Under the pieces are notes generated by a model. The model ran no database searches. It was given only the letters and a program-made list of their open reading frames with translations, and was not told the DNA's origin. The translations under genes and the position numbers were made by a program. From Synechococcus sp. AG-670-F04 (GTDB lineage: Bacteria; Cyanobacteriota; Cyanobacteriia; PCC-6307; Cyanobiaceae), in the NCBI GenBank assembly GCA_003211515.1, contig QCSN01000008.1:1-64000 (forward strand): 64,000 bases of DNA. Reading direction: 5' to 3'. Below are positions 1 to 64,000 of this stretch, one piece after another. How positions within the stretch are numbered: position 1 is the stretch's first letter; every line of letters begins with the position of its first letter.

Positions 1-370
1 TTCCGACAAGGTCCCACCAGAGGGGCCATGCACCGAGAAAAGGCAGTGAGGTCACGTCTTCCCCACGACTGCGGATTGTTCGGCGGATCGAAGGGATGTC
101 ATGACGAACATGGGATCCGGGCAGCAGAAACAGTGGAATCAGCCAGGAGGACTGCAATGGAGAGGAAAAATCGGAACCGGAGGTGAGAGCATCCAGCTGA
201 ACAGGCGACGCACGAACCAGCGCAAGCGTCTCGGCAACGTCAAGCAGGCAGTCCGGAACGATGCCCCCTGGACGACCATGAACAACAAGACGAAGAGCAC
301 GACAACCCTGATGGGAGACCTGTTTCCGTAACAATGGCCACGGATCAGAGGCCGTCGCAGCTGATCTCAT
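1..370 (-). CDS. CbiX-family sirohydrochlorin chelatase, partial (runs off the left edge)
   Basis: A minus-strand frame stays open from about 406 to the left edge. It encodes a CbiX-type chelatase N-terminus: a beta strand with a histidine (LVVHGRPGG), a mid-domain strand (LIPLFLLPGSH), then HVRHDIP. In this family, which inserts Fe or Co into sirohydrochlorin, the first histidine and the H-x-x-x-D-I-P histidine lie at the metal site. About 123 residues are visible and the C-terminus is outside the window. I chose the ATG at 370; an in-frame ATG at 406 would overlap the divergent small ORF at 398. Siroheme is the cofactor of NirA, encoded 450 bp away and divergently, so supplying that enzyme is a natural inferred role. 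The metal cannot be read from sequence. Confidence 0.72.
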   Translation of the reverse strand, partial: MRSAATASDPWPLLRKQVSHQGCRALRLVVHGRPGGIVPDCLLDVAETLALVRASPVQLDALTSGSDFSSPLQSSWLIPLFLLPGSHVRHDIPSIRRTIRSRGEDVTSLPFLGAWPLWWDLVG

Positions 371-397
371 AGTTGAATTCTGTCGTCTAAACGACTC

Positions 398-571
398 ATG
401 CCTCATCGCCGTTATTCCCGTCGTCATCGACTGGAGAGCAAGTCGGCCAGATCTCGCGAGCCGCGTTTCCAAAGCGAGCTGGACCGAGACTTTGCTGCAA
501 TGAAGCGGGTTTGGCAAATGATCCGACAAGGCGCCGTGCGCATGGTTGGCGAGATTGGACGCCAATATTGA
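398..571 (+). CDS. small basic hypothetical protein (57 aa)
   Basis: ATG at 398 to TGA at 571 encodes 57 residues. The N-terminus is very rich in Arg, His and Lys (MPHRRYSRRHRLESKSARSR), followed by a likely amphipathic helix (RDFAAMKRVWQMIRQGAVRMVGEIG). GC content matches the GC-rich genes here, whereas the DNA just downstream turns AT-rich, which supports a real gene. It is divergent from the CbiX-type gene, with 27 bp between the chosen starts. I do not recognise the family; the basic tail followed by a helix could suit nucleic-acid or membrane-surface binding, but that is a guess. Confidence 0.5.
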   Translation: MPHRRYSRRHRLESKSARSREPRFQSELDRDFAAMKRVWQMIRQGAVRMVGEIGRQY

Positions 572-673
572 CTCACGTGAAAGTGACTTTTAGGCGTTCG
601 TCTCGCACACAAGATGTAGCAGCGACAACAAAAACGGCAACGCCAGCCCGGGCTGAGAGCAATTTCGAAAACT

Positions 674-716
674 GTTCTTTTTGCTACCAATAAAAAGTTG
701 TCATGACCTGTAAAAA
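674..716 (+). promoter_or_regulatory. candidate NtcA-type promoter of nirA
   Basis: GTTCTTTTTGCTAC at 674-687 matches the NtcA consensus GTA-N8-TAC with one mismatch. TAAAAA at 711-716 lies 23 bp downstream, the usual spacing for the TAN3T -10 element of NtcA-activated promoters. A weaker half-matching site, TGTA-N8-AACA, is at 615-630. nirA is a known NtcA target in cyanobacteria; the assignment here is by pattern only. Confidence 0.42.
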
Positions 717-720
717 GAAG

Positions 721-749
721 ACAGCGTTCCTTCTTTTTTGAAACGCTGT
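721..749 (+). other. leader hairpin 1 upstream of nirA
   Basis: ACAGCGTT (721-728) pairs perfectly with AACGCTGT (742-749) across a pyrimidine-rich 13-nt loop. It begins just after the proposed -10, so it would form at the 5' end of the nirA transcript. No T-run follows, so it is not a typical terminator. Confidence 0.5.
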
Positions 750-763
750 TAGTCCCCATTATT

Positions 764-793
764 TTGATTGCTTATTCGTTGCTGAGCAATCAA
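764..793 (+). other. leader hairpin 2 upstream of nirA
   Basis: TTGATTGCT (764-772) pairs with AGCAATCAA (785-793), a perfect 9-bp stem with a 12-nt loop, ending 23 nt before the nirA ATG. It may affect mRNA stability or translation; the function is unknown. Confidence 0.5.
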
Positions 794-816
794 ATAAATA
801 TTTCCTCAATCTTCAC

Positions 817-2424
817 ATGACTACCAGCGCTTCATCAAGACCTTACTTAGAAGGCAAAAAACTCAACAAAATAGAAAAAAACAAAGCTGCCAAAGACGGC
901 TTGCTTGTTGGTAGTGAGATTGAAAAATTTGCTGAAATCGGCTGGGAAGAAGTTGATGAAACAGATTTACAGCTACGCCTTAAATGGTACGGAATGTTTT
1001 GGCGCCCAAAAACACCTGGGAAGTTTATGCTCCGCCTGAGAATTCCAAATGGGGTGGTCACATCGATGCAACTTCGAGTAATTGCATCGATAGTTGAACG
1101 TTACGGTGATAACGGAAGCTGTGACATTACTACTCGACAAAATTTACAACTAAGGGGTGTCTTATTAGGTGATTTACCTGAAATTCTTAAACGACTTAAA
1201 GAGGCTGGTTTAAGTACAATACAGTCAGGTTTTGACAACCCTCGTAATGTCACAGGCAATCCCCTCGCAGGAATTGATCCCCATGAAATAATAGACACCC
1301 GCCCATATACGACCGAGCTACAGAATTTTCTAACTAACAATTGCGAGGGCAATCCCGAATTTTCTAATTTGCCAAGGAAATGGAATACCGCTGTTGCCGG
1401 CGCCAAAGATAATTTTTTACTGCATAATGATATTATTTTCCACCCGGTTGAATTGGATGGTGTAATGGGGTTCAGTGTTTGGATTGCAGGAGTTCTATCC
1501 TCTCAATTGAACGCCTATGCCATCCCACTAAATGCTTGGGTTAAACCAAACCAAATCTGCGAAATCACTGAAGTAGTTATCAAGATTTGGCGCGATAATG
1601 GTGAACGAGATAAACGTCCTAAAGGAAGGTTTAGATTATATTTGGACAACATAGGCCTTGAAAGTTTTAGGTCAATGGTTGAAGAGCGCTTCGGCCCTCT
1701 TACCCCTGATCCAGGATCAATTTTCGACGATCAGCCTCGTTCACATTATGGAATTCATCCTCAAAAACAAGAAGGTCAATTTTTTGCAGGCCTTCACGTA
1801 CCAGTCGGTCGACTTAAAGCTGAAGATCTGCAAGATCTAGCAACAGCAAGCTTACATTATGGTTCCGGTGAAGTAAGATTGACAGAAGAACAGAATGCTA
1901 TCATTGTAGGAATACCCGAACAAAAACTAGAATCTTTTAAAGTTGATCCACTCCTCAAACGTTTTCCACTTCATCCCCAAGCAATATCAGCGGGGACTGT
2001 TTCTTGCACAGGCAACACATACTGTGGATTTGCTCTCACCAATACTAAAGATCAGGCGCTTTTAGTTGCTGAAAAACTTGACTCCGAGCTTGAGTTGCCA
2101 AAACATGTGAAAATTCATTGGACTGGTTGTCCAAACAATTGTGGACAAGCAGATATGGGGTCAATTGGTTTAACTGGTACAAAGGCTAAAAACAGTGAAG
2201 GTGTTATGGGTGAAGGTTATAAGATCACTATTGGAGGCTCGCAAGGATCAAATCCAATGATGGGATCCCTTCTTCACAAAGCAATTCCTGCCGAAGACAT
2301 CCATTCAGTTCTTAAGGGTTTACTTCTTGAAAAATTTGATGCCAAAATAAAATCGAAACCAAGCTTAGGAAATGAAGGTGGTACTGACTTCTTCTCTCGA
2401 TTCATGAATCATATAAGCAATTAA
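817..2424 (+). CDS. nirA: ferredoxin-nitrite reductase
   Basis: The 535-residue protein reduces nitrite to ammonium with six electrons from ferredoxin, using siroheme and a [4Fe-4S] cluster. The cluster ligands are visible as C397-x5-C403 and C438-x3-C442 (CTGNTYC and CPNNC). The N-terminal half has the ferredoxin-like repeat of the nitrite/sulfite reductase family around residues 68-115, ending in ITTRQNLQLRG. Length fits the family. The start at 817 follows a leader with two hairpins and a candidate NtcA promoter. A hairpin follows the stop, then an FNT channel gene. The coding sequence is strikingly AT-rich compared with most genes here and prefers A/T third positions, which suggests different ancestry or relaxed GC pressure. 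Confidence 0.96.
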   Translation: MTTSASSRPYLEGKKLNKIEKNKAAKDGLLVGSEIEKFAEIGWEEVDETDLQLRLKWYGMFWRPKTPGKFMLRLRIPNGVVTSMQLRVIASIVERYGDNGSCDITTRQNLQLRGVLLGDLPEILKRLKEAGLSTIQSGFDNPRNVTGNPLAGIDPHEIIDTRPYTTELQNFLTNNCEGNPEFSNLPRKWNTAVAGAKDNFLLHNDIIFHPVELDGVMGFSVWIAGVLSSQLNAYAIPLNAWVKPNQICEITEVVIKIWRDNGERDKRPKGRFRLYLDNIGLESFRSMVEERFGPLTPDPGSIFDDQPRSHYGIHPQKQEGQFFAGLHVPVGRLKAEDLQDLATASLHYGSGEVRLTEEQNAIIVGIPEQKLESFKVDPLLKRFPLHPQAISAGTVSCTGNTYCGFALTNTKDQALLVAEKLDSELELPKHVKIHWTGCPNNCGQADMGSIGLTGTKAKNSEGVMGEGYKITIGGSQGSNPMMGSLLHKAIPAEDIHSVLKGLLLEKFDAKIKSKPSLGNEGGTDFFSRFMNHISN

Positions 2425-2447
2425 ATTACACGTAAAAATTTTGAATT

Positions 2448-2472
2448 CGTGGCGCTTCGTTTTGAAGCCACG
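2448..2472 (+). terminator. hairpin after nirA
   Basis: CGTGGCGCTTC (2448-2458) pairs with GAAGCCACG (2464-2472) with a 2-nt bulge and a 5-nt loop, 24 bp after the nirA stop. No T-run follows, so it may be a weak terminator or an mRNA 3'-end stabiliser. Confidence 0.4.
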
Positions 2473-2560
2473 GATCTACAAAACCCGACCAACCACATTC
2501 CTTTGTGATGGCTATTCACCAAAGTGCTTTTTCTCCCACTGTCAACTACTTGAGCCCCAG

Positions 2561-2607
2561 AGGTCGGGCTGATCCGTTTTTAACACTCGAAGCTGAGGCT
2601 CCGACCT
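2561..2607 (+). other. inverted repeat in the leader of the FNT gene
   Basis: The 220-bp nirA-FNT spacer holds a 7-bp inverted repeat, AGGTCGG (2561-2567) and CCGACCT (2601-2607), enclosing 33 nt that include a T-run at 2576-2581. It ends 37 bp before the FNT start. It could be an operator or a folded leader; nothing shows which. Confidence 0.3.
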
Positions 2608-2644
2608 GATTCCGTCCTTTACTTCAACATTTCCAATACAACCG

Positions 2645-3535
2645 ATGGATTACGTTCTTCCCAATGAACTTGTCGATGGCATGATTGGTGCCGGTGGCAA
2701 GAAAGCTACTGTCAGCGTCAAAGACTTACTACTGCGAGGTTTTTATTCAGGGGCAATCCTTGGCCTTGCTGTCATTCTTGCTCTGACAGTAGGTCTCACC
2801 AGCAAAAACCCTTGGCTTGGTTCTTTCCTCTTCCCCTTCGGCTTCGCAAGCATCGTGCTGTTTGGCATGGAGCTGGTCACCGGTAACTTTGCACTTCTAC
2901 CGATGGCGACATGGGCGGGCAAGACCACTTGGAAAGCGACGTGGAGAAACTGGGCTTGGGTATGGTTCGGCAATTGGATTGGCACTGCTGTTGCAGCGGG
3001 CTTAATGGCCATCAGCCTTACAAGTGGTGGAACAGTGGATCCTGCTTCAGCAGCTGATGGAGGAGGTATGTGGCAACAGGTAGCTGCAAAAATCATTGCT
3101 TTAAACAAAGCCAATGTCATTGTCAAATACGAAAATCTTGCAGGGCTTGGCTTCTTTCTTGCCATTGTTCGCGGTGTGATCGCTAACTGGCTTGTATGCC
3201 TTGGAGTGACAATGGCGTTGGTCAGTAAAAGTGTCCCAGGGAAAATTCTTGCTTGTTGGCTGCCAATCACGGCTTTCCAATCGATGGGCATGGAACACAT
3301 TGTTGTCAATCAGTTTCTGCATACAGCAGGACCCCTGCTTGGTTCTGGAGTGCCCTTCTGGAAATGCATCTTCTGGAACTTTTTCCCAGTTACAATTGGA
3401 AACATCATCGGTGGGATGGTCTTCATTGGTATGCTGTTTTACAGTACACATCGCACCAAAATGGAGAATGTACTTCCTCCAGAACATGATGAAAAACTTG
3501 AGCGCGAACTCGCTGCAGAACTTGGTGCTCGCTGA
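2645..3535 (+). CDS. formate/nitrite transporter (FNT) family channel
   Basis: This 296-residue membrane protein belongs to the FocA/NirC family of pentameric anion channels. Six hydrophobic segments are visible. FNT landmarks are the stretch after helix 2 (FGMELVTGNFALLP), the WVWFGNWIG helix, and H218 in MGMEHIVVNQF, which corresponds to the conserved central-pore histidine. The C-terminus is short and charged. Its place directly after nirA suggests nitrite as substrate, with formate or other small monovalent anions possible. A HEAT-repeat gene follows after 9 bp, so the two are probably co-transcribed. The substrate is inferred from context. Confidence 0.88.
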   Translation: MDYVLPNELVDGMIGAGGKKATVSVKDLLLRGFYSGAILGLAVILALTVGLTSKNPWLGSFLFPFGFASIVLFGMELVTGNFALLPMATWAGKTTWKATWRNWAWVWFGNWIGTAVAAGLMAISLTSGGTVDPASAADGGGMWQQVAAKIIALNKANVIVKYENLAGLGFFLAIVRGVIANWLVCLGVTMALVSKSVPGKILACWLPITAFQSMGMEHIVVNQFLHTAGPLLGSGVPFWKCIFWNFFPVTIGNIIGGMVFIGMLFYSTHRTKMENVLPPEHDEKLERELAAELGAR

Positions 3536-3544
3536 GGCAGCATT

Positions 3545-4267
3545 TTGAAGCCTTCTGAAGAAGCTTCCCTGTGGGAGAGTTTGTCACAATCAAGGCGTAA
3601 ACCATTAGACCCATTTTGGCTGGGAGAGATTTACTCTCCCAGCCTTTCTATTGATTTGAGGCTTGCGGTTTGTGAAAAGCTAGGAATGCTTGCAGAACTA
3701 GGATGGCCTCACATCAAAAAACTAATTGATCAACATGGTCCTAAACAGGAACTTATATTATCAGCAGGCCTTTGCCATCAACCAAATGCGCGTGATTGGC
3801 TTTTAAGCCAACTGAAAGCAAAGGATGAAACTATTGTCCTTACAGCTCTTGAAGCACTTGGCTGCTGGGGAGCTGATGTCCCCCAATCAATTGTGGAAGA
3901 AAGTCTGGTCCATCCGTCCCACAAGAGAAGACTTGCAGGACTCCAAATGCTCACCTTCCGTGCCCATCTCTTGAGCGATAGCCAATTGCTGCAACTCTGT
4001 GAAGAACCGCTCGCAGATTTTCGAGATGCAGTGGCGATTGCTGCAGTCAGACTCTTACAACGCCGAGATGGATCTATCATCTCAGAACGCTTGACAGCAA
4101 TTAGCCTACACGGTTCAGATGCTCTCGCTAAAGCTGCTTTACTGGCATTGGGCTGCATAGCTACGCCAACAAGCCAAAAATGTCTTTTAGAATTAAGCAA
4201 AAGCTTGCCTGAAGGTGAACGTCGCGAGCAAGCATTGAAACAACTAGGACAACAATTTCGAAATTAA
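3545..4267 (+). CDS. HEAT-repeat protein linked to nitrite genes
   Basis: This 240-residue all-helical protein has repeated units of about 30 residues (for example TIVLTALEALGCWGADVP and FRDAVAIAAVRLLQRRDG), typical of HEAT or PBS-lyase-type scaffolds. No catalytic motif is evident. The TTG start at 3545 lies 9 bp after the FNT stop; the next in-frame ATG would remove nearly 50 residues. Linkage to nirA and the FNT gene suggests a protein-protein role in nitrite uptake or reductase maturation, comparable to accessory proteins known from other cyanobacterial nir loci. That is inference. A perfect terminator hairpin follows. Confidence 0.72.
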   Translation: MKPSEEASLWESLSQSRRKPLDPFWLGEIYSPSLSIDLRLAVCEKLGMLAELGWPHIKKLIDQHGPKQELILSAGLCHQPNARDWLLSQLKAKDETIVLTALEALGCWGADVPQSIVEESLVHPSHKRRLAGLQMLTFRAHLLSDSQLLQLCEEPLADFRDAVAIAAVRLLQRRDGSIISERLTAISLHGSDALAKAALLALGCIATPTSQKCLLELSKSLPEGERREQALKQLGQQFRN

Positions 4268-4269
4268 AA

Positions 4270-4289
4270 ATCTGGGGTTCCCCCCAGAT
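4270..4289. terminator. hairpin between convergent HEAT and cynS genes
   Basis: ATCTGGGG (4270-4277) and CCCCAGAT (4282-4289) form a perfect 8-bp stem with a 4-nt loop between two convergent genes, flanked by an A-run on the left. It fits a bidirectional terminator. Confidence 0.7.
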
Positions 4290-4329
4290 CAAACATCTAA
4301 TCGTCAACTCCTATTACATAAGAAATTAA

Positions 4330-4764
4330 TTACCACTTTTTATAGGGTAGGAACTTGCCACACATCGTGATCGAAACTCGATCCCCTTTGGGATCCTCAA
4401 TTTTTTCAACGTCCAAGGTAAAGTCAATTGCGCTCATAATGCCATCTCCGAACTTTTCTTGAATTACATCTTTCATTGGCATCCCGTAAACCTGCATGAT
4501 CTCATAAAAGCGATAGATAAGCGGGTCAGTCGGAATGACAGGATCCAAACTTCCCTTAGTGGGAAATTCTTGAATTGCTGCAGTTACATCTGGTTCAAGA
4601 GATAGCAATTCAGCAAGTTTATCAGCCTCCTCTTTTGATGCCGTGGCCTGACCGTAAAACAAAGAGGCAATCCAAACCTCGTCAAGCCCAAGCGCTGATT
4701 CTAAGTCAGCGAAACTCATACCTTTGGCTTTCTTTGCTGCCATAAGAGTTGCCGTAACATTCAT
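4330..4764 (-). CDS. cynS: cyanate hydratase (cyanase)
   Basis: This 144-residue enzyme converts cyanate and bicarbonate to ammonia and CO2, giving access to cyanate nitrogen. The N-terminal half is a helix-turn-helix-like fold. The C-terminal catalytic domain contains YRFYE and FGDGIMSAI. The triad known from E. coli CynS (Arg, Glu, Ser) corresponds to R85, E88 and S111, all present. The gene lies within the nitrogen block but on the opposite strand to nirA. About 200 bp upstream, 4961-4974 read on the minus strand is GTA-N8-TGC, one mismatch from an NtcA site but without a convincing -10. No cyanate transporter gene is in the window. Confidence 0.95.
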
Positions 4765-5022
4765 GATGTTTGGTGTTTTAGCTGGTTGGTGAAAAACTGC
4801 CTTTTAAAGCAGTAATTCGAAGCTCTCGCAATCCAGGAGAACAAATTGAAGCAACAGCTACGAAATTCACTGCTTACGCGTCGTTTTTCAGCAGCAGTTG
4901 CAACTGCACGCAATTACCACAAATGCTGAAATAAGTGAAAAACAATTAATGCACAAAAATGCAATCGATGCTACAAAAATTTATGACTTTGATGGCTCGT
5001 GTCTTGTGCAGCTGGCGTCCAG
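4765..5022. other. AT-rich intergenic region upstream of cynS
   Basis: No ORF is supported here. The DNA is AT-rich with A-runs and should carry the cynS promoter. One near-NtcA half-palindrome is at 4961-4974. Base composition becomes GC-rich from about 5000, where a possible gene remnant begins. Confidence 0.4.
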
Positions 5023-5100
5023 ATAATTCACTACTCCGAGAACGTCTCTACTACGCCGAAGGACGGCATCATCCTCACCATCCCCGTCACGGAACCCTGA
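5023..5100 (+). pseudogene. possible remnant of an Hsp20-type C-terminus
   Basis: A short frame ending at TGA 5098-5100 reads IIHYSENVSTTPKDGIILTI then PVTEP. ENV-x-KDG-x-LTI-P resembles the last beta strands of small heat-shock proteins (alpha-crystallin fold). Composition here is GC-rich like coding DNA, whereas the flanks are AT-rich, and no start or upstream domain is present. It may be the decayed tail of a lost gene. Identification rests on a short motif only. Confidence 0.25.
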
Positions 5101-5152
5101 AGGGTCTGGACGTCTGCGCTAACAGTTAAATTAAGGTGTAAAAATTGTTACT

Positions 5153-5173
5153 CAGCAGTACCGCTTGCTGCTG
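5153..5173 (+). other. small hairpin before the TrpD2-like gene
   Basis: CAGCAG (5153-5158) pairs with CTGCTG (5168-5173) with a 9-nt loop, ending 13 nt before the GTG start. It is a short stem and may be chance. Confidence 0.25.
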
Positions 5174-5186
5174 AACATCCGCCTAA

Positions 5187-6272
5187 GTGACTCAGGTCGC
5201 CGTGACTCTCAGCCCGCCAACAGGGAAGGAGCGCTTCAAACAGCATCTCCGCAAGGTTGGCAGTGGCGAACACACCAGCCGGGGTTTGTCACGGCTAGAA
5301 GCCGCTGATGCTCTTGAGCTCATCCTTCACGAAGAGGCCACTCCTGCTCAAATCGGAGCCTTCCTGATTGCCCATCGCATCCGGCGGCCAGAACCCCAGG
5401 AGCTCGCCGGGATGCTCGACACATACCGCGACTTGGGTCCGGTTCTGAAATCTGCGGCAGGTGCCACTCCTCCAGTGTGTTTTGGCATGCCGTTTGACGG
5501 CCGAACACGCACAGCACCCATCTATCCCCTCACCGCGCTCGTTCTTCTCGCAGCAGGGCAACCGGTGGTCCTGCAAGGTGGCTCCCGTATGCCGATCAAA
5601 TACGGAGTCACAGCTCAGGAACTCTTCAAGACCCTTGGCCTCGATCTGTCAGGAGTAGCGATCGAAGACGTTCAAAAGGGCTTCGAGGCCCATGGTTTTG
5701 CTTTGTTGCACCAACCCGAGCATTTTCCGCTCGCGGAAAGCCTGATCAGTTACCGGGAAGACCTAGGAAAACGTCCACCAGTTGCCAGCCTGGAGCTCCT
5801 CTGGACTGCTCATCAAGGTGAGCATCTGCTGGTGAGTGGCTTTGTCCATCCCCCTACAGAGAGTCGAGCCTGGGATGCCCTGCATCAGGCAGGTGAAACC
5901 AATCTGGTCACCGTCAAAGGGCTGGAAGGCGGTACAGATCTTCCGATCGGACGAGCCTGCATCACAGCAACCGTGACCGATGGCATCCCCGAACGGAAGA
6001 TCCTTCACCCTCGAGACCATGGCTGCCACGAAAAGGATGTGGAATGGACAAATCTGGAGACTTGGACCGAACAAGCTGAAAATGCGTTGGACAACAAAGG
6101 GCCTCTCTGCAGTGCCACCCGCTGGAACGCAGGGGCGTACCTCTGGCTCAGCGGGCAGGCCAGCGATTTGGCATCCGGAATCAACTCTGCGGAATCCTTG
6201 ATCCAAAGCGGAGCAGCCCGTGCCGTGCTGGATCAACTCCGCAGCTGGCGCAGCACCTTCTCCATTCGATAA
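5187..6272 (+). CDS. anthranilate phosphoribosyltransferase-like protein (TrpD2/YbiB type)
   Basis: This 361-residue protein has the nucleoside-phosphoribosyltransferase class III fold: an N-terminal helical domain (about residues 35-90, with LELILHEEATPAQIGAFLIAHRIR) and a phosphoribosyl-binding domain. The GTGGD loop of true TrpD, which binds PRPP, is replaced by a CFGMPFDGRTRTAP region, so anthranilate activity is doubtful. YbiB-type relatives are reported to bind nucleic acid. The start is GTG at 5187 (MTQVAV). The 3' end overlaps the convergent GNAT gene by 40 bp. Confidence 0.75.
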   Translation: MTQVAVTLSPPTGKERFKQHLRKVGSGEHTSRGLSRLEAADALELILHEEATPAQIGAFLIAHRIRRPEPQELAGMLDTYRDLGPVLKSAAGATPPVCFGMPFDGRTRTAPIYPLTALVLLAAGQPVVLQGGSRMPIKYGVTAQELFKTLGLDLSGVAIEDVQKGFEAHGFALLHQPEHFPLAESLISYREDLGKRPPVASLELLWTAHQGEHLLVSGFVHPPTESRAWDALHQAGETNLVTVKGLEGGTDLPIGRACITATVTDGIPERKILHPRDHGCHEKDVEWTNLETWTEQAENALDNKGPLCSATRWNAGAYLWLSGQASDLASGINSAESLIQSGAARAVLDQLRSWRSTFSIR

Positions 6273-6700
6273 CGCACAAAGCTCACCCCAGCGATTTCAA
6301 TGGTCTCCGGGGCGATCAATTGCCAGCCCCTACCTATCAGCAAAGGGCGACTCATGGCACTGGCCTCCGTTGAGAGACGCTCAATACCGTGATCTCTGGC
6401 ATCCCGCTCGATCTGTTCCAGGAGAATGGATCCATGGCCCTGACGAGCGGCACATCCGCGGCAGTACAGCAGCGCCAGACGAGCCTTTGGATAACGAATG
6501 GCAAACGCCTCGTCCCGACCGCTGATCCAGCCACGTCCCTCATGAAACGAGCGATCGAGAACCCCCGGCAACCAAGCCAGTGCCGCCCAAGCTCTCACCT
6601 GCTCTGGGGTGTAAAGCACCCCTGCCTGGCTTTCAACCGCGTCGGCATAGATCTCCCGTAAGAGGGGATGGTCGCTGGAACGAATCGGACGCAGGACCAT
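6233..6700 (-). CDS. GNAT-family N-acetyltransferase
   Basis: About 155 residues starting MVLRPIRSSD, the usual GNAT opening strand. The acetyl-CoA loop is visible as AARQGHGSILLEQIE (R/Q-x-x-G-x-G/A pattern), followed by a strand before LIGRGWQ, typical of the motif B end. The frame extends 40 codons upstream, but that would run into the divergent MFS gene, and M at 6700 gives a normal N-terminus. The acceptor substrate cannot be inferred. The last 40 bp overlap the TrpD2-like gene tail to tail. Confidence 0.75.
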   Translation of the reverse strand: MVLRPIRSSDHPLLREIYADAVESQAGVLYTPEQVRAWAALAWLPGVLDRSFHEGRGWISGRDEAFAIRYPKARLALLYCRGCAARQGHGSILLEQIERDARDHGIERLSTEASAMSRPLLIGRGWQLIAPETIEIAGVSFVRYRMEKVLRQLRS

Positions 6701-6746
6701 GACCAGAGCCTGTGGGAGTGTGTGATCGATCGATACTCGCCCCGCT

Positions 6747-7961
6747 TTGCAGCGCTTCCGGTTCCCCACTCTGCTGAGCGCCTTTCTAACGCTGCTGAAC
6801 GATCGGCTGAGCGAAAGCATTGTCTTCCCACTGCTGCCATTCCTTCTGGCGCAGTTCGCACCAGATGGTCGAACGCTTGGGCTCCTGGCGGGCAGTTATG
6901 CCCTGGCCCAGTTTCTGGTCACTCCACTGATCGGAGCCCTGAGCGATCGTCATGGGCGCCGACCTGTGATCGCCATCTGTGTGAGCGGGTCGGTGCTGGG
7001 GCTCGGTCTGTTCGCACTCACGATGAGTTTGCCCTGGCCGAACGGAGCCGTTCTGCCTTTGGTGCTGCTGTTCACGGCGCGCATCATCGACGGAATCAGT
7101 GGCGGAACCGCCGCTACTGCAGCAGCCGTGCTGGCTGACATCAGCCCCCCGGAGCAACGGGCACGAGCGTTCGGGTTGATCGGAGTGGCCTTCGGCGTCG
7201 GCTTCATTCTTGGCCCTGGCATTGGTGGCTGGCTGGCGACCTTCTCGATCGACCTGCCGGTCTGGGTGGCCACAGGCTTCGCCATCATCAATCTGCTTGT
7301 GGTTGTGTGCCTGCTGCCGGAAACCCATCCACTTCAGGCACGCAGCGGCAGTTCAATCAGCCGCGAACTCAACCCTTTCGCGCGGATCGGAGCGGTGATC
7401 GCTGACGGCAGCATTGGCCAACTCGCCGCGGGTTTCTTTCTGTTCTTCCTCGCCTTCAACGGCTTCACAGCCATCTTGGTGCTCTATTTCAAACAGCGAT
7501 TCGGCTGGGGACCTGAGCTCGCAACATCCGCTTTCCTGGTTGTGGGCATCGTGGCCACCGTGGTTCAGGGAGGGCTAATAGGCCCACTGGTCAAACGGTT
7601 CGGCGAATGGCGGCTGACGATGCTCGGCCTGGGGCTGGTCATGGTCGGTTGCCTACTGATCCCAGGCATCGGTGCATCCGACCGGGTTGGCAGTGTGCTC
7701 ATCTCCGTGAGCCTGCTCGCCTTGGGAACCGGCTTGGTCACACCCAACCTCCGCAGCCTAGTTTCGAGACGTCTTGGCAATCGAGGCCAAGGAACTGCTC
7801 TCGGCAACCTTCAGGCATTGCAAAGCCTGGGAAGTTTTCTTGGACCACCACTGGCTGGTCTCGCTTACGACAGCATTGATCCAACAAGCCCCTTCATAGG
7901 AGCAGCCCTGATCCTGGTGATTGTCATGGGCCTTGTCGCCAGGACTGCATCACGGGCTTAG
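6747..7961 (+). CDS. MFS transporter (drug/tetracycline-exporter type)
   Basis: This 404-residue protein has about 12 hydrophobic segments. The MFS signature between helices 2 and 3 is GALSDRHGRRPV, and a second basic loop occurs mid-protein (GPLVKRFGEWR). The TetA-like layout suggests an H+-coupled exporter of small molecules; the substrate is unknown. It is divergent from the GNAT gene, with 46 bp between starts. Confidence 0.85.
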   Translation: MQRFRFPTLLSAFLTLLNDRLSESIVFPLLPFLLAQFAPDGRTLGLLAGSYALAQFLVTPLIGALSDRHGRRPVIAICVSGSVLGLGLFALTMSLPWPNGAVLPLVLLFTARIIDGISGGTAATAAAVLADISPPEQRARAFGLIGVAFGVGFILGPGIGGWLATFSIDLPVWVATGFAIINLLVVVCLLPETHPLQARSGSSISRELNPFARIGAVIADGSIGQLAAGFFLFFLAFNGFTAILVLYFKQRFGWGPELATSAFLVVGIVATVVQGGLIGPLVKRFGEWRLTMLGLGLVMVGCLLIPGIGASDRVGSVLISVSLLALGTGLVTPNLRSLVSRRLGNRGQGTALGNLQALQSLGSFLGPPLAGLAYDSIDPTSPFIGAALILVIVMGLVARTASRA

Positions 7962-8010
7962 TGGCAGTTGCTACGTTTCATAAGACGCCGCAACGCCTTC
8001 AGCTGAAGCC

Positions 8011-10149
8011 ATGAGCGCTGACGTCACAAGCCCGGATCAATACATCAATCGCGAACTGAGTTGGATCGCCTTTAACGAACGGGTCCTCGCCCAGGCGCTC
8101 GATGAGCGCACTCCGTTGTTGGATCAGGCCAAATTCAGCGCCATTTTCAGCAACAATCTCGATGAATTTTTCATGGTGCGGGTTGCATCCTTGAAATCCC
8201 AGGTGGAAGCAGGGATCACCGCGTCGAGTGAAGACGGAAAAACACCTTTTGAACAACTGCTCAACATTCGGGAAGAATTGATTCCGCTCCTGGAAAAACA
8301 ACAAGACCATTACGGAAGGACTCTCAAAGAAAGCCTTCTAAATCACGGCGTTCAACTTCTTGACTACGAACAGCTGAACTCCCGACAAAAGGAATGGATC
8401 GACGCTTACTTCACGACATCGATCTTTCCAGTTCTCACACCCTTGGCAGTGGATCCAGCCCATCCTTTTCCTTTTGTAAGCAATCTGAGCCTGAATGTTG
8501 CAGCCGTGATCCACGATCCAGACACAGGACAACGGCAGTTCGCACGCGTCAAAGTACCTCAAAAAAATCTACCGCGATTCATCGCGATCCCGGAAGATCT
8601 CAGTGACAACAATCCGGCACCAATCCATACCGCGATTCCTCTGGAGCAGTCGATTGCCTACAACCTCGACTCACTATTTCCTGGCATGACGGTTGAAGGG
8701 CATTACTTCTTCCGTGTCACCCGCGACGCAGATCTGGAACTACGTGATCTTGAAGCCGACGATCTGATGCTGGCACTCGAGCAGGGATTAAGAAAACGAC
8801 GCGTGGGCGGCGAAGTGGTTCGACTCGAAGTTCCAAAAGATATGCCAGAAAACGTGGTCGAAATGTTGATGACGGGCATGACCGTTGAAGAAGAGGATGT
8901 TTACCGCATCAACGGCCCACTGGGTTTGGATGATTTGTTCTGGCTGGCGGGCCTGCCCCTTCCGAAACTGAAAAGCAAATCGCACAGCGGACAAACGCCT
9001 GCGGCATTGGCCCGCACACAACAACACCTGATCGAAGAAGGATCTGTCAAACAAGAAGAATTCGAAACAATCTTTTCAGTCATTCGCGAACAAGACATTC
9101 TTCTTCACCATCCCTATGAGTTGTTCTCAACATCAGTAGAAGAATTCATCAATCAGGCTGCTGATGATCCAAAAGCGATCGCGATCAAGATGACTCTTTA
9201 TCGAACATCCAAAGATTCACCGATTATTGAGGCGCTGATTCGTGCTGCCGAGAACGGAAAGCAGGTGATGGCACTCGTGGAGCTGAAAGCACGTTTTGAT
9301 GAGGACAATAATATTCAATGGGCTCGTCACCTAGAACGAGCTGGTGTTCATGTGATCTATGGGGTTCTTGGACTGAAAACACATACAAAAATTGTCCTCG
9401 TTGTACGAAAAGAAAGCTCCAAACTAAAAAGCTACGTACACATTGGGACTGGAAACTACAATTCCAAAACATCAAAACTTTACACCGATCTCGGGTTGCT
9501 CTCGAGCCGACCAGAACTTGGACAAGATCTTGTTGAGCTCTTCAATTATCTGACTGGCTTTTCCAAACAACAAAGCTTCAGGCGTCTTCTCGTCGCGCCT
9601 GTAACGTTGAGAAAGGGCACAGAAGCGCTGATTCGACGCGAAATTGAGCACGCTCAGCAAGGACGGCAAGGCCAAATCAAAGCCAAGATGAACTCATTGG
9701 TGGACCCTGAGATCATCGCCCTGCTTTACGAGGCTTCCCAGGCAGGCGTCAAGATCGACTTAATTATCCGTGGGATGTGCAGCCTTTATCCAGGTAAAAA
9801 AGGCCTTAGCGAAAACATAAGAGTGACGAGCATTATTGGTCAGTTTCTAGAGCACTCAAGAGTATTTTGGTTCGCCAATGGAGGCACACCTGAAGCCTAC
9901 ATTGGCAGCGCCGACTGGATGCCCCGCAACCTCGATCGGAGGGTCGAAGCAGTTTCACCGGTTGAAGAACCGGCACTACGCAAGAAGCTCGAGCGCTTAC
10001 TCGATCTCTATATGAGAGACAATCGAGGCGCATGGGACATGCAAAGCGACGGTAGCTTCGTTCAACGCCATCCAAAGAAAGGCGAACAGGAATGCAACTC
10101 CCAGGTTGAACTGATTGACCTATGGCGGAAGGGCATCCCTGCCACTTAG
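8011..10149 (+). CDS. ppk: polyphosphate kinase 1
   Basis: This 712-residue enzyme polymerises ATP gamma-phosphate into polyphosphate reversibly. Its N-terminus opens with INRELSWIAFNERVL, the family hallmark. The autophosphorylated histidine of E. coli PPK1 (His435) aligns with H477 in YVHIGTGNYN, and the second catalytic histidine (His592) with H615 in FLEHSRVFWF. Length is normal. It starts with ATG 49 bp after the MFS stop. A role in phosphate storage fits a genome that also carries a high-affinity phosphate binder in this window. Confidence 0.97.
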   Translation: MSADVTSPDQYINRELSWIAFNERVLAQALDERTPLLDQAKFSAIFSNNLDEFFMVRVASLKSQVEAGITASSEDGKTPFEQLLNIREELIPLLEKQQDHYGRTLKESLLNHGVQLLDYEQLNSRQKEWIDAYFTTSIFPVLTPLAVDPAHPFPFVSNLSLNVAAVIHDPDTGQRQFARVKVPQKNLPRFIAIPEDLSDNNPAPIHTAIPLEQSIAYNLDSLFPGMTVEGHYFFRVTRDADLELRDLEADDLMLALEQGLRKRRVGGEVVRLEVPKDMPENVVEMLMTGMTVEEEDVYRINGPLGLDDLFWLAGLPLPKLKSKSHSGQTPAALARTQQHLIEEGSVKQEEFETIFSVIREQDILLHHPYELFSTSVEEFINQAADDPKAIAIKMTLYRTSKDSPIIEALIRAAENGKQVMALVELKARFDEDNNIQWARHLERAGVHVIYGVLGLKTHTKIVLVVRKESSKLKSYVHIGTGNYNSKTSKLYTDLGLLSSRPELGQDLVELFNYLTGFSKQQSFRRLLVAPVTLRKGTEALIRREIEHAQQGRQGQIKAKMNSLVDPEIIALLYEASQAGVKIDLIIRGMCSLYPGKKGLSENIRVTSIIGQFLEHSRVFWFANGGTPEAYIGSADWMPRNLDRRVEAVSPVEEPALRKKLERLLDLYMRDNRGAWDMQSDGSFVQRHPKKGEQECNSQVELIDLWRKGIPAT

Positions 10150-10353
10150 CCAAAGGGGGAGGGATCCAAGGTGTTTTCATGTATTGACTGATACGGAAAC
10201 GTGTAGCGCGTATCTCTTCCCCACGCAGAGCAAATATCAAAATCTTCTTGAAGAAAACTCCACCCTGTTCGACTCCTGAAAATCTTCGGATTCGCAACAG
10301 TTGTTCAGCAAATGCGGTGCTAAGTTCAGCCCAAATTCATTCAGGAGACCAGG

Positions 10354-11343
10354 GTGATGGGGATCCCTCTGGAGTCTTCCGGCTCAGCCGCTAAAGGCGG
10401 TCGGAAGCAACCTGCTCTGCCTTCAACGGCACGGCGCTCAACTTCGCGCCAAAACGGCAGGCTTGCAACCGACTCAATTGGTTATTACCTCAGCAGTATT
10501 GGTCGCGTTCCGCTCCTAACTCCGGCTGAAGAAATTGAGTTGGCTCATCACGTTCAAGCGATGAAAGAACTTCAGCAAGGGCCCGCTGAAGAATTAACAA
10601 TCCGAGATAAACATAAAATACGGATGGGCAAAAGAGCTCGCGACAGAATGATGGCTGCCAATTTACGGCTGGTTGTAAGTGTCGCAAAGAAATATCAGAA
10701 CCAAGGATTAGAGCTGCTTGATCTCGTGCAAGAAGGTGCCATTGGGCTGGAGCGTGCTGTTGACAAATTTGATCCAGCAATGGGATATAAGTTTTCCACC
10801 TACGCCTATTGGTGGATTCGTCAGGGCATGACCCGTGCCATTGATAACAGTGCACGAACGATTCGACTGCCTATTCATATCAGTGAAAAGCTATCAAAGA
10901 TGCGTCGCATCTCCCGAGAACTCTCGCACCGTTTCGGGCGTCAGCCCAACCGGCTTGAACTGGCGAGTGCCATGGGCATCGAACTACGTGAACTCGAGGA
11001 TCTCATCTCACAAAGCGCACCTTGTGCATCACTTGATGCTCACGCACGTGGAGATGAAGACAGAAGCACCCTTGGAGAACTGATTCCAGACCCCAACGGT
11101 GAAGAACCGATGGAAGGAATGGATCGAAGCATCCAAAAAGAACATCTTGGTGGCTGGTTGGCTCAACTGAATGAACGGGAACAAAAGATTCTTCGGTTGC
11201 GGTTTGGCCTGGATGGCGAAGAGCCTTTAACCCTTGCGGAAATTGGTCGACAGATCAATGTGTCTCGAGAACGGGTTCGCCAACTGGAGTCAAAAGCGAT
11301 TCTCAAGCTGAGAACAATGACCAACCAGCAGCAAGCTGCTTAA
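10354..11343 (+). CDS. group 2 RpoD-like sigma factor
   Basis: The 329-residue protein has region 1.2 ([21 protein letters not shown]), region 2 ([47 protein letters not shown]), region 3 and a region 4.2 helix-turn-helix ([21 protein letters not shown]). The long N-terminal region 1.1 of the primary sigma factor is missing, which makes it a group 2 alternative factor. GTG 10354 and ATG 10357 are adjacent; AGGAG about 10 nt before favours the ATG. The phytol-kinase-like gene follows after 6 bp. Which stress it serves is not visible. Confidence 0.9.
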
Positions 11344-11349
11344 ACCGTC

Positions 11350-12054
11350 TTGCCAGTCGCAGTCACTCTGACGGTCCTGGGGCTATACCTCGGATGTTTG
11401 ATCACTCTGGCTGGCTGGATCGGATCCAAGTGGGAACACTCCCATGAACTTTCACGCAAAGTCATTCATATCGGTTGCGGACTACTATTGCCAATCTCCT
11501 ATTGGCTGCAACTTCCTCGCTGGATCGCTTTAACAGCAGCTCTTCTTGCTATGGGCTTGGTGCTGTTGAACTACCAGAGGAAATGGCTTGGACTGATTGA
11601 AGATGTAGACAGAAAAACTTACGGAACAATTTTCTATTGCACTTCGATCAGCACTTTGATTTTGATTTTCTGGAATCCAGATCCTGTGGCAATGATTGCT
11701 GGCTCTCTGGTGATGGCCATATCAGATGGCTTGGCTGGCTTGATCGGAAAGGGGGTCCAATCACCAACATGGAGATTTAATGACCAAACAAAGTCACTGG
11801 CTGGAACAACAACAATGCTCTTGAGTACATTTCTCATCCTGATGACTGTCTCACATCTCACAGGAAATGTACTTCCAATCAGGTTCGCTTTGCTGGTCAG
11901 TCTTATCGTTACCTTCCTTGAACAATGGAGTGTTTATGGAATCGACAATCTCACAGTTCCAATAATGACAGCTCTAATGTTTAGTCTTGCAGCAAACAGC
12001 GATCAACTACTCGCCTTCTTTTCAAACACTGTTCCATTGAAAACATTGCTGTAG
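11350..12054 (+). CDS. phytol/dolichol kinase-like membrane protein (CTP-dependent type)
   Basis: This 234-residue polytopic protein has about seven hydrophobic segments. The motif SDGLAGLIGKGV...DQTKSLAGT matches the nucleotide-binding site of the phytol kinase/dolichol kinase/CDP-diglyceride synthetase superfamily, and the N-terminal HELSRKVIHIGCGLL is also typical. In cyanobacteria such proteins (VTE5 type) phosphorylate phytol from chlorophyll turnover for tocopherol or chlorophyll synthesis; assignment to that substrate is inferred. The start is TTG at 11350, 6 bp after the sigma gene, so it is probably in that operon. The last 52 bp overlap the convergent glycosyltransferase gene. Confidence 0.75.
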   Translation: MPVAVTLTVLGLYLGCLITLAGWIGSKWEHSHELSRKVIHIGCGLLLPISYWLQLPRWIALTAALLAMGLVLLNYQRKWLGLIEDVDRKTYGTIFYCTSISTLILIFWNPDPVAMIAGSLVMAISDGLAGLIGKGVQSPTWRFNDQTKSLAGTTTMLLSTFLILMTVSHLTGNVLPIRFALLVSLIVTFLEQWSVYGIDNLTVPIMTALMFSLAANSDQLLAFFSNTVPLKTLL

Positions 12055-13037
12055 CGATCAATAATGTCAGGTTGCTCCTGGAGAAGAGCTTCCAAAGCTC
12101 TAAATTTTTTACGAACAGACTCACGACCAACTTCCAGCTGATTTTCAAGATTACATTCATCAAGAAACTTTTCAAACCCTCGTTGATAATGACTATTCTT
12201 CTCAGATGAGATTTGATGACGAAAAGTTGTTCCAATTGCTTGACGCGAACCTTGCCGGCGGACATAACCAAACCGATTGTCTTTGATTGGTGCATCGTTG
12301 GCACGATGCTTGCGCCCTCGCATCAAACTTGCACAATATTCAAGATGGCTACGGTAAATTCGATGGAACACGAACCAAGGCTCAATCGTTGAAGCACAAC
12401 GTTCAACATCATGATCACTCAGACGCTTTCCAAGGGCTGAGTATTGTATTGTTGCTCCATTACTTAGAACTGATTTAATTTTATGAGGCTTACGCTTGAT
12501 TCCAGTAAAATTATGAACCATTGGACTGCCAAGATTAGAGCTTAAACGGCCGACAGACTTAACAACCGACATCTTCTGAAGCTCCAAAGAGTCTACAAAA
12601 AAACGGGAGAATGGCTCAACTTTTCCAGGCAAGTCTGAATACCAGAGATTAGAAAGAACGTCAAACTGCCCTGCCGAACGGAACATTTTTTTGACATTCT
12701 GATCAAAAGATTCAGAAAGAAGATATTCATCGATATCCAAAAAAGCTAAGTGAGAAAAATTTCTTTTTGACTGTTCAGTCTTCCATGCAAAGCGGTAAAT
12801 AACGTGTTGAAAAGAACGCTTCGCCCGATTACTGATTCCAACCAAAGAGTCTGCATTGTAAAAATTTACGTTACTATGTCGAGCGCAAATGCGCCGCATA
12901 ACCTTAAAGCTATTATCAGTAATACCATTCAAATAAACATCAATTTCATCAAAGCCAATTCTTAGATGGTGGTAAATCCATTCCGGCAAATAGGCGGCTT
13001 CGTCCTTAGCAATAGCAACTAATTTCAGGGAAGCCAT
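12003..13037 (-). CDS. glycosyltransferase family 2-type (GT92-like) protein
   Basis: The 344-residue protein begins LVAIAKDEAAYLPEWIYHHLRIGFDEI, the signature of the family-2 subset that acts on cell-surface glycans, with the metal-binding acidic motif AFLDIDEYL about 95 residues later. The C-terminal third is rich in basic residues and predicted helical. The gene is AT-rich compared with its neighbours and sits beside a 380-bp AT-rich non-coding stretch, both consistent with transfer. It overlaps the phytol-kinase-like gene by 52 bp tail to tail. The sugar and acceptor are unknown. Confidence 0.78.
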   Translation of the reverse strand: MASLKLVAIAKDEAAYLPEWIYHHLRIGFDEIDVYLNGITDNSFKVMRRICARHSNVNFYNADSLVGISNRAKRSFQHVIYRFAWKTEQSKRNFSHLAFLDIDEYLLSESFDQNVKKMFRSAGQFDVLSNLWYSDLPGKVEPFSRFFVDSLELQKMSVVKSVGRLSSNLGSPMVHNFTGIKRKPHKIKSVLSNGATIQYSALGKRLSDHDVERCASTIEPWFVFHRIYRSHLEYCASLMRGRKHRANDAPIKDNRFGYVRRQGSRQAIGTTFRHQISSEKNSHYQRGFEKFLDECNLENQLEVGRESVRKKFRALEALLQEQPDIIDRYSNVFNGTVFEKKASS

Positions 13038-13184
13038 GTAAAACCACTATGTCTATAAAATCTATCATATTTACCCAGTAACATGTCTATTTGACTGCTA
13101 GAGAAAAAAAAGACGATATGGCTTGACAAGCCATCGCGACATCAATCAATGAAATTCATTTAAAGGGATGCTAACCTAACGATC
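13038..13184. other. AT-rich gap upstream of the glycosyltransferase, with a hairpin
   Basis: This stretch is AT-rich and should contain the promoter of the minus-strand glycosyltransferase. It contains a perfect hairpin at 13118-13134: ATGGCTT, loop GAC, AAGCCAT. Read on the minus strand, a run of eight Ts follows six bases after the stem, so it can act as a terminator for leftward transcription coming from DAHP synthase. Confidence 0.4.
13118..13134 (-). terminator. candidate rho-independent terminator, leftward
   Basis: A perfect 7-bp stem with a 3-nt loop is followed on the minus strand by a T8 tract (13103-13110 on the plus strand is an A-run). It lies about 285 bp beyond the DAHP synthase stop. 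Confidence 0.45.
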
Positions 13185-13289
13185 ATGAATAAAGCGCTTG
13201 ACGATCAAAATTCAAACGACAAAACATACACTGTTTCTCAGAAATCGGCACCTCAAATAAAATCATTTTCCAGGAATTTAAGCCAATGA
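13185..13289 (+). CDS. possible small ORF (34 aa)
   Basis: ATG 13185 to TGA 13289 encodes 34 polar residues (MNKALDDQNSNDKTYTVSQK...). Its stop overlaps the start of a second small ORF as ATGA (13286-13289). A TTGACA at 13123-13128 lies upstream but has no good -10. I do not recognise it; it may be non-coding AT-rich DNA. Confidence 0.2.
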   Translation: MNKALDDQNSNDKTYTVSQKSAPQIKSFSRNLSQ

Positions 13290-13408
13290 AGATTAATCAC
13301 AAAAGAATCAAAATTTACGAAATACTAATTAAATCAGAGGGGACGTTTTCAACAAAAACACTTCAAGCAACCGATCCCACGAATCAAAAAATCAAAGAGT
13401 TCAGCTGA
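13286..13408 (+). CDS. possible small ORF (40 aa), ATGA-coupled
   Basis: ATG 13286 to TGA 13408 encodes 40 residues (MKINHKRIKIYEILIKSEGT...), basic at the N-terminus. AGGA at 13272-13275 is well placed as a ribosome site. It overlaps the preceding ORF by four bases and ends 9 bp before the convergent DAHP synthase gene. It is unrecognised and of low certainty. Confidence 0.25.
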   Translation: MKINHKRIKIYEILIKSEGTFSTKTLQATDPTNQKIKEFS

Positions 13409-13417
13409 TCATCGAAT

Positions 13418-14482
13418 TCAAACAGCCACGACCTTTCGCCCAGCAACAGCCTTGGCTAACTCGCTTAAAAGTTTGGCCGTGGTTTGGATGCTGATGCAAG
13501 CATCAGTAATGCTCTGGCCATAGGTCAGTTGAGACAAATTCGCATTGAGTTTCTGATTACCTTCAACCAAATGACTTTCGATCATCACTCCCATCACGTA
13601 GGCGGAACCTGCACGAAGCTGATCTGCAACGGCTTTCAGCACATCGGACTGGCGGCGGAAGTCCTTGTTGGAATTGGCATGGCTGCAATCAACCATCAGA
13701 CGGTCCTTCAGGCCAGCTTGACTGAGTTCAGCCGCTGCAGCGTGAACCGCTTCCAGGTGATAGTTGGAACCTCTGTTACCGCCACGCAGAACAAGATGGC
13801 CATGGGGGTTGCCTGTGGTACTGACGATTGAGGCGTGACCCTCACGATTGATACCCAGGAAATGATGCGGCTTCGACGCCGCCTGCATGGCGTTGATGGC
13901 AATGGTGGCGCTTCCGTCCGTGCTGTTTTTGTAACCGATCGGCATCGACAACCCAGAAGCCATTTCTCGGTGGGTTTGGCTCTCGGTGGTGCGAGCACCG
14001 ATCGCCGTCCAGCTGATCAGATCGGCGATGTACTGCGGAACGACAGGATCGAGAAGTTCAGTTGCGGCAGGCATCCCTTCACAGGCCAGATCAAACAGGA
14101 GTTTGCGAGCCCTGCGCAAGCCTGTGTTGATGTCGTAGGAGCCATCAAGATGAGGGTCATTAATCAAGCCCTTCCATCCGACGGTGGTCCGAGGCTTCTC
14201 GAAGTAAACCCTCATCACCACTTCAAGTTCATCGCGGTAGGCCTCCCGCAAAGGCGCCAGCTGCCGGGCGTAATCCCTTGCCGCCTCCACGTCATGCACA
14301 GAGCAAGGACCGACGATGACCAGCAATCGCTGGTCCTCACCACGAAGAATCGCTTGGATGCGTTGCCTCGCGCTAGCAACAGTGCGCATTGCGGCAGCGT
14401 CGATCGGCAATTCGCCATGCAGAACAGCCGGCGCAATCAGAGGACGGGTCTCCACCACATGAAGATCGGAGGTGGTGGCCAT
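13418..14482 (-). CDS. 3-deoxy-7-phosphoheptulonate synthase (DAHP synthase, AroF/G/H type)
   Basis: The enzyme condenses phosphoenolpyruvate and erythrose-4-phosphate in the first step of the shikimate pathway. About 354 residues; type I class Ia features are visible: LLVIVGPCSVHD, VMRVYFEKPRTTVGWKG, GARTTESQTHREMASGLSMPIGYKN, and MVDCSHANSNKD near the metal site. GTG at 14488 and ATG at 14482 are in frame; I take the ATG (MATTSDLHVV). It is divergent from acnB. AroE of the same pathway is at 27138, so the two are not in one operon. Confidence 0.94.
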   Translation of the reverse strand: MATTSDLHVVETRPLIAPAVLHGELPIDAAAMRTVASARQRIQAILRGEDQRLLVIVGPCSVHDVEAARDYARQLAPLREAYRDELEVVMRVYFEKPRTTVGWKGLINDPHLDGSYDINTGLRRARKLLFDLACEGMPAATELLDPVVPQYIADLISWTAIGARTTESQTHREMASGLSMPIGYKNSTDGSATIAINAMQAASKPHHFLGINREGHASIVSTTGNPHGHLVLRGGNRGSNYHLEAVHAAAAELSQAGLKDRLMVDCSHANSNKDFRRQSDVLKAVADQLRAGSAYVMGVMIESHLVEGNQKLNANLSQLTYGQSITDACISIQTTAKLLSELAKAVAGRKVVAV

Positions 14483-14582
14483 GTCCACACCAAACAGTTC
14501 TGATAAGGCTACGCACCTCTGAACAAAAGTTCAGGACCTCCTCCGTGAAGAATGGTCATCTGCCCTCCTGCACTCCTTCGCA

Positions 14583-17165
14583 ATGCTGAGCGCCTACCGC
14601 GAGCTGGCCGCCGATCGGGAAGCCCAGGGCATTCCCCCACTGCCACTCAATCCTGAGCAGACCAAAAGCCTGACGGACTTGCTGCAAAACCCTCCCGCAG
14701 GTGAAGAGGATGTGCTCCTGAACCTTCTGAGCGAAAGGATTCCGCCTGGCGTGGATGAAGCGGCTTATGTCAAAGCAACATGGCTCAGCGCCGTCGCACA
14801 AGGTGAGGTGAGCAGCCCCCTCGTGACGCCTCTGGACGCTGTCCGACTGCTTGGCACGATGGTGGGTGGATACAACGTGGCCGCACTGATCGAGCTGCTT
14901 CAGAGCGGAGATGAGCAGCTGGCGAGCAGTGCTGCAAATGCTCTTAGCAAAACGCTGTTGGTGTATGACGCTTTTAACGAAGTGATGGACCTGGCAGCAA
15001 GCAACCGCTTTGCCCAACAGGTCGTGGACAGCTGGGCTGCAGCCGAATGGTTCACCTGTCGGCCCGAGCTCGCCACTGAAATCACCGTGACGGTGTTCAA
15101 GGTGGATGGTGAAACCAATACCGATGATCTTTCCCCTGCGACCCACGCCACCACTCGACCGGACATTCCTCTCCACGCTCTGGCGATGCTGGAGACCCGT
15201 GACCCGGAAGGCCTAGTAACTATCGCGGCCCTTAAACAGAAGGGATATCCAGTCGCCTACGTGGGAGATGTGGTAGGCACAGGCAGCTCCCGGAAGAGCG
15301 CCATCAATTCCGTGCTGTGGCACACCGGCGATGACATCCCTTTCGTCCCTAACAAGCGAGCTGGCGGCGTGATTCTCGGCGGCAAGATCGCCCCGATCTT
15401 CTTCAACACCGCTGAAGATTCCGGCGCCTTGCCGATCGAATGCGACGTCACAGAACTGAAGACCGGAGATGTCATCACCATTCGCCCCCACGCCGGAACG
15501 ATTGAACGCGACGGGGCCATGGTGAGCCGGTTCGAGCTCAAGCCCACCACGATCAGCGATGAGGTGCGCGCCGGCGGACGCATTCCCCTGATGATCGGGA
15601 GGGCGCTTACAGACAAAGTGCGCGCCAAGCTTGGCCTTGATCCGACGGATCTGTTCATCCGTCCCAGCGCACCGGCGGATACCGGCAAAGGTTTCACACT
15701 GGCCCAAAAAATGGTGGGCAAAGCCTGCGGACTGGTGGGGGTACGACCCGGCACCAGCTGCGAACCGCTGATGACCACCGTCGGCTCCCAGGACACCACC
15801 GGTCCGATGACCAGGGATGAGATGAAAGAGCTCGCCTGTCTGGGCTTCTCCTCCGACCTGGTAATGCAGAGCTTCTGTCACACTGCTGCGTACCCGAAAC
15901 CAGTGGACCTTCAGACCCAGAAGGATCTGCCGGACTTCTTTGCTCAAAGAGGGGGTGTCGCTTTACGCCCCGGTGACGGCATCATCCACAGCTGGCTGAA
16001 CCGCATGCTGCTCCCAGACACAGTCGGCACGGGCGGCGACAGTCACACCCGATTCCCCCTCGGCATTTCCTTCCCGGGTGGTTCAGGAGTGGTGGCATTC
16101 GCAGCTGCCATCGGTGCCATGCCCCTGGACATGCCGGAGTCTGTGCTCGTGCGTTTCAGCGGGTCTCTGCAGCCTGGGGTCACCCTCCGCGATGTCGTGA
16201 ATGCGATCCCCTGGGTGGCCATCCAAAAAGGCCTGCTCACTGTTGAAAAGTCCAACAAGAAAAATCTGTTCAACGGGCGAATCATGGAGATTGAGGGTCT
16301 CCCCGACCTGAAACTAGAGCAGGCCTTTGAACTCACCGATGCCAGTGCAGAGCGCTCCTGCGCCGGTTGCACGATCAAGCTCTCTGTAGAGACCGTGAGC
16401 GAGTATCTGCGCAGCAATGTGGCGTTGCTGAAAAACATGATCGCCCGGGGCTACAGCGATGCGCGAACGCTGGCGCGCCGGATCAAAGGCATGGAGGACT
16501 GGCTGGCCAAACCCCAGCTGCTGAGCGCTGATGCTGACGCCGAATACGCCGAAGTTCTAGAGATCAATCTGGATGAGCTCACCGAACCTGTGGTGGCCTG
16601 TCCCAATGATCCGGACAACGTGAAGCTGCTCAGCGAGGTGGCTGGTGACGCCGTCCAGGAGGTGTTCATCGGCTCTTGCATGACCAACATCGGCCACTAC
16701 CGCGCTGCGGCGAAGGTGCTTGAAGGAGCTGGCAGCAACAAAGCACGCCTCTGGGTTTGCCCGCCCACGCGCATGGACGAGGAGACGCTGAAGAATGAGG
16801 GGTACTACTCCACCTTCGAAGCGGCCGGTTCCCGCATGGAGATGCCGGGTTGTTCCCTTTGCATGGGTAATCAGGCCAGAGTCGACGACGACACAACCGT
16901 GTTTTCCACCAGCACCCGTAATTTCAACAACCGCCTCGGCAAAGGTGCCCAGGTGTACCTGGGGAGTGCTGAACTGGCCGCGGTCTGCGCTCTGCTGGGT
17001 CGCATCCCCACACCAGAGGATTACCGATCCATCGCCGCCGAGAAAATCGACCCCCTTTCCAGCGAGCTGTATCGGTATCTCAACTTTGATCAGATCGATG
17101 GATTTGAAGACCAGGGCCGGGTAGTGAGTGAGGAGCAAGAGGCCGAAGTCCTCGCCGAAGTCTGA
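14583..17165 (+). CDS. acnB: bifunctional aconitate hydratase 2 / 2-methylisocitrate dehydratase
   Basis: The 860-residue AcnB interconverts citrate and isocitrate. The N-terminal HEAT-like domain (about residues 1-160) precedes the swivel domain (from about 165) and the catalytic domains, the AcnB order. The [4Fe-4S] ligands are C699 (GSCMTNIGHYRAA), C757 and C760 (CSLCMGNQ). In cyanobacteria it feeds citrate towards 2-oxoglutarate, the carbon skeleton and signal for nitrogen assimilation. The ClC gene follows 23 bp downstream. Length is normal. Confidence 0.96.
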   Translation: MLSAYRELAADREAQGIPPLPLNPEQTKSLTDLLQNPPAGEEDVLLNLLSERIPPGVDEAAYVKATWLSAVAQGEVSSPLVTPLDAVRLLGTMVGGYNVAALIELLQSGDEQLASSAANALSKTLLVYDAFNEVMDLAASNRFAQQVVDSWAAAEWFTCRPELATEITVTVFKVDGETNTDDLSPATHATTRPDIPLHALAMLETRDPEGLVTIAALKQKGYPVAYVGDVVGTGSSRKSAINSVLWHTGDDIPFVPNKRAGGVILGGKIAPIFFNTAEDSGALPIECDVTELKTGDVITIRPHAGTIERDGAMVSRFELKPTTISDEVRAGGRIPLMIGRALTDKVRAKLGLDPTDLFIRPSAPADTGKGFTLAQKMVGKACGLVGVRPGTSCEPLMTTVGSQDTTGPMTRDEMKELACLGFSSDLVMQSFCHTAAYPKPVDLQTQKDLPDFFAQRGGVALRPGDGIIHSWLNRMLLPDTVGTGGDSHTRFPLGISFPGGSGVVAFAAAIGAMPLDMPESVLVRFSGSLQPGVTLRDVVNAIPWVAIQKGLLTVEKSNKKNLFNGRIMEIEGLPDLKLEQAFELTDASAERSCAGCTIKLSVETVSEYLRSNVALLKNMIARGYSDARTLARRIKGMEDWLAKPQLLSADADAEYAEVLEINLDELTEPVVACPNDPDNVKLLSEVAGDAVQEVFIGSCMTNIGHYRAAAKVLEGAGSNKARLWVCPPTRMDEETLKNEGYYSTFEAAGSRMEMPGCSLCMGNQARVDDDTTVFSTSTRNFNNRLGKGAQVYLGSAELAAVCALLGRIPTPEDYRSIAAEKIDPLSSELYRYLNFDQIDGFEDQGRVVSEEQEAEVLAEV

Positions 17166-17188
17166 CAAAAGGCCATTCAGTCGAAACC

Positions 17189-18625
17189 GTGCCCTCTCTG
17201 AGCGAACCCAAGCAACGTCGTCACCACCTCGGCTCCAGCCGAAGCATTCGCAAGCTGCTGGAACGGAAATGGCTGGTGGTGGTTCTGGCCCTTGCCCTCA
17301 CGGGCCTGGGTGCAGCGATCACGGGGCTGCTGTTCAAAAGCGGAATGAATCTGCTGCGGGATTGGCGACTCGACCTCCTCAAAGACCTACCGGCCTGGGT
17401 CGTTCTCCCCGCTCTTGGAGCCTTTGGAGGGCTGGTCTCCGGCTGGCTGGTCACCAACCTGGCTCCAGCCGCCGGCGGTGCCGGTATCACCCACATCATG
17501 GGTTTTCTGCGGCACCGGTCCGTGCCGATGGGATTACGGGTTGGACTGGTGAAACTGGTCGCCGGCATCATTGCCATCGGTTGCGGATTTCCGCTTGGTC
17601 CAGAGGGACCTTCAGTCCAAATGGGGGGGTCCGTAGCCTGGAAGATGTCCCGCTGGTTGCGGGCACCTGTGGCCTTCCGCCGTGTGATCGTTGCCGCGGG
17701 CGGCGGCGCCGGTATCGCTGCGGTGTTCAGCGCACCGATCGGCGGTTTTATCTACGCGATTGAAGAGCTGCTGCATTCGGCAAGGCCGGTGGTGCTGCTG
17801 CTCGTCCTCATCACCACGTTTTCTGCAGACACCTGGGCAGATGTCATTGGCTTCCTTGGATTGGGATCAAGCGCCGGTGGCCTCAGCAGCACCCTTGGTT
17901 TCCAGCTGGAGCGGGAATACACACCTCTGATCAGGTTCCTACCCGTTGATGTCATCTATTTGGTCGTGCTCGGTGCTGTGATCGGATTGCTGGCTGAGCT
18001 CTACTGCCGTTATGTGTTGACAATGCAACGGCAAGCCAACCGTTGGTTCGGAGACCGACTGATCCTGCGCATGACTCTGTGCGGTCTTGTGCTCGGCTGC
18101 GTGTATGCCGCGCTGCCGAACACTTTTCACAACCCCTCAGAACTTGAACATCAGATTGCCGATGGCGCAGCTGATATCTCCCTAGCGATGACCAGCTTCG
18201 TGGTGCTGTTCTTCAGCACTGGTCTGGCAGCGGCCTCAGGCGCTCCGGGTGGACTGTTCATGCCGATGCTCACCCTTGGAGGATCGATCGGTCTGGCCTG
18301 TGGAGGCTGGATGGAAGCACTCACCGGCTATGCACCCACCACCTATGTGTTCGCCGGCATGGGTGCCTTTGTGGCGGGATGCTCCCGCACACCGATCTCT
18401 GCAATGTTCCTCGCCTTTGCCCTTACCAAGGATCTTCTGATCCTCAAACCAATCCTTGTGGCATGCCTGATGAGTTTCGTTGTGGCACGGATCTTCAATC
18501 AACACTCGATCTACGAGCGCCAGATGGGAATGGAACTGGCCGTGGAAGAAACGCTTGAACGTCGTCTGGAACGCCATCGCCGGCCCTTCATACCCCCCGC
18601 ACCTCCAACAGCTCCAGACCACTGA
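17189..18625 (+). CDS. ClC-family chloride channel/antiporter
   Basis: The 478-residue membrane protein has the ClC signature sites: GGAGITH in place of GSGIP near the N-terminal helices, GPEGPSVQMGG with the gating glutamate at E139, and GGLFMPML for GxFxP. The gating glutamate is retained, as in H+/Cl- exchangers. The serine of GSGIP is replaced in GGAGIT, so anion preference may differ. The GTG start lies 23 bp after acnB. No C-terminal CBS domains are present. The stop TGA overlaps the likely CTG start of the next gene. Confidence 0.86.
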   Translation: MPSLSEPKQRRHHLGSSRSIRKLLERKWLVVVLALALTGLGAAITGLLFKSGMNLLRDWRLDLLKDLPAWVVLPALGAFGGLVSGWLVTNLAPAAGGAGITHIMGFLRHRSVPMGLRVGLVKLVAGIIAIGCGFPLGPEGPSVQMGGSVAWKMSRWLRAPVAFRRVIVAAGGGAGIAAVFSAPIGGFIYAIEELLHSARPVVLLLVLITTFSADTWADVIGFLGLGSSAGGLSSTLGFQLEREYTPLIRFLPVDVIYLVVLGAVIGLLAELYCRYVLTMQRQANRWFGDRLILRMTLCGLVLGCVYAALPNTFHNPSELEHQIADGAADISLAMTSFVVLFFSTGLAAASGAPGGLFMPMLTLGGSIGLACGGWMEALTGYAPTTYVFAGMGAFVAGCSRTPISAMFLAFALTKDLLILKPILVACLMSFVVARIFNQHSIYERQMGMELAVEETLERRLERHRRPFIPPAPPTAPDH

Positions 18626-20262
18626 ACCAGGAAACTCTGCTCTTTGATCCGGTCCTGCCGGAGCCCAACGCCCTGCAGGCGGTCCTGGCCTTCCCCAGTA
18701 CCTATTCCGTAGGGATCACCAGCCTGGGCTATCAGATTATTTGGGCGACCCTTGCACGTCGCAGCGATGTGGACGTGCGCCGCTTGTTCACCGATCAGGG
18801 TGATCCACTGCCACGCCATTGCGACCTCTTCGGTCTATCCCTCAGCTGGGAACTGGATGGACCGGTGCTCCCGGAGCTGCTGCGCAACCAACGGATTCCC
18901 ATCTGGGCCGTGGAACGCAAGGACAACGACCCGATCGTGTTCGGTGGCGGACCTGTGCTCACAGCAAACCCTGAACCACTCGCGCCCTTTTTTGACGCAG
19001 TGCTGCTCGGCGATGGCGAACTGCTGCTCCCCGCTTTTATCGATGCCTTGCAAGGGTGCAGGAACGAGCCACGAGCCAGACGGCTGCAAACACTCGCCAA
19101 GGTGCCGGGCGTCTATGTGCCATCGCTGTATGCCCCCCGCTACGACGCCGACGGGAGTCTCCTGGCCGTGGAACCGTTGAACTCCGAGATTCCCGCGCTG
19201 GTGGAGAAGCAGACCTGGCGTGGCAACACCCTCAGCCACTCCACGGTGGTGACGCCGGAGGCCGCCTGGCCAGACATCCACATGGTGGAGGTGGTGCGAA
19301 GCTGTCCGGAACTGTGCCGCTTCTGCCTAGCGAGCTATTTGACACTGCCCTTCCGGACCCCATCCCTTGATGACGGACTGATTCCTGCCGTTGAAAAAGG
19401 ACTCACCGCAACGCGGAGGCTGGGCCTGCTCGGCGCCTCCGTGACCCAGCATCCGCAATTCAGCGATCTGCTCCATTGGCTCGACCAGGACCGGTTTGAT
19501 GACACCCGCATCAGTGTCAGTTCCGTGCGCGCCGCAACAGTGACTCCAGAACTGGGACGAATTCTCGCCAAACGCGGTAGTCGATCGCTCACGATCGCGA
19601 TCGAAAGTGGAAGTGAACGGATACGGGAGGTGGTGAACAAAAAGCTGACCACGGAAGCCATCCATGCAGCGGCCCGTCACGCCAAACAAGGTGGCCTCTC
19701 CGGACTGAAGCTCTACGGCATGGTCGGCCTGCCGACGGAGTCCGACGATGATGTCGAGGCAACGGGCGAGCTGCTGCTGGCCCTGAAAAAAAACACCAGT
19801 GGCCTGCGCTTCACCCTTGGTGTGAGCACGTTTGTACCGAAAGCCCAAACGCCCTTCCAATGGCAGGGGGTGCGGCCCGAAGCGGAGAAACGGCTGAAGC
19901 GCCTTGCCAAGACACTGAAACCGAAAGGGATTGAGTTCCGACCGGAAAGTTATGGCTGGAGCGTGATTCAAGCTCTGTTGTCCCGCAGCGATCGTCGTCT
20001 TGCACCGGTCATCGCTGCCGTTGGCGAGGGGCGCGAAAGCATGGGTGGCTGGAAGAAGACCTACCGCGCCGCTTTAAACGGCGAGCTGAAACCGATCCCT
20101 GGTCCGGATCTACCCGCTCCCCCGCCGTGGGCAACGGTGATCCATGAGGAATGGGATCAAAATTGCACCTTGCCCTGGATCCACCTCAGGGGTCCGCTGA
20201 CTCCGGCAAAACTGCGGGAGCATCACGATCAAGCCCTGAACCAGACCAGCTCTCCTGGTTGA
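18622..20262 (+). CDS. B12-binding-type radical SAM protein with probable CTG start
   Basis: The radical SAM cluster motif is C228-x3-C232-x2-C235 (SCPELCRFCLASY). The N-terminal part resembles the cobalamin-binding-like domain of the family, with LAFPSTYSVGITSLGYQIIW. That conserved-looking stretch lies upstream of the first canonical in-frame start (GTG 18769). The frame is open from 18559 but has no ATG, GTG or TTG before 18769. CTG at 18622 overlaps the ClC stop as CTGA and gives a 546-residue protein. The substrate is unknown; relatives include methylthiotransferases and Mg-protoporphyrin-type enzymes. The 3' end overlaps the convergent ligase-like gene by 77 bp. Confidence 0.8.
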   Translation: MNQETLLFDPVLPEPNALQAVLAFPSTYSVGITSLGYQIIWATLARRSDVDVRRLFTDQGDPLPRHCDLFGLSLSWELDGPVLPELLRNQRIPIWAVERKDNDPIVFGGGPVLTANPEPLAPFFDAVLLGDGELLLPAFIDALQGCRNEPRARRLQTLAKVPGVYVPSLYAPRYDADGSLLAVEPLNSEIPALVEKQTWRGNTLSHSTVVTPEAAWPDIHMVEVVRSCPELCRFCLASYLTLPFRTPSLDDGLIPAVEKGLTATRRLGLLGASVTQHPQFSDLLHWLDQDRFDDTRISVSSVRAATVTPELGRILAKRGSRSLTIAIESGSERIREVVNKKLTTEAIHAAARHAKQGGLSGLKLYGMVGLPTESDDDVEATGELLLALKKNTSGLRFTLGVSTFVPKAQTPFQWQGVRPEAEKRLKRLAKTLKPKGIEFRPESYGWSVIQALLSRSDRRLAPVIAAVGEGRESMGGWKKTYRAALNGELKPIPGPDLPAPPPWATVIHEEWDQNCTLPWIHLRGPLTPAKLREHHDQALNQTSSPG

Positions 20263-21472
20263 AGCCGCAGAGTCCAGCAAGCAAGACCCAACCGAGAATG
20301 TTCAGGCGACTGTCGAAAAACGGAAGATCGCTGGCGTGCATAGCAACCATCACCAACGTGGCCGCCCACCAGGCACGGTCCATCGTCGCGGACCGGAGGA
20401 TCCCCTGACGCAATGCCAAAACGAGAAGCGCCAGCACCACGCTCACCACAAGAACAGTCACGGGCAGACCATGGCTCACACCTAACTCCAGAGGGAGGTT
20501 GTGGGAATGGCCATGCCATTTCCTCTGAGCGTGAATCGGATATAAAACACTGAATGCGGCTGCTCCCCAACCCAACCATGGACGCTGGGCAATGAGATCC
20601 AGCCCAAACCGCCACTGAGCAAGCCTGGTGAGGCTGCCAGTGGCCTGCTTTTCAAGCAACCGTTGACGAACACTGTCTGGCAAGAGGTCTGCCGCCCACT
20701 GCTGCAAGCCCGTGGGTGCCCCGGGCCAGACAATCAACCAGATCGGTGCAGTCGCCAAGAGCAGCAGGGGAAAAAGCCAACCCCACTGCAACGGCCCCAG
20801 CACCCAGGGCAGCGCCACCATCAACGCGGCCATGGCATTGCGGGAACGGGTGAGGATCACAGCAGCCACGATCAAAGCTGACAGAAGCAGCGCCAGTGCT
20901 CGACACCAGCGGGCATCACGACGATGCAGCACGGCAGCCAGCGCAAAGGGCCAGATCACACCGAGCCAAGCTCCAGCCACGTTGGCGTAATCAAACAAAC
21001 CGGAGAGTCGACCTTCGGGCTGACCACCCGGACCGAGAAACCAGATGATTGCACCTCCCAGACATTGCCAGGGACCGGACCAGCCAAACAGCATTTGACC
21101 GAAACCGGTCACCAACACCGGCACCGTTCCAGCCAGCAGCCATCGAGCGGCGCGCTGCCTCCGTTCAACGCAGTCCAGGAACGGCCGAAACGCCCAAAAT
21201 CCCCAAAAGAACGGAATCCAATTGGCGAGGCCAGCCCAAGCCAGGCCGCCGGTCTCCGCCATGCAAGCACCGATCACCATCAGGACCGAGGCAAGAAGCA
21301 GTGGCACCATCCAGCGGTCCTGCCAAAGACTGGGTTGACGGCCTCGACTGCCCGCAACGCAGGACACGAACAGAGGAATCGCTGCCATCAACGCGCTGGA
21401 CGGCAACAAAAACAAACCCGCCTGGAACGCCAGCCAACCCGGTCCACCACTAAGGGGAGCGCGGCTGATCAC
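20186..21472 (-). CDS. O-antigen ligase/polymerase-like (Wzy_C) membrane protein
   Basis: This 428-residue polytopic protein has about ten hydrophobic segments and a large periplasmic loop. The loop motif RPWLGWGAAAFSVLYP followed by HGHSHNLPLELGVSHGLP is characteristic of the Wzy_C family (O-antigen ligase WaaL, polymerases and cyanobacterial IctB). A role in surface polysaccharide assembly or, IctB-like, in inorganic carbon handling cannot be separated by sequence. Its ATG overlaps the purU stop as ATGA (21469-21472), indicating translational coupling. Confidence 0.78.
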   Translation of the reverse strand: MISRAPLSGGPGWLAFQAGLFLLPSSALMAAIPLFVSCVAGSRGRQPSLWQDRWMVPLLLASVLMVIGACMAETGGLAWAGLANWIPFFWGFWAFRPFLDCVERRQRAARWLLAGTVPVLVTGFGQMLFGWSGPWQCLGGAIIWFLGPGGQPEGRLSGLFDYANVAGAWLGVIWPFALAAVLHRRDARWCRALALLLSALIVAAVILTRSRNAMAALMVALPWVLGPLQWGWLFPLLLLATAPIWLIVWPGAPTGLQQWAADLLPDSVRQRLLEKQATGSLTRLAQWRFGLDLIAQRPWLGWGAAAFSVLYPIHAQRKWHGHSHNLPLELGVSHGLPVTVLVVSVVLALLVLALRQGILRSATMDRAWWAATLVMVAMHASDLPFFDSRLNILGWVLLAGLCGFNQESWSGSGLDRDAPAVLPESADP

Positions 21473-22323
21473 GCGAAAACGGCGGTTCGGCCCCGATACA
21501 CCATGACTTGACGCCGCAAGTGAAGACGCAACGCTCGCGCCAGTGCCATGCGTTCGGTGTCACGGCCTTTCCTGATCAGGTCGTCCACCTCGTCCCTGTG
21601 ACTCACAGGAACAGTGGTCTGCTCAATGATCGGGCCGTCATCCAGTTCTTCGGTCACGTAATGAGCCGTGGCACCGATGAGCTTGACGCCCCGCTCCCAG
21701 GCGCGGTGGTACGGCCGAGCTCCCTTGAAGGCCGGCAGAAAGGAATGGTGAATGTTGATCACCATTGGAAAACGACTGAGGAAATCGCCGCTCAGAACCT
21801 GCATGTATTTGGCCAGAACTGCCAGCTCGACACCGTTTTCATCCAGCAACCCAAGAATCCGTTCCTCCGCCTCTTGTTTGTGATCAGGAGATGTGGGAAC
21901 GCAGATGAAACGAACGCCAAAGCTGGAACACAGTGCTTCCAGATCCGGGTGATTGGAGATCACCAGAGGCACCTGCATTGGCAATTCACCGCTCTGGACG
22001 CGCCAGAGCAGATCGAACAGGCAATGACTCTGACGACTGACGAGGATGGCGACCTTAGGTAAATCATCCGAGAAATGCAGCTCGGCCTGGCCCTCAAGAC
22101 GCTCCGCCAATGCACTCGCTGCAGCGGGAAGGGCTTCCCGTGGGATCCCGAAGCCATCAAGCTGCCATTCAATCCGACTGAGAAACAGACCTGCTCCGGC
22201 ATCAGTGTGGTGATCGGCATGATGGATGTTGCCGCCATTGGCAGCCACCCAACCCGCCAATTCGCTCACCAATCCGGGTCGATCCGGACAGATCAGCTGA
22301 AGGATGATCGTCGCGGAGCTCAC
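21469..22323 (-). CDS. purU: formyltetrahydrofolate deformylase
   Basis: The 284-residue enzyme hydrolyses 10-formyl-tetrahydrofolate to formate and tetrahydrofolate. An N-terminal ACT domain (about residues 1-85, ILQLICPDRPGLVSELAGWV) is followed by a formyltransferase-fold domain with NIHHSFLPAF and IGATAHYV, where the catalytic Asn and His lie. In E. coli PurU supplies formate to PurT, and purT is also in this window. Here it is coupled by ATGA overlap to the ligase-like gene. Start and length are normal. Confidence 0.95.
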   Translation of the reverse strand: MSSATIILQLICPDRPGLVSELAGWVAANGGNIHHADHHTDAGAGLFLSRIEWQLDGFGIPREALPAAASALAERLEGQAELHFSDDLPKVAILVSRQSHCLFDLLWRVQSGELPMQVPLVISNHPDLEALCSSFGVRFICVPTSPDHKQEAEERILGLLDENGVELAVLAKYMQVLSGDFLSRFPMVINIHHSFLPAFKGARPYHRAWERGVKLIGATAHYVTEELDDGPIIEQTTVPVSHRDEVDDLIRKGRDTERMALARALRLHLRRQVMVYRGRTAVFA

Positions 22324-22396
22324 GGAAATGCTCTTAAAAACAGATTCTCCCGCGGCAGCGGAGCTGGTTAAAGTCCCTCGACATCTTCATTTCACC

Positions 22397-22846
22397 ATGC
22401 TGAACGCCCTCCGAAAAGTTGCTGCGTTCTGCCTATGCATCGCCCTCGGACTGGGCCTGATCACGCCGGCAGCGTCCTTCGCGGATTCCTTCAAGCCTGC
22501 TGACCTCGCCGTGATCCGCCGTCAAGCTGCCGCATTCAAGGCTGCAGAGCAACGGTTACCGGAACTGGCTCGTCTTGTGAGTAATGACGACTGGACCTAC
22601 ACACGCAACATGATTCACGGGCCGATGCAGGAAGTCGGTCGAGAGATGCTCTACATCAACCAGCGACTCGATCGGTCGCAGAAGAAGGAGGCGACCAAAC
22701 TCGCCGCCAACCTCAAAAATGCCCTCGCGGACCTCGATGAGGCGGCCCGTTTGCAGGATTCCAACTGCATGCAAAAGGCCTACAGCGCTGTGGCATCTGG
22801 GTTTGATGCCTACTCGGCCTTTATTCCCAGTGAGGCTCTGAGCTGA
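22397..22846 (+). CDS. psbQ: photosystem II protein PsbQ (CyanoQ)
   Basis: The 149-residue lumenal subunit stabilises the oxygen-evolving complex. The start MLNALRKV precedes a signal peptide (AAFCLCIALGLGLITPAASFA) with likely cleavage after ASFA. The mature part is a four-helix bundle; DWTYTRNMIHGPMQEVGREM matches the PsbQ helix that reads YIHGPLGQLRRDM in Synechocystis. The Synechocystis protein is a lipoprotein, but here no clean lipobox with a following mature domain is evident. The frame extends 31 codons upstream into purU; the ATG at 22397 fits the signal peptide. The stop TGA overlaps the CTG of the next gene. Confidence 0.88.
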   Translation: MLNALRKVAAFCLCIALGLGLITPAASFADSFKPADLAVIRRQAAAFKAAEQRLPELARLVSNDDWTYTRNMIHGPMQEVGREMLYINQRLDRSQKKEATKLAANLKNALADLDEAARLQDSNCMQKAYSAVASGFDAYSAFIPSEALS

Positions 22847-23928
22847 ATCGCTCCGTTGCCATCATCGGTGCCGGTGCCGTTGGCGCCGGTTCCGCCTGGC
22901 ACCTCAGCCGGAATGGTCATGAGGTCACCCTGTTTGACCCACGGCTTTCCGAAGCGTGCGATCGCACGACCAAGCCAAACGGTCTGAACGGAACAACCGC
23001 TTCGCTTGGCGTATTGATGGGGAATGTCTTCCGCAGGTCCAGTGGCCGCGGCTGGCGACTGAGACGCTCCAGCATGACCCTATGGCCCAGTTGGATCGAA
23101 ACACTCCAACCATTCGCGCCCGAACTCAGATTCCAGTCTCCACTGCTGCAGCTGGCTGAAGATTCCAGCGCTGTTGAACGGCAGCGGCAGCTGGTGGAGC
23201 AACGACCAGAATTGGGTCTCGAATTGGTCAGGGCTGAACATTGCCCACTCCCCTGCGCGGGAGGGCTTCGATCCGCTGAGGACGGATGGATCAATCCCCT
23301 GGTTCTTCAAAAAGCGCTGAGACAGGCAATCCACCAAGGTCCGATCCAGCAGAAGAACGTAAAGGTCTGCCGATTGAGCCGAGAACGAGTGAAGGCTGGA
23401 TCGCTGTGGCGCATCGAGAGCGACGATGGAGACAGCAGCCTCCACGCAGCTGTTGTGATCTGCTCGGCCCTTGACAGTGCAGCACTCCTCGAACCACTCG
23501 GCCATCAACGTCCCATGTCTGCTGTCCTCGGTCAGGTGCTGGCACTCGAACTCGATGCCCCCCCCAAAAACTGGAACACATGGCCAGCGGTACTGGTTCA
23601 CAAGGGTTTCAACCTGATCCCAACGGGACCCTGCACGCTGCTGCTGGGGGCCACGCTGGAACCTGGAGAGCAGGCAGATCCCACCCATTTGAGCGCGATG
23701 CAACGCCTCCTGGGTAAAGCAACGGATTGGATCGAGCGAGCGAAGGTCTCCGGTTCTTGGTGCGGCCTGCGGGCACGGCCCGTCGATCGGGCCGCACCAA
23801 TGCTGGAAATGCTCGAGCCTGGACTAATCCTGGCGACTGGACATTATCGAAATGGCGTGCTGTTGACCCCGGCAACAGCAGAATGGATCAAGGACCAGCT
23901 GGATGACTTGATGGAAACCAATTTTTAA
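22843..23928 (+). CDS. FAD-dependent amino-acid oxidase-like protein (glycine oxidase/ThiO type), probable CTG start
   Basis: The reading frame encodes an N-terminal FAD-binding Rossmann motif SVAIIGAGAVGAGSAWHLS followed by an acidic strand end, and the C-terminal GHYRNGVLLTP signature of the DAAO/ThiO family. The Rossmann motif lies before any ATG, GTG or TTG; the first canonical in-frame start (TTG 23011) would delete it. CTG 22843 overlaps the psbQ stop as CTGA, and GAGG at 22832-22835 is well placed as a ribosome site. This gives 361 residues, normal for the family. The substrate, an amino acid such as glycine, is inferred from the family. Confidence 0.82.
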   Translation: MNRSVAIIGAGAVGAGSAWHLSRNGHEVTLFDPRLSEACDRTTKPNGLNGTTASLGVLMGNVFRRSSGRGWRLRRSSMTLWPSWIETLQPFAPELRFQSPLLQLAEDSSAVERQRQLVEQRPELGLELVRAEHCPLPCAGGLRSAEDGWINPLVLQKALRQAIHQGPIQQKNVKVCRLSRERVKAGSLWRIESDDGDSSLHAAVVICSALDSAALLEPLGHQRPMSAVLGQVLALELDAPPKNWNTWPAVLVHKGFNLIPTGPCTLLLGATLEPGEQADPTHLSAMQRLLGKATDWIERAKVSGSWCGLRARPVDRAAPMLEMLEPGLILATGHYRNGVLLTPATAEWIKDQLDDLMETNF

Positions 23929-24020
23929 CCTGCCCCTAAAGAGTTCTTAAACAAGAAAATACAAACATCGCTTTATTTTGTATCGACAAATACAAGTGCT
24001 GAATTCTCCTTCCATCATTC

Positions 24021-25016
24021 ATGAACTCACCCAACGCTTTGAAGGCACTTGCTTCCCTCGCTTGTCTCTCTGCCAGCATGACGATGACGTCGTGCTCTGG
24101 AGGCGAAGAACAAGCCACCAGCAAGCTCTCCGGCGCTGGCGCCTCCTTTCCAGCCGCGATCTATCAGCGCTGGTTCCAGGAACTGAATAATGAAGGGATC
24201 ACCGTTAATTATCAATCGATTGGATCGGGTGCAGGGATTCGACAATTCACCGCAGAAACGGTTGATTTCGGAGCTTCCGACAAACCAATGAAAGACGAAG
24301 AGATCGCCAAAATCAGCCGTGGCGTTCTTCAAATTCCAATGACAGCTGGAGCCATTGCTGTGGCTTACAACCTCGACGGCTGTGATCTGAAACTAAACCA
24401 GGAACAACTCGCGAACATTTTCCTTGGAAAGATCAAGAACTTCAGTGAATTGGGATGTTCTGATCAGGCGATCACAGTCGTTCATCGCTCGGATGGATCC
24501 GGCACCACCTATAACTTCACCAAACATCTCTCGGCAATCAACAACACCTGGAAGAACGACATTGGAGCCGACAAAACAGTCAATTGGCCGACAGGTGTCG
24601 GCTCCAAAGGCAATGAAGGAGTCTCGGCCCAGTTGAATCAAATCACAGGTGGAATTGGTTACGTTGAGTCAGCTTATGTGAAAGGTCAATTACAAGCTGC
24701 AGCCGTCACCAATGCCTCTGGCGAATCGGTCAAGCCAACACAAGAAAGTGAAAGCAAAGCGCTTGGTTCTATTGATATCGGACCAAATTTAATCGGAGGA
24801 AACCCAAATCCAGACAGGGGATATCCGATCGTGACCTTCACATGGATCCTGGCCTATGAGACCGGAAATGGTGACAGAGCAAGCGCATTGAAGAAAACAT
24901 TCGAATATATGCTTTCCAACGAATCCCAATCCAAAGCTCCAGGCCTTGGCTATGTGAGCCTGCCCGAAAGTGTGATTACTCAATCCTTGGCAGCTGTTCA
25001 GAAGATCGGCGAGTAG
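24021..25016 (+). CDS. pstS: phosphate ABC transporter substrate-binding protein
   Basis: The 331-residue periplasmic protein has an N-terminal signal with a cysteine (TMTSCSGGEE) that could be lipidated. Phosphate-loop motifs are visible: GAGASFPAAIYQ, GSGAGIRQF, DFGASDKPM and HRSDGSGTTYNF. Length is normal. No pstC, pstA or pstB is adjacent, so this is an orphan copy; marine Synechococcus commonly carry several. The 92-bp upstream gap is AT-rich, but I find no convincing Pho box. Coding composition is slightly AT-richer than the genes on its left. A strong bidirectional terminator follows. Confidence 0.94.
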   Translation: MNSPNALKALASLACLSASMTMTSCSGGEEQATSKLSGAGASFPAAIYQRWFQELNNEGITVNYQSIGSGAGIRQFTAETVDFGASDKPMKDEEIAKISRGVLQIPMTAGAIAVAYNLDGCDLKLNQEQLANIFLGKIKNFSELGCSDQAITVVHRSDGSGTTYNFTKHLSAINNTWKNDIGADKTVNWPTGVGSKGNEGVSAQLNQITGGIGYVESAYVKGQLQAAAVTNASGESVKPTQESESKALGSIDIGPNLIGGNPNPDRGYPIVTFTWILAYETGNGDRASALKKTFEYMLSNESQSKAPGLGYVSLPESVITQSLAAVQKIGE

Positions 25017-25045
25017 TCGTTCGGATCACCCAGAACCATCAACAA

Positions 25046-25073
25046 AACAAGGGGGGCCTAGGCCCCCCTTGTT
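25046..25073. terminator. perfect palindromic bidirectional terminator
   Basis: A perfect inverted repeat spans 25046-25073 with arms of 13 bp around a TA centre. Each arm has AACAA, six Gs and CC, or the complement. It lies between convergent pstS and dnaK, 30 bp after the pstS stop and 23 bp after the dnaK stop in the other direction. Confidence 0.85.
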
Positions 25074-25095
25074 CATGAAATTCAGTCGCCAGACC

Positions 25096-27021
25096 TCACT
25101 TGGTTTCGGTGAATTCTGCGTCGATCACATCATCAGCTGATCCATCGGACGTTCCGTTTGCACCAGCAGAAGACGCACCCGCATCAGAATCGCCTCCAGG
25201 CGCCGCAGCACCTTCAGCACCGGCCTGCTGATAAACGGAGGCACCCACGGTGTAAAGCTCCTGCTGGAGCTCTTCCAAGAGGGTCTTCATCGCGTCGTAG
25301 TCCTCTTTCTCAGTGGCTTCCTTCAACTTGAGACGCTTCTCCTCAAGCTTTGCCTTCGCATCGGCATCCACCTTATCGCCCAGCTCGCCCATCTGCTTTT
25401 CAGCTTGATAAACGAGGGTTTCGGCCTGATTCTTCAGGTCGATGCGCTCACGCTTCTCCTTGTCGGCGCTTGCATTGGCTTCAGCATCCTTCACCATTTT
25501 GTCGACTTCGGTATCCGACAGGGTGGAGGCCCCGGTGATTGAGATGGACTGCTCCTTACCACTGCCCTTGTCTTTGGCGGTGACACTGAGAATGCCGTTG
25601 GCATCGATATCGAAGGTCACTTCAATCTGAGGCACACCACGCGGCGCCGGAGGAATGCCATCCAGCCGGAAGGTTCCGAGACTCTTGTTATCGGAAGCCA
25701 TTTCGCGCTCGCCCTGAAGCACGTGGATCTCCACATTGGTCTGGCCATCCACTGCGGTGGAGTAGGTCTCCGACTTTTTGGTCGGAACTGTGGTGTTCCT
25801 GGAAATCATCTTGGTCATCACTCCGCCAAGCGTCTCAACACCCAGCGATAGAGGCGTGACATCCAACAACAGGATGTCCTTCACCTCACCGGCAAGAACA
25901 CCACCCTGGATGGCGGCACCAACGGCAACCACTTCGTCGGGATTGACGGTCTGGTTGGGATCTTTGCCGGTGATGCGCTTGACCAGCTCCAGCACGGCCG
26001 GGATGCGGGTGGAACCACCCACCATCACGATTTCATCCAGCTCAGACGAGGAGAGCTTGGCGTCCTTAAGCGCCTGCTCCACAGGCATGGCGCAGCGATC
26101 GATCAGCTTGGCGGCCAGTTCCTCGAACTTGGCCCGGGTGAGTGTGAGGTCCAGGTGCTTGGGACCCTCAGGGGTTGCCGTGATGAACGGCAGGTTGATC
26201 TCGCTCTGGGTGGCATTGGACAGTTCAACCTTGGCCTTCTCGGCAGCTTCGGTCAGACGTTGCAGAGCCTGCTTGTCCTGACGCAGGTCGATACCTTCGT
26301 TCGACTTGAAAGTCTCTGCCAGGTGGTCGACGATCACTTTGTCGAAGTCGTCGCCGCCGAGGTGGGTGTCACCGGCGGTTGAGAGCACCTCAAATACGCC
26401 GTCACCGACTTCCAGAACGGAGACGTCAAACGTGCCACCACCCAGGTCGAAAACCAGAATTCGCTCGTTGCTCTTTTTATCGAGGCCGTAGGCAAGAGCT
26501 GCAGCCGTTGGCTCGTTGATGATCCTCAGAACCTCCAGGCCGGCAATCTTGCCGGCGTCCTTGGTGGCCTGGCGCTGGGAATCGTTGAAATAAGCAGGAA
26601 CGGTGATCACCGCCTGGGTGACGGTCTCGCCGAGGTACTTGCCGGCATCTTCCGCCAGCTTTCGGAGTACCTGCGCAGACACCTCCTCGGGTGCGAACTG
26701 CTTGTCGAGAACCGGACACTTCACCTTGACGTTGGAGCCGGCCTTCTCAACGCCGTAACTCACTTCCTTCGATTCCTCGTTCACCTCGTCAACACGACGT
26801 CCGATGAAACGCTTGACGGAATAAAAAGTGTTGTCAGGGTTCATGACCGCCTGGCGTTTGGCGATCTGACCAACAAGCTGGTCCTGATTTTTTGTGTAAG
26901 CGACCACTGAGGGCGTGGTGCGGAAGCCCTCGGCGTTGGCGATGACGGTGGGCTTGCCACCCTCCATCACGGAAACGCAGCTGTTCGTGGTGCCAAGGTC
27001 AATACCGACAACTTTGCCCAT
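25096..27021 (-). CDS. dnaK: molecular chaperone DnaK (Hsp70)
   Basis: The 641-residue chaperone begins [18 protein letters not shown], the ATPase phosphate-1 motif. Further family motifs are [36 protein letters not shown], and [10 protein letters not shown] at the adenosine site. The substrate-binding domain and a Gly/Ser/Ala-rich tail ending [10 protein letters not shown] follow. The frame continues 16 codons upstream, but ATG 27021 has AGGAGG about 8 nt before it, so it is chosen. No CIRCE element is visible upstream. It is divergent from aroE. Cyanobacteria have several dnaK paralogues; the EF-tail suggests a DnaK2-like housekeeping copy, which is inference. Confidence 0.96.
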
Positions 27022-27137
27022 CTGTGCCCACCTCCTGAAGGAACGTCTCTGAACGACGTCATCCTCCACAGGAGAGCAGGGGAACGGCGAGGTGGGGTTC
27101 CCGAACAGGCAGGCTGGACGGGCGATCCGGCGACGCC

Positions 27138-28007
27138 ATGATCAACGGCAGCACTATCCTCTTGGGCCTGCTCGGCAATCCGGTCCGCCATTCGCTGTCA
27201 CCAGCGATGCAGAACGCCGCTCTCGAAGCGATGGCGATGAACTGGTCGTACCTCACACTCCCCTGTGAGAGCAATGCTCTGGCTGATGTTCTGTCAGGAC
27301 TCCACGCCGTGGGCTGTCGCGGCCTGAATGTGACCATCCCCCACAAACAATCCGTCGCGGCCCTCTGCAGGGAATTGACGCCGCTGGCGAAGCGCCTCGG
27401 TGCCGTGAATACCTTGATTCCACTGGAATCGGACGGATGGCGAGGCACCAACACCGATGTGGAAGGATTTCTTGCTCCTCTCGGCGATCGAAACCGATGG
27501 ACTGGTCGCCGGGCCATGGTGCTCGGCTGTGGTGGATCAGCTCGAGCGGTTGTCGCAGGTCTTCAAACCCTGAATCTTGAGGAAATCACGGTGGTGGGAC
27601 GGCGATCCGAAACCTTGGATCCTTTCTTGCGGGATCTCTCGTCAGACCAAGCACCTTTGCAGGGATGCCTAGACGATGACGCCGTGCTCGCAGGAAAAGT
27701 CGGCGGGATGGATCTGGTGGTCAACACCACGCCCGTGGGCATGGCCCAGCATGGTGAGGCGGGTGCCATGCCTCTGAATCAAACGATTTGGCCGTTGCTT
27801 CCCGCATCAACCACCCTCTACGACCTGATCTACATCCCACGCCCAACCCCATGGTTGGCATGGGGTGCCAAGCGAAACCTCACCTGCATCGATGGCCTTG
27901 AAATGTTGGTCCAACAGGGTGCGGCCTCGCTCAGGTTATGGAGCGGCCGCGACGATGTCCCCGTTTCCGTTATGCGCTCGGCAGCTGAAACGGCTTTAAA
28001 GCCTTAG
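27138..28007 (+). CDS. aroE: shikimate dehydrogenase
   Basis: The 289-residue enzyme reduces 3-dehydroshikimate with NADPH. The substrate site shows [13 protein letters not shown] and NVTIPHKQ, the latter carrying the catalytic lysine. The NADP fold has [12 protein letters not shown] and GRRSETL with arginines for the 2'-phosphate. Late motifs NTTPVGM and LEMLVQQGA are present. The start ATG is 116 bp from the dnaK start, divergent. The Tic20-like gene follows 5 bp after the stop, so they are probably co-transcribed. Confidence 0.95.
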
Positions 28008-28012
28008 CGTCA

Positions 28013-28516
28013 ATGCAGTCGATCCAGATGCCTTTGGAAATCCCGGTCTGGCAGAGGCTGCTTGGTGTGCTCGTCTACCTCCTGCCCTGGAGCGATGCAA
28101 TCAAATTCGGTTTGGTGCCCGGCGGATTGTTCATCGATTATCCAATTCTTCAACTACTGATCCTGCCGGCCCAGCCCATCCTGCTGTTGCAGCAGATCGT
28201 GCCATTTGGATTCGGCTCACTGCTGCTGTTCTTTGTGCTGTTCCTGGCGGTTGTCCGCAATCCCGAGGTGCCCTACTTCCTGCGGTTCAACACCCTGCAG
28301 GCTCTCCTGACAGACATCGTGCTCGTTTTGCTGAGCTTTGCCTTCAGCATGCTGCTCAGGCCGTTGGGAGGTGGAACGCTTCTGATCGGGACCCTCGCCA
28401 GCACAGTGCTGCTGGCCGTTCTGGCGATTGTGCTGTTTGCCCTGGTGGAATGCCTACGCGGACGTGAGCCTGACCTGCCCGGCATCAGTCAAGCCGTGCG
28501 GATGCAGCTTTACTGA
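28013..28516 (+). CDS. Tic20-family (Ycf60-like) membrane protein
   Basis: The 167-residue protein has four hydrophobic segments and family landmarks VWQRLLGVLVYLLPWSDAI near the N-terminus and PYFLRFNTLQALL before helix 3. Homologues of chloroplast Tic20 are widespread in cyanobacteria with uncertain function. It starts 5 bp after aroE. The C-terminus is short and lies in the cytoplasm by the positive-inside rule. Confidence 0.85.
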   Translation: MQSIQMPLEIPVWQRLLGVLVYLLPWSDAIKFGLVPGGLFIDYPILQLLILPAQPILLLQQIVPFGFGSLLLFFVLFLAVVRNPEVPYFLRFNTLQALLTDIVLVLLSFAFSMLLRPLGGGTLLIGTLASTVLLAVLAIVLFALVECLRGREPDLPGISQAVRMQLY

Positions 28517-28552
28517 AGAGCGAAGCTGAGAACCCTCAGGAGATAAGGTGTT

Positions 28553-28587
28553 GGATCCGTCGCTCACCAAGGTGAGCCTGTCGATCC
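28553..28587 (+). promoter_or_regulatory. candidate S6(:S18) autoregulatory leader structure of rpsF
   Basis: GGATC (28553-28557) pairs with GATCC (28583-28587) as an outer stem. GCTCACC (28562-28568) pairs with GGTGAGC (28571-28577) as an inner stem, with an asymmetric internal loop between them. It ends 13 nt before the rpsF ATG. rpsF leaders in several bacteria carry a two-stem motif bound by S6:S18; the layout is similar, but identity is not proved. Confidence 0.42.
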
Positions 28588-28600
28588 TGTTGACCAGCCC

Positions 28601-28990
28601 ATGACGCTCGAGCCCTATTACGAAACCATGTACATCCTCCGCCCGGATATTCCGGAAGAGGAAGTTGAAAGTCATCTCACCAAATACCGCGACATGCTCG
28701 TGGAAACCGGTGCCGAAGTGCTGGACAACCAGATGCGCGGCAAGAGGCGGCTTGCCTATCCGATCGATAAGCACAAAGAAGGCATCTACGTTCAGCTGAG
28801 CCACAACGGTGACGGCCAGCACGTGGAAGTGCTTGAAAAAGCGATGCGTCTCAGTGAAGACGTGATCCGGTATCTGACTGTGAAACAGGAAGGTCCTCTG
28901 CCAGCTCCCCGGGTGATTCCTGGAAGCGAGCAAGCTGCAGCACAAACCCAAGAGGCTGCAACCAGTCAACCTGCCGGATCGGCGGACTGA
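28601..28990 (+). CDS. rpsF: 30S ribosomal protein S6
   Basis: The 129-residue protein starts [17 protein letters not shown] and shows the S6 core ([27 protein letters not shown], then [19 protein letters not shown]). The C-terminus is extended by about 30 residues rich in Ala, Gln and Pro, longer than the E. coli core. It binds the central domain of 16S rRNA with S18. A structured leader precedes it. A coiled-coil hypothetical gene follows. Confidence 0.95.
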
Positions 28991-29031
28991 TCCCGCTTGT
29001 GCAGTCCATGGTCGGGCGATACCGTCCAACC

Positions 29032-29361
29032 ATGGACCTCTTTGAATCTAAACATCGAGCGCCGGAACCAGACTGGAGCACGCGAAATATTGACGTCCAG
29101 GACGTCCAAGCGCTGCGTGACAAGATCACTGAACTCGAAGAGAGGATCCAGTCGTACGAAACACTGCTTGCTGACCTACCCGAGCTTTTTGAACGCAAGT
29201 TCCAGCAGCGACTTGAACCGCTTCTTGAGCGGTATCGACTACTCGCTGAGCAGACTTCCGATCAGAACGCAGGACAACCTGCCCTGGTGAGTGGGGAGAT
29301 GGGACATGTGATCCGGTTTCCCATTCCCCGCGTGCCAACATTTCTCAGGCGTCGTGACAAC

Positions 29362-29370
<9 letters not shown>
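29032..29370 (+). CDS. hypothetical coiled-coil protein
   Basis: About 112 residues with a predicted coiled coil at roughly residues 25-75 ([27 protein letters not shown]...), then a basic tail ending [11 protein letters not shown]. The start is uncertain: GTG 28999, ATG 29008 and ATG 29032 are all in frame without a clear ribosome site. I take the last because it opens MDLFESKH. The end overlaps argG tail to tail by 9 bp. I recognise no family; it could be a scaffold or cell-envelope-associated protein. Confidence 0.6.
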
Positions 29371-30572
<1,202 letters not shown>

Positions 30573-30573
<1 letters not shown>

Positions 30574-30785
30574 CAACGGCACTCCTGATCTGAATCGACT
30601 GATTCTCCCTTCTCACGGTTCAACAACCAGCCACCCAGAAGCAAAGCAGGACTGAACACCAGCAGCAGAACCACAGGCATCGGAGCCAGCAAGGGTTCCG
30701 GATGCCAGCGTCCCCAGCTGTGCAGCCCGAAGCTGAACAACGCGGCCGCCCCCCAGCTGATCGCAAGCAGTTGTGCCTTATTCAA
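30573..30785 (-). CDS. small two-helix membrane protein upstream of argG
   Basis: A 70-residue protein with two hydrophobic segments ([16 protein letters not shown] and [18 protein letters not shown]) and an acidic C-terminus. Its TGA overlaps the argG ATG by one base (TGATG), so translation is probably coupled. No family is recognised. It is divergent from the DUF3134 gene. Confidence 0.62.
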
Positions 30786-30809
30786 GGGTTTTGAAGGAGG
30801 CTTTGAACT

Positions 30810-31091
30810 ATGATGGAGGATTGGACTGTGCCCCCGAGCATGAGCACACTCGACAGTGTCAATCCTTCTTTAACCCGCTACGGGCGCAATGATCCTGCCC
30901 CAGTGCTGCCCCTGCGTGAAGAGCCAGATCTGTTGAGCTGGCTGGAAACAAGCGGACGGCTGGTGGCCGACGAGGATTCGGGATCACCTGAAGTCAGCAC
31001 CGTCGAAGAGGAAGAACTCTCCGCACTGATGGGAGAGAAAGAGGATTACAACAACGCAGACGAACAGAACCAAGAAGAGTGGGAAGACTGA
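30810..31091 (+). CDS. DUF3134-family protein
   Basis: A 93-residue acidic protein with the conserved core RYGRNDPAPVLPLREEPDLL and SWLETSGRL seen in the cyanobacterial DUF3134 family of unknown function. The tail is very acidic (VEEEELSALMGEKEDYNNAD). ATG 30810 has AGGAGG at about 30794-30799; an in-frame ATG at 30840 is the alternative. mraY follows 33 bp downstream. Confidence 0.72.
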   Translation: MMEDWTVPPSMSTLDSVNPSLTRYGRNDPAPVLPLREEPDLLSWLETSGRLVADEDSGSPEVSTVEEEELSALMGEKEDYNNADEQNQEEWED

Positions 31092-31124
31092 GACTGAGAC
31101 TGTCGTCAATCCATTGGCCTGTGG

Positions 31125-32297
31125 ATGTCGGGCGCAGGGAGCTCACCTAGGGTCCCTGCGTCCAGCCCGTCAGACGTGACCGATCCCGCCAGTGCAGCTG
31201 CGACGAGCAAACGGTCATCCTGGTGTGACAACGGAACATTCAGTTCGACCCTGCTGATTCTGCTGGTGGTCGGAACAAGTTTTGCGTCCGACAAGTGGAT
31301 TCCGAATTCGCAGTTGAGCCTGCCGCTACTCATCGCAACGGGAGTTGCAGCGGTGGTAACTGCTGCAGGGATCCCTGGGTTAAGAGCCCTGAAAATGGGC
31401 CAAGTGATCCGCGAAGAAGGTCCACAGGCCCACCTGAAAAAAACCGGGACTCCCACGATGGGAGGGCTGCTGGTTGTTCCCGTTGGAGCCGTGGTCGGAA
31501 GCCTGGTGAGCAGCGAAGGTGAAGCCGCTCTGCGTCTGCTCAGTGTGGCTGGAATCAGCCTGGCTTACATGCTGATCGGTGGCTTCGACGATTGGCGCAG
31601 CTTGACCAAGCACACAAACACCGGTCTGACACCGCGCGGCAAGTTAGTGCTGCAAACGGCGGCAGCTGTGCTGTTCTTGGCCGTTGCTGCGTCCCAAGGC
31701 TGGATTCCAGAACTGGTGTCGCTTCCCTTCGGATGGGAGCTGCCCTTAGGGGCGCTGATCTGGCCTCTTGGTTTGTTTGTGTTTCTGGCCGAAAGCAACG
31801 CCACCAATCTCACCGATGGTCTGGATGGTTTGGCCAGTGGGTGCGGAGCACTTGTGTTTACCGGGCTTGCCCTGCAACTGATGCTACGGGGCAACAGCGG
31901 TGATCCGGCCTTGGCCGGTTTCTGCATGGCGATGGCTGGAGCCTGGCTGGGTTTCCTGATGCACAACCGCAATCCAGCCCGTGCCTTCATGGGAGATACG
32001 GGCTCCCTGGCCATGGGTGCAGCATTGACGGGAGTTGCCCTGATCTCAGACAGTCTCTGGGCGCTGCTTGTGATGGGAGGCGTGTTTCTGGCCGAATCCC
32101 TCTCCGTCATCATCCAGGTGTGGGTGTTCAAGGCCACAAAAGGACCTGATGGTGTGGGGCGACGGGTATTTCGGATGGCCCCATTGCACCACCATTTCGA
32201 GTTAGGAGGGACAAGCGAAAGCAGCGTGGTGCCATGCTTTTGGCTCGTGACCATGGCCCTTGTTGTGATCGGCTTGATTCTGAGACCAATCAACTAA
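31125..32297 (+). CDS. mraY: phospho-N-acetylmuramoyl-pentapeptide transferase
   Basis: The 390-residue membrane enzyme makes lipid I from UDP-MurNAc-pentapeptide and undecaprenyl phosphate. About ten hydrophobic segments are visible with catalytic motifs [18 protein letters not shown] (the Asp-Asp pair), [12 protein letters not shown], and [10 protein letters not shown]. An N-terminal stretch of about 30 Ser/Ala/Pro-rich residues before the first helix is longer than usual, so the true start could be downstream. No other cell-wall genes are adjacent. Confidence 0.94.
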
Positions 32298-32317
32298 ACA
32301 AATGATCAACAAATGAT
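32297..32317 (+). repeat. short tandem direct repeat
   Basis: AACAAATGAT occurs at 32297-32306 and again at 32308-32317 (11-bp period), right at the end of mraY. Two copies only; no function can be assigned. Confidence 0.35.
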
Positions 32318-32494
32318 GTTTTTGCGTAACAGCACATACAGCAATCAATACATTAGATCCGCTACAAAAAAGATCAAGCAGTTTCTAAACTAAAACATAA
32401 TTAAAGACAGTTTGATTAAAATAACAATGCTTGCACCATCGCACTCATGCACAATAATCTGAAAATATCAGTATTCTCAATCAATTGTTAACGA

Positions 32495-32755
32495 ATGACT
32501 TACTTCACATGGCGAGAATCTGGTTTAACGGCAGATTGCTCAAGCCTCGAAGCGATGGCGTCACGTTTTGAGGAATCAGCACGCCTGATGCGCCGTATGG
32601 CTGAGGAGGGCTTCGTCATGCAAAAAAACGGAAAAGAACAGCGCATCACCCATCCAGATCCAGCAACGTTCCAGGCCTGGGGATTTATCAGCGAGGAATC
32701 TCCTGTGCGTCAACTGAATCTCATCCCTGATCAACACGACAACAACAAAGATTAA
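32495..32755 (+). CDS. hypothetical protein (86 aa)
   Basis: The 86-residue protein (MTYFTWRESGLTADCSSLEA...) has a helical middle (MASRFEESARLMRRMAEEGFVM) and a patch reading FQAWGFISEESPVRQL. The preceding 197-bp AT-rich gap has no other ORF. It resembles small picocyanobacterial hypothetical proteins, but I cannot name a family. Codon use is ordinary for the genome although the flanks are AT-rich. Confidence 0.55.
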   Translation: MTYFTWRESGLTADCSSLEAMASRFEESARLMRRMAEEGFVMQKNGKEQRITHPDPATFQAWGFISEESPVRQLNLIPDQHDNNKD

Positions 32756-33059
32756 AAAGAAACCATAAAAATACTCCTCCATGAAAATCTTTCATTTAAT
32801 TAAATAGACAAGAGACGTACATCTAGCCTAGATCGACTTAACCCCATCCTCAAGATCAGATCATCAGAAGCAAAAAATATTTGAAATCAAAACTAATCAA
32901 TTCCATCAACTTTCCACCCTACCTGACACCACACCAACAGCGCACAATAGAAATCTAGTTTCAAAAGAAAGTCTTCGTTCGCGCGAAAGATCTGATTTCC
33001 AATCAGAAGATTGTTGTCATCCTTAAACTGGACATCGCAGCAAGCCAAGGAATCCGTTG
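32756..33059. other. AT-rich intergenic stretch
   Basis: I see no ORF longer than a few dozen codons and no strong hairpin. It should hold the promoter of the small membrane ORF and purT. An ACTTTCCACCC at about 32909 is the only motif-like feature and has no clear meaning. Confidence 0.3.
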
Positions 33060-33215
33060 ATGCTTCATTGGATCGAACAACAACTGGCAGCCGCTGCAAC
33101 GAATCCGGATCGGATCCTCAAGTGGGTTCTGATTTACTTCGCCGCCTCGTCCCTGGCCTTCGTCGCCGTGTGGTTGATCGGCTACGCAAGGAGCAACATG
33201 AAGACACAGGACTAA
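33060..33215 (+). CDS. small single-helix membrane protein upstream of purT
   Basis: A 51-residue ORF: an amphipathic N-terminus (MLHWIEQQLAAAATNPDRIL), one hydrophobic helix (WVLIYFAASSLAFVAVWLIG) and a basic tail (YARSNMKTQD). The stop is 7 bp before the purT ATG, and GC-rich codon use contrasts with the AT-rich DNA before it. No family is recognised. Confidence 0.5.
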   Translation: MLHWIEQQLAAAATNPDRILKWVLIYFAASSLAFVAVWLIGYARSNMKTQD

Positions 33216-33222
33216 ACCACAG

Positions 33223-34389
33223 ATGAGCCACTTTCCCCGCACCGTTCTGCTGCTGGGCAGCGGCGAACTCGGGAAGGAGGTGGCCATCTCAGCTCAGCGC
33301 TTGGGGTGTCGCGTCATCGCCTGCGACCGATACGCCGGCGCGCCCGCCATGCAGGTGGCCGATGCATCGGAGGTTTTTCCGATGACCGATCCCGAAGAAC
33401 TGCTTGCAGTGGTGCGCAAACATCGCCCCGATGTGGTGATTCCTGAAATCGAAGCGCTGGCGGTCGCTGCCCTCGCGGAATTGGAACAGGAGGGAATCCG
33501 GGTGATTCCCACCGCCCGTGCCACAGCGGTGACGATGAACCGCGATCAGATCCGCGATCTCGCTTCAATCGAGCTCCAGCTACGAACAGCCCGCTTCGCT
33601 TACGCCGCCAGTGGAGAGGAACTGAAGCAAGTGGCCGAACCGCTGGGCTGGCCGGTTGTCGTGAAACCGGTGATGAGCTCCTCTGGAAAAGGACAAAGTG
33701 TTGTGCACGCTGCTGCTGATCTTGAGGCGGCCTGGTGCGCAGCCATCGACGGAGCACGAGGCACATCCAACCGGGTGATCGTGGAGGAATTTTTGAAATT
33801 CGATCTGGAGATCACACTGCTCACCATCCGGCAAGGCAATGGCCAAACCCTGTTCTGTGCTCCGATTGGCCATGAGCAGGTCGGCGGTGATTACCAATGC
33901 AGCTGGCAGCCCGCCCACCTCAGCGAACGGCAGCTGAAGCAGGCGCAAGAAATGGCCAAAACGGTGACCGACAACCTTGGTGGTGCCGGACTTTTCGGGG
34001 TTGAATTCTTTCTCTGCGGCGATGAGGTGATCTTCTCGGAACTCTCACCCCGCCCCCATGACACAGGTCTCGTCACCTTGATCAGTCAGAACATGAGCGA
34101 ATTCGAGCTGCATCTGCGAGCTGTTCTGGATTTACCCATCCCTGAAATCACCACAAACAAGCCAGCCGCAAGCCGCGTCATCCTTGCTAGCAGACAGCTG
34201 GACAACGTGACCTACGAAGGTGTTAGCGATGCCTTGAACGAAGCAGAAACACAAGTGCTGTTGTTTGGGAAACCCACGGCACGGCCGGGACGGCGAATGG
34301 GAGTTGCATTGGCCTGCGGCAGTGATCTTTCAGAAGCGAGAGGCAAAGCCGATCGTGCCGCTGCCCGCATCAAAGTTTCACCAAAGTGA
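33223..34389 (+). CDS. purT: formate-dependent phosphoribosylglycinamide formyltransferase 2
   Basis: The 388-residue ATP-grasp enzyme formylates GAR directly from formate and ATP, bypassing folate. The N-terminal fold shows LLLGSGELGKEVAI, followed by ATP-grasp features VVKPVMSSSGKGQSV and VEFFLCGDEVIFSELSPRPHDTG with metal ligands. Length is normal. It lies just behind a 51-residue membrane ORF. PurU, which makes formate, is encoded 11 kb to the left. Confidence 0.96.
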   Translation: MSHFPRTVLLLGSGELGKEVAISAQRLGCRVIACDRYAGAPAMQVADASEVFPMTDPEELLAVVRKHRPDVVIPEIEALAVAALAELEQEGIRVIPTARATAVTMNRDQIRDLASIELQLRTARFAYAASGEELKQVAEPLGWPVVVKPVMSSSGKGQSVVHAAADLEAAWCAAIDGARGTSNRVIVEEFLKFDLEITLLTIRQGNGQTLFCAPIGHEQVGGDYQCSWQPAHLSERQLKQAQEMAKTVTDNLGGAGLFGVEFFLCGDEVIFSELSPRPHDTGLVTLISQNMSEFELHLRAVLDLPIPEITTNKPAASRVILASRQLDNVTYEGVSDALNEAETQVLLFGKPTARPGRRMGVALACGSDLSEARGKADRAAARIKVSPK

Positions 34390-34610
34390 CCAAGTCGCAA
34401 CACCTAAGATCACAACGAAAACACTGCATCTTCGCAGCCCATTCTCCTTTGAAAATAAATGCATGGACTGCATCCCCCTTGCTCGCAGACCATCCATAAA
34501 TTGATCAAGCGTCTGTGAATATCAAAGAATCACCGAACTACACCAAATAAAATCAAGACAACAATCAAGTTGAGAATCTATTCAACAATCAATTGAAGTA
34601 AAGCTGGCGA
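34390..34610. other. AT-rich gap between convergent purT and sucrose synthase genes
   Basis: The 221 bp contain no supported ORF and no strong terminator hairpin. Composition is AT-rich. Confidence 0.3.
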
Positions 34611-36737
34611 TCAACGCTGACCCACAAAGCGAAAATGGTTTAAGCCATCCAAAACAGCCGCCACACTTGATCGATTGGAGAGAAAAACCCTCTGCTGCTG
34701 ACGCTGACGCAACAAGCAGGGATCATGGTCGGCGGGTATGACCGTTGCAGGCAAACCACCCATGAGCTCAGCATCCCCCTGTTGACTGGCCATCACCAGC
34801 ACCTGCTCCAACTGCAGACCCCAACGCAGAGCCAGGAAGCGAATCGCTTCACTGCGGGAAGCGCCCTTAGGCAGAACATCGAGAAACCAGTGACACCGCA
34901 ACTGAGGTTCGGCTTTGATGCCGTCACGACGTAACCGCTGCCGAACAAGGGTCAGGATCTCTGGACCCGGCTCCTGCAGCAGGTAACTGACCTTGAAGGG
35001 TCCCTGGTGTTGGGGGTCCTGGAGCGTGATGTGATCACGCAGATCTTCCAAGGCCTGCACCACCAGCTGACGCTGCCAATCGGCTTCGATGCGCTGCTGC
35101 CACTGCCAATCAGGCTGAAGCTCCGAACCAACATGAATCTCGCTGCCGGCTCGGCTGATCCACACCTGAGGCTCCGGAAGGTGCAACTCCCGATACCGCT
35201 GACGCGCCATCTGGAGAGATCGACCCGTGAGGATGCCAAGCCCATGCCGATCTCCAAATCCATCAACACAGAGCCGCTCCCTCAAATCAGCCAGGGCCTC
35301 TCCTTCCGGTAGCTCAAGGCTGCTGTCCAGATCGAGCAGAAGCAGACGGGCGGGAATGGTGCCTTCAGATTCTGAACGAGGCGCAACGGACCCCCCAGCG
35401 GAACGCAACCTCTGCTCCATCAGGGCCAGATAACGATTCACATGGGCATCCCAGCTGAAGTGACGGCTTATCGCCTCAACACCGTTCTCACTCCAGCGCA
35501 ACCATTGCTGATCATGGGCCCCGGCCCGTTCCAAGGTCTCCTGCAAAGCGGAGGGATCGGTCACATCCACCAACAAACCGTTGTCACAGCGTGCCTGGAT
35601 ATCCCGCGGACCTCCATCGTCGGTCGCCACCATCGGCAGTCCACAGGCCGCAGCCTCCAACAGCGTGAGTCCGAATGGTTCGGTGAGTGCTGGGTTCACG
35701 AACAGGCCGCGATGGTGAGCAGCCCACCTGTAAAAAGCAGGTATCTCCTCACGACGATGCTGCTTGGGGTACGCGACCAACCCATACAGGTTGTAGCGAT
35801 CGACTAGATCGAAGACCTGTTGGATGACATCACGCTGTTGCCGTTCAAGCTGGCGCGGATCGTCCCGACATCCAAGAACCAGAACCAGATTGTGGCGTTG
35901 ACGCAGCACCCTGGAGCGTCCAAACGCCTCCACAAGAGCCGGAATATTTTTGCGACGCACCGCCCTTGAAATCGCCAGCAATGGAGCCCGATCCGGATGT
36001 CTCAGGAACGAACCGAGCATGGATTGCACATCGGTTCGCTCCTGGGATGAACCCATGGGATGAAAACGTGAGGCATCAACACCTGGAGGAACAACCTCCG
36101 CGCAATCAGCATCAAAATGCCCGTAGCGGGCGTACTGGTCATCCGCCTCCTGGCGGGTGCTGGTGATCACCAGATCAGCCTGAGCAAGGGAACGCTCCTC
36201 CGCCTCAATGCGACGGCTGATGGAATAAGTCTGTTCAATCTGTTGACGATCACCACCGGCTGCCAAAAGTCGGCGCTGCTTCTCACGACCGAGCGAATGA
36301 CCCGTGAAGACGAGCGGTATGCCAAGACGACGGCTAACAAGAGCACCGACCAGCCCGGCATCGGCATAGTGCGCATGAATCCAATCGACCATCTCACCAG
36401 GCTGGTTGAGATGGTGAACCAGCAGATCAGCCAGCTCCTCAAGATGGGGCCACAACAACTCCTTGCGCAGGTAGCGTTTGGGACCAAACGGAAAACGAAG
36501 AATCCGTGCACCTGGAGCAATGGATTCCCGACTGCGGGCGTAATCGAGGGATACGCGGCGGTCTTGAATCAGACGTGTGACCACATCAACCCGTTCCACC
36601 TCCGGCCGGATTGCCAGAGAGCGAACCAGATCCAGCACGTACAGCGTCTGACCACCCGTATCCGCGTCCCGCCCAAGTTCGAGGTCATGGGATCGGAAGA
36701 GACCATGCAGATGCAGGTGCAACACCCGAAATCCCAT
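34611..36737 (-). CDS. sucrose-phosphate synthase with C-terminal phosphatase-like domain
   Basis: The ~708-residue protein makes sucrose-6-phosphate from UDP-glucose and fructose-6-phosphate. The N-terminal glucosyltransferase (about 1-440) shows HLHGLFRSHDLELGRDADTGGQ and the GT4 motif EPFGLTLLEAAACGLP. A C-terminal HAD domain (about 460-700) has LLLDLDSSLELP and ILTGRS. Motif IV, where GDSGND is expected, reads MASQQGDAELM, so one metal-binding Asp is lost and phosphatase activity may be weak or absent. Sucrose is a compatible solute in marine picocyanobacteria. I chose M at 36737 (MGFRVLHLHLHG); the frame continues 7 codons upstream. Confidence 0.92.
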   Translation of the reverse strand: MGFRVLHLHLHGLFRSHDLELGRDADTGGQTLYVLDLVRSLAIRPEVERVDVVTRLIQDRRVSLDYARSRESIAPGARILRFPFGPKRYLRKELLWPHLEELADLLVHHLNQPGEMVDWIHAHYADAGLVGALVSRRLGIPLVFTGHSLGREKQRRLLAAGGDRQQIEQTYSISRRIEAEERSLAQADLVITSTRQEADDQYARYGHFDADCAEVVPPGVDASRFHPMGSSQERTDVQSMLGSFLRHPDRAPLLAISRAVRRKNIPALVEAFGRSRVLRQRHNLVLVLGCRDDPRQLERQQRDVIQQVFDLVDRYNLYGLVAYPKQHRREEIPAFYRWAAHHRGLFVNPALTEPFGLTLLEAAACGLPMVATDDGGPRDIQARCDNGLLVDVTDPSALQETLERAGAHDQQWLRWSENGVEAISRHFSWDAHVNRYLALMEQRLRSAGGSVAPRSESEGTIPARLLLLDLDSSLELPEGEALADLRERLCVDGFGDRHGLGILTGRSLQMARQRYRELHLPEPQVWISRAGSEIHVGSELQPDWQWQQRIEADWQRQLVVQALEDLRDHITLQDPQHQGPFKVSYLLQEPGPEILTLVRQRLRRDGIKAEPQLRCHWFLDVLPKGASRSEAIRFLALRWGLQLEQVLVMASQQGDAELMGGLPATVIPADHDPCLLRQRQQQRVFLSNRSSVAAVLDGLNHFRFVGQR

Positions 36738-36936
36738 CCTTTGAGCCCCCCAAAACAACCACCCTTTGCTGGGTGTTGAAGTTGTTTAGATGCGAAAACA
36801 GAGCTTAAAAGTAAAAAAAACCTTATGAATTAAAAATCAATCATCATTCGATCGCTGAAATAGCTTTCACGCTTTGATTTCTGCACTCAATCAGACCTCA
36901 TCACAACAACAATTAATCAAGAAAGATCACAACTTT
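36738..36936. other. AT-rich intergenic region upstream of the sucrose synthase
   Basis: About 200 bp of AT-rich DNA with an A-run at 36813-36820 should hold the promoter of the minus-strand sucrose gene and the 3' end of the hydrolase operon. No ORF or strong hairpin is seen. Confidence 0.3.
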
Positions 36937-38436
36937 TCAAAGCTTGTTACTGACGTCCACCAGTCGCACAGTTTCATCTCCCCATCCACCGCCAGTGAAG
37001 GTCACAGCACCTGGGATATCAAGTTGTTCATTGAGCCAAGCGAGGAGGAGTGGTCCGACAGCTGCAGGACGGGCTTCATTGCGAAAACTGCGCAAGCTGA
37101 AATGATCCGCTCCTTCCGCCAGCACCAAGCGATGACCGGCCTGTAAAGCACCAGAAGAACGCATTGGAACAACAGCCTCAGGCCCAGACGGCACCACCCA
37201 ATCGCGAGTGCCACTCACCAACAGAACCTTCGCTTGAAGACTCCGGGAACTGACTGGATCAAACAGCAATCGCACCGGGGGACTGACAGCGACCACAGCT
37301 CCGACTCGAGAATCGGAAAGGCCGGCCTGATGAATTCCTGACAACCAGCTGCATTGCAAAACCCAGCTGATGTTCCGTTCCGAATGGTTCTGATCAGCGC
37401 ACCGGGCCCTGAGCTTCTGATCCGTGGGAACGGCACCCGCCAATTGCAGGGATGTCGTCCCGCCCCATGAATGACCAATGACAGCGACGGATTCCGTATT
37501 CAACGGTTGACCAGCCAGCAGGCGCCCCTGGTCAATCGCATCCAACAGGGCGGTCACATCCAACGGCCGAAGGCGCAGTTCTTCCGGACCCGGAGGCGGC
37601 TGATCGCCTGCGAGCATCGATTGCTGCTGGTTGAAATCACTACCGGGATGGTCCGGCATGAAGACCGTGTACCCCGCTGAAACAAGAACTTCTCCCCAAC
37701 CTTCAAAGGATTCCGGATCGTCCCATAGACCATGGGAAATCACCGCCAAACGTCCGTTGCGAGCGGCTTTGGGCTGCAGAACAAGCAATCGCAGTTGTGC
37801 GGAACGATGGTCAACGTCAATTCGAAGCTCTGAACGGGTCCAGGACGGTTGCAGCGGTGCCTGCAGAGCAGGGGTAACCGAGGCCGCCTGTGTCGATTTA
37901 GCCAGTGCAATCCCCTCAATCTGATTGGCGATCAGGCGGTTCATGACGCTGAAGACCCTGGACAGGTCAACCGTGGCCTGTTCCCCCGGCATTTCACGCA
38001 GAAAACCAAGCACGTTGGCCTGCCCGTTCCGATCGGCCCGGATCAACGCATCCGTCAGCATCCGTCCACTGGAATCGAGCTCCACACCCTCGAGTTCGAC
38101 AAGGGACGCTGCTGCCAACAGAGCCTGCTCCAGAAGGGGCTGACCGGTGGATCCTTCGAGAAAGGCCTTGGTCTCAATCGGAAGAGGAGCGAGAAAAACC
38201 TTCTCGAGCAGAGCAAGCAACTGCCCCCCGCTGGCGCTCTGAAGATCGGCGAGATCAGGGCTGGAGCGGATCATCTGCCCAGCGGCCTGAGCATCATCGT
38301 CGATGTTGATGGTGATGCTCGTTTCGAGAAACGGCATTCGCAAGACGAGACGCTCAACCGACGACGCTGGAGCAGCGCTGAAACTGAGCGCGACGCTGCT
38401 CACCAAGACGGCCAGGCGCGGACTGAAGCGAAGCAT
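36937..38436 (-). CDS. secreted alpha/beta hydrolase with N-terminal DUF1400 domain
   Basis: The 499-residue protein starts with a signal peptide (LAVLVSSVALSFSAAPASSVE). An N-terminal region of about 170 residues (LPIETKAFLEGSTGQPLL, LEGVELDSSGRMLTDALIRAD) resembles the cyanobacterial DUF1400 domain. The hydrolase domain follows with the oxyanion strand AVISHGLWDD, nucleophile elbow GHSWGG and a late EGADHFSL with the probable catalytic His. The substrate is unknown, perhaps an ester. Its ATG overlaps the uvrA stop as TGATG, so it is the second gene of that operon. A free-standing DUF1400 gene is at 45098. Confidence 0.82.
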   Translation of the reverse strand: MLRFSPRLAVLVSSVALSFSAAPASSVERLVLRMPFLETSITINIDDDAQAAGQMIRSSPDLADLQSASGGQLLALLEKVFLAPLPIETKAFLEGSTGQPLLEQALLAAASLVELEGVELDSSGRMLTDALIRADRNGQANVLGFLREMPGEQATVDLSRVFSVMNRLIANQIEGIALAKSTQAASVTPALQAPLQPSWTRSELRIDVDHRSAQLRLLVLQPKAARNGRLAVISHGLWDDPESFEGWGEVLVSAGYTVFMPDHPGSDFNQQQSMLAGDQPPPGPEELRLRPLDVTALLDAIDQGRLLAGQPLNTESVAVIGHSWGGTTSLQLAGAVPTDQKLRARCADQNHSERNISWVLQCSWLSGIHQAGLSDSRVGAVVAVSPPVRLLFDPVSSRSLQAKVLLVSGTRDWVVPSGPEAVVPMRSSGALQAGHRLVLAEGADHFSLRSFRNEARPAAVGPLLLAWLNEQLDIPGAVTFTGGGWGDETVRLVDVSNKL

Positions 38437-41408
38437 CAGGCGGCGATGGACGGAAGTTGGGGCGGATGTTGCTCCAGAACACGCCTTAAATACCGTCCCG
38501 TATGACTGGTCGGATGCTGGGCAACCTCCTCAGGAGTGCCTGTCACAAGAATGTCGCCGCCGCGGTCGCCCCCTTCAGGACCAAGATCAATAATCCAATC
38601 ACTGCAACGGATTACGTCCAGATTGTGCTCAATACAAATGATTGAGTTGCCCTTGTCCACAAGGCGCTGCATCACATCCATCAACTTGTGCACGTCGTAA
38701 AAGCTGAGACCCGTTGTCGGCTCATCGATGAGGTACAACGTCTTTCCAGTGGCCCGCCGCGACAGTTCTGTGGCGAGCTTGACCCGCTGAGCTTCACCAC
38801 CGGAGAGGGTTGGGGCCGGCTGACCCAACTTCACGTATCCCAAGCCAACATCCACCAGCGTCCGCAAGCGATCCGCCGCCTGGGGAATGGCCTCAAACAC
38901 CTCAGCGGCCTGCTCAACCGTCATCTGAAGCACATCAGCAATGGTGTGACCCTTGTATTTGACCTGGAGGGTCTCCCTGTTGAACCTCGCTCCCTTGCAG
39001 ACATCGCACTGGACGTAGACATCCGGCAGGAAGTTCATTTCGATCACGTTCACACCCTGACCTCGACAGGACTCACAACGACCGCCCTTGACGTTGAAAC
39101 TGAACTGACCGACTTGATAGCCGCGGGCCTTGGCTTCCACGGTGGCGGCAAACACCTGACGGATGGGATCAAAGGCGCCGGTGTAGGTGGCCGGGTTCGA
39201 TCGCGGCGTCCTGCCGATCGGACTCTGATCAATCACGATCACTTTGTCGATCGACTTGAGTCCCCTCAATTCGCCAAGGCCATTGGGAAAGGGAACTTTC
39301 AAACCCAGGCCGTTCTCAAGGGCCGGATGCAGCAACTCATTCACCAAGGTGCTCTTGCCGCTGCCGCTCACACCTGTAACGGAAACCAGCCTTCCCAAGG
39401 GGAACTCGATGCTGATGTTCTTGAGGTTGTTGCGATTGCAGTCGATCAGTTTGAGCGACCTCGTACCACTGTCCCGTCGTTCCAACGGAGTCGGAATGGA
39501 ACGACGGCCACTGAGGTAGGCACCGGTGATCGATTCACTGCTGGCAACCAGATCATCAAAAGACCCCTCCGCCACGATGTGACCACCATGGACTCCAGCT
39601 CCAGGACCGATGTCCACGACATGGTCAGCGGCACGGATCGTGTCCTCATCGTGCTCCACCACCACCAGCGTGTTGCCCAGGTCCCGGAGCCGGACCAGGG
39701 TGTTTAAAAGGCGATCGTTGTCCCGCTGATGCAGGCCAATGCTGGGTTCATCCAGCACGTACAGCACGCCTGTGAGGCCGGCACCGATCTGCGTCGCTAG
39801 TCGGATCCGCTGCGCTTCTCCACCGGAGAGCGTCATGGCCGGGCGATCGAGGCTGAGGTAATCGAGGCCCACATCCAGTAGGAATTTCAGGCGCAACCGG
39901 ATCTCCCGAAGCACCAGATCTCCGATCTGAATCTGACGGTCGTTCAGAAGAGGCTTGTCTGCTTCGTAGGCCCCTACGCCCATCAACTGTTCAATCCGCT
40001 CAAGCGTTTGACCGACGCTGACAGCCGTGAGCTCGGGAATATGGAAGGGGCCGACTTTCACTGCCAGAGCTTCCGGACGGAGCCTCTGCCCGCCGCAGGC
40101 TGCGCAGGGAACAAGCTCAAGGTATTTCTCCAATTTCTGGCGCTGGGATTCACCACTGGCATCCCGCAATTGCCGTTCCAGAATCGGCAGAATCCCTTCG
40201 AAGGGACGGGTATAGCTGCCTTTACCCTTTCGGTATCGACTGTCTGCCTGAATCAGGATCGGCTCACGGCTGCCATTGAGCAGCACATCTCTCTGCTCAT
40301 CGGTAAGTTCATTCCAGGGAGTCTTGATCTCGAACCCAAACGCCTCTCCCACGGAATACAGGAGGGAGAAGTAATAGCTGTTGTCTTTCTCCGCCCACGG
40401 TGCGACGGCGGCATAAACAGGTTGAGACGGATCGGGGATCACCCGGTCCACCGTGAATTTGCGCAGATGTCCGATGCCATGGCAGGCCTCACAGGCGCCA
40501 TAAGGACTGTTAAAGGAGAAAAGACGCGGCGAGAGTTCCTCGATGACGGCGCCATGCACCGGACAGGCGAAGTTCTCGGAGTAAAGACGCTCACGATCCA
40601 CACCCTCGGGGAGCTCCTCACCCTTTTTGGGAACCACCTCCACAAGCGCCAAACCATCGCCACGTTTCAGAGCGGTGCGCAGCGAATCAGTCAGGCGCTC
40701 CTGGATTCCCTCGCGGGACACAAGCCGGTCCACCACCACTTCAATGTTGTGGCTGTGGTTCTTGTCGAGTTCGATGTTGTCCGCTAACTCGCGCACTTCG
40801 CCATTGATCCGCACCCGGGCGAACCCCTCAGCGGCCAAGCCACTGATCAACTTGGTATGTGTTCCCTTCTTGCCGCGTACGACCGGTGCCAGCAGCTGGT
40901 ATCGGGTTCCCTCCTGCAGGAGCAGGATCTGATCGACCATTTCGTCGATGCTTTGCGGTCGTATCGAGCGCCCGCACTTGGGGCAATGGGGCTCACCGGC
41001 GCGGCCGAACAGAAGGCGTAGATAGTCCTGGATCTCCGTGACGGTCCCAACCGTGGAGCGGGGGTTGTGACTGGTGGATTTTTGATCGATCGAAATAGCC
41101 GGTGAAAGCCCTTCAATGGCATCCACATCCGGTTTATCAACCTGTCCAAGAAACTGGCGTGCATAGGCCGACAGGCTTTCTACGTAACGGCGTTGGCCCT
41201 CCGCAAAGATCGTGTCGAAGGCGAGGGAACTCTTGCCGCTGCCGCTCACCCCGGTGAACACCACCAATTTGTTTCTGGGGATGGTGACGTCAACGTCTTT
41301 GAGATTGTGCTGACGCGCTCCCCGAACCCGAATCACATCGTCCTCATTGCGACGAGCAAGGTTGAGGGGACTGGGCCGAGTCGTGTTTTCGGCTGCAGAT
41401 CGCCCCAT
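38436..41408 (-). CDS. uvrA: excinuclease ABC subunit A
   Basis: The 990-residue damage sensor of nucleotide excision repair has two ABC modules, with Walker A GVSGSGKSS and GVSGSGKST and signatures LSGGEAQRIRLA and LSGGEAQRVKLA. The C-terminal zinc module is intact (CESCRGQG...CDVCKG). In the N-terminal one the first pair reads CPVH rather than CxxC, followed by CEACHG, so zinc would be bound by three Cys and one His. Length is within the cyanobacterial range, with a short N-terminal extension. The stop overlaps the hydrolase start. Confidence 0.96.
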   Translation of the reverse strand: MGRSAAENTTRPSPLNLARRNEDDVIRVRGARQHNLKDVDVTIPRNKLVVFTGVSGSGKSSLAFDTIFAEGQRRYVESLSAYARQFLGQVDKPDVDAIEGLSPAISIDQKSTSHNPRSTVGTVTEIQDYLRLLFGRAGEPHCPKCGRSIRPQSIDEMVDQILLLQEGTRYQLLAPVVRGKKGTHTKLISGLAAEGFARVRINGEVRELADNIELDKNHSHNIEVVVDRLVSREGIQERLTDSLRTALKRGDGLALVEVVPKKGEELPEGVDRERLYSENFACPVHGAVIEELSPRLFSFNSPYGACEACHGIGHLRKFTVDRVIPDPSQPVYAAVAPWAEKDNSYYFSLLYSVGEAFGFEIKTPWNELTDEQRDVLLNGSREPILIQADSRYRKGKGSYTRPFEGILPILERQLRDASGESQRQKLEKYLELVPCAACGGQRLRPEALAVKVGPFHIPELTAVSVGQTLERIEQLMGVGAYEADKPLLNDRQIQIGDLVLREIRLRLKFLLDVGLDYLSLDRPAMTLSGGEAQRIRLATQIGAGLTGVLYVLDEPSIGLHQRDNDRLLNTLVRLRDLGNTLVVVEHDEDTIRAADHVVDIGPGAGVHGGHIVAEGSFDDLVASSESITGAYLSGRRSIPTPLERRDSGTRSLKLIDCNRNNLKNISIEFPLGRLVSVTGVSGSGKSTLVNELLHPALENGLGLKVPFPNGLGELRGLKSIDKVIVIDQSPIGRTPRSNPATYTGAFDPIRQVFAATVEAKARGYQVGQFSFNVKGGRCESCRGQGVNVIEMNFLPDVYVQCDVCKGARFNRETLQVKYKGHTIADVLQMTVEQAAEVFEAIPQAADRLRTLVDVGLGYVKLGQPAPTLSGGEAQRVKLATELSRRATGKTLYLIDEPTTGLSFYDVHKLMDVMQRLVDKGNSIICIEHNLDVIRCSDWIIDLGPEGGDRGGDILVTGTPEEVAQHPTSHTGRYLRRVLEQHPPQLPSIAA

Positions 41409-41452
41409 GACGCCGTAATGAAAGCATTAGATCTTAAGGAGAACAGCTGATC

Positions 41453-43135
41453 TCAGGACGATTTCTGCTCCAGAAGACTGGCCGCATAGGCCTGGGCCTG
41501 CTCGCCACCAGCTAACTCAGCCAGTTCCTGCTGCCGTTGCCGAGTGTCCCGCAGGTGGGACACCTGCGAATGGGTAACGCCGTTGGACACGGTCTTGCTG
41601 ACCCGATAGTGGTGATCGGCCGCAGCAGCGACCAACGGCTGATGCGTGACGCAGAACACCTGGCGATGTCGCGCCAGGGAATGGAGAAGAGCCCCCATCG
41701 CACCACTGACGCGCCCGCTGACGCCCGCATCGATTTCATCGAACAGCAAGGTGCTGGAGCCATCAACGGACGCCAGTGTGGATTTCAAAGCAAGAAGAAA
41801 TCGCGACATCTCCCCACCGGAGGCCACATCCGCAAGGGGAGCCAGCGGCTGACCGGGGTTTGCTGAAAACAGAAAGCTCACCTGATCACCACCCTGTTCC
41901 GAAGGGTCGATCGGAGTTAGCTGAACCTGGAAACGAACATTGTCCAGACCCATTGGACGCAGAAGCTTCGTCAGGGATGACTCCAGACAGTCGCCAGCCC
42001 GATGGCGTAGGTCATGCAAACGGTCGTTGGCTTGATCACGCGCCTGACGCGCCAAAGATTCCGTCCGACGCAACGCCGCGAGATCGGCATTGGCTGCACC
42101 ATCGCCAAGCTGGCTCCGCAAGGCATCACGCCGCTGGATCAACCCCACCAGATCGAGTCCATGCCGGCGTTGCAACCGTTTGAGATCAGCTAAACGTTCC
42201 TGAATTCGATCCAGACGCTCAGGATCACTCTCCAGTGTTGAGCCGTACAGATCCAGAGAACGAAGCAGATCATCCACACCGGCCTCCAGGTCGAGCGCTT
42301 GATCGCGAAGCGATTGAAGCGATCCATCGAGTTGCGCCATGCTCTGCAGCTCATGGATCGCTGCGCCGAAGTGCTCCTGCAGAGAGGGAACCTGTTCAGC
42401 TCCGTCCCGGAGCCGACCAAAAACCGCCATCAACCCTTCCTGAAGCCGCACACCGTGAACCAAACGGTCCTGCTCCTTCTCAAGCCGTTGCTCCTCGGCG
42501 GGGTCATCGAGACCCGCCAATTCCAGGCTGTCGAGCAGCTCTTGCAACTCCTGCCGCTGCTGTTCGAGACGTGTGACCTCCTCCTGATGCAACTGCAGAG
42601 CTGTGACAGCCTCACGCCAGACACGCCAACAGGAGCGAACTGCCTGAAGCTCAACAAAAAGTTCCTCCCCACCGAGGCGATCCAGCCAGCGCCGCTGCTG
42701 GCCTGGTCTTGAAAGCTGCAGTGTCTGACCCTGCATCGTGAGGTCGATCAACAGGGGTCGCAGATCCACCAGTTGCTGACGATTGACAGCCACTCCGTTC
42801 AACCTAGAGCGACTGCTATAGCGATCGTCCTGTCTGCGCCATTCCCGAGTCAGAAGCAGGTCGTCGTCCTCCGCTTCCAGACCGGCCTGCTCCATCCAGT
42901 TCTGGATGCCTGCGTTCATCACGAAGCTCGCTTCGATGCGAGCCCGATCACAGCCGTTGCGAAGCAGCCGCACGCCCGACGCCCCCTGAGCTCCGCCGAG
43001 TAGGGCATCGAGTGCATCGAGAAGGATCGACTTCCCAGCCCCGGTCTCGCCCGTCAGGACCGTGAAGCCAGTATCGAAATTCAGCTCAAGGCTGTCGATC
43101 AGCGCGATGTTCTGCAGCTGCAGACCGATGAGCAC
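41453..43135 (-). CDS. recN: DNA repair protein RecN
   Basis: The ~560-residue SMC-like ATPase acts in double-strand break repair. Walker A is LTGETGAGKSILLDAL; a long coiled coil occupies the middle; the C-terminus has ASGGEMSRFLLALK and LLFDEIDAGVSG. The frame continues upstream to 43300, but GTG 43135 gives the standard opening LIGLQLQNIALID. It is divergent from the ABC1 kinase gene with 78 bp between starts. uvrA follows in the same direction after 44 bp, making a probable repair operon recN-uvrA-hydrolase. Confidence 0.94.
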   Translation of the reverse strand: MLIGLQLQNIALIDSLELNFDTGFTVLTGETGAGKSILLDALDALLGGAQGASGVRLLRNGCDRARIEASFVMNAGIQNWMEQAGLEAEDDDLLLTREWRRQDDRYSSRSRLNGVAVNRQQLVDLRPLLIDLTMQGQTLQLSRPGQQRRWLDRLGGEELFVELQAVRSCWRVWREAVTALQLHQEEVTRLEQQRQELQELLDSLELAGLDDPAEEQRLEKEQDRLVHGVRLQEGLMAVFGRLRDGAEQVPSLQEHFGAAIHELQSMAQLDGSLQSLRDQALDLEAGVDDLLRSLDLYGSTLESDPERLDRIQERLADLKRLQRRHGLDLVGLIQRRDALRSQLGDGAANADLAALRRTESLARQARDQANDRLHDLRHRAGDCLESSLTKLLRPMGLDNVRFQVQLTPIDPSEQGGDQVSFLFSANPGQPLAPLADVASGGEMSRFLLALKSTLASVDGSSTLLFDEIDAGVSGRVSGAMGALLHSLARHRQVFCVTHQPLVAAAADHHYRVSKTVSNGVTHSQVSHLRDTRQRQQELAELAGGEQAQAYAASLLEQKSS

Positions 43136-43213
43136 TGCATGAACCGGTGATCGCCTTGACCGTAGCGGTGGTTCGATTCGTTTAGAAGGGGGGTCGTTTA
43201 AAACTCCTGATCG

Positions 43214-45073
43214 ATGGTGGCGGATCTCGGCGATTTCATTGAAGCCGCCGGGCTGCTCGAGTACGACCCCGCTGCCATCACTCGCATTTACGCCGGCCAT
43301 CCCCAGCGTCTGATCCGCCGTATCTGGCAGACACTTATACCCATTGGACTGCTGCTATTGGGAATCGGATTCGACTGGATCTTCCGATTGCTCAAGGATG
43401 AACAGCGGGCTCGCGACAGAGCACGTGAATGTGCCGAACTGCTGGTGGATCTCGGACCAGCTTTCATCAAGGCGGGACAGGCCCTCTCCACCCGACCAGA
43501 CATCGTCCCTCCATTGTTATTAGAGGAGCTGGCCCAGCTTCAGGATCAGCTTCCTGGATTTGAAAGCGAACTGGCCATGGCCTGCATCGAGGAGGACCTC
43601 GGAGCATCCGTGGACGAGATCTACGAACAACTCGACCGGGAACCGATCTCGGCGGCTTCGCTCGGACAGGTCCACAAAGGCATTCTCAGGGATGGGCAAA
43701 AGGTCGCCGTGAAGGTGCAGAGACCCGGGCTGCGCGAACAGATCACCCTTGATCTTTACATCGTGCGCAATATCGCCGCATGGCTGAACAGCAACATCGG
43801 CCTGATCCGCAGTGATCTCGTTGCCCTGATTGACGAATTGGGCAAACGGGTGTTCGAGGAGATGGACTACCTCAATGAAGCAGACAACGCCGAGACGTTT
43901 CAGAAGCTTCACAGGCACAACCCCCGGATCGCTGTACCTGCGATCTACAGGTCCGCCACCAGCCGGAGGGTATTGACGATGGAGTGGATCGACGGCGTGA
44001 AACTTACCAATCTCGACGCGGTTCGTGAGCTCGGCATCGATCCCGACGACATGGTGGACGTGGGCGTGAACTGCAGCCTGCAGCAGTTACTGGAACACGG
44101 CTTCTTTCATGCCGACCCCCATCCTGGAAATCTCCTGGCCCTTAAGGACGGTCGACTTTGTTATCTCGACTTCGGGATGATGAGTGAGGTGAGCCGCGAA
44201 TCCCGCACGGGATTAATTCAGGCGGTGGTCCATCTCGTGAACCGCAACTTCGGAAAGCTCTCCAAGGATTTCGTCACGCTTGGGTTTCTCGCTGAGGATG
44301 TGAATCTCGATCCCATCGTTCCAGCCTTCGAAAAAGTGTTTAGCCAGGCCCTGGAGGCAGGGGTGAACCGAATGGATTTCAAGGCCGTGACCGACGACAT
44401 GTCTGGTGTGATGTACAAATTTCCATTTCGAGTACCGCCCTATTACGCCCTGATCATCCGCTCACTGGTCACCCTCGAGGGCATTGCTTTGAGTGTGGAT
44501 CCAAAATTCAAAATCCTCGGCGCGGCCTATCCCTATTTCGCCAGGAGGCTGATGGAAGACCCGGATCCGCAACTGCGCCAGAGCCTCAAGGAGATGTTGT
44601 TCGACGGTGACGCCTTCCGCTGGACACGTCTGGAAAATCTGGTGTCGAGTGCCGCAAGTCAGACCCAGTTGGACCTCGAGACTCTTCTCGATCAACTGTT
44701 GGATTTTCTGTTTTCACCCAAAGCGGGTCTGCTGAGGGATCAACTGGTCGACGCCACGGTTGATCGCCTCGATGCTTTTGGCTGGTCAACGATGCAACGT
44801 CTCGGCCGGCGTCTTCCAAGACGGCTGCAACCGTCCGCCATCGCCAATTCATCGTTGGGTTTCTCAGATCCACTGCTGCAACTGGAACCGGTGCGGGAAC
44901 TGATTCAAGTTCTGCAATCGCTCCCAGGCTTCACCCCTGATCTCCTGCTCAAACGAATGCCAAGGGTGATGCGCGAACCGGACACACGACGCATGGGTCT
45001 TCAAGTGGCGCAGGGTTTGGCCGAACGCGGAGTTGTCCGTTTGGTGAAGGTGGCCGCTGGGGTAAGCCCCTAG
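43214..45073 (+). CDS. ABC1/UbiB-family atypical kinase
   Basis: The 619-residue protein has the ABC1 hallmarks: KxGQ (FIKAGQALSTRPD), the alanine-rich nucleotide loop (EPISAASLGQVHKG), the invariant lysine in VAVKVQRPG, FFHADPHPGN as catalytic loop, and YLDFGMMSE. One hydrophobic segment near residues 35-55 precedes the kinase fold. Homologues in cyanobacteria and plastids affect quinone or tocopherol metabolism and photoprotection; the exact role here is unknown. The C-terminal 180 residues are helical. A DUF1400 gene follows 24 bp downstream. Confidence 0.93.
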   Translation: MVADLGDFIEAAGLLEYDPAAITRIYAGHPQRLIRRIWQTLIPIGLLLLGIGFDWIFRLLKDEQRARDRARECAELLVDLGPAFIKAGQALSTRPDIVPPLLLEELAQLQDQLPGFESELAMACIEEDLGASVDEIYEQLDREPISAASLGQVHKGILRDGQKVAVKVQRPGLREQITLDLYIVRNIAAWLNSNIGLIRSDLVALIDELGKRVFEEMDYLNEADNAETFQKLHRHNPRIAVPAIYRSATSRRVLTMEWIDGVKLTNLDAVRELGIDPDDMVDVGVNCSLQQLLEHGFFHADPHPGNLLALKDGRLCYLDFGMMSEVSRESRTGLIQAVVHLVNRNFGKLSKDFVTLGFLAEDVNLDPIVPAFEKVFSQALEAGVNRMDFKAVTDDMSGVMYKFPFRVPPYYALIIRSLVTLEGIALSVDPKFKILGAAYPYFARRLMEDPDPQLRQSLKEMLFDGDAFRWTRLENLVSSAASQTQLDLETLLDQLLDFLFSPKAGLLRDQLVDATVDRLDAFGWSTMQRLGRRLPRRLQPSAIANSSLGFSDPLLQLEPVRELIQVLQSLPGFTPDLLLKRMPRVMREPDTRRMGLQVAQGLAERGVVRLVKVAAGVSP

Positions 45074-45097
45074 ATTCCGGCCACCTTGGATGTCACG

Positions 45098-45685
45098 ATG
45101 TCGAGCCGCTTCAGCTGTCGCCACTCCTGTCTGGCCATGGCTGCCGGTTGTGCAATAGCAGTTCAGGGCATCACCACCCCCGTACATGCGGCGAAGGATG
45201 TTGCACTCGTCAGTGGTGCCTTCAGGCGTTCAATTCCTGTCAAAGACATCGAACACCTAGCGGAATCTGGAGAAGCGATCGGCCTTCTCAAGAATCTGCT
45301 CGACCTCTCCGGCCAGGATCCGGAGGAGGTTTCAAAGCTGCTCAATCAAAAGCTGAATCTTCCCTTGGTGCTGACGAGCCGCTTGGTCAACACCCGGATC
45401 GGTGAGGCGATCATTCAAAGAATCGCCAAAATCATCTATCCGATCTACACACCCCAGGCATCCGCAAGCGTTCCAGCCCTACGCGCCGGGGTAGTGAATG
45501 GTCTTCAACTGGAAGACGGAGGGTTAACGGCTGTGAGCTTCCTGAAGGCGTATCCGAACCAGGTGATGGCCGTGAATCTTCCGGCTTTGTTTTCAGTGAT
45601 CGAAAAAGCAGAGTCGATCGCCGGACTGGTGAAATTCTTCTCGGATTCCCCGTTGGACGGCCTCAAGAATGAGTCACAGCCCTGA
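45098..45685 (+). CDS. secreted free-standing DUF1400 protein
   Basis: A ~195-residue protein with a signal peptide (HSCLAMAAGCAIAVQGITTPVHA) and a domain similar to the N-terminal part of the hydrolase at 36937: LPLVLTSRLVNTRIGEAIIQRI, LRAGVVNGLQLEDGGLTAVSFLKAYP. No GxSxG hydrolase elbow follows, so it is the DUF1400 domain alone. ATG 45098 is preferred to a TTG at 45086. It sits between the ABC1 kinase and thrC. Function is unknown. Confidence 0.72.
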   Translation: MSSRFSCRHSCLAMAAGCAIAVQGITTPVHAAKDVALVSGAFRRSIPVKDIEHLAESGEAIGLLKNLLDLSGQDPEEVSKLLNQKLNLPLVLTSRLVNTRIGEAIIQRIAKIIYPIYTPQASASVPALRAGVVNGLQLEDGGLTAVSFLKAYPNQVMAVNLPALFSVIEKAESIAGLVKFFSDSPLDGLKNESQP

Positions 45686-45725
45686 CGCCTAGATTCCGGC
45701 TCGTCCCTCTGTCCAGCTGGAGTCC

Positions 45726-46826
45726 GTGTTCCAGAACCTTCGTCGGCGCTTCGCAGCCACCCCTGTGATGCAGGACTGGCCTGGACTCATCGAGGCCTAT
45801 AGAGCCTGGCTTCCGGTCACAGCAGCCACTCCAATCATCACCCTTCGTGAAGGAGCGACGCCTCTGATCCCGGTGCCTGCCGTCGCCGAACGCATCGGCA
45901 ACGGCGTCAAGGTGTTCGTCAAATACGACGGTCTTAATCCGACAGGGTCCTTCAAAGACCGCGGCATGACGATGGCGATCAGCAAGGCGAAGGAAGCCAG
46001 TTGTGAAGCGGTGATCTGTGCCAGCACCGGCAACACCAGCGCGGCGGCCGCGGCCTACGCACGCAGGGGAGGCATGCGTGCCTTCGTTCTGATCCCTGAT
46101 GGATATGTCGCTCAGGGCAAACTCGCTCAAGCGCTTGTCTATGGGGCGGAAGTGCTGGCGATCCGTGGAAACTTCGACCGGGCCCTGGACATCGTGCGAG
46201 AGGCAGCTGATAAATATCCCGTCACCCTCGTCAACTCTGTCAATCCCTTTCGACTGCAAGGTCAGAAAACAGCGGCTTTTGAAATCGTTGATGCCCTTGG
46301 GGATGCTCCTGACTGGCTCTGTATTCCGATGGGTAATGCCGGCAACATCACGGCCTACTGGATGGGTTTTCAGGAGTACCAGCAGGCCGGACACAGCCGC
46401 ACCTTGCCCCGCATGATGGGCTTCCAGGCCAGTGGATCAGCACCACTGGTGAACGACACCACAGTCACCGATCCAGAGACGATTGCCACCGCGATCCGCA
46501 TCGGCAACCCGGTGAACAGGGCCAAAGCGATCGCTGCCCGGAAAGCGAGCAATGGAGCCTTTCTGGATGTCACCGACGCTGAGATCATCGAGGCCTACAA
46601 ATTGCTCGGTGGTCAGGAAGGGATCTTCTGCGAACCAGCCAGTGCTGCCTCGGTCGCCGGACTCCTGAAGCGCAAAGACGAGGTTCCTGCCAACGCCACC
46701 GTCGTGTGCGTTCTCACAGGGAATGGCTTGAAGGATCCCGATTGCGCAATCAGCAACAACGATGCCGCATTCCATACGGATCTCGACCCCAATCTGGCCA
46801 CGGTGGCGGGTGTGATGGGTTTCTGA
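45726..46826 (+). CDS. thrC: threonine synthase
   Basis: The 366-residue PLP enzyme converts O-phosphohomoserine to threonine. The PLP lysine lies in GSFKDRGMTMA; the phosphate loop is GNAGNITAYWMGF. The N-terminal ATPIITLREGATPLIP is typical. Start GTG 45726 (MFQNLRRRF) lies 40 bp after the DUF1400 gene. It is the last gene before the candidate replication origin. Confidence 0.95.
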   Translation: MFQNLRRRFAATPVMQDWPGLIEAYRAWLPVTAATPIITLREGATPLIPVPAVAERIGNGVKVFVKYDGLNPTGSFKDRGMTMAISKAKEASCEAVICASTGNTSAAAAAYARRGGMRAFVLIPDGYVAQGKLAQALVYGAEVLAIRGNFDRALDIVREAADKYPVTLVNSVNPFRLQGQKTAAFEIVDALGDAPDWLCIPMGNAGNITAYWMGFQEYQQAGHSRTLPRMMGFQASGSAPLVNDTTVTDPETIATAIRIGNPVNRAKAIAARKASNGAFLDVTDAEIIEAYKLLGGQEGIFCEPASAASVAGLLKRKDEVPANATVVCVLTGNGLKDPDCAISNNDAAFHTDLDPNLATVAGVMGF

Positions 46827-46869
46827 TCCCACGCACAATCACCTGACACCATCCACTTGAAAGAACCAT

Positions 46870-46891
46870 GCCACCGCAAAGTGGGGTTTTT
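46870..46891 (+). terminator. weak terminator after thrC
   Basis: CCAC (46871-46874) can pair with GTGG (46881-46884), followed by GG and a T5 tract. The stem is short, so termination is uncertain. Confidence 0.35.
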
Positions 46892-47288
46892 GATGGCTTT
46901 TCATGACATATCCCAGCCTGACAATCGACAAAGCGACTGAGGAAGACGTCGAACAACCACCCCCACAACCTGGGGAAATCACCCCTCTACTCAAACTCGA
47001 TTTCAAAACCCAGCTCTCCACAGGCTGAGCAAAAGTGGAAAAGCCCGATCCTCCCCACAACAGGGAAATTGTTTTCCATCGGTTTTAAACCCTGTAACTC
47101 CCCGTCAACACTTGTTTCTAACGCGATTTCCCCAGATTCCTCAGGCCCTACTACGGCTGTTTTTTCTTTTTTTCTTTTCAATAAAACAGCTTTAGAACAA
47201 CCAAAAAAAAGAAACGGATCCCATTGCACTTCGCACAGCCCTGTGAAACCGTGGTGCAACTCCGATCGGGACCCGGCTCAAAAGCACG
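46892..47288. other. candidate chromosomal replication origin region upstream of dnaN
   Basis: This non-coding stretch contains several imperfect matches to the cyanobacterial DnaA box TTTTCCACA: CTCTCCACA at 47014-47022, CTTTTCCAC (minus strand of 47035-47043), CTCCCCACA at 47051-47059 and TTTTCCATC at 47072-47080. An AT-rich polypyrimidine tract at 47158-47180 is enclosed by an inverted repeat. dnaN follows directly. In Synechococcus elongatus the origin is next to dnaN. No perfect box occurs, so this is a candidate. Confidence 0.5.
47156..47190. repeat. inverted repeat around a polypyrimidine tract before dnaN
   Basis: GCTGTTTT (47156-47163) and AAAACAGC (47183-47190) form a perfect 8-bp stem around a 19-nt loop of almost only C and T. 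It could be part of an origin unwinding element or a leader hairpin. Confidence 0.45.
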
Positions 47289-48467
47289 ATGAAAGTGGTT
47301 TGCTCCCAGTCGGAACTCAACGCAGCTCTTCAGCTCGTCAGTCGTGCTGTTGCGACGCGTCCGACCCATCCGGTTCTTGCCAATGTGCTCTTGACCGCTG
47401 ACGCCGGTACCGGTCGATTGAGCCTGACTGGGTTTGATCTCAATCTCGGTATCCAGACATCACTGTCCGCCACTGTTGATGCGAGTGGTGCGATCACACT
47501 TCCGGCTCGCTTGCTTGGTGAAATCGTTTCCCGCTTGTCAAGCGATTCACCGATCACCCTCGCCACGGAAGAGTCCGGTGAACAGGTGCAGCTCACAAGT
47601 TTGAGTGGCAACTATCAGATGCGGGGAATGCCCGCTGATGACTACCCCGATCTACCGATGGTGGAGAGTGGTAAGTCGCTCAAGCTTCAGGCCACTGGCT
47701 TGGTTGAAGCCCTCAAGGGCACCTTGTTTGCCAGCAGCGCTGATGAAGCCAAGCAGTTGTTGACCGGAGTGCACCTTCAATTCAATCAACGCTCTCTTGA
47801 AGCTGCTGCCACCGATGGACATCGGCTCGCCGTTTTGCAGGTCAACGATGCATTGCAGGTTGATCCAGCTGTTGATCTCGACTCCAGTGCTAACGCTGAT
47901 GAGGACAGTGCAGATCTGGCGGTCACCCTCCCGGCCAGATCACTCCGCGAGGTGGAGCGTTTAATGGCTGGATGGCGCTCAGAGGAACCAGTCAGCCTGT
48001 TCTGCGACCGCGGACAAGTGGTCTTTCTCGCAGCTGATCAGATGGTGACCAGCCGCACGTTGGAAGGCACGTATCCCAACTATCGACAGCTCATCCCGGA
48101 TGGTTTCAGCCGCAGATTGGGCTTGGACCGCCGAGGCTTGATTGCCGCACTTGAACGCATCGCGGTTCTGGCGGATCAACACAACAACGTTGTCAAGTTC
48201 AGCAGTGAGCCCGATCAGGGCCTGGTGCAGATCAGTGCTGATGCCCAGGATGTCGGCAGCGGATCCGAGTCTTTACCAGCCAGCCTGAGTGGGGATGCGA
48301 TGCAGATCGCCTTCAATGTCCGGTATCTCCTGGACGGCCTGAAGGCCATGGCCAGTGAACGGGTTGTCTTGCACTGCAATGCACCGACCACGCCGGCGGT
48401 GCTCAAACCCGAGCAGGAAACTGACGGTTTCACTTATCTGGTCATGCCTGTCCAGATCCGATCCTGA
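47289..48467 (+). CDS. dnaN: DNA polymerase III beta subunit (sliding clamp)
   Basis: The 392-residue clamp has the three-domain layout, starting MKVVCSQSELNAALQLVSRAV with PVLANVLLTAD, then TDGHRLAV and a C-terminal YLVMPVQIRS. It holds the replicative polymerase on DNA. Length is slightly above E. coli (366) because of an acidic insert around residues 200-215. In this lineage it is the first gene of the chromosome numbering, consistent with the origin just upstream. Confidence 0.96.
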   Translation: MKVVCSQSELNAALQLVSRAVATRPTHPVLANVLLTADAGTGRLSLTGFDLNLGIQTSLSATVDASGAITLPARLLGEIVSRLSSDSPITLATEESGEQVQLTSLSGNYQMRGMPADDYPDLPMVESGKSLKLQATGLVEALKGTLFASSADEAKQLLTGVHLQFNQRSLEAAATDGHRLAVLQVNDALQVDPAVDLDSSANADEDSADLAVTLPARSLREVERLMAGWRSEEPVSLFCDRGQVVFLAADQMVTSRTLEGTYPNYRQLIPDGFSRRLGLDRRGLIAALERIAVLADQHNNVVKFSSEPDQGLVQISADAQDVGSGSESLPASLSGDAMQIAFNVRYLLDGLKAMASERVVLHCNAPTTPAVLKPEQETDGFTYLVMPVQIRS

Positions 48468-48468
48468 T

Positions 48469-49218
48469 TTGAGCCTTCCTGATCAGTTGCTGCTCAGTGA
48501 TCTGCTGCATCACACGGTGCGTTGTGAGCTGGGATTGGATCATGGACCGGGGGTGATGGCTTGGATGCATCCACCTGTGCATCGTCTGCTCGGTTGGGTG
48601 AGTCGTCCTTCTGCCTTGCGGCTGTCACGGGAAGTTTGGCGACTGGATCAGTGCTGTGGATTGACCGATCAACAGATTTACGTGCGTGGTGAGCCGTCCC
48701 TTACCGACCAGGTCACCCTGGACCGTTTGCCCACATTGATGGATGCCGATCTTCTCGATCGCCATGGCGAACGACTGGCGTCGGTGGTGGATTTGGTGTT
48801 TGAGACCGCCACCGGCGCGATTCGTCACTACCTCGTTGCGCGCAGCGATCCTCGTTTACCCGGCACGTCGCGCTGGCGACTGACCCCCGATCGAATTGTT
48901 GATCAGCAGCCAGGCCTGGTCTCCACAGGGGTCGTCAGTTTGGAAGATCTGCCCCTGGCGCGATCCAGTGTTCGGCAGGACCTCCTGCAACGCACGCAGC
49001 GCTGGCGTGATCAGTTGCGGCAGATGGGCGACCAGGCGGGCGATCGGTTGGAAGGGTGGTTGGAGGAGCCCTCCTGGGATGACGAGGCGGGGCCCCCATC
49101 GCAGCCCAAGCAGGACGCACTGGATCGCGATGACCCACTGGAGGATTGGGATGACGCAGCCTGGGCGTCGCGATCACGACGCGGGTCGAACTCAGGAGAT
49201 CAGGATCCCTGGATTTAG
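48469..49218 (+). CDS. PRC-barrel domain protein
   Basis: The 249-residue protein starts with TTG at 48469, one base after the dnaN stop (LPDQLLLSDLLHHTVRC). A central PRC-barrel-like domain reads MDADLLDRHGERLASVVDLVF then GAIRHYLVAR. The C-terminal 60 residues are acidic and rich in Trp, Asp and Pro. Upstream extension into dnaN is possible by frame but overlaps it. Function is unknown; the dnaN-PRC-purL order is conserved in marine Synechococcus as far as I recall. Confidence 0.78.
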   Translation: MSLPDQLLLSDLLHHTVRCELGLDHGPGVMAWMHPPVHRLLGWVSRPSALRLSREVWRLDQCCGLTDQQIYVRGEPSLTDQVTLDRLPTLMDADLLDRHGERLASVVDLVFETATGAIRHYLVARSDPRLPGTSRWRLTPDRIVDQQPGLVSTGVVSLEDLPLARSSVRQDLLQRTQRWRDQLRQMGDQAGDRLEGWLEEPSWDDEAGPPSQPKQDALDRDDPLEDWDDAAWASRSRRGSNSGDQDPWI

Positions 49219-49268
49219 CTGACCCGATGAGGCCGTCGGCAACACTGGGTTGAAGCGCTCAGTGATAC

Positions 49269-51581
49269 GTGGTTTCCTCTTCTGATGCAACTGGATATGA
49301 CGCGGCAGCGGCGCTGCAACAGGAGGGATTGAAGCCAAGGGACTGGGACGAGATCTGTCGGCGTCTTGGCAGGACGCCCAACCGTGTCGAGCTGGGGATG
49401 TTTGGGGTGATGTGGTCAGAGCACTGCTGTTATCGCAATTCAAGACCGCTGTTGCGTGACTTCCCCACGGAGGGCCCACGCATTCTTGTTGGGCCTGGTG
49501 AAAATGCCGGCGTGGTTGATCTTGGTGGCGGTCATCGACTTGCCTTCAAGATCGAAAGCCACAACCATCCCTCTGCTGTGGAACCGTTTCAGGGAGCGGC
49601 CACAGGGGTCGGTGGCATTCTCCGCGACATTTTCACCATGGGCGCCCGGCCGATCGCCCTGTTGAATGCCCTGCGTTTCGGCCCGCTGGACGATCCGGTC
49701 AATGTGGGCCTGATGGAAGGGGTGGTCGCTGGCATTGCCCACTACGGCAACTGTGTCGGCGTTCCGACCGTGGGTGGTGAGGTTTGTTTTGACCCGTCCT
49801 ATTCCGGCAATCCCCTCGTCAATGCAATGGCACTTGGCTTAATGGAGACCGAGGAGATCGTCAAATCCGGCGCCAACGGCATTGGGAATCCCGTGGTGTA
49901 TGTGGGCAGCACCACAGGCCGCGATGGGATGGGTGGCGCAAGCTTTGCGAGTGCCGAACTGAGTGCTGATTCGCTGGATGACCGACCGGCGGTGCAGGTG
50001 GGCGATCCCTTTCTGGAAAAAGGATTGATTGAGGCTTGCCTCGAGGCCTTTGCCAGCGGTGATGTGGTGGCCGCCCAGGATATGGGTGCCGCTGGTCTCA
50101 CCTGTAGTTGTTCGGAGATGGCAGCCAAGGGTGGTCTTGGGGTTGAACTCGACCTCGACCGTGTGCCTGCCAGGGAACAGGGGATGACCCCCTATGAATT
50201 CCTGTTGTCCGAATCCCAGGAACGGATGCTGTTTGTGGTGCGTCAGGGACGGGAGAACGCCTTGATGGAGCGGTTCCGCCGCTGGGGTTTGCAGGCGGCC
50301 GTGGTGGGTCGTGTGCTTGAGGAGCCTTTGGTCAGGGTGCTGCATCGCGGTGCCGTGGCTGCTGAGGTGCCTGCCACGGCATTGGCTGACGACACACCGA
50401 TTGAACACCATGAGCTGTTGCAGCAGCCTCCGGCCGATCTTCAACAGCGCTGGCAATGGAGTGAATCCCAACTACCGGATCCGCCTGACTCTGCTGCCGT
50501 TCTTTTGCGGCTTCTGGATGATCCAACGATCGCCAGCAAACGATGGGTGCATCGCCAGTACGACCAGCAGGTTCTTGCCAACACGGTGGTGTCCTCCGGT
50601 GCGGCTGACGCAGCTGTCATCCGCCTGCGTTCGCAGCATTCGATGCTTGAAGAGCGTCGTGGTGTGGCTGCAACCGTGGACTGTCCGAACCGCTGGGTTG
50701 CTCTTGATCCCGAGCGCGGTGCCATGGCAGCTGTGGCCGAGGCAGCTCGAAATCTCAGTTGCGTGGGCGCCGAGCCGCTTGCGATCACCGACAACCTCAA
50801 TTTTCCATCCCCGGAAACGGCGAAGGGCTATTGGCAGCTGGCCATGGCCTGTCGCGGAATCGCTGAGGCATGCCGTGGATTCAAGACTCCTGTGACCGGA
50901 GGCAATGTCTCCCTGTACAACGAAACCAGACGCGATGACGGACGTCTGCAGCCCATTCATCCCACCCCGGTGATCGGCATGGTTGGCCTGGTGGAAGACG
51001 TGTCTCAAGTGGTGGGTCTGGCTTGGCGCCAGGCGCAGGACTCCGTTTGGTTGTTGGGGGTACCGCTGAATGAGCAGGGGGATGAGCGGCTGGGGCTCGC
51101 TGGCAGTAGTTATCAGCAGATGGTGTGTGGATCGCTCTCAGGCCGTCCTCCGCGGGTGGATCTTGAGTTGGAAGCAGAGGTTCAGGCTTTGGTGCGCCAG
51201 GCCATTGCGATGGGGATTGTGGCGTCAGCCCACGACAGCAGCGATGGAGGCTTGGCCGTGACACTGGCCGAATCCTGCATCGCGTCCGATCTCGGTGTGG
51301 AGATGCATTGGCCAGATCTACCGCAACGTCTGGACCGGGTCCTGTTCGCTGAGGGAGGCGCTCGCATCGTGGTTTCCGTCAAGGCGGAACGCCTTGGCGA
51401 CTGGCAAAAACTGGTCTCCAGCACGTCCTTGCCGGTCACGGAGCTTGGAACAGTGACCCAGCAGCCGCGGCTGCATCTGCGGCTTGGTGATCGTGAGATC
51501 TGGACTCTGGGCGTGGATCACTTGCGCCGCGCTCATGCTGAGGGTCTTCCGCGCCGACTTCGGGGTGATGCAGAATCATGA
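49269..51581 (+). CDS. purL: phosphoribosylformylglycinamidine synthase subunit II
   Basis: The 770-residue enzyme makes FGAM from FGAR, ATP and ammonia supplied by PurQ. Motifs include [15 protein letters not shown] with catalytic His, [23 protein letters not shown], and [17 protein letters not shown]. It is the small bacterial form that needs PurS and PurQ, which are not in the window. Start GTG 49269. purF overlaps or abuts its end. Confidence 0.96.
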
Positions 51582-51597
51582 AGGAATTCTGAAAGCG

Positions 51598-53070
51598 ATG
51601 CTCCCTGCGCAACGGCTTGAGGTGGAGCGTCCCGATCGGATGGAGGAAGCGTGCGGTGTGTTCGCCGTGTTAGCGGGCGAACAACCCGTGGCCAATTTGG
51701 CGTACTTCGGTCTCTACGCCCTTCAGCACCGTGGTCAGGAGTCCGCAGGCATCGCTGTCTTCAACGCCGGCAATGTGCGATTGCACAAGGACATGGGCCT
51801 GGTCAGTCAGGTTTTTGACCAGGACGTGCTGGCGCGCATGCCCGGTGATCTCGCGATCGGCCACAACCGTTATTCAACAACTGGCAGCAGTCGCGTCTGC
51901 AATGCCCAGCCCGTGGTCCTGATGACCCGGCTCGGAGCGTTTGCTCTGGCCCACAACGGTAATCTCGTCAACGTTGCCGAATTACGGCAGCTTGTAGATG
52001 ACGGACAGGCTGAGTTCACATCAACAACGGACTCTGAACTGATCGCCTTTGCGCTTCAACAGGCTGTGGATCGCGGTCTTGACTGGCCAGAGGCGATTCG
52101 TGCTGCGCTGGAGCTCTGCAAGGGGGCCTTCAGCCTGGTGATCGGAACCCCTGATGGGCTGTTTGCTGTTCGTGATGGGCACGGGATCCGTCCTCTGGTG
52201 TTTGGTCAGTTGGGGGAACCTGACTCCGGACACTGGGTGGTGAGCAGCGAGACCTGTGGCCTCGAGATCATTGGTGCCAGCTACACCGATGACGTTCAGC
52301 CCGGAGAACTGGTTCACTTTCAGCTGGGGGTGGATGAACCCAGCCGCGTCCAATGGAGTGATGAGCCGAACCGCCTCTGCGTGTTCGAAATGATCTACTT
52401 CGCTCGTCCGGACAGCCGCTTTTTCGGCGAGTCCCTCTACAGCTACAGGCAACGGATCGGTCAGACCCTGGCACGGGAATCTGCTGTGGATGCGGATCTG
52501 GTCATTGGAGTGCCCGATTCAGGAATTCCCGCAGCCATCGGTTTCTCTCAGGTCAGCGGCATTCCCTATGCCGATGGTCTGATCAAGAACCGCTATGTGG
52601 GGCGAACCTTCATTCAACCTACCCAGGCCATGCGTGAGGCCGGGATTCGCGTGAAGCTCAATCCCTTGCCGGATGTTCTTTCAGGTAAGCGCATCGTTGT
52701 CATTGATGATTCAATCGTTCGGGGAACGACAAGTCGCAAATTGGTTGTGGCTCTTCGTGAAGCTGGTGCCACGGAAGTGCACATGCGGATCAGTTCTCCG
52801 CCTGTGACTCATCCCTGCTTCTATGGCATCGATACGGATACTCAGGACCAGCTGATTGCTGCCCAGCTCACACTCGAGGAGATCGAGGCGCAACTGAAGG
52901 TTGATTCGCTGGCGTATCTCACAAAGGAGGGCATGGTCGAGGCAGCTCGAGCCGAGTCAGGCCATTTCTGCACTGCCTGTTTCGATGGTCAGTACCCGAT
53001 TGCTATGGATCAGAACTTGCTTGCTTCGAAATTGATGAAGGAACCAGCTGGCATTGCGGGGCGGTTGTAA
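51598..53070 (+). CDS. purF: amidophosphoribosyltransferase
   Basis: The ~490-residue enzyme starts purine synthesis by transferring ammonia from glutamine to PRPP. The N-terminal nucleophile Cys is in EEACGVFAVL (C19 from this start), preceded by a propeptide that is removed. The PRPP site is IVVIDDSIVRGTTS. Cysteines of the Bacillus-type [4Fe-4S] cluster are in HPCFYGID and FCTACFDGQYP. ATG 51598 has AAGGAA a little upstream; ATG 51568 would overlap purL by 14 bp. Confidence 0.95.
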   Translation: MLPAQRLEVERPDRMEEACGVFAVLAGEQPVANLAYFGLYALQHRGQESAGIAVFNAGNVRLHKDMGLVSQVFDQDVLARMPGDLAIGHNRYSTTGSSRVCNAQPVVLMTRLGAFALAHNGNLVNVAELRQLVDDGQAEFTSTTDSELIAFALQQAVDRGLDWPEAIRAALELCKGAFSLVIGTPDGLFAVRDGHGIRPLVFGQLGEPDSGHWVVSSETCGLEIIGASYTDDVQPGELVHFQLGVDEPSRVQWSDEPNRLCVFEMIYFARPDSRFFGESLYSYRQRIGQTLARESAVDADLVIGVPDSGIPAAIGFSQVSGIPYADGLIKNRYVGRTFIQPTQAMREAGIRVKLNPLPDVLSGKRIVVIDDSIVRGTTSRKLVVALREAGATEVHMRISSPPVTHPCFYGIDTDTQDQLIAAQLTLEEIEAQLKVDSLAYLTKEGMVEAARAESGHFCTACFDGQYPIAMDQNLLASKLMKEPAGIAGRL

Positions 53071-53085
53071 CCCGGGTTCATGGTG

Positions 53086-55572
53086 TTAGTTGGATGGTTC
53101 CGAGCCCTGCAGAGGGATCAGATCGGTGATCTGCTCCCCCGCCCTTAGATCGATTCGATCAGAGAACTCAGCTCCGATTTCGACACATGCATAGTTCGAA
53201 GCTTCGACGCGTCCATGCCGCTTCTGATTCGTCATCAGCCCGATCAGACCGTGCCCTGGTCGGATCGCTGTGATCGGATCCTTGATGTCTCCCAGTTCGA
53301 TGGCCATTTCACCAAGGTCGCCGCGACGGCAACGGCGCAGCTCCATGGCGTCGATTCGGCTGATCCGCCCTTGAGCCGTGCTCAACAACACGGTTGTTTG
53401 GCCGTCCTTGCTGTCTAGGCAGAGTCCGCCACAGATGCTTTCACCGGGAAATAGTCGCATCGTCATCGGTCCCTGGGCCAGTCGACCCATTACCGGCAAT
53501 GATTCGTCCGTCACCGGCAGACGCAGCATCCGACCAATGCTGCTGGATAGCACCAGGTCAGCTCCATTGCGGCAGATCATGGCTGCTCGGAGTGTGATCC
53601 CTTCCTTCAGCTTCACCACACTGGTGGCGCGACCGGAAAGGTCGAGGATTTCACTGAGGGGAAGACGTTTGAAGCGTCCATCACTGCTCAGCAACCCAAG
53701 GCTTCGGTCGGCCGCATCTCCATCGGGAAGGTGTTCAATCGCGATCACAGGATCACCATCCAATCCCGTGGGGAGGAAGCGGTCGATGGACCCTGGTTGT
53801 TGCCCGGCGAATTCCCAGCGCAATAGAGCAATACGCCCACCTTCACTGATCGCGAGAAGCTTCGGGGGGGGTTCGATTGGAAGGATCAGTCGGGCTGGTG
53901 ATGGTTCATCGCCCAGGGCGATTGGTTCATTGATGTGAAGACGGCCCAGCACCTGTGGGCTGATCACCTTCACCTGGCCATCCGCCTGGATCAGCAGTCG
54001 ACCATCACCGGGGAGTGCAGCGAGAGCCTGTTGTCGCAACAGTTCGGTGTTGGGGCGCTGGCTGGCGGCCCGCTCTGCCATTAACTCGTCTCCGCCCTCC
54101 ACCAGGCGAGTGCGGCGTGGCGTCGCGAAACGTTTGCGCAGTTTTTTCAGTTCTGCCACCAGGGCATCCAGCAGCTGATCTCTGTTTTCAAGCAACAGCT
54201 TCAGCCGTTCCCGTTCCTGTCGGAGTTCCTCGAGTTCCTTGCGCAGACTTTCCTGTTCCAGTCCTGTTAGGCGACGTAGGGGCATCGAGAGAACCGCGTC
54301 CGCCTGTCGTTCAGTCAGATCAAGGCGCACCATCAGGCTGGCGCGGGCCGAAGCTGCATCCGCAGCCTCCTGAATCATGGCGATCACCGCTTGCAGGTTG
54401 TTCAGTGCAGTGATCAGACCTTCAACAACCTCCAGCCGGTCTTCGGTTTTTCGAAGAGCGTGGCTGGTCCGGCGTATCAGGGTGAGTTCCCTGTAGTCGA
54501 GAAAGGTCTGAAGCAACTGCCGCAGTGATAACTGCTGCGGTTGACCGTTGACGAGGGCCAGCAGAATCGCGCCGAAATTGCTTTGCAGAGCCGTGCGGCG
54601 CTGCAGATCAGCGAGCACTTTCTCGGGATTGCCATCCCGGCGAAGTTCAACAACGACCCGCATGCCCTCCCGGTCACTTTCGTCCCGGATGTCGGCAATG
54701 CCGCCGATTTTGCCGTCATTGACAGATTCCGCCAGCTTTTCGATCCAACCGGCTTTGCTGAGTTGGTAAGGCAATTCGGTCACCACGACCGCATTGCGTT
54801 TGTGGCGTCCCTTACCAGGCTGGACTTCCTCGATGTGGGCAACTCCACGCATCGGAATGCTGCCGCGCCCGCGTAAGTAGGTGTCCCGCAGTCCACTGCT
54901 GAGCAGCACTTCACCACCGGTGGGGAAATCGGGTCCGGGGATCAGCTCTAGCAAGCGCTCGTCACTGAGATCTGGCTTGCGGATCAAGGCGATCAGCCCG
55001 TCGACTACCTCGCCGAGATTGTGTGGAGGAATGCTCGTCGCCATGCCCACGGCGATGCCTGAGCAGCCGTTCAGCAGGAGGAATGGCAACTGGGCGGGTA
55101 AAACAGTCGGCTCTTGCTGTGATCCATCGAAGTTGGCAGCGAAGTCGACGGTGTCGTCGCCGATTTCTTCCAGCAGTGCCTGGTGGGCGATCGGTGCAAG
55201 CCGGGTTTCGGTGTATCGCATCGCCGCCGGTGGATCGTCGTCCACGGAGCCGAAGTTGCCGTGGCCATCGAGCAGTGGATGGCGACTAGCAAAGGTTTGA
55301 ACGAGTCGGACGAGGGCGTCGTAAACCGCTTGATCACCGTGCGGGTGATATTTACCAAGCACATCCCCAACGACGCGGGCGCATTTCCGGTAGGGGCGAT
55401 CAGGGGTGAGTCCCAGTTCCTGCATCGCGTAGAGGATTCTGCGCTGAACAGGTTTGAGTCCATCGCGGGCATCGGGCAGGGCCCGTCCCACGATCACGCT
55501 CATCGCGTATTCCAAATAGGAACGCTGCATCTCCTGATGCAGAGCAATCGGTTCGACGCGCTCCTCAGCCAT
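53086..55572 (-). CDS. type II DNA topoisomerase subunit A (gyrase A/ParC-like)
   Basis: The 828-residue protein carries the breakage-reunion domain with [30 protein letters not shown] and catalytic Y120 in [13 protein letters not shown] coiled coil and a six-bladed C-terminal domain follow. The canonical GyrA-box QRRGGKG is not seen; the nearest text is [11 protein letters not shown]. Without the box, strand wrapping and negative supercoiling may be lost, so a ParC-like or second GyrA-like role is possible. It is convergent with purF, 15 bp apart. Confidence 0.85.
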
Positions 55573-55617
55573 TCCGTCCGCTGATCCCAGTGCGGAAGGC
55601 GCTCAGCCTACAGATGG

Positions 55618-56514
55618 TCAACGGTTTTTCTTCCAGGTTGCGTTGGCCTGTGCACGTTCAACCGTATCGGCTAACTCCTCTTGATCAAGCAGCTGGGCAG
55701 CTGCTTGGCGGATGCGAGCTCCCCACAGCTGTTCCACTTGATGGGGTGGCAGGACGTAATTAGGGTCATTGGAAAGGGCAGTGTTTGCAAGGCTTAAAGC
55801 CTCTTCGCGGTTGTTGCCTTGTTGATGCAGAGCTGCTGCCAGGGCCAGCATCGGCTCAGGATTGTTTTCGATTTCCAGGACGCGACGCCAACGTCTAATC
55901 GCTTCGTCCCGGTTGCCGATTTCGTAAAGCACTAGGGCTTGATTGTTAAGAGCCTCCCAGAAATCTGGCTTGAGGGATGTGGCCCGTTCAAAGGCTTTCA
56001 GAGCCAGTTTCAGTTCATCGCGCATGATCCGGGCGTTCCCTAGATCAAAGTAGGCAGCAGGATTATCGGGTTCGAGCTGCAAACCACGAGCCAGTAGGTC
56101 GATCGCTTCATCAGGCCGTTCGGTGCGTAGTGCGATTGCGGCTTCGGCGAACCAAAGACCGGCCTTTTGGGGATTCAGTTGCTTGGCTGCTGCAAGGGAG
56201 CGACTGGCCTCTTCCAATTCATTACTGCGCAATTGCGCTTCAGCAAGCACCGTCCAGAGTCGTTCGTCTTCCGGTTGAAGTCGCACAGCGAGGGCTGCCA
56301 ACTTCGCAGCCTCCTTGGGTTGGCCGAGTTGCAGAAGTTGGGCAGCCGTCCGGCCAATGCCCATCGAGGAACCCTTCAGTTCTTCCGTCGTCGGGATGTA
56401 GACGTAAGGAACAAGGGCATGGGTCGGGCTGGTCCAACTTAGGCAACCCAATCCGATCAGAGTCGCAGCCAGGCGCTGTCGCCATCGAGAGGGCGTCCTG
56501 CTGCGGTCGACCAT
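55618..56514 (-). CDS. secreted TPR protein
   Basis: The 298-residue protein has a basic N-terminus and a hydrophobic signal (LAATLIGLGCLSWTSPTHA). At least five tetratricopeptide units follow (for example AAKLAALAVRLQPEDERLWTV, ALKAFERATSLKPDFWEALN, AIRRWRRVLEIENNPEPMLA). TPRs usually mediate protein contacts, probably in the periplasm or thylakoid lumen here. It lies between the topoisomerase gene and queG in the same direction; no specific partner is visible. Confidence 0.8.
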   Translation of the reverse strand: MVDRSRTPSRWRQRLAATLIGLGCLSWTSPTHALVPYVYIPTTEELKGSSMGIGRTAAQLLQLGQPKEAAKLAALAVRLQPEDERLWTVLAEAQLRSNELEEASRSLAAAKQLNPQKAGLWFAEAAIALRTERPDEAIDLLARGLQLEPDNPAAYFDLGNARIMRDELKLALKAFERATSLKPDFWEALNNQALVLYEIGNRDEAIRRWRRVLEIENNPEPMLALAAALHQQGNNREEALSLANTALSNDPNYVLPPHQVEQLWGARIRQAAAQLLDQEELADTVERAQANATWKKNR

Positions 56515-56530
56515 GACTTAAAGAAAGTCT

Positions 56531-57493
56531 TCAAAGGTTAGTGGGCTGATCCGTCTTTGCTGATGCAGCATTGCGGCGCCACATCCAGGGCTTGATCCGA
56601 CGTAGGGCTGATCCGCGGAGTTTGTCGTCCCAGGTCACGTCATCCCATCGGAGTACATCCGATTGCTTGAGTTCGAGCAACCACGCCCGTGGTTGCATTT
56701 CGGGGTCATGCGACGCGGGCAGGCTGCGGTGGTTCCAGGGACAGACGTCCTGACAGATGTCACAGCCGGCGACCCAGGGTCCCAGTGCGTTTTGAATCGC
56801 AACCGGCAGATCGGGTTGTCGGTTTTCGATGGTGTGGAATGCCAGACAACTCCTGGCGTCCACCACAAAGGGTTCGCTGATCGCTCCGGTCGGGCAGGCA
56901 TCAATGCAAGTTGTGCAGCGTCCGCAGAGGCTTCTCGACGGTTCATCCGGATGCAGGTCTTCCGTGGTCAAGAGATGGCCGAGCACCATCCAGGATCCCC
57001 GGCTGGGATGGATGAGATTGCTGTGTTTCCCGATCCAGCCGAGGCCGGCCTCCTCAGCCCAGGCTTTGTCCAGAAGAGGGGCTGAATCAACGCAAACGCG
57101 CCATTTGGCTTCAGGACGCTGTTGGGATAGCCAACGGCCAACGCGTCTCAGGCGTTGATCCACCACGCGGTGGTAATCACGACCCCACCCATAACGAGCC
57201 ACTTTCAGGCAACCGTCCTGCGTCTCTGCAGCGACGTAGTAGTTGAGGCCTACGGCTAGTAGGCTTCTTGCGCCATCAAGCAATTGGCTTGCATCCAGAC
57301 GTCTGGGAGCGGCCATCCAGGCCATATCCGCCTGATGGCCCTGATCCAGCCACCGTTGAAGGGCCTGGGTCCGCAGGCGCAGTCGCGGACTGCCAGGCAA
57401 ACGCGCCAACCCGACGGGATTGAAGCCCTCTTCTCGAGCCCGTTGCTTCAGGGCAGTGCTCAGGTCGTCCTGTTGATCAACGGAACGCTCGAT
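56531..57493 (-). CDS. queG: epoxyqueuosine reductase
   Basis: The ~320-residue cobalamin- and Fe-S-dependent enzyme does the last step of queuosine tRNA modification. Ferredoxin-like cluster motifs are CGRCTTCIDACPTGAI and CDICQDVCPWN. The N-terminal corrinoid part has LAVGLNYYV and SAPLLDKAWAEEAGLGWIGKH. The frame extends to ATG 57526; I chose 57493 because the family starts a few residues before the LSTALKQRAREEGF helix. The next gene is divergent. Confidence 0.93.
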   Translation of the reverse strand: MERSVDQQDDLSTALKQRAREEGFNPVGLARLPGSPRLRLRTQALQRWLDQGHQADMAWMAAPRRLDASQLLDGARSLLAVGLNYYVAAETQDGCLKVARYGWGRDYHRVVDQRLRRVGRWLSQQRPEAKWRVCVDSAPLLDKAWAEEAGLGWIGKHSNLIHPSRGSWMVLGHLLTTEDLHPDEPSRSLCGRCTTCIDACPTGAISEPFVVDARSCLAFHTIENRQPDLPVAIQNALGPWVAGCDICQDVCPWNHRSLPASHDPEMQPRAWLLELKQSDVLRWDDVTWDDKLRGSALRRIKPWMWRRNAASAKTDQPTNL

Positions 57494-57547
57494 CATCGAA
57501 CGTAAAGTTGGGCGCTTTTTCTGCATCTTGACGTGAGCGCATCCGAG

Positions 57548-58195
57548 ATGGGACGCACGGGGAACGGACGGTTCGGTCCCGTCCTCCGGTGGCTGGGTCT
57601 CACCATGGTGGTAGTTCTGGTGCTGCAGATGTCTGCGGTCCTCACCGGTATTGATTGGTCGGATGACACAGCACGACCTCAGGTCATCGGTCCGTTGGTG
57701 GCGATTGCACCCATGGGCTTCATGGGCCTGTTGATTTCCTTGATCGGTTCCCGACTTGATTTGCCTGAACAGCGGTTCACGCCGTTGCGCTGGATTATCT
57801 GTGTTGTTTCAGCTCTCCTGACCATTGGCATGGTGATTGCTGTGCCGATGTCGCTCAGTGTGAACACCGCTGAAGGACCGGCTGCCCAGCGCCTGGAGCA
57901 ACTGCGTCAGACCCTGACGGAGGCTCGCAAGGTCAGGGAGGACGAAAAGCAGGTCAAGGCGATTGGTGAGCAGCTGGCACAGGCTGGTCAGCTGCCGGCT
58001 GATGCATCAGCAGAAGACAAGGTTCGTGCCGCTGAGGATTTCGTCGACACGCAGATCGCCCAGTTCGATGAGCAGAAAACGGCGCTGGAATCCCAGCAAA
58101 ATCGTGCTTCTAGTCAGCGTTTGATTGGTGGTACGGGAAGTGCTGTGGTCCTTGCGATCGCTTTCGCATTGCTCGCACTCGCCGCCGTTCTTTGA
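57548..58195 (+). CDS. HpsJ-like membrane protein
   Basis: The ~215-residue protein has four hydrophobic segments: three in the N-terminal half (LRWLGLTMVVVLVLQMSAVL, VIGPLVAIAPMGFMGLLISL, WIICVVSALLTIGMVIAV) and one at the C-terminus (AVVLAIAFALLALAAVL), with a charged coiled-coil loop of about 100 residues between. It resembles the cyanobacterial HpsJ family, linked in filamentous species to hormogonium polysaccharide. Its role here is unknown. ATG 57548 is used; GTG 57533 is also possible. A stable hairpin follows. Confidence 0.68.
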   Translation: MGRTGNGRFGPVLRWLGLTMVVVLVLQMSAVLTGIDWSDDTARPQVIGPLVAIAPMGFMGLLISLIGSRLDLPEQRFTPLRWIICVVSALLTIGMVIAVPMSLSVNTAEGPAAQRLEQLRQTLTEARKVREDEKQVKAIGEQLAQAGQLPADASAEDKVRAAEDFVDTQIAQFDEQKTALESQQNRASSQRLIGGTGSAVVLAIAFALLALAAVL

Positions 58196-58205
58196 TTCGA
58201 CCTGT

Positions 58206-58247
58206 CCGGAGTGCTGGTTAGGTTGGTTTCATTCCACCAGACTCCGG
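58206..58247 (+). other. stable hairpin between the HpsJ-like and DUF502 genes
   Basis: CCGGAGT (58206-58212) pairs with ACTCCGG (58241-58247), and CTGGT (58214-58218) pairs with ACCAG (58236-58240), with one bulged G and a 17-nt loop. It ends 13 nt before the TTG start of the DUF502 gene. It could be a terminator without a T-run or a translation-control element. Confidence 0.55.
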
Positions 58248-58260
58248 GCTCCGAAGCTCC

Positions 58261-58995
58261 TTGGTTCAGTCCAACCCCAGGCCGGATCTGCCGTTGACCG
58301 CGAGGCTTCGACAAGATCTCAAAAATGATCTGATCGCCGGTCTCCTCGTGGTGATCCCACTGGCGACGACGATCTGGTTGTCCACGATCGTCAGCCGCTT
58401 TGTTTTGGCGTTCCTGACATCGATTCCAAAGCAGTTCAATCCCTTCATTACGCTCAACCCCCTGCTCCAGGACCTGATCAATCTGGCGTTGGGTTTGACA
58501 GTTCCCCTGATGGGGATCCTGTTGATCGGGTTGATGGCCCGAAACATCGTCGGTCGCTGGCTGCTGGAGTTCGGCGAGGGAACCCTGACGCGTATACCCC
58601 TCGCAGGCTCGGTCTACAAAACCCTTAAACAGCTCCTAGAAACCTTTCTTCGGGATAATTCCAGTCGTTTTCGCCGGGTTGTCCTCGTTGAATATCCCCG
58701 TGAGGGCTTGTTCAGCGTCGGTTTTGTTACGGGTGAGGTTGGCCCTTCTCTGCAATCTGATCTTCAGCAACCGCTCTTGAGCGTGTTCATCCCAACGGCT
58801 CCCAATCCAACGACCGGTTGGTACACATTGGTTCCTGAACAATCTGTTCGTGAGCTTGATATCAGTGTTGAAGAGGCCTTCCGAACGATTATTTCGGCCG
58901 GCATTGTCAATCCTGACGAAAGGGAAGCACCGGTGAATCGCAGTTTTTCGAGTCTGATGGCCCAGTTGCGCTCGTCTGTTTCACCCACGAGTTGA
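58261..58995 (+). CDS. DUF502-family membrane protein
   Basis: The 244-residue protein has two N-terminal transmembrane segments (DLIAGLLVVIPLATTIWL and LINLALGLTVPLMGILLIGL) followed by a soluble domain with IPLAGSVYKTLKQLLETF and FIPTAPNPTTGWYTLVP, as in DUF502. Function is unknown. The TTG start at 58261 is the only usable start near the first helix, and the gene is 4 bp before nusB, so they are likely co-transcribed. Confidence 0.82.
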   Translation: MVQSNPRPDLPLTARLRQDLKNDLIAGLLVVIPLATTIWLSTIVSRFVLAFLTSIPKQFNPFITLNPLLQDLINLALGLTVPLMGILLIGLMARNIVGRWLLEFGEGTLTRIPLAGSVYKTLKQLLETFLRDNSSRFRRVVLVEYPREGLFSVGFVTGEVGPSLQSDLQQPLLSVFIPTAPNPTTGWYTLVPEQSVRELDISVEEAFRTIISAGIVNPDEREAPVNRSFSSLMAQLRSSVSPTS

Positions 58996-58999
58996 TCTG

Positions 59000-59638
59000 A
59001 TGCAGTCAAGATCTCTTTCCCGTGAATTGGCACTGCTTGTTTTGAGTCAGGTTCCCGATCAGCAGAAAAAAAGGGCATCGCAGGATCTTCCGATGGAAAG
59101 CCTGCTTCAGAAAGCGCTCGACAGCCTGATGCAGCATTGGCGGGAAACGCTCGATGCGGGTGCCAGCGAACTGGAACAGGCTCAGCAGGGTCTTTTGGAC
59201 AGTGAGCTGCAGGAAGGCCAAGCCGTTCCGGTTGAATCGATTCGTTCTCACCTGCGGATTGCCCTTGGTTCAGCCGAACAGGTGCTGAATGGTCTTTCGG
59301 CCTGTATGGAACTGCCGCGTTTGCTGCTGCTGGGGGACCAAGAGAACATCCGTCAGGCAGCCATGCAAAGGGTCGCTCTGGTTCTGGAACATCGTTCAAG
59401 TATTGACTCAGGATTGGACGCTGTGATGGAGGGGTGGCGTTTGAGCCGCCTGCCGAGGATTGATCGCGACATCCTGCGCCTCGCCGTGGTTGATCTTCAA
59501 AATCTCTCCACACCAGCTCCTGTTGCCTTTAATGAGGCCGTTGAACTGGCGAATCGCTACAGCGATGAACAGGGTCGGCGCATGATCAACGGTGTGCTCA
59601 GACGGTTTCATGATGCGGCAGCGACTGCCTCGGCCTGA
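59000..59638 (+). CDS. nusB: transcription antitermination factor NusB
   Basis: The 212-residue protein shows the NusB fold opening SRSLSRELALLVLSQV and C-terminal motifs LPRIDRDILRLAVVDL, PVAFNEAVELANRYSDEQGRR and INGVLRRF. It acts with NusE (S10) in rRNA antitermination. It is longer than E. coli NusB (139) through an insert of about 60 residues in the middle, a cyanobacterial feature. Its stop overlaps the ftsY start as TGATG. Confidence 0.93.
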   Translation: MQSRSLSRELALLVLSQVPDQQKKRASQDLPMESLLQKALDSLMQHWRETLDAGASELEQAQQGLLDSELQEGQAVPVESIRSHLRIALGSAEQVLNGLSACMELPRLLLLGDQENIRQAAMQRVALVLEHRSSIDSGLDAVMEGWRLSRLPRIDRDILRLAVVDLQNLSTPAPVAFNEAVELANRYSDEQGRRMINGVLRRFHDAAATASA

Positions 59639-61302
59639 TGGTTTTTGATTGGTTCAATCGCCGGCCCGATCAACCGGAGACAGAGGGTCAGGCGCCATCC
59701 GCTCCCGAGTCGAGTGGGGAATCAGCAGAATCAACGGATGGTCAACAGTCGTCGTCTGCGCCTGAACACTCTTCAATTGAAGTGGCTGATGAAGAACCCG
59801 TGACGGGTGGCGAGCCCGACTCCTTGCAAACCACCGAAGAGGACGAAGCCCTGGTCTGGGCGCGAGAGGCCTATGCCCGGCTAAAGGCACAGCAGGCAGC
59901 CACTGCCTCTCAACCGGAACCATCCGCTGCGCCTGAACCCTCTCCAACAGCTGAGGCCGAACCCCTCTCGACGGCGACGGATCCTCCGGAACCCCTGGTT
60001 TCTCCAGAATCAGATCCTGTTGGTGTTCCGTCTGAGTTTGATTCAACCGTTTCGACGCCGGACCTTGAGCCGATGCTTCCGGTTGATGAACCTCCTGTTC
60101 CGGCTGAAACCACGCCAAAACCGGAGCCTGCTCCCTCAGCAGCTAGTCTGTCTCTGCTGGAAATGGCTGCGGCGCAACGCCAGCAGCGGCACGAGGAGCA
60201 GAACGCTCGTGCCGCTGCTCTGACACCTGTCTCAACTCCTGCTCCGCGGCCCACTGCCGCTCCGATCGATGCAGCTGATCCTGTACTGGGTGCCTTCGAT
60301 GAGGATTTTACCTGGTCAGCAGAAGTTCTTGCTGCTCAGGGCCGGAAGTCCGACGAAGTGTCTCTTGAGGAGATCGACTGGCTTGGTCGGTTGCGCCGCG
60401 GGCTTGAGAAGACCCGTCAGGGCTTTGTCACCGGCCTGTTGGAGAATCTGGGCGATGATCCACTCACCCCAGAGGTTCTCGACGATCTGGAAACGCTTCT
60501 CTTGCGTGCTGATGCCGGCGTGCAAGCCACGGATCAGGTGCTCGGTGCCCTGAGGCAGCGCATGAATCAGGACGTGGTCGATCCAGAGGAGGGAATCCGG
60601 TTCCTCAAGGAACAGTTGCGGGGTTTGTTGGATGCCCCGATCGAGCAGAGCGGTCTTGAGCTTCTAGCCCCGGAACGGGGTTGCCTCAACATCTGGCTAA
60701 TGGTTGGCGTCAATGGTGTCGGTAAGACAACCACCCTCGGCAAGTTGGCCAATCTTGCTGTTCGGAGTGGTTACTCCGCTCTGATTGCGGCGGCGGACAC
60801 CTTCCGGGCCGCTGCGGTTCAGCAAGTGCAGGTTTGGGGTGAACGCAGTGATGTGCCCGTTGTTTCCAACCCCAGCGACAATGCCGATCCCGCTGCAGTG
60901 GTGTTCGATGCAATCGGTGCTGCGCGAACGCGCAGCACCGATCTTCTGCTGGTGGATACCGCTGGACGCCTTCAGACCAAACACAACCTGATGGAGGAGC
61001 TTCAGAAGGTCAGGAAGATCATTGACCGCCTTGCTCCGGAAGCCAAAGTGGAATCATTGCTGGTGCTGGATGCCAGTCAGGGCCAGAACGGTCTTCGTCA
61101 GGCCATGGCCTTCGCCCAGGCGGCTGGACTCACAGGAGTTGTCATCACGAAATTGGATGGCACCGCCCGTGGCGGTGTGGCTCTCGCAGTGTCCTCCGAA
61201 GCTGGTCTGCCGATTCGATTCATCGGTGCAGGAGAAGGTCTGAGGGATCTGCGCCCTTTCAACAGTTTTGAATTCGTGGAGGCATTGCTGGCCGGTCGCT
61301 GA
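59638..61302 (+). CDS. ftsY: signal recognition particle receptor FtsY
   Basis: The 554-residue receptor targets ribosomes to the membrane. The first ~230 residues are an acidic, Pro/Ser/Glu-rich linker with low complexity. The NG GTPase domain follows with P-loop GVNGVGKTTT near residue 357, AADTFRAAAVQQ, LVDTAGRLQTK and TKLDGTARGG. Translation is probably coupled to nusB by the TGATG overlap. Length and motifs are normal for the family. Confidence 0.96.
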   Translation: MVFDWFNRRPDQPETEGQAPSAPESSGESAESTDGQQSSSAPEHSSIEVADEEPVTGGEPDSLQTTEEDEALVWAREAYARLKAQQAATASQPEPSAAPEPSPTAEAEPLSTATDPPEPLVSPESDPVGVPSEFDSTVSTPDLEPMLPVDEPPVPAETTPKPEPAPSAASLSLLEMAAAQRQQRHEEQNARAAALTPVSTPAPRPTAAPIDAADPVLGAFDEDFTWSAEVLAAQGRKSDEVSLEEIDWLGRLRRGLEKTRQGFVTGLLENLGDDPLTPEVLDDLETLLLRADAGVQATDQVLGALRQRMNQDVVDPEEGIRFLKEQLRGLLDAPIEQSGLELLAPERGCLNIWLMVGVNGVGKTTTLGKLANLAVRSGYSALIAAADTFRAAAVQQVQVWGERSDVPVVSNPSDNADPAAVVFDAIGAARTRSTDLLLVDTAGRLQTKHNLMEELQKVRKIIDRLAPEAKVESLLVLDASQGQNGLRQAMAFAQAAGLTGVVITKLDGTARGGVALAVSSEAGLPIRFIGAGEGLRDLRPFNSFEFVEALLAGR

Positions 61303-61339
61303 ACCGTTGCTACGTTGCAGCCCCATCGGTGGCTGAGCC

Positions 61340-62752
61340 GTGAGCAGCAAGCCACCACGTCGACATCCAGCACCACAGCTCCGGAGCTCGAATCCTACGC
61401 CGCAGGCGATGTCGTCCCTGCGGCAACTGTTTGACAGTCTCAGCCGCGAGCAACGACGTAATCAGGACTTGTTGGTGTCCCTCGCATTTGCGTTGCGCAG
61501 TTTCACCAATCTGCATCGCTTCCTGGAGCTCGTGCCAGTGGTGGCATCGCGGCTGCTGACGGTTGAAGGGGCCTTGCTTGTTCCGTTCCAGGCGGATGGT
61601 CGTCTATGGCGCGATCAGCTTCAGGCGGTTCCTGCAGAACCCTGTCAGGAGTTGTTAAGGCGTCTTTCTGCGTTTGAACCGGGTCACAGCGCAGGTTTTG
61701 GTACGGAAGAAAGTCTGCTGCTTGATATGGACCGTTTGGTCCAGCGGTTGCTGCCGCGGGCCGGAATGTTCGCCACGTCTGTGGTGGCTCGTGGTCGACC
61801 GCGGGGCCGGCTCTACGTGTTTGATCGCCGTGGTGAGTTGGTCTGGACAGAGGTGCATCGTCGCCACGCGCAGTTGGTGGCCGATCTCGCAGGGGTGGCA
61901 ATTGAAAATGATCAGATGTTGCAGGAGGCCCGTCGCCACGAACGGGTTGACCGACAGCTGAGCATCGGGGCCGAGATTCAGGCCCAGTTGCTACCTGATC
62001 GCTGCCCGGTGATTGAGGGCGTGGAGTTGGCAGCCCGTTGCCGGCCGGCCTTTCAGGTGGGAGGTGACTACTACGACTTCATCCCCACTCGGCCGGAATT
62101 GATGGGGCGCAGGCGGGAACGGGGGCGTTGGGCTCTGGTGATGGGGGATGTCATGGGCAAGGGAGTGCCTGCTGGACTACTGATGACCATGCTGCGCGGC
62201 ATGCTCAGGGCTGAGGTGCTCAGTGGTCTTCCCCCGGACCGCATTCTTCACGATCTCAATCAGCTGGCCCAGGAGGACCTGGCTCAGTCCCATCGATTCG
62301 TCACGCTGTTTTATTCCGATTTCGATCCGCGAACCCGCAAGCTTCGATTTGCCAATGCTGCCCATAACCCACCATTGCTTTGGTGTGCTGAACGGCGCTG
62401 CATCAACCGGTTGGATGCCGCTGGCTTGCTGATCGGTCTTCAGCCAGAGGCGGACTACTGCAGTGGTGAAGTCCGTCTGGAACCTGGGGACGTGCTCTTG
62501 TATTACACCGATGGAGTCACCGAGGCCCCTGGGATCACGGGTGATCGCTTTGATGAAGCCCGGTTGATCCGTGCACTGGAGAGTGCCTGTCGGAGTGGCC
62601 AGGGATCCCAGGGCATTCTGGAAACGTTGTTTGAACGGCTCGATCGCTTTGTCGGTCGGGATCGTCAACTGGAAGACGACGCTTCGATGGTGGTTTTGAA
62701 AGTACCCGAGGCGGTCACACTCCCCAGTGTCGGAGTGCGTCCACTGGCCTGA
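61340..62752 (+). CDS. PP2C/SpoIIE-type serine phosphatase with GAF-like sensor (RsbU-like)
   Basis: The 470-residue protein has a GAF-like N-terminal domain (about 40-200: [16 protein letters not shown]...[12 protein letters not shown]). A coiled linker [14 protein letters not shown] leads to the SpoIIE phosphatase domain with [37 protein letters not shown], and [10 protein letters not shown], with metal-binding Asp residues. Such proteins dephosphorylate anti-sigma-factor antagonists; none is encoded nearby. GTG 61340 is used; ATG 61409 is an alternative. Confidence 0.88.
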
Positions 62753-62783
62753 CAAGCTGAGGAGTTCAGGTGCAGATCGTCCG

Positions 62784-64000
62784 ATGGCAGGTGGTGTGAC
62801 TGGCGGTTCCGAAGCGACCTGGAGCGATCGGTTTGAGGAGGGCTTGCATCCGTTCATCGAAGTCTTCAACGCTTCGATTGGTTTTGATCTCACCCTGCTT
62901 CAGGAGGATCTCGACGGATCGATCGCCCATGCCCGAATGTTGGCCCGTTGTGGTGTGATCAACGGCGAAGAAGCCGATCAGCTGGTGCAGGGGCTGGAAA
63001 CCATTCGCACCGAAGCTGCGCAGGGTCGTTTTCAGCCAGGCCTTGAGGATGAAGATGTGCATTTCGCTGTTGAGCGTCGCCTGATTGCGCTGCTCGGAGC
63101 GGTGGGCAAGAAGCTGCATACCGGCCGAAGTCGCAATGATCAGGTCGGTACCGATCTGAGGCTTTGGCTGAGGCGCCGTTTGGATGAATTGGATGGAGAC
63201 CTTGACCGCCTGCAGCATGCACTCCTGCTGCAGGCGCAACAGCATCGCAACACCCTGATTCCCGGTTACACCCACCTACAGAGGGCACAGCCGCTCTGCC
63301 TTGCCCACCATCTGCTCGCTTATATCGAGATGATTCAGCGTGACCGGGACAGGCTTCGGGATGTTCGAGGCCGTGTCAATGTCTGCCCTCTTGGTGCTGC
63401 GGCTCTAGCGGGCACGCCCGTCTCGATCGATCGGCGGATGACCGCTTCAGACCTGGGATTTGAGGGGATTTATCTCAACAGTTTGGATGCTGTAAGTGAT
63501 CGGGATTTTTGTGTTGAGTATTCCGCGGCAGCTTCCCTCGTGATGGCACATCTCAGTCGGCTGGCAGAGGAGGTGATCGTTTGGGCATCAGAGGAGTTTG
63601 GATTTGTTCGCCTTAGTGATCGTTGTGCGACTGGAAGCAGCCTGATGCCGCAGAAGAAAAATCCTGATGTGCCTGAGCTGGTGCGCGGAAAATGCGGGAG
63701 GGTTTTCGGCCACGTCCAGGCTTTGCTCACCATGATCAAAGGTCTTCCCCTTGCTTACAACAAGGATTTTCAGGAAGACAAGGAGGCTCTGTTCGACGCC
63801 GTTCGCACCACCCGCGATTGTGTTGAAGCGATGGCGGTCTTATTCGAGGAAGGTCTTTACTTTCGCGCCGAGCGCTTGGAACAAGCGGTTGAACGCGATT
63901 TCTCGAATGCCACCGATGTTGCGGATTATTTGGTGTCTAAGGGTGTGCCGTTCCGCGAGGCGTACCAGTTGGTGGGAGCAGTGGTGCGCCGCTGCCTGGA
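62784..64000 (+). CDS. argH: argininosuccinate lyase, partial (runs off the right edge)
   Basis: The visible ~405 residues of about 460 start [20 protein letters not shown]. The signature [12 protein letters not shown] carries the catalytic serine. Other sites are [29 protein letters not shown] and [19 protein letters not shown]. It splits argininosuccinate to arginine and fumarate, the step after ArgG. The last residues of the C-terminal helical domain lie outside the window. Confidence 0.95.

Follow-up and report, generated by a model that had tools for sequence, protein, structure and literature searches.

Of the four NTG start codons, CUG is both the least common and the weakest. The AUU start of infC, the E. 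coli gene for IF3, was reportedly tied to autocontrol by Butler et al. in 1987, and work by Gvozdjak and Samanta from 2020 is said to describe genes that prefer non-AUG starts in bacteria. According to PMC9845219, CUG is the start of 20 annotated open reading frames (0.024%) in 69 bacterial genomes, and conserved weak starts include the GUG of psbC in Synechocystis and the UUG of infA in Chlorella and tobacco. PMC11497404 puts the output of a CUG start at 0.86% of AUG output, and PMC5622118 gives two reconstructed switches from AUG to CUG among 61,358 ancestral AUG starts. A full-text literature search, which left most subscription papers outside its scope, showed no work on conservation of a CTG start among picocyanobacteria in the titles and abstract openings listed.

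The locus described here belongs to a little-studied radical SAM gene of the ocean's commonest photosynthetic bacteria, a gene that nearly always begins with CTG. The window, by which we mean the whole stretch of 64,000 nucleotides from Synechococcus sp. AG-670-F04 that was analyzed, contains the following features:

17189 to 18625, plus strand: ClC-type chloride channel gene (Pfam PF00654, Voltage_CLC, E 2.5e-72), the TGA of which overlaps the CTG
18559 to 18621, plus strand: open in-frame stretch 5' of the CTG, without coding signal in the radical SAM frame, overlapping the end of the ClC gene
18622 to 20262, plus strand: gene for the radical SAM protein, 546 codons followed by a stop (Pfam PF19864 and PF04055)
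18622 to 18624, plus strand: CTG, inferred start codon of the radical SAM gene, near-fixed in family loci, with two changes on the tree
18643 to 18696, plus strand: codons 8 to 25, tentative RNA hairpin in relatives, the exact pairing of which differs by lineage
18769 to 18771, plus strand: GTG at codon 50, the first standard start codon in frame and not the likely start
18814 to 19122, plus strand: Radical_SAM_N2 domain (PF19864), residues 65 to 167
19288 to 19776, plus strand: radical SAM core (PF04055), residues 223 to 385
19303 to 19326, plus strand: cysteine motif C228-C232-C235, invariant columns in 27 sequences

A sequence-only reading of this DNA had pointed out that the open frame of the radical SAM gene reaches back to 18559 and that its first ATG, GTG, or TTG is the GTG at 18769, after 70 other codons. 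It had also pointed out that the CTG at 18622 to 18624 shares the letters CTGA with the ClC stop codon TGA at 18623 to 18625. Both descriptions are accurate. The last 77 bases of the radical SAM gene (20186 to 20262) also belong to the end of an open reading frame that converges on it from the minus strand (20186 to 21472, 428 aa).

Membership of the encoded protein in the radical SAM superfamily is met by PF04055 (51.5 bits; cut-off, 29.5) and PF19864 (96.2 bits; cut-off, 29). The CxxxCxxC motif test is likewise met, as C228, C232, and C235 are invariant in 27 sequences, and these cysteines presumably hold the iron-sulfur cluster, as in radical SAM enzymes generally. The best NCBIfam hit is TIGR03960 (rSAM_fuse_unch, B12-binding radical SAM proteins), which covers residues 19 to 483 with 261.9 bits, but this is below the cut-off of 462.3 bits, and membership in that family is not met. 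The genome also has, at G000:C41:12283-13626, a second, longer radical SAM relative (36% identity; open frame of 904 aa) that is present in many other genomes of the genus as well; it may be closer to TIGR03960 than the gene with the CTG, a suggestion made without a profile scan. In structure comparison, the predicted model is closest to MgmA and cobalamin-dependent radical SAM enzymes, with no cobalamin-binding data. The radical SAM glutamine methylase MgmA (9ccb) is the top structural hit (Foldseek E 1.8e-15; query TM 0.51) and the only sequence match in the PDB at E ≤ 0.01. However, MgmA and the cyanobacterial protein share just 17% identity, and for the latter neither the substrate nor cobalamin binding is known.

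Codon 1 was CTG in all 30 orthologous loci of the genus that were read, the window included. A match was present in 33 of the 34 genus genomes and an orthologue in 32; no match was found in G018 (53% complete), and G029 has a distant paralogue only. The sample was extended by 80 loci from named genomes and by loci from further genomes of the family; of 80 loci drawn from the latter, G253 was excluded as a chance match, and G034 (at a contig end) and G048 were read separately. Synechococcus WH7803 (L057) likewise carries the CTG. Among the resulting 153 distinct family loci, the named ones of which are Synechococcus, Cyanobium, and Prochlorococcus, codon 1 is CTG in 150, ATG in 2, and TTG in 1. 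Loci were taken as distinct by counting once per first 200 bases, which gave 152 (150 with CTG, one with TTG in G041, and one with ATG in G113); the 153rd, from G034, is truncated at the contig end and has ATG. Because CTG holds this position in 150 of 153 distinct loci, CTG 18622 is neither a chance occurrence nor a sequencing error, and the presence of the same codon in relatives rules out both. Seen across the loci compared, a single-genome oddity is a family-wide rule.

A wider pattern count over 300 genomes of the family gave the CTG form in 190 and a form with A, G, or T in 16. At least one of the 190 is a match by chance (G253, where the frame is full of stops), and neither G253 nor G260 has a protein match among the matches listed. 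For the 16, the pattern lies on the orthologue in G041 and G113 among the matches listed and, by translation, in G034; the other 13 remain unread, and 8 of these also have a CTG match elsewhere. At E ≤ 1e-100, a protein match was found in at least 213 of the 300 family genomes, not all of which were read, and in 108 of 116 genomes of the class. Several compact genomes (1.6 to 1.9 Mb; 99 to 100% completeness) in groups g17 and g56 have no match at E ≤ 1e-100 among the matches listed. One locus (L202; G112:C2:251698-255644) has two copies of the front of the gene, both of them with a CTG, at a distance of about 2.3 kb, and G226 has two matches on one contig.

Codon 1 behaves like a start rather than like a codon for leucine. 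When 130 loci were placed on a maximum-likelihood tree (quick mode), for which the first nine codons were left out and two N-rich loci were excluded, codon 1 showed two changes, each of them to a standard start, compared with 23 to 43 changes at each of 22 other conserved leucine codons. All 34 loci with a GC content below 45% have CTG at codon 1, and CTG makes up 5.8% of their 1,268 other leucine codons. GC-rich loci alone say less because CTG accounts for 56% of their other leucine codons. Two tests were applied for a CUG start, namely, that the codon swap only with other start codons and that the CUG mark the 5' edge of the coding signal. The first is met by the 150 CTG, 2 ATG, and 1 TTG, and the second is met as well. 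Among the family loci, differences at codon positions 1, 2, and 3 are 0.11, 0.02, and 0.49 over codons 2 to 8 and 0.71, 0.71, and 0.70 over the 10 codons upstream of codon 1, and the substitution pattern shifts sharply at codon 1. Of the 129 loci with an in-frame stop inside the locus 5' of codon 1, 108 have no ATG, GTG, or TTG in the interval from that stop to codon 1; the other 21 do have one, within 12 codons of codon 1 in 11 cases. Of the folding windows tried, those at the CTG and +15 have the weakest mean folding, and in loci with at least 55% GC, codon 4 is GAA in 83 of 91 loci versus 955 of 2,035 other glutamate codons. The comparison of loci thus shows that the codon is near-fixed, that it was seen to be exchanged only for standard starts, and that the coding signal begins with it, while initiation of ribosomes at the CUG, methionine as the first residue, and low or regulated output as the reason are inferences.

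Both in the window and in many genus loci, the open frame extends 5' of the CTG, which would allow ribosomes to enter it by frameshifting from the upstream gene without any initiation at the CTG. However, 17 loci have an in-frame stop 0 to 3 codons before the CTG, the sequence preceding the CTG shows free variation, and no shared slip site was seen by eye in the contexts inspected, a systematic search not having been made. In L196, a TAA stands immediately 5' of the CTG. Frameshifting from the ClC gene is ruled out by the in-frame stops close upstream in many relatives, and we attach virtually no weight to this route. Another nonstandard codon near the front, such as the CTG at codon 6 or 7 or an ATT or ATC, could also be proposed as the start, as AGGA directly precedes codon 6 in the window. 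Codons 6 and 7 wander among leucine synonyms (23 and 37 changes), however, whereas codon 1 is near-fixed, and codons 2 to 8 are conserved as protein, which makes a start at such a codon very improbable.

The upstream context was considered with respect to both ribosome binding and coupling to the ClC gene. In the window, there is no obvious Shine-Dalgarno-like sequence before the CTG. By eye, AGGAG was found a few bases 5' of the CTG in 23 of 30 genus loci, and a Shine-Dalgarno-like 4-mer is present in only 38 of 132 family loci. The sequence-only reading had likened the CTGA to a common ATGA coupling in which A has been changed to C. Locally this stands, in that the CTGA overlap with ClC is real in the window and occurs in 43 of the 131 loci with more than 200 nt of upstream sequence, and it leaves room for the view that the CTG is kept solely through the TG of the ClC stop or through CTGA coupling to that gene. 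As a general picture it fails, since the CTG outlasts the overlap. Elsewhere the spacing differs widely, and the CTG is retained at many other spacings and in the 31 of 131 loci where ClC was not detected within the upstream DNA examined. Codon 2 is GAT, GAC, or CAC in 18 of 132 loci; therefore, no TGA is formed there, the TGA is not needed, and the CTG is nevertheless retained. Furthermore, a ClC stop does not need C at the first position, yet the C is near-fixed. The loci without ClC and those without TGA rule out ClC coupling as the whole reason, and we regard its being what keeps the CTG as hardly tenable. Coupling is at most a local matter and could still help locally. Across the relatives compared, the CTG is conserved far beyond the AG-670-F04 genome and beyond the ClC gene order.

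Gene finders limited to ATG, GTG, and TTG would be expected to choose the GTG at 18769, the first such codon in frame, and a start at a downstream standard codon of this kind would place the upstream 49 residues outside the protein. In support of such a start, 98 of 130 CTG loci have a standard codon further downstream but ahead of codon 26, with codon 21 the most frequent position (56 loci). However, among relatives the position of the first such codon ranges from codon 6 to codon 166, and codons 2 to 49 evolve as protein. The N-terminal stretch LAFPSTYSVGITSLGYQ had been judged to look conserved, and the alignment of relatives bears this out. P25, Y28, and G36 are invariant in 27 sequences ranging from picocyanobacteria to Melainabacteria. 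In the AlphaFold model (mean pLDDT, 91.9; 10-residue means of 92 to 96 over residues 1 to 50), a strand at residues 18 to 23 and helices at 28 to 31 and 35 to 45 all precede the GTG at codon 50. The comparison with the model shows that the N-terminal residues belong to the predicted fold, and a start at GTG 18769 would remove the three invariant residues along with the first strand and helices. Homologues lacking the upstream 49 residues had been named beforehand as a result that would refute a start at CTG 18622. None was found among the family loci read. A downstream start therefore seems to us scarcely possible, and the CTG as start is strongly supported by the comparison with relatives. 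It follows that annotation restricted to ATG, GTG, and TTG misplaces the protein start in the 150 CTG loci, which in the window would cost the first strand and helices of the fold.

A possible RNA element downstream of the CTG was also found. The folding of codons 8 to 25 is stronger than that of synonymous shuffles, with a mean z of −1.53 in 35 loci below 50% GC and −0.78 in 94 others, and three later stretches of the gene have mean z values of −0.27 to 0.02. The same fold test on 414 genes of WH7803 or the window gave −0.2 (standard deviation, 1.12), but this gene set is GC-rich and is not a matched control for the AT-rich loci. The codon pairs (13,15) and (12,16) ranked first and second of 1,277 wobble pairs in 34 low-GC loci, but only 732nd and 154th of 1,268 in GC-rich loci; both pairs had been chosen after the folds were seen. 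In held-out loci, the fold strength held (mean z, −2.06; 11 rows, of which L076 and L319 are the same DNA); the predicted pair (13,15) formed in 8 of 11 rows and the predicted pair (12,16) in 2 of 11, and (11,17) formed in 6 of 11. RNAalifold found no consensus structure for codons 8 to 25. In the AT-rich loci L192, L316, L155, and L321, the pairing of the hairpin shifts between lineages. Because one of the two predicted pairs failed in the held-out loci, although the strength was borne out there, the hairpin signal is kept as a tentative lead only.

No clear second case of a nonstandard start emerged from a first survey of 256 gene pairs, and a larger survey of 562 orthologous pairs (WH7803 or window genes versus G004) likewise yielded no other convincing case. 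Under the loose criterion of at least eight aligned codons before any standard start in both members and an identity of at least 50%, 42 of the 562 pairs qualified, and in 6 of these rows most differences were at codon position 3. Two of the six are the radical SAM gene itself, three, with lengths of 8, 9, and 19 codons, gave no clear picture on inspection by eye, and one, on the minus strand of the window at 6236 to 6895, overlaps in antisense a plus-strand frame (6726 to 7958) that looks transporter-like by eye. A separate, looser criterion flagged 108 of 448 pairs and was too noisy for use. As the surveys sampled about 0.8 Mb of each genome, their sensitivity is limited and other cases may exist.

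Outside the family, 30 loci from other cyanobacterial families were inspected by eye for the in-frame standard codon that comes closest, on the 5' side, to the aligned phenylalanine position. This codon, which need not be the true start, was GTG in 15, TTG in 3, ATG in 11, and ambiguous in 1; no motif was found in a further locus from these families (L302). By eye, the gene in other families (L292 to L311 and L081 to L091) often seems to be started by GTG or TTG. In 15 of 17 Melainabacteria-type loci, an ATG lies one to four codons before the site; one of the others has a GTG and one has only a TTG further off. Because of these upstream standard codons in other cyanobacteria and Melainabacteria-type loci, the ancestral protein probably had a few more N-terminal residues. 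In cyanobacteria, this gene may have relied on weak starts for a long time.

Overall, we are highly confident that translation starts at CUG 18622 and that this codon is kept by purifying selection family-wide, most likely for a low or fidelity-dependent level of the enzyme. The initiator fMet-tRNA would presumably decode the CUG despite a mismatch in position 1 of the codon; purifying selection would retain it throughout the family of Synechococcus, Cyanobium, and Prochlorococcus, and so weak a start may set an enzyme level that is low or that depends on the fidelity of initiation. Because the CUG survives even though a single change would give AUG, selection for a low or regulated rate is the best explanation, by inference. 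To judge by the relatives compared, evolution seems to have kept the CTG rather than allow a return to ATG. Retention of a true CUG start by selection is thus most likely, and low or regulated synthesis is perhaps the reason. A more specific proposal, which is possible but which we hold to be less likely than not, is that the CUG is a family-fixed regulatory device by which synthesis would be set by the fidelity of initiation, through IF3 or the supply of initiator tRNA and possibly aided by the hairpin, extending a preference for GTG and TTG that this gene seemingly has elsewhere in cyanobacteria. Kept in both GC-rich and AT-rich genomes at one mutation from ATG, the codon amounts to a natural experiment on selection for a weak start, and such selection is testable in culturable strains.

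Among known systems, infC resembles this gene in having a non-AUG start that matters for gene control. It differs in the codon and in the protein, and no control by IF3 has been shown for the radical SAM gene. Within the picocyanobacteria, infC was rejected as a parallel case, since its start is ATG in the three of nine family loci where it could be read. On the evidence of PMC9845219, psbC and infA are similar to the radical SAM gene in that weak starts are retained in particular genes of cyanobacteria and plastids; their GUG and UUG, however, are ordinary alternative starts, unlike CUG.
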